In this document: piece by piece, positions 1-35,128 of the stretch
Layout of the letters: every line of letters begins with the position of its first letter
Numbering within the stretch: the stretch's first letter is position 1
From: Hahella sp. HN01
GTDB taxonomy: Bacteria; Pseudomonadota; Gammaproteobacteria; Pseudomonadales; Oleiphilaceae
Assembly (NCBI RefSeq): GCF_018986435.1
Contig: NZ_JAHMIN010000014.1
Coordinates: 25,142-60,269 of the forward strand
Length of the DNA: 35,128 bases
Direction: 5' to 3'
Position numbers and translations under genes: made by a program
The notes under the pieces: generated by a model
Databases searched by the model: none
The model's input: only the letters and a program-made list of their open reading frames with translations
Told to the model about the DNA's origin: nothing

Positions 1-91
1 AAATCCCGCCATAAATAGCAAAAATCCTCTTATATGCTATTACTTTATAGATACATACCAATCTTCGTTCCGATCCGTTCCGGAGTCAATC

Positions 92-1717
92 ATGCAATGG
101 TTATCCAGAAGTTTGTTTAATCAACTGTTAGCTGTCGTCGTGTTAAGTGGACTGCTGACGCTGGCCGCAGGCATTTTCAGCGCCGTCTCCAACGAGCGCC
201 GCATCAGTGAGCTGGAAATGTCCCTGGCCAGAAATGGAGATCTTCTGCAGGAAGCGAATGAGTCCGTCGCGTTGTTTAAAATTCAAGTGCAGGAATGGAA
301 GAACGTACTGCTGCGCGGAGGAAAACCGGACAACCTGAAAAAATACTGGGATCGCTTCGTAGAGATGGAAGCCAAGGTGCAGGAAAAGGTCACCGCCATC
401 CGCCCGCTGCTGCCGGAAGAGTCCATGAAGTCGACGCTGGACCAATTTATCAATCGCCATAAGATTATGGGACAGGCCTATCGCGAGGGTTTGGCGGAGT
501 TCAAACAGGCGAACTTCGATCCGCAGGCTGGCGACAATGCGGTCTCCGGCATCGACAGAGAGCCCACCAAACTATTGCAGGATCTGGCGGACAGTCTCAA
601 GGCGCACGTCACCGAGTCTTACACCCGCGCCCACCACGAATTCAGCAACAGCTTCACTTTCTGGAGCATCGTTCTCGCCGCCGTCACCCTGGCGTCGGCC
701 ATCATTGTGCTATCGCTGATCAATGTGCGTATCGTGCGTCCTACCCGCAACATCATTGATAAGATCAGCAAGCTCAGCCACGGCGAGATGGGGCATGACT
801 TCTCCTCTGACCGCCAGGACGAGCTGGGGCGCCTGTCGAACTCCGCCGCCGAACTGCAGAAGTTTCTTGACGATTTCGCTACCGCCATGGACAAAACAGC
901 GGTAGACCTTGGCGAAAACATCACGATCATTACCCGCGCCGCTGACGACATCGTTAACTGTTCGCAGGACTCCAATGGCCGCACTATTCATGTCGCCACC
1001 GCCATGCAGGAGATGACCGCCGCCTCTCAGCAGGTCGCCCAGAACGCCAGCAACGCAGCGGAAGTGGCCCATGAGACCGATATCGCAGCCAAAGACGGCA
1101 TGGAGGCGATGAAGCGCGCCAACGACGCCATCAAGCGCCTGTCACAGCAGGTGTCGAGCAGCTCGGATACCGTGAAGAAGCTGGCGGAGGACACCAAAAA
1201 TGTGGGCACCGTGTTAAATGTGATTCGCGGCATCGCCGAACAAACCAACCTGCTCGCATTGAACGCCGCCATTGAAGCGGCCCGGGCGGGCGAACAGGGG
1301 CGCGGCTTCGCGGTAGTGGCGGATGAAGTACGCTCCCTGGCGCAGAAAACCCAGAACTCCACCGCGGAAATCGAGTCCATCATCGACAGCGTGCAAAACG
1401 GCGCCAAAAACACAGTGTCTGTGATGGAGGCCAGTAATCGCATCACTGACGAATGCAGCGGCTATTTCGCCAGCGCGTCAGAAAAGCTCTCTTCCATCAG
1501 CGAAGCCATCGCCAAAGTGAACGCCTTGAATACAGAAGTGGCTACCGCGTCCGACGAGCAATTGTCGGTATCTGAGGATATCGCCAAGAATCTGGAGGAA
1601 GTGTCAGAGTTGACTGACGAATCCGCACGTAATGCGACGTCCGCCAAAGATAAAATCGGTCGCCTGAGCCATCTCGCCGATCGCGCGTCAGAACTTTCTT
1701 CTCGTCTGCGCCGCTAG
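92..1717 (+). CDS. Methyl-accepting chemotaxis protein
   Basis: Inner-membrane chemoreceptor that signals to the CheA/CheW array. In the 541 residues I see a first membrane segment at about 9-30, a periplasmic sensor of about 160 residues (31-188) that looks all-helical, a second membrane segment at about 190-212, a HAMP linker at about 213-265 and a long cytoplasmic coiled coil. The signalling tip is at about 381-415, with the family hallmark [19 protein letters not shown] followed by [12 protein letters not shown]. The sensor contains [12 protein letters not shown], which I associate with a group of marine and Pseudomonas receptors; the ligand is unknown. There is no C-terminal CheR/CheB-tethering pentapeptide (it ends SSRLRR). 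The ATG is preceded by GGAG at good spacing. It stands alone; no che genes are nearby. Confidence 0.95.
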
Positions 1718-1780
1718 TCCGATCTATCTTGAATTGAATGCATAAACCAGGGAAGGTTTATGGCGTACTTTCTTCAGGGC

Positions 1781-1814
1781 AAAAAAAAACCCTCTTAACA
1801 TAACGCTAAGAGGG
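1781..1814 (-). terminator. Rho-independent terminator of the PEP-CTERM mini-gene
   Basis: On the minus strand, arms CCCTCTTA and TAAGAGGG (1807-1814 and 1790-1797) enclose a 9-base loop and are followed by nine T (the A run at 1781-1789). It lies about 20 bases after the stop codon of the 35-codon gene, so it closes that transcript. Confidence 0.85.
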
Positions 1815-1833
1815 GTATTCACCGCCAATGAAT

Positions 1834-1941
1834 TTAACCGTGTTTCTTGGATTTCATGCCCCGGTAGAGGATGATCGCCAAGAGCGCTATACCATAGAGA
1901 GCCAACGTCGCAGGCTCGGGAACAGTTACTATCGGAGGCAT
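1834..1941 (-). CDS. Stand-alone PEP-CTERM sorting-signal peptide (35 aa)
   Basis: This 35-codon frame is almost entirely a PEP-CTERM signal: VPEPATLALYG at residues 7-17, a hydrophobic stretch to about residue 26, then the basic tail RGMKSKKHG. In known proteins this tripartite signal sits at the C-terminus of an exported protein and is processed by exosortase. Here nothing precedes it except six residues (MPPIVT), and there is no N-terminal signal peptide. The start is well supported: GGGAG lies 8 bases before the ATG, and an in-frame TGA two codons upstream rules out a longer frame. A strong terminator follows and a possible sigma-54 element precedes it. An overlapping frame starting 7 bases upstream gives no recognisable protein. 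It could be a true micro-protein or the remnant of a longer gene; the intact expression signals favour the former. No exosortase gene is in the window. Confidence 0.7.
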   Translation of the reverse strand: MPPIVTVPEPATLALYGIALLAIILYRGMKSKKHG

Positions 1942-1985
1942 ACTTCATTCTCCCAACTGTCGTATAACACTATTGCCCCTTATAC

Positions 1986-2001
1986 TGCACACCCGAGGCC
2001 A
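1986..2001 (-). promoter_or_regulatory. Possible sigma-54 (-24/-12) promoter for the PEP-CTERM mini-gene
   Basis: Read on the minus strand, TGGCCTCGGGTGTGCA has the invariant GG-N10-GC spacing and keeps the outer bases TGGC and TGCA of the RpoN consensus, but the inner bases differ. Transcription would begin near 1975, giving a leader of about 35 bases before the ATG at 1941. PEP-CTERM genes in other proteobacteria are known to be RpoN/PrsR-controlled, which makes the match more than casual, but one degenerate motif is weak evidence. Confidence 0.35.
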
Positions 2002-2279
2002 TAAAATAAAAATACATTAAATATCAAAAACTTATTTAGACAAAAAAGAAAGGTGAACTACGTCACATGAGAATTTCGAGAAAAAAAGTCGCGGATGAGC
2101 CATTAACTGTAAAAATTGCTGACTAGAGATAGCCGATTGGTCAGCTTTAAATCACTTTTCCACTTGAATTTGTCTTCTCCCCCTCCTCTGCGCCAGACAA
2201 CAGCGTAAGCCTATCGGCCTAGCCCCATAGACAAAGCCAGCTTGTTGACAGCCTTTTGTCCTATGCCCGAAATACGCGT

Positions 2280-2305
2280 AAAAAAAATGGACGCTTGGCG
2301 TCCAC
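2280..2305 (-). terminator. Rho-independent terminator of the M23 peptidase gene
   Basis: Arms TGGACGC and GCGTCCA (2288-2294 and 2298-2304) with a three-base loop, followed on the minus strand by a T run (A run 2280-2287). It lies about 55 bases after the stop codon of the peptidase. Confidence 0.75.
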
Positions 2306-2358
2306 TCTCAGGTTGTATCTATGTCGGGACGTCATTTATCTCGACAGGGCTTAGGCCT

Positions 2359-3252
2359 CTACCAGCCAACCATGCGAGTCCTCTCCCTAATGGGATAGTC
2401 ATTTCCCGCAGAGTCCTGCATGTGAAAGCGTAGCGACTGCAGATCCAGTCCGACATTTCTGCGCACGACAAAATGCAAATGCGGCCCAGTGGAAAAGCCA
2501 GTGCTGCCGGAACGCGCCAGCGCCTGACCGCGCTCCACCCGGTCACCGGGACGCACCTGTAAACTCCCCTGTAAAATATGCGCATACATGCCTGTAGTGC
2601 CGTCGTCATGCAGAATCATGACGAAGTTGGCTTTATCCAGGAAATAGGCGAATGCCGCGCTGCCAATGCTGTAATTCTCCTCCACCGCCATCACCACACC
2701 GCCCCGGGCGGCGTGAATATAGCTGCCGACCGGCATGGCGATATCCACGGCATAGGTGTTGGGTTCTTCAGTATGCGAAAACTGACCGTTAAAGCCCTGG
2801 GAAATGACGTAGGACTCCCCCCCTGCGAACGGCGGCGAGTATACCGCGTTGTAATCAGGTTTGGCCTCAGGATCGCCAGGGATGTAGTAATACTGGTAGT
2901 CCACCTGGCCCTGAATCTTGAAATAGCGGGTGGCCTCAGCCTCCACTAGGATACTGTCCCGCTTATATTCCCCCTTGTCCCGCACCTGCAACAAAAACTG
3001 CACAGGACCTCGCCACGGATTCGTAGCCGTCAGAATCGTGACGTTATCCTCTACTTTGGAAGTGATGGCGGGCTTGTCCTGGGAGTCGCGGGAAGAGGTC
3101 AGTTTCACCTGTTCATGCTTACCTTGTTGCGGCGCCTTATCGGTGAAATGCCAGCGACCGCTGGCGTCCTGATACTTATAGACGGTCTGCGCCGCACTGG
3201 AAAAAGCGCACAGACAGGCTGCCGCCAGGGAAAAGTAACGAAGGAATTTCAA
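2359..3252 (-). CDS. Secreted M23-family metallopeptidase with DUF4124 domain
   Basis: Predicted zinc endopeptidase of the LytM/M23 fold, acting in the periplasm on peptidoglycan cross-links or as a regulator of amidases. The 297 residues begin with a clear signal peptide (hydrophobic, ending near ASSAAQT at about 22). A DUF4124 module follows (YKYQDASGRWHFTDKAP), then a linker of about 100 residues, then the M23 domain from about 160. Its metal ligands are visible: the His of FSHTEEPN with the Asp of YAVDIAMPVGS, and the two His of GPHLHFVV. A complete His-Asp-His set suggests an active enzyme. It is transcribed alone, with its own terminator; the bare DUF4124 module recurs in the gene at 33690-34334. 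Confidence 0.88.
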   Translation of the reverse strand: MKFLRYFSLAAACLCAFSSAAQTVYKYQDASGRWHFTDKAPQQGKHEQVKLTSSRDSQDKPAITSKVEDNVTILTATNPWRGPVQFLLQVRDKGEYKRDSILVEAEATRYFKIQGQVDYQYYYIPGDPEAKPDYNAVYSPPFAGGESYVISQGFNGQFSHTEEPNTYAVDIAMPVGSYIHAARGGVVMAVEENYSIGSAAFAYFLDKANFVMILHDDGTTGMYAHILQGSLQVRPGDRVERGQALARSGSTGFSTGPHLHFVVRRNVGLDLQSLRFHMQDSAGNDYPIRERTRMVGW

Positions 3253-3455
3253 AGGCGCGGGACTCCGGGTAGATAACTGCTTCTGAACGCATGACAGCTT
3301 GAGCTGAACATCCTTAGGAAATATACCAATCCTGGGCTTTTCCGTCCTCTACCTTGTTCACTTTCGTGCTAAGCTCATTGAAGACGGCGCCGCTTTGCGC
3401 CCGTTATTCAGCGGGAGTTCGGGAACCGTCATTTTTTGTTAAATCAGGACCTTCG

Positions 3456-4247
3456 ATGTTTCAGGATATCAGTTCATTGCTTATCCGGGCGCTTTATATT
3501 GGCGACCAGATAGATGTTCGACAGTTGGAAAAAGTAAAAGCCTGCGCCCGTAATCCACTTACACTGATGGTGGAGCAGGAAGCCGCCTACGTGACTATCT
3601 TCCGCTACGGCGTAGTGGTGATGTTCAACGTCAAACCCCAGGACGAGGCGGCGCTGATGCGGGAAATCATGCTGCACACCAAACGCCCGCTGGACAAACC
3701 CGTGGTGGAAGAATCAGAACTCTCCATCACCACCACGCCGTCCGACACCGTAGCCGACAATATCATCAGCGTGTTCGCGCCCACCGTGGAGAAGCTACAG
3801 ATCATCGCCGACGCGATGGCGAAATCCGTAATCCTGGAATTCTATGAGCTGGAGGAGAGCCGCAACCTGGAGCGCATCAGTCCCCTTGCGGAATTCCTGC
3901 ACTCTCAGGGCCGCACCGGCGCCAAGACGCAGGAACTACTTAAGCAAATCGGTAAGGTGCTGCTGAATCAGCAGATCATGGTGGGCCGCGTCGAAGTGGG
4001 CGAGAAGCCGGACCTGCTGTGGGATTTTCCAGAGCTGGAGCGCTTCTACCTGCGTCTGTCCGATGAGTTTGAAATACGGGAGCGGGACAAGGCGCTTGAG
4101 CGCAAGATGGAAATCATTTCCCGCACCTCGCAAACCGTACTCGACATCATTACCGCCAAACGCAGTCTGCGGGTGGAGTGGTATATCGTCATTCTGATCG
4201 TGTTTGAGATACTGCTGACGCTCTACGAGCTGTTCTTCACTCACTGA
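3456..4247 (+). CDS. RMD1/DUF155 family membrane protein
   Basis: 263-residue member of the RMD1/YagE (DUF155) family, whose eukaryotic relatives (Rmd1, RMND1) are mitochondrial inner-membrane proteins linked to organelle translation and organisation. The bacterial role is not established. The long soluble part carries the family signature around FRYGVVVMFNV, charged helices follow at about 200-235, and one C-terminal membrane segment is visible (WYIVILIVFEILLTLYELFF). That gives a tail-anchored topology with most of the protein in the cytoplasm. I place the start at ATG 3456, preceded by AGGA six bases upstream, not at the upstream TTG (3354), whose extra 34 residues look unlike the family. 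Single gene with its own terminator. Confidence 0.82.
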   Translation: MFQDISSLLIRALYIGDQIDVRQLEKVKACARNPLTLMVEQEAAYVTIFRYGVVVMFNVKPQDEAALMREIMLHTKRPLDKPVVEESELSITTTPSDTVADNIISVFAPTVEKLQIIADAMAKSVILEFYELEESRNLERISPLAEFLHSQGRTGAKTQELLKQIGKVLLNQQIMVGRVEVGEKPDLLWDFPELERFYLRLSDEFEIRERDKALERKMEIISRTSQTVLDIITAKRSLRVEWYIVILIVFEILLTLYELFFTH

Positions 4248-4259
4248 TTCAATCGAACG

Positions 4260-4284
4260 CGGGGCCTCTTTTGGCCCCGTTTTT
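4260..4284 (+). terminator. Rho-independent terminator of the RMD1-family gene
   Basis: GGGGCC (4261-4266), a six-base loop, GGCCCC (4273-4278), then GTTTTT. It directly follows the stop codon at 4247 and abuts the end of the convergent egtD. Confidence 0.8.
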
Positions 4285-5264
4285 CAATCCGTCATTCTGA
4301 CGCCGCCTTCATACTGCAGCAGATGCATGCTGTACATGTCATCCTCCGCCAGCCATACCCGGCGCGACTGCCAACCCGCCGACGCCGCCAGATCCTGGAA
4401 CCGCTCCACCGTGTACTTGTGAGAGTTTTCCGTATGGATGGTTTCGTCTTTCGACAGATGGAAGTACTTGCCGCCCACCGCGATGAATTGGTCGCACAGG
4501 CTGCGTAAATGCATCTCTATGCGACTCTTCGTTTCATTGAAGCGGGCTTCATGGGCGAACTGCTCCAGCGTCAGCTCAGCTCCCAGCTCCTGCTGCATGC
4601 GGCGCAACAGATTGAGATTAAACTCTCGCGTCACGCCACTGGCGTCATCGTAGGCGCGCAGCAGAATGCGGCGGTCTTTCAGGGTGTCCACGCCAACCAG
4701 CAGATACCCGCCTTCCCCCAGCGTACGCCCGACCCGGTAGAGAAAACGTCTTGCGTCCTTCGCCTCCAGATTGCCGATCGTGGAGCCGGGGAAGAAGCCC
4801 ATGCGAGGCCCAGTAGTGTCCGGCAGCGGTTGCGCTTCCATGAAGTCGCCCACGACCGGCGTCACCGTTAAAGCAGGATAACGCTGGCTCAGGTTTTTAA
4901 CGCTATCCAACAGAAAGGTTTCTGAAACATCAATGGCGACGAATCCATCGACCTGGGGATGCGCATCCAGTAGTCGCTGCACCTTTTCGCAGTTTCCACA
5001 ACCAAACTCCACGATCTGTCCGATATGCGGGAGTCTCTGCGCCATTTCCCGGGCCACGTAATCGATCATGCCCATTTCCGTACGAGTCAGATAATACTCG
5101 TCCACGTCACATATCTGCTCGAACAGCTCCGAACCGCGCTGGTCATAAAAGTATTTACACGGCAGCGTTTTCGGCCAGCCGGACAGGCCCTGCACCACGT
5201 CCGCTAAAAACGCCTCATCAATAACTTCGTGTTCACATAGATCCTTAATGACTGGTTCAATCAT
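4284..5264 (-). CDS. egtD: L-histidine N-alpha-methyltransferase (EgtD)
   Basis: First enzyme of ergothioneine synthesis: three S-adenosylmethionine-dependent methylations of histidine to hercynine in the cytosol. The 326 residues match the family length. Visible features are the family N-terminal signature around CKYFYDQRGSELFEQIC (about 37-53), the Tyr-rich DEYYLTRTEMG, the SAM motif IVEFGCGNCEKV (about 83-94) and FFPGSTIGNLE, the EgtD-type substrate-pocket region. The start overlaps the end of egtB by 8 bases, so the two are translationally coupled as one operon transcribed from upstream of egtB. Confidence 0.93.
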   Translation of the reverse strand: MIEPVIKDLCEHEVIDEAFLADVVQGLSGWPKTLPCKYFYDQRGSELFEQICDVDEYYLTRTEMGMIDYVAREMAQRLPHIGQIVEFGCGNCEKVQRLLDAHPQVDGFVAIDVSETFLLDSVKNLSQRYPALTVTPVVGDFMEAQPLPDTTGPRMGFFPGSTIGNLEAKDARRFLYRVGRTLGEGGYLLVGVDTLKDRRILLRAYDDASGVTREFNLNLLRRMQQELGAELTLEQFAHEARFNETKSRIEMHLRSLCDQFIAVGGKYFHLSKDETIHTENSHKYTVERFQDLAASAGWQSRRVWLAEDDMYSMHLLQYEGGVRMTD

Positions 5265-6552
5265 CTCGCGCCAACCTCACTCCTGTCGCCTGCCAACGTT
5301 GATGGGGATAAAAGAAATTGCGATAGCTGGCCCGCAACAACCGCCGCGGAGAGGTAAAAGCGCCCCCGCGCAACACAAACTGACCACACATGAACTTGCC
5401 GTTATATTCTCCCAGGGCTCCCTCCAACGGCTTGAAGCCTGGGTAAGAGGAATAGGCGCTCTGTGTCCATTCCCATACGTTGCCGAACATATCCGCCAGC
5501 GCCTGCCCCTGCTGAGGCCGGCTGACAGAGGGGGTCCAGCGCCCCTGTTCCATAAAGCGACCAGGCGCCACGCCGCCTGAGTCCCCGTCTTTGGCTATGC
5601 CCGCCAGGTAGCTGCGAGCGGCGATTTCCCATTCGGCTTCACTGGGTAAACGCGCCTGAGCCCAGCGGGCGTAGGCGTCCGCCTCGAAATAGTTCACATG
5701 GCACACGGGCTCGTCAGGATTGAGAGGCGTCAGACCGTGAGGAGTGAATCGCAGCCAGCCGCCGTCACGTTTGATCCAGTACAAGGGAGCACGCCAGTCT
5801 TCCTGCAACCGCGCCGCCCAACCGTCGGAAAGCCAAAGTTGTGGGTCTTCATAGCCGCCGGCGTCCATAAACGCCAGCCATTCGCCATTGGTCACAGGCC
5901 GGGAAGCGAGACGAAAGGGCTCCTGAAACACCTTGTGACGGGGACCTTCGCAGTCGTAGCTGAAGCCTTTGCTGAGCGCGCCGATTTCAAATAAACCGCC
6001 GTCGCTGTCGAACCATTCCAGAGGGGCGGCGGACTTGGATTCTGTATAAGGAGGAAGCGGCGGCTTCCAGGCGGGATAGGCGGGGTTGAAGCTGAGAGCA
6101 TGCAGCATATCGGTGATCATGAGTTCCTGATGCTGCATTTCGTGATGCAACCCCAGTTCCACTCGCTGCAGTAATTGCGGGTCCGGGTCAGGCTTACTCA
6201 ACAGAGCGAGGATATGGCGATCGACATGCTCGCGGTACGCCAGCGCCTCTTCCAAAGAAGGCCGGCTCAGCATGCCTCGTCGCGCCCGGGGATGCCTCTC
6301 CCCCAATGCTTCATAATAGGAATTGAAGTAATAGCGAAAGCCATCGTTCATGCGCTCATAACCGCTCATGAACGGGGCGAGAATCAGTTCTTCGAAAAAC
6401 CAGCTTGTGTGGGCGAGATGCCACTTGATAGGGCTGGCGTCGTTCATGGACTGCAGCAGCATGTCCTCAACGCTTAATCCCTGGATCAGCTCATGGGAGG
6501 CGCCTCTGACGGCCGAAAAAAATTCGGCCAGAGTCTCCTTCGTCACCGCCAT
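5257..6552 (-). CDS. egtB: Hercynine oxygenase / sulfoxide synthase (EgtB)
   Basis: Non-haem iron enzyme that joins hercynine to a thiol (cysteine or gamma-glutamylcysteine) with oxygen, giving the sulfoxide precursor of ergothioneine. The 431 residues contain an N-terminal DinB_2 domain with the iron-binding HX3HXE motif (HEMQHQE, H137, H141, E143) and the third His in WHLAH (H48). A C-terminal formylglycine-generating-enzyme-like domain shows FGNVWEWTQSAY and LRGGAFTSPRRLLRASYRNFF. AAGGA precedes the ATG by 9 bases. First gene of the pair with egtD. No egtA, egtC or egtE lies nearby. Lack of a local egtA suggests cysteine as thiol donor, which is an inference. Confidence 0.93.
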   Translation of the reverse strand: MAVTKETLAEFFSAVRGASHELIQGLSVEDMLLQSMNDASPIKWHLAHTSWFFEELILAPFMSGYERMNDGFRYYFNSYYEALGERHPRARRGMLSRPSLEEALAYREHVDRHILALLSKPDPDPQLLQRVELGLHHEMQHQELMITDMLHALSFNPAYPAWKPPLPPYTESKSAAPLEWFDSDGGLFEIGALSKGFSYDCEGPRHKVFQEPFRLASRPVTNGEWLAFMDAGGYEDPQLWLSDGWAARLQEDWRAPLYWIKRDGGWLRFTPHGLTPLNPDEPVCHVNYFEADAYARWAQARLPSEAEWEIAARSYLAGIAKDGDSGGVAPGRFMEQGRWTPSVSRPQQGQALADMFGNVWEWTQSAYSSYPGFKPLEGALGEYNGKFMCGQFVLRGGAFTSPRRLLRASYRNFFYPHQRWQATGVRLARDD

Positions 6553-6972
6553 AGGTTCTATTCCTTGTTCTTGATGGGGTTTGACGTAGGCTGCCCGAAC
6601 GGCGGATCAGAAGACGGCTGGCGCCGCCCGGTTCACAGCGGAAGTTCGGGTACTGCGAGCTCTCACATCACCATAGCAGACAAATTTCACAAATGCCTGA
6701 TCAATTAATGCTCTCCCGTACGGCGGCTGAATGACCCGCCAAAGCCCATGGGGCCGGGCTTACAGACTCTGACGCCTTTAAATTTCAATGCGTCCAGAAG
6801 GAAGCAAAGCGTTCCCTCTACTGACCCTGATCACGCGTTTATACTCGCGAAATCTGACTGACAGGCTTTTTTATAGCCAATCAGTCTAATAATAGATCAA
6901 AAAACAACCTAAGCTTAAAATAGGTTCTTATGGCCATCCCCTCGTAGTCCAAGCAGTAAGAGGTAGCAGGCT
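6553..6972. other. Divergent intergenic region, no gene seen
   Basis: 420 bases between egtB (leftward) and the DUF6316 gene (rightward). It must hold both promoters. The part from about 6840 to 6930 is AT-rich and contains an inverted repeat AACCTA-N9-TAGGTT (6906-6926), possibly an operator or leader hairpin for the rightward gene. I find no convincing coding frame or RNA gene and no clear -35/-10 pair at proper spacing. Confidence 0.4.
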
Positions 6973-7167
6973 ATGAAAGTACGCGCAGGCGAATCTGATC
7001 GCTCCTGGTTCCGTAGTGAGCGATTCATCCATACTTCCGACGGGTGGTATTTCATGACCCGGGAAAACACCCAGGAAGGCCCATACCAATCCATCACCGA
7101 AGCTGAAAACGAACTGGCCATGTATATCCGCATGACGATTCAGGCAGACCAGTTCTCCAACGCCTGA
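6973..7167 (+). CDS. Small DUF6316-like protein (64 aa)
   Basis: A 64-residue acidic-to-neutral soluble protein without membrane segment or signal peptide. Its layout (N-terminal RAGE, then RSERFI, GWYFMTRENTQEGPY, then a short helix ending AMYIRMT) resembles the small DUF6316 proteins found in Pseudomonas and marine gammaproteobacteria; function unknown. The compact aromatic core suggests a small beta sheet packed on one helix. AAGAGG lies about 10 bases before the ATG. Stands alone between egtB and the DUF2489 gene. Confidence 0.7.
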   Translation: MKVRAGESDRSWFRSERFIHTSDGWYFMTRENTQEGPYQSITEAENELAMYIRMTIQADQFSNA

Positions 7168-7348
7168 GCCAGCTTCCGGGCGACTTTCCCCTCAATCCTG
7201 CCGCGCCAGTGTGACAGAATCATGTCCCCGGCCCGGGCATTGCGGCGCGGGTATCATTTTGCCGCCGGATCGCCAATAATCTGCACCATGATCATGTCGG
7301 CGCGAGGCCGGCGTCCGCGCGAATTGAATACCTACCGGAAATGCCCCA

Positions 7349-7804
7349 ATGCCTGCTTACTTACAATGGATTCTTATTTTGGTCGGTTTGGCCGTCTGTC
7401 TGTTTCTGGGATTTTTTATCCGTCGCCAACTCCGCACTTTGCAAGAACACCGCCGACTGGAGGCGGAGCAGCAAAGCCGCACAGAAGCGAATCGCGCCCA
7501 CGCCATTGAAAGCATCACGGTGCTTGCCCGCTGTATCCTGTCTGACCAGGTAGAATTGTCCGAGGGCAGCATTCGCATCAAAGTGTTGCTCGACGCCGTC
7601 GACCCCAGCCTGCATGAGCGGGAGCCCTACGCCATCTTCAGTAAGATCTACAAAGAAACTGAGCACATGCCTACACATGGCGCCCGCAAGGAAGTGGACA
7701 AGCGCTTTCTATTCAAGCTGGACAAGCAACGCTGGGACCTGGAGGAAAAATATCGGGAGCAGATTATTGATGCTTCCAAGGCGATTCTGGAGCATTCATT
7801 CTAA
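7349..7804 (+). CDS. DUF2489 family membrane-anchored protein
   Basis: 151 residues with one N-terminal membrane segment (about 5-25, ILILVGLAVCLFLGFF) and then a charged helical cytoplasmic part. The body IESITVLARCILSDQVELSEG and the downstream DP-rich stretch match DUF2489 proteins common in Pseudomonas and relatives; no function is known. Several longer or shifted frames overlap this one, but only this frame has the anchor and the family pattern. It probably ends without a U-tract terminator: the hairpin downstream has its T run on the opposite strand. Confidence 0.78.
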   Translation: MPAYLQWILILVGLAVCLFLGFFIRRQLRTLQEHRRLEAEQQSRTEANRAHAIESITVLARCILSDQVELSEGSIRIKVLLDAVDPSLHEREPYAIFSKIYKETEHMPTHGARKEVDKRFLFKLDKQRWDLEEKYREQIIDASKAILEHSF

Positions 7805-7819
7805 GGACTGGCGTCCGTC

Positions 7820-7843
7820 AATAAAGGCCCCGCAGAACGGGGC
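7820..7843 (-). terminator. Terminator-like hairpin after the 83-residue gene
   Basis: GCCCCG (7827-7832), a five-base loop, CGGGGC (7838-7843). On the minus strand it is followed by CTTTATT, an imperfect T run, and lies about 35 bases past the stop codon at 7879. Confidence 0.55.
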
Positions 7844-7878
7844 AAAAGGACTAAAGTCTCTGGGGTTTACACAAAAAA

Positions 7879-8130
7879 TCAATTCCAGAGCTTCGGAGGA
7901 ACCACTCCTCGGGACACAAGTTCTTTGATCAGTTCCGGCTCCAGTTCATGTGCGAACTTCCGGAAATATTTCTGGATGATGATGTCAGACGATTGCGATG
8001 ACTTGGTTATAAGCTCCATGCGCGAACTTTCTTCGGAAAGCCGGTAACGTTCGCCGAATCGACGGCGGAACTGATACTCCAACTGCTGCAAGTGATAAAT
8101 GCTGGCTTGATTGAAAATAAGCGCGCCCAT
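7879..8130 (-). CDS. Hypothetical protein (83 aa)
   Basis: I do not recognise this family. The 83 residues are soluble, probably mostly helical, with an N-terminal part rich in aromatic and basic residues (YHLQQLEYQFRRRFGERYRL), a Ser-rich middle and a C-terminal helix ending RGVVPPKLWN. There is no signal peptide, membrane segment or cysteine. It is likely a real gene: a near-perfect ribosome site AGGAGGG lies six bases before the ATG, and a hairpin follows the stop. Upstream, at about 150 bases, lies the perfect TGTGA-N6-TCACA palindrome with a TATAGT box between, suggesting control by a CRP/Vfr-type regulator. Confidence 0.65.
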   Translation of the reverse strand: MGALIFNQASIYHLQQLEYQFRRRFGERYRLSEESSRMELITKSSQSSDIIIQKYFRKFAHELEPELIKELVSRGVVPPKLWN

Positions 8131-8275
8131 GACAGCCCTCCTGTCGGTAAAGTTTGTTAAGCGCCTTCGGTGATGATTATGTCCGTCTGCAGGCCTTATA
8201 TGGCAGGCGTTGCGAGTGGATCGGTTGGTTGATGGTTCTTAAAGAGCTTACAACTTAACTATAGACACAGTTTTG

Positions 8276-8303
8276 AAATAATGTGAAACCTGTCACATTA
8301 TTT
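8276..8303. promoter_or_regulatory. Perfect CRP/Vfr-type palindrome (TGTGA-N6-TCACA)
   Basis: TGTGA (8282-8286), six bases, TCACA (8293-8297), with perfect pairing extended to 11-base arms through AATAATGTGA and TCACATTATT. This is the textbook CRP recognition pattern. For the leftward 83-residue gene a TATAGT box (8258-8263) would place the centre near -39, close to the class II position. The alternative is a terminator: on the plus strand the arm runs into TTTTTT, but no plus-strand gene lies just upstream, and as a minus-strand terminator for the HDOD gene the T run is poor. Confidence 0.5.
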
Positions 8304-8359
8304 TTTAATTCCCGCTTACATAAAGTAACCACGAAGAGGAGCTTAATCCTTGGCACCGA

Positions 8360-9766
8360 TCAGCTGCGTGTGGCGTCCGCCAGATTGTCCGCCAGACTCT
8401 TCATATCTTCGGACATACTGAGCAATTCCTGCAGCACTTCCTCGGCGCGCTCGCGGGTCAGGCCGAGATCGTCCCATATGGACTGAGGCGCAGGTTGCGC
8501 CGGACCTTCGCCGATGCCGTGTTTACGCAACAGCTGGGTGGCGACGAACAGCAAGGCGCTGTAAACCGCATAATCGCCGTTGAAGTAGGGGTTTTTCTGA
8601 TAACGCAGCGCCACGCAGACTTCTTCCGGCATGTTCCACATTTCCATCAACTTGCCGCCCATCTGCTCCCGGGTGATGCCTAACAGAAACTGTTCGCAGT
8701 TCTCGGAGTCGACGTGTCGATTGGCTTCGTTGTAACGGCCAATCAGCGAGAAGTGCGGCGGAAACACATGGGCCAACACCAGATAGCCGAAGTTGTGCAA
8801 CAGTCCAACCAGATACGCCAGTCCAAATTCGGGACGACGCTCTTTCGGTATCGCCGTGGTGAGCGCGCCGCACAGCGTAGCGGTCCATACCGCCTGCTCC
8901 CAGTAGGGAGTAAAACCGTCGCCGCGTTCCTCAGGCACTTCCAACGTCCTTCCCAGCGCCAGCCCCATAGACAGGTTCATAACCAGATCAAACCCCAGCA
9001 CCCGCACGATGGCGTCATGCACGGAGCGGATCTTGCCTGGAGCGGCGTAAAACGAAGAGCTGGCCCAACTGACCACCTGAGCCGACAGGCTGGGGTCGGT
9101 TTCCACAATATCGGCCAGTTCGGAAATGCCCGCTTCCGGATCGACGCGCAGTTTGATGATGCGTTGGGCGGTTTCCGGCAACGGCGGCATTTCCAGCGTA
9201 TCTTCCAGGCGGCGCTGAATACGCAGACTGGTGAAGCTGGAAATCGCCTTGTTGATCTGATCCATGTCTTTCGCCGGCTGATTGTGGTTAACGGCGATTT
9301 CAGGCAGGCGCACGCTGATCTGCATGCTCTTGACCGTCCCCATGGCGGCCTCAAACAGGCGTCGGCTCATGCACAGATATTTGTCTTCTTCCGAGGAGGG
9401 CAGGAAAATCTCATCCAGTGCGCTCAAGCGGGCGTCAATCACCGCTTCGCAGCCGGTCAGATCCGGCAACGCCGGCACTTCATACCATTGCAGGCGCTTG
9501 CGCAGTTCATCCAGTTCCGCCAGAGGCAAAGCCCGCAAGTTGCGGCCAACGCCCTCATTAAGCCGGTCCAGATCAAGGATAGTGCTTTCAGGTATCACCG
9601 CCTGCAGAACGCCGGCCTCGTCGTGCAGCATAATCGCCCGCACTCTCGCTTCCGTCGGCGCGTCTTTGCCCGTTACCTCCCGCACCTTGGCGGCGTCTTC
9701 CGCCAAGTCGCTCCTTTGAGTGCTGTAGTCCTCTAATAAACGCGCAACGGCTGCTGGAACGGCCAT
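8360..9766 (-). CDS. HDOD-domain protein with N-terminal YbaK-like deacylase-type domain
   Basis: 468 residues. The N-terminal 150 or so (AAVARLLEDYSTQ, then VRAIMLHDEAGVLQAVIPES and LDLDRLNEGVGRNLRAL) resemble the YbaK/ProX aminoacyl-tRNA deacylase fold. From about 190 the HDOD signalling domain follows, with LEMPPLPETAQRI, LADIVETDPSLSAQVV, VHDAIVRVLGF and YLVGLLHNFGYLVL. HDOD proteins are non-enzymatic HD-fold relatives used in signalling. A protein of this architecture sits beside recG in Pseudomonas aeruginosa, in the same order as here. I use ATG 9766 rather than 9835: the longer N-terminus looks non-conserved and has no ribosome site. Function unknown; the deacylase activity is not evident from motifs. 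Confidence 0.82.
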   Translation of the reverse strand: MAVPAAVARLLEDYSTQRSDLAEDAAKVREVTGKDAPTEARVRAIMLHDEAGVLQAVIPESTILDLDRLNEGVGRNLRALPLAELDELRKRLQWYEVPALPDLTGCEAVIDARLSALDEIFLPSSEEDKYLCMSRRLFEAAMGTVKSMQISVRLPEIAVNHNQPAKDMDQINKAISSFTSLRIQRRLEDTLEMPPLPETAQRIIKLRVDPEAGISELADIVETDPSLSAQVVSWASSSFYAAPGKIRSVHDAIVRVLGFDLVMNLSMGLALGRTLEVPEERGDGFTPYWEQAVWTATLCGALTTAIPKERRPEFGLAYLVGLLHNFGYLVLAHVFPPHFSLIGRYNEANRHVDSENCEQFLLGITREQMGGKLMEMWNMPEEVCVALRYQKNPYFNGDYAVYSALLFVATQLLRKHGIGEGPAQPAPQSIWDDLGLTRERAEEVLQELLSMSEDMKSLADNLADATRS

Positions 9767-9926
9767 ATCTCTTATCGCCTCGTATGGGAGAAATAAAATA
9801 AACCGGCTTCTAATATCAGGGGGATTTTTCATCATTACTTTAATTGTAGCTTAGCAGGTTTCGGGGGTTCTGCTGGCTTAGGGTATCTTTTGTAATGATT
9901 GGTAAGGGATTGCTAAGCGCGCCCGC

Positions 9927-11993
9927 TCAGACCTTGCCGTATAACGCGCGGTGGCCGATCCAGCGGCGGATGAGGGCTTCCGTCACGTCCGCCTGATCGA
10001 TGACGCTCAGGGCCATTTCTTTCACTACCGGCAACCACTGTCGGTCCCGCTGCAGATCGGCGATGCGGAATTGAATCAAACCGGTTTGACGGGTGCCGAG
10101 CACTTCTCCCGGCCCACGGATCTCCAGATCCTTCTCTGCGATGACAAAGCCGTCGTTGCTGTCCCGCATGACCTGCATGCGCGCCTTGCCGGCCAGAGAC
10201 AACGGCGGGTGATACATCAGCACGCAATAACTTTCGTGACTGCCGCGCCCGACCCGGCCGCGTAGCTGATGCAGTTGCGCCAGCCCCAGGCGCTCAGGGT
10301 TTTCGATAATCATCAGGCTCGCGTTGGGCACGTCCACGCCGACTTCGATAACAGTAGTAGCCACCAACAAGTGCAGACGATTGTTTTTGAAGTCTTCCAT
10401 GACGGCGGTTTTCTCCGCCGCTTTCATCCGCCCATGCACCAGGCCTACGCGCAAATCCGGCAGGGCTTCCGCCAAGTTCGCCGCCGTCGCTTCCGCAGCC
10501 TGACACTGCAGCACTTCGGACTCTTCAATTAGGGTGCATACCCAATAAGCCTGACGCCCTTCCAGGCACACTTTGCGCACTCGCTCCACCACATCATCCC
10601 GCTTGACGTCGGGTATGACCGCCGTCACCACGGGCGTGCGTCCAGGCGGTAATTCGTCGATCACCGAGGTGTCCAGATCCGCGTAGGCGCTCATCGCCAA
10701 AGTGCGGGGAATCGGCGTCGCCGTCATGATCAGCTGATGAGGAGCCTGCCCGGAACGGGCGCCTTTCTCCCGCAGCGATAGCCGCTGATGCACGCCAAAG
10801 CGGTGTTGTTCGTCGATAATAGCGAGGCCAAGTCGGGCGAACTCAACTTGGTCCTGAAACAACGCATGGGTGCCGATAGCCAGTTGCGCTGCGCCGGATG
10901 AAATCGCATCCAGCACCTTTTGCCGCTCACTGGCCTTAAGCTTGCCGTTAAGCCACACCACGCTGACGCCCAGAGGCTCCAGCCACTGACTCAGTGTCTT
11001 GAAATGCTGTTCTGACAATATTTCCGTCGGCGCCATCAACGCCGCCTGATGACCAGCTTCAATGGCGAACAACGCTGACGCCGCCGCCACGACGGTCTTG
11101 CCAGAGCCGACGTCTCCCTGCACCAGACGCAACATGGGAACCATGGCGCGCACATCCTGCTCCACTTCTCCGATAACGCGTTTCTGCGCGCCAGTCAGAG
11201 CAAACGGCAGTTGTTCGATAAAACGCTGCTGCAAGGGGCCGGCCTGCAAAGCCGGGGCCGGTTGCGACTGTACTTCCTGCCGCAATTGCAAGAGGCTGAG
11301 ATGGTGCGCCAGCAGCTCTTCCGCCACCAGTCTCTGTTGGTTGGGATGACGACTTTCCGCCAGCGCCGTCACATTGGCGCCCACTGGCGGATGATGCAGG
11401 TAATCCAGCGCCGTATTCAGCTCCGGCATCTGATAATGACTGCGTAATTCCTGGGGCAGCCAGTCTTTGATGGGGTAACGACGCATCAGCGTCAGCGCCT
11501 GTTGACACAAATCGCGCAGACGTTTCTGCAGCAGACCTTCTGTCGTCGGGTAAATGGGCGTGAGACGTTGCTCCATTTCCGCCGGCTTTAACTCGTCCAC
11601 CTGCGTGGTTTCGGGGTGATACATTTCCAGCCCGCTACGACCGAGGCGCGCCTCGCCGTAACACAGAAACTTGCGACCGGGGCTGAAGCGATTCTTCTGC
11701 TGCGCAGTGAAGTAGTAAAAACGCAGGCCGATCTCACCGCTATCATCGCGCACCCGCACCAGCAGACTGCGTTTGCGTCCCAGCTCGACCCGAGAGTCCA
11801 CCACCGTCGCTTCGACTTGTGCAGGCATGCCCACTCTCACCTGAGCAACCGGCGTCACACGGGTGCGATCCTCATAACGGAGGGGTAAGTGAAACAGCAG
11901 GTCCTGCACCGTGTGCAGGCCCAGCTTCGCCAGCTTTTCCGCCAGGGCCGGTCCGACGCCTTTCAGTTCGGTCAACGGCTGTTCAATAGACAC
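9927..11993 (-). CDS. recG: ATP-dependent DNA helicase RecG
   Basis: Branch-migration helicase that remodels stalled replication forks and Holliday junctions. At 688 residues it matches the usual length (about 690). Order of parts: N-terminal helix-hairpin-helix start (LTELKGVGPALAEKLAKLG), OB-fold wedge domain to about 160, then the superfamily 2 helicase core with Walker A GDVGSGKT, MAPTEILSEQHF, the DEQH box in IIDEQHRFG, TATPIPRTLA, and the C-terminal motifs VHGRMKAAEK, VATTVIEVGVDVPNA and QLRGRVGRG. It follows oxyR on the same strand after 27 bases, the Pseudomonas arrangement, suggesting cotranscription. Confidence 0.97.
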   Translation of the reverse strand: MSIEQPLTELKGVGPALAEKLAKLGLHTVQDLLFHLPLRYEDRTRVTPVAQVRVGMPAQVEATVVDSRVELGRKRSLLVRVRDDSGEIGLRFYYFTAQQKNRFSPGRKFLCYGEARLGRSGLEMYHPETTQVDELKPAEMEQRLTPIYPTTEGLLQKRLRDLCQQALTLMRRYPIKDWLPQELRSHYQMPELNTALDYLHHPPVGANVTALAESRHPNQQRLVAEELLAHHLSLLQLRQEVQSQPAPALQAGPLQQRFIEQLPFALTGAQKRVIGEVEQDVRAMVPMLRLVQGDVGSGKTVVAAASALFAIEAGHQAALMAPTEILSEQHFKTLSQWLEPLGVSVVWLNGKLKASERQKVLDAISSGAAQLAIGTHALFQDQVEFARLGLAIIDEQHRFGVHQRLSLREKGARSGQAPHQLIMTATPIPRTLAMSAYADLDTSVIDELPPGRTPVVTAVIPDVKRDDVVERVRKVCLEGRQAYWVCTLIEESEVLQCQAAEATAANLAEALPDLRVGLVHGRMKAAEKTAVMEDFKNNRLHLLVATTVIEVGVDVPNASLMIIENPERLGLAQLHQLRGRVGRGSHESYCVLMYHPPLSLAGKARMQVMRDSNDGFVIAEKDLEIRGPGEVLGTRQTGLIQFRIADLQRDRQWLPVVKEMALSVIDQADVTEALIRRWIGHRALYGKV

Positions 11994-12020
11994 GCTAGGG
12001 CGATCCTTTTCCGTCTTGCT

Positions 12021-12959
12021 TTAACTGGCGCGCTTCTCAACCACCCTGCACTGTCCCGCCGCCAGCGCCACCATATCGATCGCTTTCGGGCGCGGGAAGG
12101 TGACGCGCCAGGCCAGGCCTACTGTGCGATAGGGCGCTGGAGATTTGAATGGCCGCGTCGTCAGCAAACCGCTGGCGTAGCGGTCTTCCCGCACGGCGGA
12201 CAAAGGCAGAACGGTGATGCCAAGGCCGGAGGCGACCATGTGGCGGATGGTTTCCAGCGAACTGCCTTCCGTGATGATATGCGCAGGCCGGTCGCTGCGG
12301 GGCGGCTCTTTACCCATACGGTTGAACAGTTCCGGGCAGGCGTCCAGCACCTGATCGCGGAAGCAGTGTCCCGGTCCCAGCAACAGCAGGTCGTGTGCGG
12401 GCAGCATTTCGCTGTCGATTTCGTCGTATTGAGACAGCGGATGGTCCTCCGGCATCAACACAACAAAAGGTTCGTCATACAGCGGCAGGGTCACGACTTC
12501 CGGCTCATTGAACGGCAGCGCCACGATAATGGCGTCCAGCTCGGAGTGACGCAGCTTCTCCCGCAATACGGCGGTGTAGTTCTCTTCTATATATAGCGGC
12601 ATTTGCGGCGCCGCCCGGTGCAACTCAGGCATCAGATGGGGAAACAGGTAAGGCCCAATCGTATAAATCGCGCCAACGCGCAGCGGCTGAGACAGCTGGT
12701 CTTTACCCGCCTGGGCGATATCCTTGATAACACTGACCTGATCCAGCACGCGCAACGCCTGATCTACGACACGCTTACCTGTGTCAGTGACAGTGATATG
12801 GCTCTTGCTGCGCTCGAACAGGGTGACCCCCAGTTCATCCTCCAGCTTTTTCACCGCCACGCTCAAGGTGGGCTGACTGACGAAACAGCGCTCAGCGGCG
12901 CGGCCGAAATGCTTCTCTTCAGCCAGTGTGACAATGTAACGCAATTCAGTCAGAGTCAT
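12021..12959 (-). CDS. oxyR: Peroxide-sensing regulator OxyR
   Basis: LysR-type regulator that senses hydrogen peroxide by forming a disulfide and then activates antioxidant genes. The 312 residues show the N-terminal winged helix (FGRAAERCFVSQPTLSVAVKKLE, in two parts at about 18-40) and the periplasmic-binding-like effector domain. The two redox cysteines fall at C199 and C208 in GHCFRDQVLDAC, the same numbers as in E. coli OxyR, so this is OxyR proper rather than a generic LysR protein. It precedes recG. No ahpC, katA or other target gene lies next to it. Confidence 0.94.
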   Translation of the reverse strand: MTLTELRYIVTLAEEKHFGRAAERCFVSQPTLSVAVKKLEDELGVTLFERSKSHITVTDTGKRVVDQALRVLDQVSVIKDIAQAGKDQLSQPLRVGAIYTIGPYLFPHLMPELHRAAPQMPLYIEENYTAVLREKLRHSELDAIIVALPFNEPEVVTLPLYDEPFVVLMPEDHPLSQYDEIDSEMLPAHDLLLLGPGHCFRDQVLDACPELFNRMGKEPPRSDRPAHIITEGSSLETIRHMVASGLGITVLPLSAVREDRYASGLLTTRPFKSPAPYRTVGLAWRVTFPRPKAIDMVALAAGQCRVVEKRAS

Positions 12960-13273
12960 GTGTTTCTCACTATGTTGTTTTCCATCCGTTAAGCGCCAGT
13001 CATCTTTCCGGACGACTACTTATCGGCTCAAATCTTTTTATGGACAGTCTCAGGGACCAGGAGTTCCTGCTTTCCCCTGGAAAAACATTTCAGAACGCCA
13101 GGGAATACTCTACCCTGCATCACTGGTTTTCAAGGGTTCCGAATGCGCCAATTTATACGCCCGGCGCGCCGGTTAAGAAACCGCTTCGCAGACTTGGCTT
13201 AATAGTCTGACCATATTGAACTTTTCGACTTAATAGCCAAGAGCTAGCATAAGCCTGATTGGAGATAGACGCA
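12960..13273. other. Divergent intergenic region upstream of oxyR and the SDR gene
   Basis: 314 bases with no convincing coding frame. It contains an inverted repeat CCCTGG-N17-CCAGGG near 13075-13104 and a pair of CTTAATAG direct repeats (13198-13205 and 13229-13236) 31 bases apart, just before the SDR start. The second repeat is part of ATAG-N7-CTAG, a partial OxyR-like half site, but the spacing does not match the OxyR consensus. Confidence 0.35.
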
Positions 13274-14155
13274 ATGCATCAACCACGCCTGCTGCTACTC
13301 GGTTTTGGAGCGCTGAATCGCCAAGTGGCGGCGCGTCTGCAAGACCGTTTTGACATCCTCGCAGTATCGCGCACGCCACAACAACCGGAAGGCGTCACTC
13401 ACTGTGCGCTGGATCTGGAGCAGGATGCTTTGGACGCCCTGCCCGTCGATATCGACGTCGCCATTTATTGTCTCACGCCCTCCGCCTTTACGCCGGAAGG
13501 CTATGAAGCCGTTTACGTGAAAAGCCTGCAACGCGTTCTGCACCGCCTGCGCAGCGGCTCAATCAAGCGATTGTTGTTTGTTTCCTCCACCAGCGTGTAT
13601 GGCCAGGAAAACGACGAATGGGTCGATGAAGACAGCGCCACGGCGCCTGCCAGTTTCTCCGGCGCCACACTACTGCAAGCGGAAGCCTTGCTGGCGGACG
13701 CCGATATCGCGACGACCGTGGTGCGCTTTTCCGGCATCTATGGCGCTGGCCGCACGCGCTTGTTACAGCAGGCGCTGGATGGGCAGGTCGCGCTCTCAGG
13801 CCCCAGCGGCTATACCAATCGCATCCATGAACAGGACGCCGTAGGCGTGTTATGTCATTTAGCGGAACTCGCTTTGGCCAAGCCGCTGCACCCCTGCTAT
13901 CTGGCCAGCGACTGCGAGCCCGTGCGAATGTACGACGTGGCGCAGTGGATTCGGGAACAAGCTTGCTCCCGCGTGGAGTGCGCGCCGGAAGCCGCGCCAG
14001 CCCAGCAAAAACGGCGCGCAGGCAGTAAACGCTGCGCCAACCAACGGCTACTGGCCAGTGGTTTTCAGTTCAGCTATCCCACATTTCGAGAAGGTTATAG
14101 GGAAATGATTGAGGCTTATATCGCCCAAAACAGTCAGGCGAATATAAAAGAGTGA
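13274..14155 (+). CDS. Extended SDR / NAD-dependent epimerase-like protein (YeeZ-like)
   Basis: 293-residue Rossmann-fold protein of the extended short-chain dehydrogenase group, similar in layout to E. coli YeeZ. The nucleotide-binding loop is LLLLGFGALNRQVAARL (residues 6-22). The family strand LLFVSSTSVYG is at 100-110, with the usual Ser-Thr-Ser and Y109. The Lys of the catalytic YxxxK motif is missing (Y109-GQEN), so it may bind NAD(P) without classic dehydrogenase chemistry. Substrate unknown. The start is ATG 13274, with GGAG nine bases upstream, not the in-frame TTG at 13259. Divergent from oxyR, convergent with ridA. Confidence 0.82.
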   Translation: MHQPRLLLLGFGALNRQVAARLQDRFDILAVSRTPQQPEGVTHCALDLEQDALDALPVDIDVAIYCLTPSAFTPEGYEAVYVKSLQRVLHRLRSGSIKRLLFVSSTSVYGQENDEWVDEDSATAPASFSGATLLQAEALLADADIATTVVRFSGIYGAGRTRLLQQALDGQVALSGPSGYTNRIHEQDAVGVLCHLAELALAKPLHPCYLASDCEPVRMYDVAQWIREQACSRVECAPEAAPAQQKRRAGSKRCANQRLLASGFQFSYPTFREGYREMIEAYIAQNSQANIKE

Positions 14156-14181
14156 AGGTCAGGCGCTAGCAGGGAAAGCTT

Positions 14182-14203
14182 CCCGGTCCGGAGCCGGACC
14201 GGG
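14182..14203. terminator. GC-rich hairpin between convergent SDR and ridA genes
   Basis: CCCGGTCCGG and CCGGACCGGG (14182-14191 and 14194-14203) are perfect complements separated by two bases, a very stable stem. It lies 27 bases after one stop codon and 18 bases from the other. There is no T run on either side, so classification as a terminator is an inference from position and stability. Confidence 0.45.
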
Positions 14204-14220
14204 GAGAAGAAATCAGCGGA

Positions 14221-14607
14221 TCAGGAAGTCACCATGATGCCGTCCATTTCCACCAGAGAGCCTTTCGGCAACTGGGAAATGCCTATCGCGGCGCGAGCTG
14301 GATAAGGCTCTTTGAAGTAAGTCGCCATGATTTCGTTGACGGTAGCGAAGTTGCTCAGGTCGGTCAGATAGATATTCAGCTTGACGATATCGCCCAGATC
14401 ACCGCCGGCGGCGCGGCATACAGCGCGCAGGTTATCGAATACTTGCTTGGTCTGTTCAGCGAAATCGCCGCTCACCAGTTCCATCGTCTCGGGATTCAAT
14501 GGAATCTGACCAGACAAGTATACGGTTTGACCAGCTTTTACAGCCTGGGAGTAGGTGCCGATCGCCTTGGGCGCATTTTCAGTCTGGATAACGGATTTAT
14601 TAGTCAT
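14221..14607 (-). CDS. ridA: RidA family reactive intermediate deaminase
   Basis: Hydrolyses reactive enamines and imines (2-aminoacrylate type) released by PLP enzymes, protecting the cytosol. The 128 residues match the family length. Visible are the N-terminal [23 protein letters not shown], the conserved [11 protein letters not shown], and the substrate-binding R105 in [13 protein letters not shown] with E120. Works as a trimer in known cases. It lies downstream of spoT on the same strand after a 184-base gap, the order seen in Pseudomonas (spoT-ridA). Confidence 0.93.
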
Positions 14608-14791
14608 ATCTGTTGCCTCATTATTCTCGTTCCGCCGCGGACAACGCCGCCTTGGATATAGTTACCGCCGATACTGTGTTGAAAGAACGGCATCTTACCG
14701 GATTTCTCCGGTTTGCGAATACTGTCAGACAGTACTCAGGAAACGGATCAGTTAACAGGATGGATAAGGTTGGCGCGGCGTTCCCGGCCGC

Positions 14792-16921
14792 TTAGTGTTT
14801 CACCCTGGAAATGGAAGTCACCGCCAGCAGATGACGCAGGCGTCGCATAACTCGCGCCAGGTGGATACGGCCCTGAACTTTAATGATCAGGCTCACCACG
14901 CTGAGACGGGCGTTTTGCTCTTCCACATTGATTTTCTCGATATTGCCGTCGGCCATGGTGACCGCGCTGGCGATTTCGGCGATGACGCCCCGCTGGCGCT
15001 CCACTTCGACCCGCAAGGCCACGGAGAACTCATCAGTGATGTTCTTGGCCCAGGTCAGATGGATGCAGTGCTCGGGGTCGTGGAGGAATTTCTTGATCTT
15101 GTCGCAGGTTTCGGAGTGAATCATCAACCCTGCGCCGCGATTGATGACGCCGACGATAGGATCGCCGGGAATCGGCTTACAACAGTGCGCCAGATTCAAC
15201 ACCTGGCCATCAGCGCCTTCCACCATCAAGGACGGCTTGTTGTCGTCCTCGCGGTATTCCATGTCATGGCTTTCCGTCGGCTCGCCGTCAGACACCAGTT
15301 GGCGGGCCACGATATACGCCATGCGGCTGCCCAGTCCGATTTCCTCAAGCAGGCGGTCGAAGCTGCTGGCCTGATTGTGCTTGAGCACTTTTTCTTTGTG
15401 CTGCTCGCTGATGTCGTCAAGTCGTTTGCCGAACGCCTGCAGGTTTTTCTTCAGCAGGCGACGCCCCAGTTCGCGGGATTCGCTCTGACGCTGCTGCTTC
15501 AGATAGTGCCGGATGTTGCTCTTCGCCTTGCCTGTGACGACAAAGTTGAGCCATGCCGGGTTCGGCTTGGCGCCGGGCGCGGTAATAATTTCCACGGTTT
15601 GCCCGCTCTTCAGCGGCATACTGAGTGACGCCAAGTGCTTGTTAATGCGGCAGGCTACCGTGGAGTTGCCGATATCCGTGTGTATCGCATAGGCGAAGTC
15701 CACCGGAGTCGCCCCGCCGGGCAGCTCCATGATGCGGCCCTTGGGCGTAAAGATGTAGATTTCGTCCGGGAATAGGTCGATTTTGACGTGCTCGATGAAT
15801 TCCAGGGAGTCGTCCGCCCGCTCGCGCAGCTCCATCAAATCCTTCACCCACTTCTGCGCCCGCATCTGCTGGTTATCCGCCAAGTCGGAAGTGGCGCTCT
15901 TGTAAACCCAATGCGCCGCAATGCCGCTGTTGGCGACTTTGTCCATTTCTTCGGTGCGGATTTGGATTTCGATATTGACGTGGGAGCCGAACAGCGTGGT
16001 GTGAATGGATTGATAACCGTTGGCCTTGGGCAGGGCGATATAGTCTTTGAAGCGGCCCGGCACCGGTTTGTACATGCCGTGGACCACCCCGAGCGTTCGG
16101 TAACAGCTGTCCACGGAGTCGGTAATAATTCGGAAGGCGTATACGTCCATGATGTCATGGAATGAACGTCGTTTGGCCTTCATCTTCTGGTAAATGCTGT
16201 GCAGGTGTTTCTCCCTGCCCTGAATGCGCACGGACAGACCGCGCTCCTTAAGTTTGCTTTCCAGCTTGTGCTTGATCTCTTCGATGATCTCGTAATGGGT
16301 GCCGCGCAGTTTGCGCACCGCTTCCTGGATATACTTGGCGCGCATCGGGAACATGGCCTGAAACCCGAGGTCTTCAAGCTCCACGCACATGGTGTGGATG
16401 CCAAGACGATTGGCGATCGGCGCGTAGATATCCAGCGTCTCCGTCGCAATACGACGACGTTTCTCCGGCTTCAGCGGCCCCAGCGTACGCATGTTGTGCA
16501 GACGGTCCGCCAGCTTCACCAGGATAACGCGAATGTCCTTGGCCATGGCCAAAGTCATCTTTTGAAAGTTTTCCGCCTGAGCTTCCGCTTTGGATTTAAA
16601 TTCAATCTGGGTCAGCTTACTGACGCCGTCCACCAATTCGGCGATGCTCTCTCCAAACTGGCCGCTGAGCGCGTCTTTGGGAATCCCGGTGTCTTCAATG
16701 ACGTCATGCAGCATGGCCGCCGCCAGACATTGATGATCCAATTGCAAATCGGCCAGGAGATTGGCCACCGCCAGCGGATGGGTGATGTAAGGCTCCCCGC
16801 TTTGCCGGTATTGCCCTTCATGCGCCTGCTCCGCGTAGTAAAACGCTCGCCGCACCACATTGATATGGTGGTTATCCAAATAGGTTTTTAAACGTTCAGC
16901 AAGCGCATCAATCGTCGGCAC
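14792..16921 (-). CDS. spoT: Bifunctional (p)ppGpp synthetase/hydrolase SpoT
   Basis: Makes and degrades the alarmone (p)ppGpp, setting the stringent response. In 709 residues I see the HD hydrolase domain with ITHPLAVA and AAMLHDVIEDTG (H72, D73 present, so hydrolysis is expected), the synthetase domain with GREKHLHSIYQKMKAKRR and the substrate segment GRFKDYIALPKANGYQSIHT, a TGS domain (IYIFTPKGRIMELPGGATP), and a C-terminal ACT domain. Retention of the HD residues distinguishes SpoT from RelA. It follows rpoZ and gmk on the same strand, the widespread gmk-rpoZ-spoT operon. Confidence 0.97.
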   Translation of the reverse strand: MPTIDALAERLKTYLDNHHINVVRRAFYYAEQAHEGQYRQSGEPYITHPLAVANLLADLQLDHQCLAAAMLHDVIEDTGIPKDALSGQFGESIAELVDGVSKLTQIEFKSKAEAQAENFQKMTLAMAKDIRVILVKLADRLHNMRTLGPLKPEKRRRIATETLDIYAPIANRLGIHTMCVELEDLGFQAMFPMRAKYIQEAVRKLRGTHYEIIEEIKHKLESKLKERGLSVRIQGREKHLHSIYQKMKAKRRSFHDIMDVYAFRIITDSVDSCYRTLGVVHGMYKPVPGRFKDYIALPKANGYQSIHTTLFGSHVNIEIQIRTEEMDKVANSGIAAHWVYKSATSDLADNQQMRAQKWVKDLMELRERADDSLEFIEHVKIDLFPDEIYIFTPKGRIMELPGGATPVDFAYAIHTDIGNSTVACRINKHLASLSMPLKSGQTVEIITAPGAKPNPAWLNFVVTGKAKSNIRHYLKQQRQSESRELGRRLLKKNLQAFGKRLDDISEQHKEKVLKHNQASSFDRLLEEIGLGSRMAYIVARQLVSDGEPTESHDMEYREDDNKPSLMVEGADGQVLNLAHCCKPIPGDPIVGVINRGAGLMIHSETCDKIKKFLHDPEHCIHLTWAKNITDEFSVALRVEVERQRGVIAEIASAVTMADGNIEKINVEEQNARLSVVSLIIKVQGRIHLARVMRRLRHLLAVTSISRVKH

Positions 16922-17059
16922 AAGGGACCTTCACAACATAAGCGGTACACAAAATAAAAATGGCGGAGATGAAAAAACCGGACAATCAGCCCAGATTTTT
17001 TACAGCTGTATAAATCAATATAAAGATAAAGAGGGGAATTTCAAGAGAGGGTGAAGTCA

Positions 17060-17077
17060 GGCCCCTTTGCGGGGCCC
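17060..17077 (-). terminator. Hairpin after rpoZ, possible attenuator
   Basis: GGCCCC (17060-17065), TTTGC, GGGGCC (17071-17076), directly after the rpoZ stop codon and before spoT. On the minus strand no T run follows, so it is more likely a processing or attenuation stem than a full terminator within the gmk-rpoZ-spoT operon. Confidence 0.35.
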
Positions 17078-17082
17078 GGACG

Positions 17083-17292
17083 TTAGTCTTCGTCTTGCTC
17101 AAGCATCTCAGATGTGATGAGGCCTGCAGCGATTTCGCGCAGTGCGACGACAGTGGGCTTATCATTTTCCCACTCGACCTTAGGGTCTTTGCCATACTGG
17201 CTGATCTGACGAGCGCGCTTCGAAGCCAGCATGACTAGCTCAAAACGGTTATCTACATGATCCAGACAGTCTTCAACGGTTACTCGCGCCAT
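17083..17292 (-). CDS. rpoZ: RNA polymerase omega subunit
   Basis: Small subunit that helps fold the beta-prime subunit and takes part in ppGpp binding by RNA polymerase. The 69 residues begin with the family signature [20 protein letters not shown] and continue with ASKRARQI and the Thr-Val-Val-Ala-Leu-Arg-Glu-Ile helix. It is shorter at the C-terminus than the E. coli protein (91 residues), as in other marine relatives. Lies between gmk and spoT. Pairing of the omega subunit with a ppGpp enzyme is a conserved functional arrangement. Confidence 0.95.
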
Positions 17293-17341
17293 AACACACC
17301 CTTTACCAGTGCCAGTTCAGAAAATGACCGCGTAGTTTAGG

Positions 17342-18007
<666 letters not shown>

Positions 18008-18022
18008 TTAAGTAATCCGGAC

Positions 18023-18082
18023 AGTTAACAAATCAAGTTAACCAACGAATTCCAGTTAACCAACACGCTCTAGTTAATCAAC
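18023..18082. repeat. Four direct repeats AGTTAACCAAC between gmk and the LysR gene
   Basis: Copies start at 18023 (AGTTAACAAAT, degenerate), 18036 (AGTTAACCAAC), 18054 (AGTTAACCAAC) and 18072 (AGTTAATCAAC), with 13, 18 and 18 bases between starts. Two copies are identical over 11 bases and each core contains the palindrome GTTAAC. They end 115 bases before the LysR start codon and begin 55 bases before the gmk start. Arrays like this usually bind a regulator cooperatively; LysR autoregulation or control of gmk are both possible. Confidence 0.6.
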
Positions 18083-18196
18083 AATAGTACCAGAGTTGTG
18101 ATGGGTTGTAGCGGACCTTTGCATTCAGAGGCCGCTCCGTGCAATCCTGCAACAGGCGATAAACGCCCATGCATACAACCCTGATTCGTAGAAGTT

Positions 18197-19156
18197 ATGG
18201 CAACACGTTTCGGTTTCGACCTCCGCGCTCTGAGTATTTTCGCCCACGTCGCCAAGACCGGGAATATGAGCCACTCCGCTGAGCAGCTGGGAATGACGCA
18301 AAGTTCGATCTCCCAGGCCTTGTCCAAGCTGGAGGAATCGCTGCAGACCCGGCTGTTCGATCGCACGGTCCGTCCCATGGAGCTGACCAGCGCCGGGCGC
18401 TTCCTGTACGACCGCAGCACCGCCCTGTTGCAGGAAGCGGAGCAGACCAGTCAGGCCATTCTGCAATCGGATTTCGCGCAACTGCGCCTCATAAAGATCG
18501 CGTTAACCGACTCCATCGTCACCTCGGTGGGACGATCGCTGCTGGATGCGGTGAAAAAACGCGCCCATGACTGGTCGATCAGCACAGGGCTATCGCATCT
18601 GCACGGCCATTCCCTGCTATCGCGCAACACCGATATTATTATTTCTGATGACGCCTTAGAGGATTACGCTGATCTGTCCCGTTACCGCATCCTGCGGGAA
18701 CCGTTCATTCTGGCCCTTCCCAACGACTACAATGGCCCCGCCGACGACCTCAACAAACTGGCGGCGGAGTTGGACTTTGTCCGTTACGGCGCTCACTCCC
18801 TCATCGCTCGGGGTATCGAGCGGCATTTGCGCGCGGTGCGGGTGGAGGCTCCAGACAGACTGCAACTGGATAACTCCTACGCCATTGTCTCCGCCGTGTC
18901 GGCGGGCATGGGCTGGACGATCACCACGCCTCTGTGTTTATTCCAAAGCGGCATCAAGCAGCATCACGTACAAATCCGCCGCTTGCCCGGCGAACAGCTG
19001 TTCCGCTCGATTACTCTGACTGCCCGCAAGGGAGAGCTGGGGGACCTGCCCCGGGAAGTCGCCCAGGACTGTATCGCTATATTGAAGCAGGATTTCCTGT
19101 CGTTAATGGCGACGGAACACCCCTGGATGATGGAATATCTGACTTTAGGGGATTAA
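18197..19156 (+). CDS. LysR-family transcriptional regulator
   Basis: 319-residue regulator with an N-terminal winged helix-turn-helix: FDLRALSIFAHVAKTGNMS, then the recognition part MTQSSISQALSKLEESL (about 34-50), then TSAGRFLYDRSTALL. The effector domain follows from about 95. The ligand is unknown. It lies at the edge of the amino-alcohol/ethanolamine cluster, convergent with the amidotransferase gene rather than divergent from the operon promoter, so a role in controlling the cluster is an inference from position. The ribosome site is weak (GAAG about four bases before the ATG). Confidence 0.85.
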   Translation: MATRFGFDLRALSIFAHVAKTGNMSHSAEQLGMTQSSISQALSKLEESLQTRLFDRTVRPMELTSAGRFLYDRSTALLQEAEQTSQAILQSDFAQLRLIKIALTDSIVTSVGRSLLDAVKKRAHDWSISTGLSHLHGHSLLSRNTDIIISDDALEDYADLSRYRILREPFILALPNDYNGPADDLNKLAAELDFVRYGAHSLIARGIERHLRAVRVEAPDRLQLDNSYAIVSAVSAGMGWTITTPLCLFQSGIKQHHVQIRRLPGEQLFRSITLTARKGELGDLPREVAQDCIAILKQDFLSLMATEHPWMMEYLTLGD

Positions 19157-19219
19157 AAAACGGCCGCGTCTGGCGTCGCCCCATGGGACGCTAGCGCAGC
19201 CAAAGAGGGTTGAGGGGGA

Positions 19220-19244
19220 ACGCGCAGAGCTCGACTCTGCGTGT
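19220..19244. terminator. Hairpin between convergent LysR and amidotransferase genes
   Basis: CGCAGAG (19223-19229), a five-base loop, CTCTGCG (19235-19241), extended to ten pairs with one G-T pair. It lies in the only gap between two convergent genes. No T run, so termination is inferred from position. It is followed by a tandem pair TGTCCGATACA (19244-19254 and 19258-19268). Confidence 0.35.
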
Positions 19245-19314
19245 GTCCGATACAATATGTCCGATACAGTGCACCGATATAAACAGTGCGCCCGATAAAA
19301 AGAGCAGAGAGGGC

Positions 19315-20031
19315 TTAACGGGTCAGCCGTCCTCCTGCGAAAAAGTTGATGATCCACTGCATCATCAAACGATCATCCACCGGCGCCGATAGAGACGTCT
19401 TGCCTTCGCGAATGCGCGGCGCTGGAATGCGATCCGTCCGTTTGTCCATCAAGGCGCTGGAGTATGCCTTGCTGAATTCAGGATGCCCCTGCACCGTCAT
19501 CAGATCAGAGCCGTACTGCAACAGGTAGAAGGGACAGAAGGTACTGCTCGCCAGCACTTCCGCGCCTTCCGGCAACTGCGTGATCTGATCTTGATGGCTG
19601 ACCACCAGGTCCAGGGAAGGCTGATAAGGCTCCATCCAGTTTTTGCGCACGCCAATCTGATTGAAGGACATGCCCACGCCCCAGCCGCGATTGGACTTCT
19701 CCACCTGGCCTCCCAGCGCTTTGGCCAATAATTGATGGCCAAAGCAGATGCCCACAAACTTTTTCCCCGCCGTAGCGACCGCCAGCACAAAACTCTCCAG
19801 CTTTTCGATCCACTGCGCGCCGTCATTCACGCCATGGCGACTGCCGGTGGTGATGTAGCCGTCGCAGGCGTCGACGGAGTCCGGCAGTTCGCCGTCCATC
19901 GCCCGATAGGTGACGAAAGTCCATTGCGGCGCCAGCTCTCCCAACGCCGCTTCAAACATCGCCGGATAATTCCCGAATTCCGGCTGTAATTCCTCCATAA
20001 CGTCGTCACACTGCAAAATGCCAATTCTCAT
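19315..20031 (-). CDS. Class I glutamine amidotransferase-like hydrolase (candidate gamma-glutamyl-amide hydrolase)
   Basis: 238-residue class I glutamine amidotransferase domain without a synthetase partner. The catalytic triad is complete: nucleophile C96 in GICFGHQLLAKALGG, H183 and E185 in GHPEF. Free-standing proteins of this type act in amine catabolism as the last step, removing glutamate from a gamma-glutamyl amino acid (PauD in Pseudomonas polyamine catabolism). Here it would release glycine or a similar amino acid. I use ATG 20031, with GGGAG upstream; the 63 residues added by the longer frame read into the adjacent alcohol dehydrogenase gene and look like shadow sequence. It follows that gene after 16 bases. 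Confidence 0.82.
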   Translation of the reverse strand: MRIGILQCDDVMEELQPEFGNYPAMFEAALGELAPQWTFVTYRAMDGELPDSVDACDGYITTGSRHGVNDGAQWIEKLESFVLAVATAGKKFVGICFGHQLLAKALGGQVEKSNRGWGVGMSFNQIGVRKNWMEPYQPSLDLVVSHQDQITQLPEGAEVLASSTFCPFYLLQYGSDLMTVQGHPEFSKAYSSALMDKRTDRIPAPRIREGKTSLSAPVDDRLMMQWIINFFAGGRLTR

Positions 20032-20047
20032 CCGCCTCTCCCTGCCT

Positions 20048-21211
20048 TCAAAGACGTCCGTGTACTGCATTTCTGAAGAGTTCGGCGTACTGGCCGGCAT
20101 CGAATGCAACCGGGTTGCCGCCGGCGGAGGGGTCTTCCACCGCCATGGCGCCGACTCGCTCCGCATCACTGTCATCAATGCCGATCGCTGACAAAGCATG
20201 TGGAATACCCAGGCTTTCACGCAGCGCCAGCACCCAGTTCAGGAAGCCGTCGAACCCTTGCTCCGACAAGTCCAGATAACGCACCAGACGAGTAATGCGC
20301 TCTTCAATCGCCTCGCGGTTCGCCTTGAGCACGTATGGCATGAGAATCGCGTTGAGCAGGCCATGATGCGCGTTGTACAAAGCGCCCAGCGGATGCGCCA
20401 GGGCGTGCATGCCGCCAAGGCCTTTCTGGAACGCTGTAGCGCCCATGCTGGAGGCGACCAGCATCTGCGTGCGCGCTTCGATATCAGCGCCGTCCGCGAC
20501 AGCGCGGGGCAGATAGTCTTTCACCAGACGGATGCCTTCCACCGCAATGCCTTCCGCCAGGGGGTGATAAAAAGGCGAACACAAGGCTTCCAGATTATGG
20601 GAAAGCGCGTCCATCCCCGTCGCAGCCGTGATGGGCGGCGGCAGGCCGACGGTTAACTCTGGGTCCAGAATCACCAGCGCTGGCAGCATACGCGGATGGA
20701 AGATAATCTTTTTGACGTGCTTGGCGGCGTCCGTGATCACCGAGGCCCGCCCGACTTCCGAACCTGTTCCCGCCGTCGTGGGCACGGCGACCACTGGGGC
20801 CATGCCAGCTTCGTTGACACGCGTCCAGTTGTCGCCGACATCTTCAAAATCCCATAACGGACGATCCTGTCCAACCATCAGCGCCACCGCTTTGGCGGCG
20901 TCCAGCGCAGAACCGCCGCCAAAGGCGATGACGCCATCATGGCCGCCAGCGCGATAGGCAGCGACACCCGCTTCCACATTTTCCCCCGTGGGATTGCCTT
21001 GAATGTCCGCAAATAGCCCGCATTGCAGCCCGGCGTCACGGCAGAGAGCGACGGTGTCCTGCACCATCGGCAAGGATTTCAGACCTGGGTCGGTTATCAG
21101 CAGAGGCGACCGCATGCCGAGATTACGACAGAGTTCCGGCAGTTCCCGGATACGTCCGGCGCCGGTGCGGATGGCGGTCGGATAATTCCAATTGGCTTGT
21201 AGTGCGCTCAT
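20048..21211 (-). CDS. Iron-containing (group III) alcohol dehydrogenase
   Basis: NAD(P)-dependent alcohol dehydrogenase of the FucO/AdhB group. The 387 residues show the nucleotide site FGGGSALDAAKAVA (about 97-110), VPTTAGTGSEVGRASV (143-158), and the metal ligands D201 and H205 (TGMDALSHNLEAL), H269 (GGMHALAHPLGALYNAHHG) and H283, at the spacing of FucO. In this cluster it would oxidise the hydroxyl of a gamma-glutamyl amino alcohol to the aldehyde. Its presence instead of an FAD amine oxidase is what points to an amino alcohol rather than a polyamine as substrate. Second-last gene of the leftward operon. Confidence 0.9.
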   Translation of the reverse strand: MSALQANWNYPTAIRTGAGRIRELPELCRNLGMRSPLLITDPGLKSLPMVQDTVALCRDAGLQCGLFADIQGNPTGENVEAGVAAYRAGGHDGVIAFGGGSALDAAKAVALMVGQDRPLWDFEDVGDNWTRVNEAGMAPVVAVPTTAGTGSEVGRASVITDAAKHVKKIIFHPRMLPALVILDPELTVGLPPPITAATGMDALSHNLEALCSPFYHPLAEGIAVEGIRLVKDYLPRAVADGADIEARTQMLVASSMGATAFQKGLGGMHALAHPLGALYNAHHGLLNAILMPYVLKANREAIEERITRLVRYLDLSEQGFDGFLNWVLALRESLGIPHALSAIGIDDSDAERVGAMAVEDPSAGGNPVAFDAGQYAELFRNAVHGRL

Positions 21212-21270
21212 GTACAGTCTCTTTAATACGCTCGTTAAAGTTTTTGTTTCGCCATTGTCTATGAGTGGCG

Positions 21271-22659
21271 TTACAGCATCTTGATATGGAAAGACTTGGG
21301 CCGGGTCAGGGATTCATAGCCCAGCTTGGACAAAGTGCAGCCCCGCCCGGAGTTCTTCACGCCGGTCCAGGCCAACGCAGGGTCCAGATAATCGCAGCGG
21401 TTGATAAAAAAAGTGCCGGTCTCAACCTGCTCGCCCAGCGCCACGCCTGCATCCAGATCCCGCGTAAAAATAGACGCGGTCAGGCCGAATTCGCTGTCGT
21501 TCATTAGCGCCACGGCTTCCTCATCGGACGCCACTTTCTGGATGCCGACAACCGGACCGAAGGATTCTTCGGTCATTACCCGCATTCCGTGATCAACATT
21601 GGTCAGCACCTGTGGAGCCAGATAAGGCGTTCCCTCTTTATCCATCTCAAAGTCCGCGGGATTGATATGGGCGACGGCCCCCTGCTCCACGGCTTCGCGC
21701 ACCTGTCCCCGCACGAATTCCGCCGCAGAAGCCCGCACCAGCGGCCCCAAGGTAGTGTTGGGGTCATCGGAGCGCCCCAAACGATAACTTCTGACCAGGG
21801 CGACGGCCTTCTCCACAAAAGCGTCGTAAACGGATTCATGCACATAGATACGCTCAATGCCGCAGCAGGACTGCCCCGAGTTGAAGAAAGCGCCATCAAT
21901 GGTGGTTTCCACAGCGTGATCAATATCCGCGTCCGCACGTACATAGGCGGGGTCTTTGCCGCCCAGTTCCAGACCTACGCCGATAAAACGGCCTGCGGCG
22001 GCGCGCTCGACCATGGCTCCGCCTGGGACGGAGCCGGTAAACGCGACGTAGTGAATGTCCGGCGAGCCGATCAGCGCTTCCGTATCCGCATGATTCAAAT
22101 GCAGGTATTGGAATACGCCGTCAGGCAAGCCTGCTTCACGGAAAGCTTCGTCAATGCGCTCCGCGCACAACGGCGTTTGCGCGGAATGCTTGAGCAGCAC
22201 GGCGTTGCCGGCCAGGATCGCCGGCACAATAGCGTTGACCGCCGTCAAATAAGGGTAGTTCCAGGGCGCAATGACAAAGGCCACGCCCACGGGCTCACGT
22301 TTGATATAGCGGCGAAAGCCCGGCTTCTCATCCAACTCTATCGGCGCCAGCGCTTCTTCCGCGACATCGATCATAAAACGGGCGCGCTCTTCAAATCCGC
22401 CCACCTCTCCCGCCGCGTAGCGAATGGGCCGCCCCATTTGCCAACACAACTCTGTCGCGATCTCCTCGCGCTTGGCGACAAAGGCGTCCACCATCTTGCG
22501 ACAGATATCCCGCCGCTGCGCTAACGTGGCGCCCTTCCACTCGCGCTGGGCTTGCGCCGCTTTAGCCGTGGCGGCGGCGATGGCCGCTTGATCAGCGTAG
22601 GGACGCTCAACATAGAGAGATCCGTCCACAGGGGACCAAGTCTTCTGCATAGTGCTCAT
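21271..22659 (-). CDS. NAD(P)-dependent aldehyde dehydrogenase
   Basis: 462-residue member of the aldehyde dehydrogenase superfamily, oxidising an aldehyde to an acid. Visible are the coenzyme and active-site motifs APWNYPYLTAVNAIVPAI (131-148), FTGSVPGG (207-214), catalytic Glu E231 in LELGGKDPAYV, nucleophile C265 in NSGQSCCGIERIYV, and the C-terminal EESFGPVVGI. In the cluster it would convert the gamma-glutamyl aldehyde from the alcohol dehydrogenase to the gamma-glutamyl amino acid, for example gamma-glutamylglycine. It lies between the ligase and alcohol dehydrogenase genes with 60- and 64-base gaps. Confidence 0.92.
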   Translation of the reverse strand: MSTMQKTWSPVDGSLYVERPYADQAAIAAATAKAAQAQREWKGATLAQRRDICRKMVDAFVAKREEIATELCWQMGRPIRYAAGEVGGFEERARFMIDVAEEALAPIELDEKPGFRRYIKREPVGVAFVIAPWNYPYLTAVNAIVPAILAGNAVLLKHSAQTPLCAERIDEAFREAGLPDGVFQYLHLNHADTEALIGSPDIHYVAFTGSVPGGAMVERAAAGRFIGVGLELGGKDPAYVRADADIDHAVETTIDGAFFNSGQSCCGIERIYVHESVYDAFVEKAVALVRSYRLGRSDDPNTTLGPLVRASAAEFVRGQVREAVEQGAVAHINPADFEMDKEGTPYLAPQVLTNVDHGMRVMTEESFGPVVGIQKVASDEEAVALMNDSEFGLTASIFTRDLDAGVALGEQVETGTFFINRCDYLDPALAWTGVKNSGRGCTLSKLGYESLTRPKSFHIKML

Positions 22660-22723
22660 CTTCGATTCTCTTACCTTTACTTAAAGGATAGTCATGGGAC
22701 TGAAGGTCATTCTGATCGTCGCG

Positions 22724-24103
22724 CTAGATAATCTCGAAATAGCGCTCCAGCTCCCAATCCGTGATATGGCGACGGAATTCGCGGCCTTCCCAATCACGAG
22801 TGGCGGCGTAATGTTCAACAAACTCATTACCAAACAGCTCCCGCGCCGCTTCCGAGCGACGCAAAGCCGCCGCGGCGTCCACCAACGTGGACGGCAACGC
22901 CAGCTGCTTGGGATGCTCCTGATCGTAGGCGTTACCAGACACCATCTCCTCCGGCTCCAGTTCGTGTTCAATACCGTAAAGACCCGAGCCGAGAGACGCC
23001 GCCAGAGCGATATAGGGATTGGCGTCGGCGGAGCCCAGTCGATATTCGACCCGCTGCGACTTGTCCGATCCGGGAATGACCCGCAGCGCGGTGGTGCGGT
23101 TTTCGCAGCCCCAGGTCGCATCGGTCGGAGCCCAGAAGCCCGGCACCAAGCGGGAATAGGCGTTCACGGTTTGCGCCATCATCGCCAGCATTTCCGGCAT
23201 CAGCTTTTGCTGACCGGCGATAAAGTGACGCTGCATCTTGCTCATGTTCATGGGCTGACCGGCTTCATAGAAGGCCGACTTGCCGCTTTCTTTATGGCGC
23301 AACGACATATGGATGTGCCCGGATTGGCCGGGATAGTCGTTGGACCACTTGGCCATGAACGTGGCCATCATGTTCTTGCGCTGCGCCCATACTTTGGTGA
23401 AGGTCTTGAATAAAGCCGCCTTATCCGCCGCTGCGCAGGCCGAATCCACCGTCAATGCCGCTTCCAGTACGCCAGGTCCGGTTTCGGTGTGCAGTCCTTC
23501 CAGAGGGAAGTCCATTTTTTCGCACAGGTCCAACAGCTCGTGATAAAGCTCCGCGTGCACGGAGTTACGCAGCATGGAATAGCCAAAGAAGCCCGGCGTG
23601 ATCGGCTCCAGGTTGCGATATCCCTTGGCGCGGGCGGAATGCGGCGTTTCGTTGAACATGAAGAACTCATATTCAAAGGCGGCGTAGGCGTCCAGCCCCA
23701 TGTCTTCCGCACGACGCAGTACCCGCGACAACACATTACGCGGACAGATACGCGCAGCGGGTCCATCAAAATCACACAAAAACAGCAGCATGCCCGGCTC
23801 AAAGGGGATGTCGCGGCAGCTCTCGGGCAGAATTTTCACCGGAGCGTCCGGGTAGCCTGTATGCCAGCCGGTATATTTAACGCCGACATTTTCATAAAGC
23901 TGGTCTTGTGAGTCCCAGCCCAACACCACGTCACAGAAGGCGAAGCCGCTTTCCAGTGAGGAAAAAAACTTCTCCTTACTCATGTACTTGCCGCGCATAA
24001 CGCCATCGTTATCAAACAACCCGACCTTCACATGGGTCAGATTGCGCTCTTCCACAATCCGTTTGGCGTCGGCGATAGTTTTTACGTCTCTTGTCTTTAT
24101 CAT
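22724..24103 (-). CDS. Glutamine synthetase-fold gamma-glutamylamine ligase (PuuA/GlnA4-like)
   Basis: 459 residues. Joins glutamate to an amine with ATP, giving a gamma-glutamylamide. Glutamine synthetase landmarks are present: AFEYEFFMF for the metal-binding Glu, TGPGVLEAAL, SGHIHMSL, NAYSRLVPGF, ENRTTALRVIPG and RVEYRLGSADANPYIALAA. The pattern matches the catabolic PuuA/PauA/GlnA4 group rather than housekeeping GlnA, which carries an adenylylation loop I do not see here. Streptomyces GlnA4 acts on ethanolamine. The start is ATG 24103 with AAGGCGG upstream; the longer frame adds 26 residues without a ribosome site. First enzyme of the operon after the permease. Confidence 0.9.
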   Translation of the reverse strand: MIKTRDVKTIADAKRIVEERNLTHVKVGLFDNDGVMRGKYMSKEKFFSSLESGFAFCDVVLGWDSQDQLYENVGVKYTGWHTGYPDAPVKILPESCRDIPFEPGMLLFLCDFDGPAARICPRNVLSRVLRRAEDMGLDAYAAFEYEFFMFNETPHSARAKGYRNLEPITPGFFGYSMLRNSVHAELYHELLDLCEKMDFPLEGLHTETGPGVLEAALTVDSACAAADKAALFKTFTKVWAQRKNMMATFMAKWSNDYPGQSGHIHMSLRHKESGKSAFYEAGQPMNMSKMQRHFIAGQQKLMPEMLAMMAQTVNAYSRLVPGFWAPTDATWGCENRTTALRVIPGSDKSQRVEYRLGSADANPYIALAASLGSGLYGIEHELEPEEMVSGNAYDQEHPKQLALPSTLVDAAAALRRSEAARELFGNEFVEHYAATRDWEGREFRRHITDWELERYFEII

Positions 24104-24195
24104 TTCTAATCCGCCTTGTTGTGATTCTTGTTCAGTCCTGTTGCAGATAATGATCCTGGAGCCGGCGCGCCGGCCCCGCAATCCCTTTAAGCCAA

Positions 24196-25674
24196 TTAAC
24201 TCAATTCAGCCTCGGCCTTGGCGATGGCCTCAAACTCTTCCTCAGGGGCTTTCGCCACCAGGTGATGTCGACTATAGAAGGCGAAATACGCCACCATCAC
24301 CGCATAGAACACGGCTGACCACATCGCGGCCTCTTGGCTGACCAGGAACGTGCTGATGAACGCGGCGACAGATAGAAGCAGCGCGATCCCGGTCGTCAAT
24401 ATGCCCCCTGGCGTACGATAAGGACGGTGCATATTGGGCTCTTTAACTCGCAAAATGATGTGCGACAGCATCATCATGGCGTAAGAGATCGTGGCGCCAA
24501 ACACCGCCATGGTGATCATCAAGTCTCCTTCTCCGGTCAATGACAGCAGAAACCCGATCACGCCCGGCACGACCAGCGCCATTGTCGGCACTTTGCGATT
24601 GCCGGTTAAGGACAGCCAGCGCGGCAGGTAACCTGCGCGGGACAAGGCGAACACCTGACGGGAGTACGCGAAGATAATGGAGAAGAAGCTGGCGATCAGA
24701 CCCGCCAGACCCACCAGATTCACAAAGGTGGCCATCGCTGAACTTTCGCCGTATGCATGCTGCAGAGCGCCCACTAACGGCGCGCTGTGGTCTTTCATCA
24801 ACTCAGCGCTGGAACCGCCCGGAGCGAGGAATAGCACCAATCCGCCGAAAATCAGCAGAATCACCATGGCGGTGATAATGCCTTTAGGCATGTCCTGGGC
24901 CGGGTTTTTGGTTTCTTCCGCGGCTAAAGGCACCCCTTCCACCGCCAGGAACAGCCACATGGCGAAAGGAATCGCCGCCCATATCCCAAAGTAGCCCTGC
25001 GGCAGGAAAGCGCTTGCGCCCACGGCGGATTCGTTAACGGCGATATCCGTCAGGTTGGCCAGTTCAAACTCAGGCAGCATCCCCAGGATAAACACCAGCA
25101 GCGCCGCCGCCGCAATGGCGGTGATGACCAGCATGATCTTCAACGCTTCGCCGGCGCCCCACAGGTGAATGCCCACAAAAATGATATAGAAAGCGGCGTA
25201 GACCAAGGGGCCGTTCAGACCGAACATCTCCCCCACATAGCCGCCAATAAAAATGGCGATGGCCGCAGGCGCGATAGCGTATTCGAGCAGAATGGCTGTG
25301 CCGGTCAGAAAGCCTCCAAGCGGGCCCATGGCGCGGCGCGCGAAGCCATAACCGCCGCCGGCGGTGGGAATAGCGGAAGAGAGCTCCGCCAGGCCGAACA
25401 CCATGAAGGTGTACATCGCGGCCATCAGAATCGTGGCGATAAACATGCCGCCGAAACCGCCCTGCTCCAGGCCAAAGTTCCAGCCGGCGAAATCACCGGA
25501 GATAACATAAGAGACGCCAAGACTGGCCAGCAGAATCCATCCCGCCGCTCCCTTTTTTAATTGACGTTTTTCCAGATAATCATTGGATACATTCTCATAA
25601 TCCACCGTTCCGACATGAGCAACTGAAGGCGCAATGCTGTTGTCAGACGCTGTGGCAGCGGACGTTTCGGCCAT
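24196..25674 (-). CDS. Ethanolamine-type permease of the APC superfamily
   Basis: Inner-membrane symporter, 492 residues and about 12 membrane segments. It is close to the ethanolamine permease (Eat) family as I recall it from Pseudomonas: VSYVISGDFAGWNFGL, AELSSAIPTAGGGYGFARRA, GTAILLEYAIAPAAIAIFIG, VEGVPLAAEETKNP, IASFFSIIFAYSRQVFALSR and the C-terminal FAFYSRHHLVA. In Pseudomonas the same permease type accompanies eutBC, whereas here it stands upstream of a glutamylation pathway. That makes ethanolamine the leading substrate. First gene of the leftward five-gene operon. Specificity is inferred from recalled similarity only. Confidence 0.85.
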   Translation of the reverse strand: MAETSAATASDNSIAPSVAHVGTVDYENVSNDYLEKRQLKKGAAGWILLASLGVSYVISGDFAGWNFGLEQGGFGGMFIATILMAAMYTFMVFGLAELSSAIPTAGGGYGFARRAMGPLGGFLTGTAILLEYAIAPAAIAIFIGGYVGEMFGLNGPLVYAAFYIIFVGIHLWGAGEALKIMLVITAIAAAALLVFILGMLPEFELANLTDIAVNESAVGASAFLPQGYFGIWAAIPFAMWLFLAVEGVPLAAEETKNPAQDMPKGIITAMVILLIFGGLVLFLAPGGSSAELMKDHSAPLVGALQHAYGESSAMATFVNLVGLAGLIASFFSIIFAYSRQVFALSRAGYLPRWLSLTGNRKVPTMALVVPGVIGFLLSLTGEGDLMITMAVFGATISYAMMMLSHIILRVKEPNMHRPYRTPGGILTTGIALLLSVAAFISTFLVSQEAAMWSAVFYAVMVAYFAFYSRHHLVAKAPEEEFEAIAKAEAELS

Positions 25675-25759
25675 GGGTTTATCCCCCTGTTTATTGTTGT
25701 TTACTAGGACGACGCCCTATCTCCACAGAGATGAGCGCGCAGGCTTCAAACACCAACCG

Positions 25760-25788
25760 ATTCTAGGAGGCCCCAAAAAACCCAGCAA
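25760..25788 (-). promoter_or_regulatory. Possible sigma-70 promoter of the ethanolamine-type operon
   Basis: On the minus strand TTGCTG, a 17-base spacer and TAGAAT. Transcription would begin near 25753, about 80 bases before the permease start at 25674. The -10 matches five of six positions and the -35 three of six. Confidence 0.4.
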
Positions 25789-25940
25789 ATACAATCACTT
25801 TCGTCGAAAAGCTAGTATTAGGGAAACTTATAGTGCGCTGAAATGACGCGCCGGGCGCGTTATCCGCATGCCCTGAAAGGGGAATTGAAATAAACTGCCG
25901 GGAGAAGATTTACAGCAAAACGGGGCCAAAAGGAGGCATT

Positions 25941-26414
25941 GTGCTGGAAAAGATAAACGCCTGGATCGACGACACCAACCGTAAGAACTACGATCGCCGC
26001 CACGCCTGCACGGAGTTCGCCCAGGCATTCGCCGGCTTTTACTCATCGGAGTTCCTGGCCAGCGCCTATTTCGTGGTGACTGACGATATTCCCAGACCTG
26101 ACTTTCCAGAACTGCGCCAAATGGGATTCGGCGAATTTATCGATATGCCCGTCAACGGCACGACCTATAAAGACACTTACTACATAAGGTCTTCAGCAGT
26201 TTCCGAGTTGCGAGTGCACTTTCATGAGCTGGTTCACGTAGTGCAGTGGCGTGAGCTGGGCGCGTTGAACTTTATCCAGCGTTATATGAAGGAAATTCTG
26301 ACCTGCGGTTATGCAAACGCCCCTTTGGAGATCATGGCCTATGATCTGGATAAGCGCTACGGCGCGAAAGTCGACGCCTTTGATATTCCTGAATATGTCA
26401 TCAGGAACCTGTAG
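25941..26414 (+). CDS. HExxH-containing protein of unknown family
   Basis: 157 residues without signal peptide or membrane segment. A zincin-type motif HFHELVHVVQW puts HELVH at residues 95-99, and a possible third ligand E130 lies in PLEIMAYDL about 30 residues later, as in gluzincins. This suggests a small cytosolic metal-dependent peptidase or a metal-binding relative. I do not recognise the family or a substrate. Start is GTG 25941, with AGGAGG four bases before it, a strong ribosome site at slightly short spacing. Convergent with the ZapE-type ATPase gene, 12 bases away; divergent from the permease operon. Confidence 0.75.
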   Translation: MLEKINAWIDDTNRKNYDRRHACTEFAQAFAGFYSSEFLASAYFVVTDDIPRPDFPELRQMGFGEFIDMPVNGTTYKDTYYIRSSAVSELRVHFHELVHVVQWRELGALNFIQRYMKEILTCGYANAPLEIMAYDLDKRYGAKVDAFDIPEYVIRNL

Positions 26415-26426
26415 CCCGACATCAAG

Positions 26427-27614
26427 TCAGGCCAGTTCCGACGGCTCGCGCAGATGCTGATACTCCAAAGACCCCATTTCCATCAATCGGCTGCGCGCCC
26501 GCTCAAATTCGAAAGTCAGCGCGCCGCGAGTATAGAGTTCCGCCAGAGGCGCTAAGGCGGTCATATAAAGCCGCACTTTGCGCTCGTACAACTCGTCCAC
26601 CAGCGCAATAAATCGCCGCGCCGCGTCATCACTTCGCGACAACACCACGGCCCTTTCCCCGGTTGCGCCGGAACCGACGCTGCCGTCTTCCGTTCCCCGC
26701 GCCTTGATCCTCTCGTACGCCTCGCCGCTTAGGTGCGGGATATTGAGAAGAATAATCAGATCGAAGCGTTCAGCGAGATCAACGTAATCCAGATGACTGC
26801 GCGGTCCTTCGCAAAGAGCCGCAAAATCGAAAGCAATCCTCCGTCCGACGCGAGCCACATATGTGATATCGCGGGACAGCACCTTCAGCGTACACGACTT
26901 GTCTCTTTCCGCCACTAACTCAAAACGCTGCAGCAAGTCGCCCTCGACATCAGACAACTCAGACTGGTTACGCTCGACAAAATAAATAGCTTCCGGCTGC
27001 AATGCGCGTTCACGGTGATCCAGTCCGCCATCCATATGCAAAGTTTGCGTATGCGCCTGAATCGCAGCGATAGCAGGCAGAAAGCGAGAACGCTGCAAGC
27101 CATCCCAATACAGTCTTTCCGGCGGCGTATTACTCGTCGCCACCAGCGTCACATCGAACTCAAACAGCGACTGCAACAGCCCGCCCAGCAGCATGGCGTC
27201 GCCAATATCCGAGACGAAAAACTCATCAAAGCAAAGTACGGAATAGCGACGGCTGAAGTCTCTGGCGATCCGCCGCAACGGCTCAGGGGTTCCACTCAAC
27301 GCCTGCAACTGCCGATGCACGGACGCCATAAAATGATGAAAATGCTGGCGCAAAACCTGTTCTGGATTGAGGCTGGCGACAAAAAGATCCATTAAAAACG
27401 TCTTGCCCCGCCCCACTTTGCCCCACAGATACAACCCCGACACATACTCCGACCGCCCCACCAACCACTTGGGACGATCGCCAGCGCCAGCCAACCGCTC
27501 ATACAAATCCTGCAACGCATTCAAAGCCATCGCCTGCGACGGATCAGCCTGAATCTCACCTGCGTTGAGCAAAGAATCGTAGCGTTGTTTGGGGCTTATG
27601 GGAGTTGTGTACAT
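26427..27614 (-). CDS. zapE: ZapE/AFG1 family P-loop ATPase
   Basis: 395-residue ATPase related to E. coli ZapE (cell division under stress) and yeast Afg1. N-terminal YDSLLNAGEIQADPSQAMAL is the family opening. Walker A is LWGKVGRGKTFLMDLF (about 65-80), Walker B is LCFDEFFVSDIGDAMLL, followed by the sensor region TLVATSNTPPERLYWDGLQR, and EGPRSHLDYVDLAERFD in the C-terminal half. Single gene, convergent with the HExxH gene. Whether it is the main ZapE of this genome or a second copy cannot be told from the window. Confidence 0.87.
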   Translation of the reverse strand: MYTTPISPKQRYDSLLNAGEIQADPSQAMALNALQDLYERLAGAGDRPKWLVGRSEYVSGLYLWGKVGRGKTFLMDLFVASLNPEQVLRQHFHHFMASVHRQLQALSGTPEPLRRIARDFSRRYSVLCFDEFFVSDIGDAMLLGGLLQSLFEFDVTLVATSNTPPERLYWDGLQRSRFLPAIAAIQAHTQTLHMDGGLDHRERALQPEAIYFVERNQSELSDVEGDLLQRFELVAERDKSCTLKVLSRDITYVARVGRRIAFDFAALCEGPRSHLDYVDLAERFDLIILLNIPHLSGEAYERIKARGTEDGSVGSGATGERAVVLSRSDDAARRFIALVDELYERKVRLYMTALAPLAELYTRGALTFEFERARSRLMEMGSLEYQHLREPSELA

Positions 27615-27685
27615 CTCAACGTAGTAGTGAATTCTAAAGTTAAAGGGTCATCAGAAGATGATCTATGCAATTGCAATGCTCGGGA

Positions 27686-28579
27686 CTATCTCGCCTTTTC
27701 CGCTTTGGATATCTCTTGTTCTTCCGCCGACTTCAGATCCTTGCCTGTCTCATCCTTCCACTCGACAAGTCCATTGGCGCTTCGCCCCATGATGACAGCC
27801 GCCGCAGCCGAAGGACTACTAAAGAGATAGTCTGTGTTGAAAAGTAACTTTTCGCCCGATATGCCTAATACCCCGGCTTCCATAAGCTCTTCCCTAAGAG
27901 CGTTGAAGCCTTTAGGAAAGGACGGCACAGTACTTGTGGCGGCTTCAGAGCCAGCGAACACAACAAATCCATCATTCGTGCGCTGCCCCCGACCACTAGC
28001 TCCTCTGGCGCCTTTCACATAAAAAATATCTGGTGATTGTGCCGATGCGTCATTCACTTTCACTAAAGGCTCAAACACCCTAAATCCCATCGTGTTGACG
28101 AGGATTTTTATATACTCAATAAACTCTTCCATCTCCGCTTGGTCAGACTCTGAAATGGCGCTTCGAGTGGGCGTATTGCCATTTTGAATATCAAACCGGC
28201 CAGCTGTTTTGGCAATATCGCAGAGTCTGGATTCAAGGTACTTGATGTGCGCCTTATTTAAATTCTCGTCTTTGCTGGTGAATACCACCGACTCATTCCA
28301 GAACTCTTTGTCTGACACATGCTTTACGAGACGCTCATAGGCATTCTCAGTTTCTCCCACATAGGCTTTGGGTTTAGCGGTGGGAGAGTCTGCGCGACCG
28401 AAAAGTATATACACAGCGGTTCCTTTCAGGTCGCTGCGGTCAGCACAATCTTTTACTTTGGCTCTCGGGATACGATAGGCCTTACCCGTCCAGTTGGATA
28501 TTTCACACACCATCCTGCCTTCCGGATCAGCGTCCATCAAAAACAGCTTTATCGTCTTTCCATACTTCTTCGCGTACAT
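27686..28579 (-). CDS. GIY-YIG nuclease family protein with C-terminal DUF4357 domain
   Basis: 297 residues. The GIY-YIG-type core begins with TAVYILFGRA (about 54-63) and KAYVGETENAYERLVKH (71-87), giving a variant YIL/YVG pair. N108 and E116 in LNKAHIKYLESRL fit the usual metal-binding Glu helix. A DUF4357 module at the C-terminus shows ANGLVEWKDETGKDL. Such proteins are accessory in many genomes, often near restriction or mobile regions; the substrate is unknown. I prefer ATG 28579 (AAGGA upstream) over the ORF start at 28612. Composition is lower in GC than the neighbours (two 60-base lines at 28261-28380 are 43 and 50 percent, against 65 percent for a line of recG), which suggests later arrival. 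Confidence 0.8.
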   Translation of the reverse strand: MYAKKYGKTIKLFLMDADPEGRMVCEISNWTGKAYRIPRAKVKDCADRSDLKGTAVYILFGRADSPTAKPKAYVGETENAYERLVKHVSDKEFWNESVVFTSKDENLNKAHIKYLESRLCDIAKTAGRFDIQNGNTPTRSAISESDQAEMEEFIEYIKILVNTMGFRVFEPLVKVNDASAQSPDIFYVKGARGASGRGQRTNDGFVVFAGSEAATSTVPSFPKGFNALREELMEAGVLGISGEKLLFNTDYLFSSPSAAAAVIMGRSANGLVEWKDETGKDLKSAEEQEISKAEKAR

Positions 28580-28678
28580 GGCTTTCCTTAATCCTGTGCC
28601 TCTACAACCCACAGAAATGCAGCAATCCTAACTGAAAGGCGGCTCTTCGCCATAGGAATTTTCTACTCTATTCGGGCA

Positions 28679-28706
28679 ATAAAAAACCCTGTATTCACAG
28701 GGTTTT
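28679..28706. terminator. Bidirectional-looking terminator after yicC
   Basis: CCCTGT, ATTC, ACAGGG (28687-28702), with the A run on the left and TTTT on the right. On the minus strand it follows yicC and ends in TTTTTT. It separates yicC from the GIY-YIG gene, which therefore needs its own promoter. Confidence 0.8.
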
Positions 28707-28733
28707 CTGGCATTAGTCCTGTCCGACGTCGTT

Positions 28734-29600
28734 TTACTCGACGTTCTGCACCTGCTCTCGCATCTGCTCGATCAGCACCTTCAGCTCTACAGCGAACTGA
28801 GTGGTTTCGGTTACCAGGGATTTTGAGGAGAGGGTGTTGGCTTCGCGGTTGAGTTCCTGCATCAGGAAGTCCAGGCGGCGGCCCATCGGTTCTTTTTTGC
28901 CGAGGACTTCACGCACTTCATGGACATGGGCGTCAAGGCGATCCAGTTCTTCCGCTACATCCGCTTTCTGGGAAACAATCACCAGTTCCTGCTCCAGACG
29001 GGCGCTATCCACCGCCAGCTCCAACTCTTCGAAGCGGGCCTTCAGGGCCTCGTTTTGGCGCTCCAGGATGATGGGCATTCTCTGACGCACGCGGCCAACA
29101 ATGTCCGTGATGGCGGTTAAGCGGTCTTCCAACATGGGACGAATGCGATCGCCTTCTCGTTCACGGGTCTTCACCAGGCTTTCCAGCGTCTGTTCGAACA
29201 GACTCACGGCTTCTTCTCTCACCGGCTCCAGATCCGTCTCCTCAGAGACCAGCACGCCAGGCCAATTGAGAAAGTCGAAAGCATTGATGTGCGCGGGATT
29301 ATCCAGGATGCGGTTGATCTGATTGACCGCCTGATTCAGCTCATTGGCGAGACCAAGGTTCACCTGATAAGAAGGGGTGGCCTGAGATTCCTGTTGGAAT
29401 TTAAGCTGACACTCCAGTTTGCCTCTCTGCACATACTGACGCATCGCTTCCCGCAGAGCGGGCTCAATTTCCCGTAAGACTTCAGGGATTCGAAACATGG
29501 GCTCCAGATAACGGTGGTTTACTGAGCGCACCTCCCAGGTGAGCACGCCCCATTCTCCTCTGGATTCCTGCCGTGCATAAGCAGTCATACTACGAATCAT
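28734..29600 (-). CDS. yicC: YicC/YloC family endoribonuclease
   Basis: 288 residues. Family linked to RNA decay, including small-RNA cleavage by E. coli YicC. It opens with the signature MIRSMTAYARQESRGEWGVL and WEVRSVNHRYLEP, and ends with the conserved GRRLDFLMQELNREANTLSSK and VELKVLIEQMREQVQNVE. The middle is long charged helices. It is divergent from rph with a tautomerase-like gene between them, close to the yicC-rph pairing of many gammaproteobacteria. Confidence 0.95.
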   Translation of the reverse strand: MIRSMTAYARQESRGEWGVLTWEVRSVNHRYLEPMFRIPEVLREIEPALREAMRQYVQRGKLECQLKFQQESQATPSYQVNLGLANELNQAVNQINRILDNPAHINAFDFLNWPGVLVSEETDLEPVREEAVSLFEQTLESLVKTREREGDRIRPMLEDRLTAITDIVGRVRQRMPIILERQNEALKARFEELELAVDSARLEQELVIVSQKADVAEELDRLDAHVHEVREVLGKKEPMGRRLDFLMQELNREANTLSSKSLVTETTQFAVELKVLIEQMREQVQNVE

Positions 29601-29860
29601 AAAGTCTCCAATCGCGATTCCTGAATGTTGAAAAAGACGGCGCGCCGACTTTCCGTGATGAGCAATACAGCCGGCGGCAGGTATATTATTTTCGGCGGTT
29701 CAGGTTGCTGCAGCTATAGGTGAACGGCATGACGCCTTACGCCGTCGCGGAGCCTGAGCCGGCCTCATTGAATAATAGTCGTTTAAGTTAGATGCAGATA
29801 GTCAGAGATGGCGATCCTGCCGGACCGCAATGAATATGCGGCGTTTTAGCGCAAACCAGA

Positions 29861-30241
29861 TTACCAGTTATCTACCTGCCCCCTGTCGAATACCTTACCG
29901 CTAGCCACCGACGAATGCCAAATAAATATATTTTCCCGATAAACGTGAGTGCGCTTGCTGATCGCTTCCGCCAGCGCTTCGAACATTTGGTGAACTTTAC
30001 CTGTATCGATCATGTCCGCCGTCAGCAGCTGAACCTGAACTGGATGGCTGTGGGTTTCCTGTAGACCGGCCACCCTGCCTTGATGAGCGTAGTGTCCTGG
30101 CGAAAGATATTCCCAGGTAATGTACACATTATCGACGTTGATATTTACGCTTTCCGCAAACTCCTTACTAATTCCCTCCAGCACCCTCGGCAAATCAGTG
30201 TCATGAGCTAACGGTAGCGACTTAATTTTAACTACCGGCAT
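29861..30241 (-). CDS. Duplicated tautomerase-fold protein (DUF1904-like)
   Basis: 126 residues built from two copies of a beta-alpha-beta unit (about 2-56 and 67-122). Each has a strand, a helix, a conserved DN/EN-[VI]-[YF]-I-W segment and a closing glycine-rich turn: NVDNVYITWEYLSPG in the first, VYRENIFIWHSSVASG in the second. The first starts MPVVKI, so Pro2 becomes the N-terminal residue after Met removal, the catalytic proline of tautomerases. The second starts HPVQVQ with Pro67 at the equivalent place. The layout resembles Vibrio DUF1904 proteins as I remember them. Activity is not established. AGGAGG lies four bases before the ATG. It lies between yicC and rph. Confidence 0.65.
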   Translation of the reverse strand: MPVVKIKSLPLAHDTDLPRVLEGISKEFAESVNINVDNVYITWEYLSPGHYAHQGRVAGLQETHSHPVQVQLLTADMIDTGKVHQMFEALAEAISKRTHVYRENIFIWHSSVASGKVFDRGQVDNW

Positions 30242-30522
30242 ATAACCTCCTGAAAGGTTAACTCAATGAATCTTTCGGAATGGAAAATCGCCACGGAATA
30301 GATGAAAAACTTGGCGCCTCCTCAATCACAATAGCACAAGATCCAGCCCCCATTCATGCGCTTATTGGCTCTGGCGCAACTATTTTTCAACGCGCCTCCG
30401 GGCTCGATTCCCAGCCAAAACAGGCGTTGTTTAATGGCTTGCTAACCATGTCGTTCACTTATTCATATAGGCCTATCGTGCTACAATCCGCCCCCACATG
30501 AATCAATGAGAGCCAATGCATT

Positions 30523-31239
30523 ATGAGACCCAGCGGAAGACAGCCCGACCAGACTCGCGACATCAAGATCACCAAGAACTACACGAAACATGCGGAAGGC
30601 TCCGTGCTGGTCGAGTTCGGCGACACCAAAGTCATCTGCACCGCCACGGTAGAAAACGGCGTTCCCCGTTTCCTGCGCGGTGAAGACCAAGGCTGGGTGA
30701 CCGCAGAATACGGCATGCTGCCCCGCGCCACAGGCACTCGAAACCAACGTGAAGCCGCCAGAGGCAAACAGGGCGGTCGCACCCTGGAAATCCAACGTTT
30801 GATAGGTCGCTCCCTGCGCGCAGCGGTAGACCTGAAGAAAATGCCGGAGATTTCCATCACTATCGACTGCGACGTCATACAAGCTGACGGCGGCACCCGC
30901 ACTGCTTCCATTACTGGCGGATTCGTCGCGATGGCGGACGCCATCAACAACCTAATCGCCAAAGGCCAGCTGAAAAACAATCCGATTCTGCACAAAGTCG
31001 CCGCTATTTCCGTAGGCGTTTACGAAGGCGTCCCCGTTGTGGATCTTGATTATGATGAAGATTCCAAGGCGGAAACGGACATGAACGTCGTCATGACGGA
31101 TCAGGATGGATTTATTGAAGTGCAGGGAACTGCGGAAGCTGCGCCATTTTCAAGCGCGGAGCTGACGGCAATGCTGGATCTGGCTGGCAAGGGCATTCGC
31201 CAGTTGTTTGTAGCCCAGGAAGAAGTGCTACAAAGCTAA
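30523..31239 (+). CDS. rph: Ribonuclease PH
   Basis: Phosphate-dependent 3'-5' exoribonuclease that trims tRNA 3' ends and helps degrade structured RNA. The 238 residues are full length. Landmarks are [53 protein letters not shown] (the phosphate-binding region), [16 protein letters not shown], and [17 protein letters not shown]. The C-terminus is intact (E. coli K-12 is known for a frameshifted copy; here it is not). Divergent from the upstream tautomerase-like gene. Confidence 0.97.
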
Positions 31240-31327
31240 ATAGAGAAAAGGGCGGACGGCGCCGCAACGCCGACTGCTTGACCGCGTCCCGCCAGATAAG
31301 CGGGGCAAGGCTCCGACAAAGCCCGCC

Positions 31328-32101
31328 CTAGAAGTCTACGTCGTAATCGACGATCAATGGCGCGTGATCAGAGAACCGGGTTTCGGTATCGATCCAGGCG
31401 CGTTTGATAGAGCTGCGTAGCCCTTGCGTGGCGATCTGATAGTCTACTCGCCAGCCTGAATGCTTACGCCAGCCTTCCGCTGATTCCGGCCACCACGTGT
31501 ATTGGTTCTTTTCCCGGTTGATCTTGCGAAATGCGTCTACGTACTGCATTTCATCAAACACCTGATCAAACCAGGCCCGTTCCTGCGGCAGAAAGCCGGA
31601 CACTTCCAAGCGGTGATAGCGGGGATTGGCGTCCGTCACCAGGTGAGCAGTCTGGAGATTACCGCAGAATATAAACTGCCGGCGCTTACGCAACGTTTTC
31701 TGCAGATGATTGCCGAAAGCTTCCAGATACTCTTCTTTAGCCTGTTGTTTTTCGTCGTCCATCAATGCGCAGGGAACCATCAAAGAAGCAATGCTGACAG
31801 CGTCAAAGTCGGCCTGAATAAAAGCGCCGTTCATATCCGCCGGAGCATAGGAAAAGCCCATCATGATGGCTTTGGGAATCTGTCGGGTATAAATGCCGAC
31901 CCCACCGTCTTCAAGCTTTTCCGCATCCAGAAAATAGGGCTCATAGCCTTCAGGACGATATTTGTCTTCGTCCAACTCATAAACCCGCATCCTGTGGTCC
32001 TGCACGCAAACGACGTCAGCGTCCTGGCGCGCCATCCACTCGAAGAATCCCTCTCCGACTGCGCGCTTCAGTCCGTTTACGCTGATTGTTACTACCCTCA
32101 T
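31328..32101 (-). CDS. crc: Crc-like protein (exonuclease III fold, degenerate active site)
   Basis: 257 residues of the exonuclease/endonuclease/phosphatase fold. Position (rph - crc - pyrE) and sequence parallel Pseudomonas Crc, which acts with Hfq in carbon catabolite repression instead of cutting DNA. Compared with exonuclease III, the catalytic Glu is replaced (D35 in VCVQDHRM), and the GDxN motif is lost (FCGNLQTAH, N148 and Q150), while D220 and the SDHAPLIVDY His (H246) are kept. Such loss is typical of Crc. It is divergent from pyrE. I cannot exclude a member that kept some nuclease activity. Confidence 0.85.
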   Translation of the reverse strand: MRVVTISVNGLKRAVGEGFFEWMARQDADVVCVQDHRMRVYELDEDKYRPEGYEPYFLDAEKLEDGGVGIYTRQIPKAIMMGFSYAPADMNGAFIQADFDAVSIASLMVPCALMDDEKQQAKEEYLEAFGNHLQKTLRKRRQFIFCGNLQTAHLVTDANPRYHRLEVSGFLPQERAWFDQVFDEMQYVDAFRKINREKNQYTWWPESAEGWRKHSGWRVDYQIATQGLRSSIKRAWIDTETRFSDHAPLIVDYDVDF

Positions 32102-32120
32102 AGATGTTACCTATAAAAAT

Positions 32121-32149
32121 TTGCGTGTATGATACCTAATTCATATTTA
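32121..32149 (+). promoter_or_regulatory. Possible sigma-70 promoter of pyrE
   Basis: TTGCGT, a 17-base spacer and TATTTA. Transcription would begin near 32156, giving a leader of about 27 bases before the pyrE ATG at 32183. The sequence lies in the 80-base gap shared with the divergent crc start. The match is moderate. Confidence 0.4.
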
Positions 32150-32182
32150 CTGCAAAAGAATCCAAGGGCTAAAGAAACTCTT

Positions 32183-32830
32183 ATGCACGACTATCAAAAA
32201 GCGTTTATTGAGTTCGCCATTCAGCGTGAAGTGCTGAAATTCGGCCAATTTACACTTAAATCCGGCCGCAGCAGCCCGTACTTTTTTAACGCCGGATTAT
32301 TCAATACATCCACAACGTTAGCGCAAATCGGGCACTTTTATGCGGCGGCCTTAACTTCCAGCCCATTGCAATACGACATGCTGTTCGGGCCGGCTTACAA
32401 GGGCATTCCCCTGGTTTCCGCTCTCGCCGTTACGTTGGCCAACGAAAAAAGCATGGACGTTCCCTACGCCTTTAACCGCAAAGAAGCCAAAGCCCATGGC
32501 GAAGGCGGCGTCATCGTTGGCGCTCCGCTGAAAGGCAAGGTGCTTATCGTGGACGATGTAATTACTGCAGGCACAGCCATCCGTGAAGTCATCTCGATCA
32601 TCAAGGCGAATGGCGCGGAACCCGCTGGCGTGCTCATCGCTCTTGACAGGCAAGAGCGCGGACAGCATCAGTTGTCGGCGATTCAAGAGATAGAGCAAAA
32701 CTACCAGATTCCCGTCACAGCTATTATCCAGCTAGATCAAATTCTCGAGTTTCTTAAGTCTGACCCGCACTTTTCCGACAACTATAAGCAGGTTGCCGAG
32801 TATCGTGCCGTTTACGGCGTGCAAAGTTAA
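32183..32830 (+). CDS. pyrE: Orotate phosphoribosyltransferase
   Basis: Fifth step of pyrimidine synthesis: transfers phosphoribose from PRPP to orotate. The 215 residues match the family (E. coli 213). Motifs are [17 protein letters not shown] near the start, [10 protein letters not shown], and the PRPP loop [13 protein letters not shown]. The start at ATG 32183 gives the usual opening [12 protein letters not shown]; the upstream in-frame ATG (32129) adds 18 residues not typical of the family and lies inside the candidate promoter. Its stop overlaps that of the convergent TSUP gene by 4 bases. Confidence 0.96.
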
Positions 32831-33630
32831 TTCGTAACTTCCACTAAACGTAAATCAGGCAGCCACCCGGCTGCCTTGAACATCAGACTGAACCCGACCA
32901 GTATCGTCAGCACTTCAAAAGCGCGCTTCACCATCGCACTGCCTTTGGCGATAGACCAGTGCGCGCCCAGATATCCTCCGGCCAGAGCGCCCAATATTAG
33001 AGGGATAAGCCAGTCCCAGCGCACTTCCGCCTGTAGCGCCAGAGAAAGAGCGCCTGCTCCATTCCAGAAAACGCCAACCAAAACCAATGTATACGCCACC
33101 GCCCCTTGATAGCTTAGCCCGAACCACACAATCAGCCACAATGTGACGAACAAACCTGTCCCAGACGTAATGGAGCCATTCAATGCGCCAATCCCGAACA
33201 ATCCAATCGCTCCTACCGCATATCCCAATGTAGAGCGGTTCTTGCTGTGCGCCTGCATGCCCAACTGCGGGGAACGCATTGAATAAAGGCCCAACCCTGT
33301 CGTCAAAAGTCCCAACGCCATTTGCGCCGCATTATCATCAACCCCCAGAATAACCTGAGCGCCCAGTAAAACCCCTGGGAGGCCCGCCGCCAAAATGAAT
33401 AACGCAAAACGCCAATCCAGCCCTTTCTCCCGCAGATGACGGAATGACGCCCCCACGCCCAAAGCGACGCTTGCTACTTTATGAGTAGCCAAAGCCACGG
33501 AGAAACTCAAGCCTAAAAACAACAACGCAGGAAGCTGCAGCAAACCAGAGCCGCCACCAGCCAAAGCGGATAGTCCGTTGGCAATTAATGAAATTATGAA
33601 TAACATTATAAAAGTCATGCTAATTCCCAT
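32827..33630 (-). CDS. TauE/SafE (TSUP) family membrane transporter
   Basis: 267 residues, about eight membrane segments, of the sulfite exporter TauE/SafE family. Family traits are the two repeats, each opening with a hydrophobic segment followed by a Gly-rich turn ([20 protein letters not shown] near the start, [20 protein letters not shown] in the second half). Members export sulfite, sulfoacetate or related organosulfur anions; the substrate here is unknown. Ends tail to tail with pyrE. In-frame starts M1 and M5 are both possible (MGISMTF); the difference is minor. Confidence 0.87.
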
Positions 33631-33689
33631 ATGACCTTTAAACCCACTAATCAGGGGTTACCCAAGCGAAGTAACCATAATATAACTAC

Positions 33690-34334
33690 ATGATGCCATT
33701 AAAAAAAATCAGGGGAGCAAAGATTGCCGCAGGCGTACTGCTCTGCTTGATGTCGCTAACATTCGTACAGGCCGAAACCCTATTTTATCGATACAAGGAC
33801 CAAAACGGCACATTAGTGTTAGGGAACTCCGTACCACCGGAGGCGGCGAAAAAGGGTTACCAGATTGTTGATGCATTCGGTCGCGTGATTAAGGACATCC
33901 CCGCTGCATTGACCCCGGAACAGATTATCGAGCGTGATCGCAAGCTGGCGGAGAAAGCGCAAAAGGAAGAGGAAGTCCGCAAACAACGCGAAGCGGATGA
34001 ACTCCTCCTGCGGCTTTTCAGCCACCCGGATGACGCCGCCCGCGCCCGCGATCGCAAACTGCAAGAGCTGGACGGGTTAATCAGCCTCAAGCGTAATAAT
34101 ATTGAGGTGCTGGAAAAGAAGGTGGCGAGCCAGGAATCTCGAGCGGCGGACGCGGAAAGAGCGGGACGCGCTGTACCACAGGATTTACTGGATGAAATTC
34201 AGCGAGACACCAGCCAAGTACAACGGCTACAGAGTGAAATCGCCGCGCATGAAAAGGATCGTGAAGAAACAACCGCTGACTACGCTCAAAAAATTGAGCG
34301 CCTGAAATTCCTGCTTGAAAAAATAAACAACTGA
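33690..34334 (+). CDS. DUF4124 domain-containing periplasmic protein with coiled coil
   Basis: 214 residues. A signal peptide (hydrophobic segment about 12-28, ending VQAETLFYRYKD) is followed by a DUF4124 domain (FYRYKDQNGTLVLGNSVPPE), a proline-containing linker and then a long charged helical region, 95-210, with heptad-like runs that predict a coiled coil. It resembles the protein next to pyrE in Pseudomonas (PA5330 by memory). Function unknown; the architecture suggests an envelope protein with a dimeric tail. Start ATG 33690 or the immediately following ATG 33693; no strong ribosome site is visible. Confidence 0.8.
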   Translation: MMPLKKIRGAKIAAGVLLCLMSLTFVQAETLFYRYKDQNGTLVLGNSVPPEAAKKGYQIVDAFGRVIKDIPAALTPEQIIERDRKLAEKAQKEEEVRKQREADELLLRLFSHPDDAARARDRKLQELDGLISLKRNNIEVLEKKVASQESRAADAERAGRAVPQDLLDEIQRDTSQVQRLQSEIAAHEKDREETTADYAQKIERLKFLLEKINN

Positions 34335-34358
34335 TCCGCTTTTCCGCCTCACCTAATC

Positions 34359-34384
34359 AAAAGAGCGCCAATAGGCGCCCTTTT
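34359..34384. terminator. Bidirectional terminator between DUF4124 and phasin genes
   Basis: AAAAGAGCGCC, AATA, GGCGCCCTTTT: stem GCGCC/GGCGC (34365-34369 and 34374-34378) with A and T runs on either side, able to act in both directions between the convergent genes. Confidence 0.75.
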
Positions 34385-34401
34385 GTCAAGAGTGCGAACT
34401 C

Positions 34402-34776
34402 TTAAGCTGCAGCTTCTTCCTCAGTAGTCTTAGAGGCCGGCTTTTCTGCAGTTTTTGTCGTTTTCTTAGCCGCGGCTTTGGATTTTTTGGCCTCGTCGTC
34501 GCTATCTTTTTCTGCGCCTTCGATCTTGGCCACCAGGTCCGCAGCAAAATCGTTTACACGCTGATTCCATGCGCGGAACGAAGAGTAAACGTTATCCAAC
34601 ATGTGGTCGTGCATTTCGCGCACGGACTTAACGGACAAATTCTTAGCTTCCTGCTCTATTTTCTCCGCGTATTCGAAAGGTTTCGCAGCAAGAGTGCGAT
34701 GCTGCTCTTCTACTGTTTTGATTCCTTTTTCTACAGCGTCCTGAATTTGCTCCTGATATGACTTGAGCTTGCCCAT
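34402..34776 (-). CDS. Phasin-like protein with Lys/Ala-rich tail
   Basis: 124 residues. The first 90 are amphipathic helices of the phasin type (QEQIQDAVEKGIKTVEEQ, MHDHMLDNVYSSFRAWNQ), which coat polyhydroxyalkanoate granules. The rest is a low-complexity Lys/Ala/Thr tail (KKSKAAAKKTTKTAEKPASK) like the DNA-binding tails of PhaF-type phasins, but it ends acidic, TTEEEAAA. TAGGAG lies seven bases before the ATG. No phaC is in the window, so granule binding is inferred from the fold only. Confidence 0.75.
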   Translation of the reverse strand: MGKLKSYQEQIQDAVEKGIKTVEEQHRTLAAKPFEYAEKIEQEAKNLSVKSVREMHDHMLDNVYSSFRAWNQRVNDFAADLVAKIEGAEKDSDDEAKKSKAAAKKTTKTAEKPASKTTEEEAAA

Positions 34777-35128
34777 CTTTGGTCTCCTACCGGTTTACTT
34801 TGAGATAAGGAACCCAGTTCCTTGCCTTGATTGCGCCCTCAAGATACGTGCAAAAATTAGAATAATCATACTAATCCAGGCCCCTTAAACAGGGGCTGAA
34901 AGGCAATTTGATCTACCTCAGAAAACGCTGAAAAAAATCCATTTACACTAGGATTGTCGCCGTTTCAGCGCGGACACGATCCCATTAGCTATACTTTTTA
35001 AGACATTGCCGTTTATCAAAAACACTGCGCGCCCTTGATGAATATGACAGTTCTATTCCGCCCTCATAATGGCGATAGCTCCAACCCGTTTCACGCCTTT
35101 TTGAAGCGGCGTTGAGCGGCTCATCCCC
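34777..35128. other. Upstream region of the phasin gene, no gene seen
   Basis: 352 bases to the window edge. It holds a perfect palindrome AAGGAAC-CCA-GTTCCTT (34807-34823) 31 bases before the phasin start, a possible operator or leader hairpin, and a second stem GCCCC-N7-GGGGC near 34880-34896. A 25-codon frame from ATG 35038 has no ribosome site and is probably not a gene. Confidence 0.4.

Follow-up and report, generated by a model that had tools for sequence, protein, structure and literature searches.

The window, a stretch of 35,128 nucleotides from Hahella sp. HN01, carries an operon of five intact minus-strand genes at 19315-25674, all of them open frames (Table 1), and their families matched those of the first-pass annotation, which had read five leftward genes for a permease, a ligase, an aldehyde dehydrogenase (ALDH), an iron-containing alcohol dehydrogenase (Fe-ADH) and an amidotransferase. 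The open frame of the amidotransferase opens at 20220, within the Fe-ADH gene, and its likely start is instead the ATG at 20031, which is preceded by a purine-rich stretch and lies 16 bases past the Fe-ADH stop; for the ligase, the likely start is ATG (24103) and not TTG (24181). A LysR gene, absent from the first-pass annotation, is convergent with the end of the operon, and its product possibly controls it. A riboswitch (for glycine, for example) within or 5' of the operon was considered, but an Rfam search of 17900-26500 gave no match.

Table 1. Features of the operon and its surroundings in the window.
Feature	Position	Strand	Family or basis
APC-family ethanolamine permease (Eat type), first gene of the operon	24196..25674	-	TIGR00908
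Glutamine-synthetase-like gamma-glutamyl amino-alcohol ligase (proposed), 459 aa	22724..24103	-	PF00120
Aldehyde dehydrogenase (ALDH), proposed gamma-glutamylacetaldehyde dehydrogenase	21271..22659	-	PF00171
Iron-containing alcohol dehydrogenase (Fe-ADH), proposed gamma-glutamylethanolamide dehydrogenase	20048..21211	-	PF00465/PF25137
Class I amidotransferase, proposed gamma-glutamylglycine hydrolase, 238 aa	19315..20031	-	PF00117
LysR-type regulator, possible operon regulator	18197..19156	+	PF00126/PF03466
Intergenic region 5' of the permease, presumed promoter region	25675..25940	-	Sequence inspected

The permease scores 550.6 bits against the 'ethanolamine permease' model TIGR00908 (curated cut-off 381.75), in line with the resemblance to the ethanolamine Eat family suggested earlier; it is the only match above the cut-off in the genome, and fits this model far better than any polyamine model. 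The proposed check for absence of eutBC was made with eutB, the ethanolamine ammonia-lyase gene of the Eut pathway, which had no matches in the host genome while the E. coli control was positive.

A gamma-glutamylation pathway served by a TRAP transporter has been reported for Chromohalobacter salexigens, Agrobacterium tumefaciens and Phaeobacter sp. MED193 (PMC10132767; table in PMC9397018), with the components EtoX, ETAGA, GAADDH, GETADH and GGAH (PMC10132767, PMC9397018). For C. salexigens, a gammaproteobacterium, the table gives PF00120, PF00465 and PF00171 enzymes and a PF05013 hydrolase (PMC9397018), and the proposed window route is a variant of this known pathway. The remark in the first-pass annotation that it knew of no worked-out version of the gene set in gammaproteobacteria therefore needs correcting; what appears new is the combination of parts, in which the ligase clade and the hydrolase family differ. 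The order ligase, ALDH, Fe-ADH is the same in plasmid copies of the TRAP-type layout, and the proposed chemistry is common to both, whereas the TRAP transporter with EtoX is missing from the window operon, which has a permease in its place, and the regulator nearby is of the LysR and not the RpiR type.

The window ligase is 30-32% identical to the ligases of TRAP-type clusters and 33% identical to PuuA; that the TRAP-type enzymes are no closer counts against a role in ethanolamine use. A single clade uniting it with the EtoX-cluster ligases (the 5dm3 clade) was rejected (p-AU 0.0017), and the trees place it in another clade. PDB 5dm3, which we take to be Csal_0679, the ligase of C. salexigens, groups with that of a Ruegeria EtoX cluster; Csal0679 carries the annotation of a putative glutamine synthetase. 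At the flap position that the ammonium-site Glu occupies in GlnA of the same host, the window ligase has Trp324, and this Trp is invariant across the 23 aligned rows. The role of the flap Glu at the ammonium site of glutamine synthetase is described in PMC6529630, and its replacement sets the ligase apart from glutamine synthetase proper. Annotated IpuC, the nearest by identity of the named ligases compared (39.7%), also has Trp at this position.

The dehydrogenases, in contrast, are shared with the TRAP-type pathway. ALDH and Fe-ADH are each 54-57% identical to their counterparts in four ethanolamine-type plasmid clusters (L059, L060, L061 and L064), while ALDH is 31% identical to E. coli PuuC, and Fe-ADH 31-34% identical to E. 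coli FucO, YiaY and EutG; other dehydrogenases of the same genome show at most 34% identity, except for one ALDH at 47%. Judged by sequence, both enzymes are close relatives of their EtoX-cluster counterparts, and in the trees the ALDH and Fe-ADH of TRAP-type clusters fall among the window-type families, with several inner supports below 90.

We compared the locus with the 80 nearest ligase loci, many with short flanks, from genera that include Pseudomonas, Halomonas, Photobacterium, Microbulbifer, Legionella and others. Flanks of 4 kb or more upstream and 5.5 kb or more downstream were present at 52 of them. At 46 of these 52, ALDH and Fe-ADH both lie no more than 6 kb from the ligase, and at 30 of the 52 the amidotransferase accompanies them, so the gene set is not due to chance. 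Fe-ADH is near the ligase in 50 of these 52 loci; the remaining two have neither dehydrogenase, which counts against a role in ethanolamine use, as do the distant ligases of the window clade, which accompany an aminotransferase or a GMC oxidoreductase with Fe-ADH absent. Also against it are ten loci with Fe-ADH but no ALDH near the ligase. Nine of their genomes were searchable, that of L069, the nearest relative of the window ligase, among them, and in eight no ALDH above 37% identity was found, the two control genomes giving 73-74%. HTCC2080 (L071) is one of the relatives without ALDH. A relative of the LysR protein (at least 40% identity) occurs within 6 kb at 16 of the 66 loci whose upstream flank reaches 4 kb.

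The window hydrolase belongs to PF00117, which separates it from the PF05013 enzyme of the Csal/EtoX type. Its nearest solved structure, by sequence and also by fold, is gamma-glutamyl peptidase 1 (Arabidopsis; PDB 9k7i-9k7l; TM 0.91, 26% identity), and the Cys-His-Glu catalytic triad is kept in all 56 aligned amidotransferase rows, that of the window included. With the fold and triad of gamma-glutamyl peptidase 1-like hydrolases it is a candidate for the hydrolase, although the plant enzyme has other natural substrates, namely glutathione conjugates. A PF05013-type hydrolase, searched for with a Ruegeria query, had no match near any of the 80 relatives, many of whose flanks are short. The amidotransferase gene is absent from 23 ligase loci; in the 16 genomes drawn from these, a relative occurs elsewhere in 15 (36-44%) and at 31% in the sixteenth, an ambiguous result in so broad a family. 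No replacement hydrolase was recognised among the few neighbours scanned at Pseudomonas-type loci without the amidotransferase.

In 15 of the 80 relatives a gene for an EtoX-type TRAP binding protein (67-72% identity to Ruegeria EtoX) shares the strand of the ligase gene and lies no more than 6 kb from it, and in 10 of these 15 the TRAP genes directly adjoin the ligase. For both Ruegeria EtoX and the L116 copy the only solved structure found was 4uab, which is Csal_0678 with ethanolamine bound. Permease and TRAP transporter have been exchanged at least four times on the ligase tree, three of the switches being forced by strong branches.

The TIGR00908 permease, the EtoX-type TRAP proteins of relatives and their repeated exchange with the permease, the related dehydrogenases, the peptidase-like hydrolase, the ligase's loss of the ammonium-site Glu and the lack of a eutB match support an operon for ethanolamine uptake and B12-independent breakdown by gamma-glutamylation, a reading to which we give a probability of roughly 0.8. 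We infer the substrate and each step from comparison. The permease would import ethanolamine, which the ligase would join, with ATP, to the gamma-carboxyl of glutamate; Fe-ADH would oxidise the hydroxyl of the resulting gamma-glutamylethanolamide to an aldehyde, and ALDH would convert this to gamma-glutamylglycine, from which the amidotransferase-fold hydrolase would release glycine and glutamate, regenerating the cap. This series of intermediates is the one put forward in the first-pass annotation, and the permease family, TRAP neighbours, dehydrogenases and hydrolase all favour it; the accompanying idea that an alcohol dehydrogenase replaces the FAD oxidase also fits, the operon having Fe-ADH and no gene for an FAD amine oxidase.

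Among other known systems, E. coli Puu (PuuA, PuuB, PuuC, PuuD) likewise uses a glutamate cap, an ALDH and cap removal, but has the oxidase PuuB where the window has Fe-ADH. Streptomyces coelicolor GlnA4 is a glutamine-synthetase-like ligase shown to be active on ethanolamine (PMC6529630), and that paper describes steps comparable to those proposed here. The ligase type is alike, and the Figure 2 legend also names an ALDH and a glutamine amidotransferase; the legend has, however, a short-chain dehydrogenase and not Fe-ADH, while a review table sets SCO1611 against PF00465 (PMC9397018), and the text assigns cap removal to a protein of the formylglutamate-amidohydrolase family (PMC6529630). In actinobacterial cluster L063, of similar make-up, the ligase lies in the other clade and not in that of the window. 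Acinetobacter baumannii was considered as an earlier gamma-glutamyl example and rejected, as PMC9426561 describes eutBC and its text contains no word that starts with 'glutamyl'.

The same chemistry could instead act on other small amino alcohols (L-alaninol, serinol, 3-aminopropanol or 1-amino-2-propanol), on one or on several of them, giving the matching amino acid. The closeness to IpuC speaks for this, since the Ipu isopropylamine pathway passes through gamma-glutamyl-L-alaninol and its cap removal is postulated for an amidotransferase, although there the alcohol is made by a cytochrome P450 and the cap comes off before oxidation (PMC6776027); moreover, an unrelated ethanolamine receptor is reported to bind serinol and L-alaninol, which shows that an ethanolamine site can accept analogues. 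We nevertheless consider it unlikely, as the permease model is one for ethanolamine, a close relative of the TRAP protein was solved with ethanolamine, and the dehydrogenases group with enzymes from clusters interpreted as ethanolamine pathways. Slightly less probable still is that the operon detoxifies or salvages ethanolamine freed inside the cell by phospholipid turnover and does not serve growth. At 32 of the 66 loci with upstream flanks neither type of transporter is found up to 6 kb from the ligase, a count that favours this alternative and weakens the main reading, but the window copy starts with a permease whose expression would import the substrate, and the route would end in two nutrients, glycine and glutamate. 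A PuuA/PauA-type pathway for diamines or polyamines, in which the alcohol dehydrogenase would have its role elsewhere, has PuuA's membership of the ligase family and the spermidine-type ABC transporters beside some distant ligase relatives in its favour, but is very improbable given the missing PuuB/PauB-type oxidase, the near-constant Fe-ADH and the permease's far better fit to the ethanolamine model than to any polyamine model.

Of 369 gammaproteobacterial genomes taken in a single draw, 22 had the window-type ligase and 17 the other, published-type ligase, with no genome carrying both, and with these counts we dropped the idea that the window type is the main gammaproteobacterial form. eutB was present in 21 genomes, none of them among the 22 with the window ligase; chance alone predicts an overlap of 1.25 genomes (P(0) = 0.26), and we do not count the missing overlap as support.

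What is new in the operon of the window appears to be its mosaic composition, with a ligase of another clade and a hydrolase of another Pfam family set around shared dehydrogenases. We think it more likely than not that ethanolamine gamma-glutamylation came together on at least two occasions around a single dehydrogenase pair, with ligases from two distant clades, hydrolases from two Pfam families and uptake swapped repeatedly, and that the window type is a second, unrecognised form about as common in gammaproteobacteria, by ligase, as the published one. The presence of eutBC is often taken as the sign that a bacterium can feed on ethanolamine, one of the major head groups of phospholipids. 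If the proposal is true, many gammaproteobacteria would carry a B12-independent ethanolamine route that goes unseen in surveys based on eut genes and is under-counted when the published ligase or hydrolase serves as the query; the family would also offer a clean case of pathway mosaicism, in which the middle is shared, the ends are replaced and the transporter is swapped.

The five leftward genes reported in the first-pass annotation are all present in the order described, namely an Eat-type permease, a glutamine-synthetase-like ligase, an aldehyde dehydrogenase (ALDH), an iron alcohol dehydrogenase (Fe-ADH) and a class I amidotransferase, with likely true starts at 24103 for the ligase and 20031 for the amidotransferase. 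The assignment of the permease to the ethanolamine Eat family was borne out, as it scored 550.6 bits against TIGR00908 (ethanolamine permease; curated cut-off 381.75), the only protein of the host to exceed that cut-off. The host genome (7.13 Mb, 134 contigs, listed as 100% complete) lacks eutB, the ethanolamine ammonia-lyase gene whose status had been queried; among the other genomes with the ligase, eutB was absent no more often than expected by chance.

Features in the window and at compared loci
Feature	Location	Strand	Remark
Five-gene operon	19315-25674	minus	
LysR gene	18197-19156	+	3' end faces last operon gene
308-aa frame	27686-28612		start resembles GIY-YIG nuclease domain, by eye
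Second ligase set, host contig 61	L056:14066-17998		near contig end
Permease (42%) and ligase	L044:6404-9317		neither dehydrogenase in fetched stretch
Permease (42%) and ligase	L047:52-2965		neither dehydrogenase in fetched stretch
Enzyme set with EtoX TRAP transporter, Desulfopila	L076:7281-14690		
Ligase then Fe-ADH, ALDH not seen	L067, L069, L070, L071, L072, L082, L092, L093, L105, L111		contig ends soon after in several

The strongest evidence for ethanolamine is that two unrelated ethanolamine uptake systems swap beside the same enzymes. The published ethanolamine layout, comprising an RpiR-type regulator, an N-formylglutamate-amidohydrolase-type hydrolase, a TRAP transporter, ligase, ALDH and Fe-ADH, is seen on plasmids from Ruegeria, Marinovum and Paracoccus (L059, L060, L064). 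Searched against solved structures (E 1e-30), the Ruegeria EtoX binding protein matched only 4uab (E 1e-191), which a passage of PMC12410723 gives as Csal_0678 with ethanolamine. At 15 of the 80 window-type loci, and at L042, the ligase gene has an EtoX relative on its strand no more than 6 kb away (67-72% identity to the Ruegeria protein at the 15, 63% at L042). Ligase and TRAP genes are immediate neighbours at ten of the 15, and 1.2-3.9 kb separate them in L113, L097, L114, L117 and L109. The Halopseudomonas copy (L116) likewise matched 4uab alone (E 2e-149), and the stretch GITEDYTVGWANVTNYFLTNN is identical. Mapped onto the ligase tree, permease and TRAP transporter replace each other at least four times, and well-supported branches force three of these changes. 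In the Aminobacter plasmid pAA03 (L061), an ethanolamine-type cluster directly adjoins bhcRABC, the beta-hydroxyaspartate cycle genes, as might be expected if the pathway ends in glycine.

The published-type EtoX clusters and the window operon share their dehydrogenases and differ at both ends. With their counterparts in L059, L060, L061 and L064, the ALDH and Fe-ADH of the window share 54-57% identity, while the ligases share 30-32%, against 33% for E. coli PuuA. Other well-aligned host ALDHs reach at most 33% to the window ALDH, save the contig 61 paralogue (47%), two other well-aligned host Fe-ADHs reach 30-34%, and E. coli FucO, YiaY and EutG 31-34%; ALDHs of several other plasmid ligase clusters are also 51-59% identical to the window's. 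The trees of ALDH and of Fe-ADH, in which several inner supports are weak, place the proteins of EtoX clusters amid those of window type, and the ligase trees widely separate the two sets. A single clade for both ligase sets was rejected (p-AU 0.0017, long branches present; L054, L055, IpuC, L066, PuuA and GlnA kept outside the tested group). The hydrolases differ in Pfam family, PF00117 in the window versus PF05013 as tabulated for Chromohalobacter salexigens, and a search around all 80 window-type loci, many of them with short flanks, gave no match to the PF05013-type protein. From these comparisons we infer that one shared middle chemistry has been combined with two different ligases and two different hydrolases.

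The window ligase belongs to PF00120, and because its four NCBIfam matches all lie under their curated cut-offs it was assigned neither to glutamine synthetase nor to PuuA. The alignment places Trp324, invariant across 23 ligase rows, at the flap position held by Glu in the host GlnA (taken as equivalent to the flap Glu327 described in PMC6529630), by Trp in the isopropylamine-pathway ligase IpuC, Phe in EtoX-cluster ligases and Tyr in PuuA; this fits a substrate amine other than ammonia. The host has three PF00120 proteins, GlnA, the window ligase and a 63% identical paralogue of the same clade on contig 61, whose gene set includes the 47% identical ALDH and is split by a PEP-CTERM protein gene. 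For the amidotransferase, the closest solved structure by sequence is Arabidopsis gamma-glutamyl peptidase 1 (E 4e-24), which Foldseek also ranked first for the AlphaFold2 model (mean pLDDT 96.5; TM 0.91, E 3e-24; next protein 8e-16), and the Cys-His-Glu triad is present in all 56 aligned rows, the window's included. Given this likeness in sequence and predicted fold, gamma-glutamyl cleavage is better founded than a part in a glutamine-dependent synthase.

A scan of named genomes with the 23-row alignment gave at least 589 pattern matches and at least 584 relatives, of which the best 80 were kept, so that the sample represents the nearest part of the family. Full flanks, meaning 4 kb or more upstream and 5.5 kb or more downstream, were available for 52 of these loci. 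ALDH and Fe-ADH lay no further than 6 kb from the ligase in 46 of the 52, with the amidotransferase as well in 30; four had Fe-ADH without ALDH, and two (L108, L146) neither dehydrogenase. The upstream flank reached 4 kb or more in 66 loci: 20 of these had only the Eat-type permease, 13 only EtoX, one both and 32 neither, although L111, counted among the 32, has the permease in pieces. When 369 genomes were drawn evenly from the class, a window-type ligase (E 1e-100 or better) was present in 22, with ALDH and Fe-ADH in 14 of the 21 non-host genomes (stretches up to 18.5 kb, some contigs short); the ligase of the Ruegeria EtoX cluster matched 17 of the 369, none shared with the 22. The complete window-type enzyme set in Desulfopila, of another phylum, suggests horizontal transfer.

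Membership of the ligase clade as a whole is not proof of ethanolamine, since distant members sit with other genes. L030 and L031, on alphaproteobacterial plasmids, carry ligases 51-52% identical to the window's beside an aminotransferase, a P1 peptidase, a polyamine-type (spermidine-type) ABC transporter and a dimethylformamidase-like protein, another, putative gamma-glutamyl pathway. L029 has a GMC oxidoreductase alongside. On Rhizobium and Paraburkholderia plasmids, the ligase genes of L029 (56% identical) and L062 (other clade) have neighbours for PLP enzymes, a desaturase and a LysE-type exporter, a setting reminiscent of rhizobitoxine-type biosynthesis. Neither dehydrogenase was seen near the ligase in L044, L047, L050 and L055. 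For the ten loci where ALDH was not seen, a genome-wide search in nine genomes found none above 37% identity to the window's in eight, and in that of L111 a 56% identical copy elsewhere (two control genomes, 73% and 74%); either a general ALDH serves, or the assemblies are incomplete, or the pathway differs.

The first-pass annotation knew of no worked-out gammaproteobacterial version, a statement to be corrected in view of the C. salexigens route. The TRAP-type pathway (EtoX, ETAGA, GAADDH, GETADH, GGAH) is described in PMC10132767 for C. salexigens, Agrobacterium tumefaciens and Phaeobacter sp. MED193. The table for C. salexigens in PMC9397018 lists PF00120, PF00465, PF00171 and PF05013, with steps described there as proposed. 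In PMC6529630, Streptomyces GlnA4 is characterised and later steps are proposed, and the route in C. salexigens is regarded as predicted in silico; the legend to Figure 2 of that paper includes a short-chain dehydrogenase as well as a glutamine amidotransferase. The window-type gene set itself was not found treated in open-access literature searched by title and abstract start, which mostly excludes subscription papers. As the pathway had been proposed earlier, the window operon is a variant of it and not a new pathway. That some small amino alcohol is processed by gamma-glutamylation is very likely, and we put the probability that ethanolamine is the main substrate at roughly 0.8. What appears new is the clade of the ligase, the family of the hydrolase and the wide occurrence in gammaproteobacteria.
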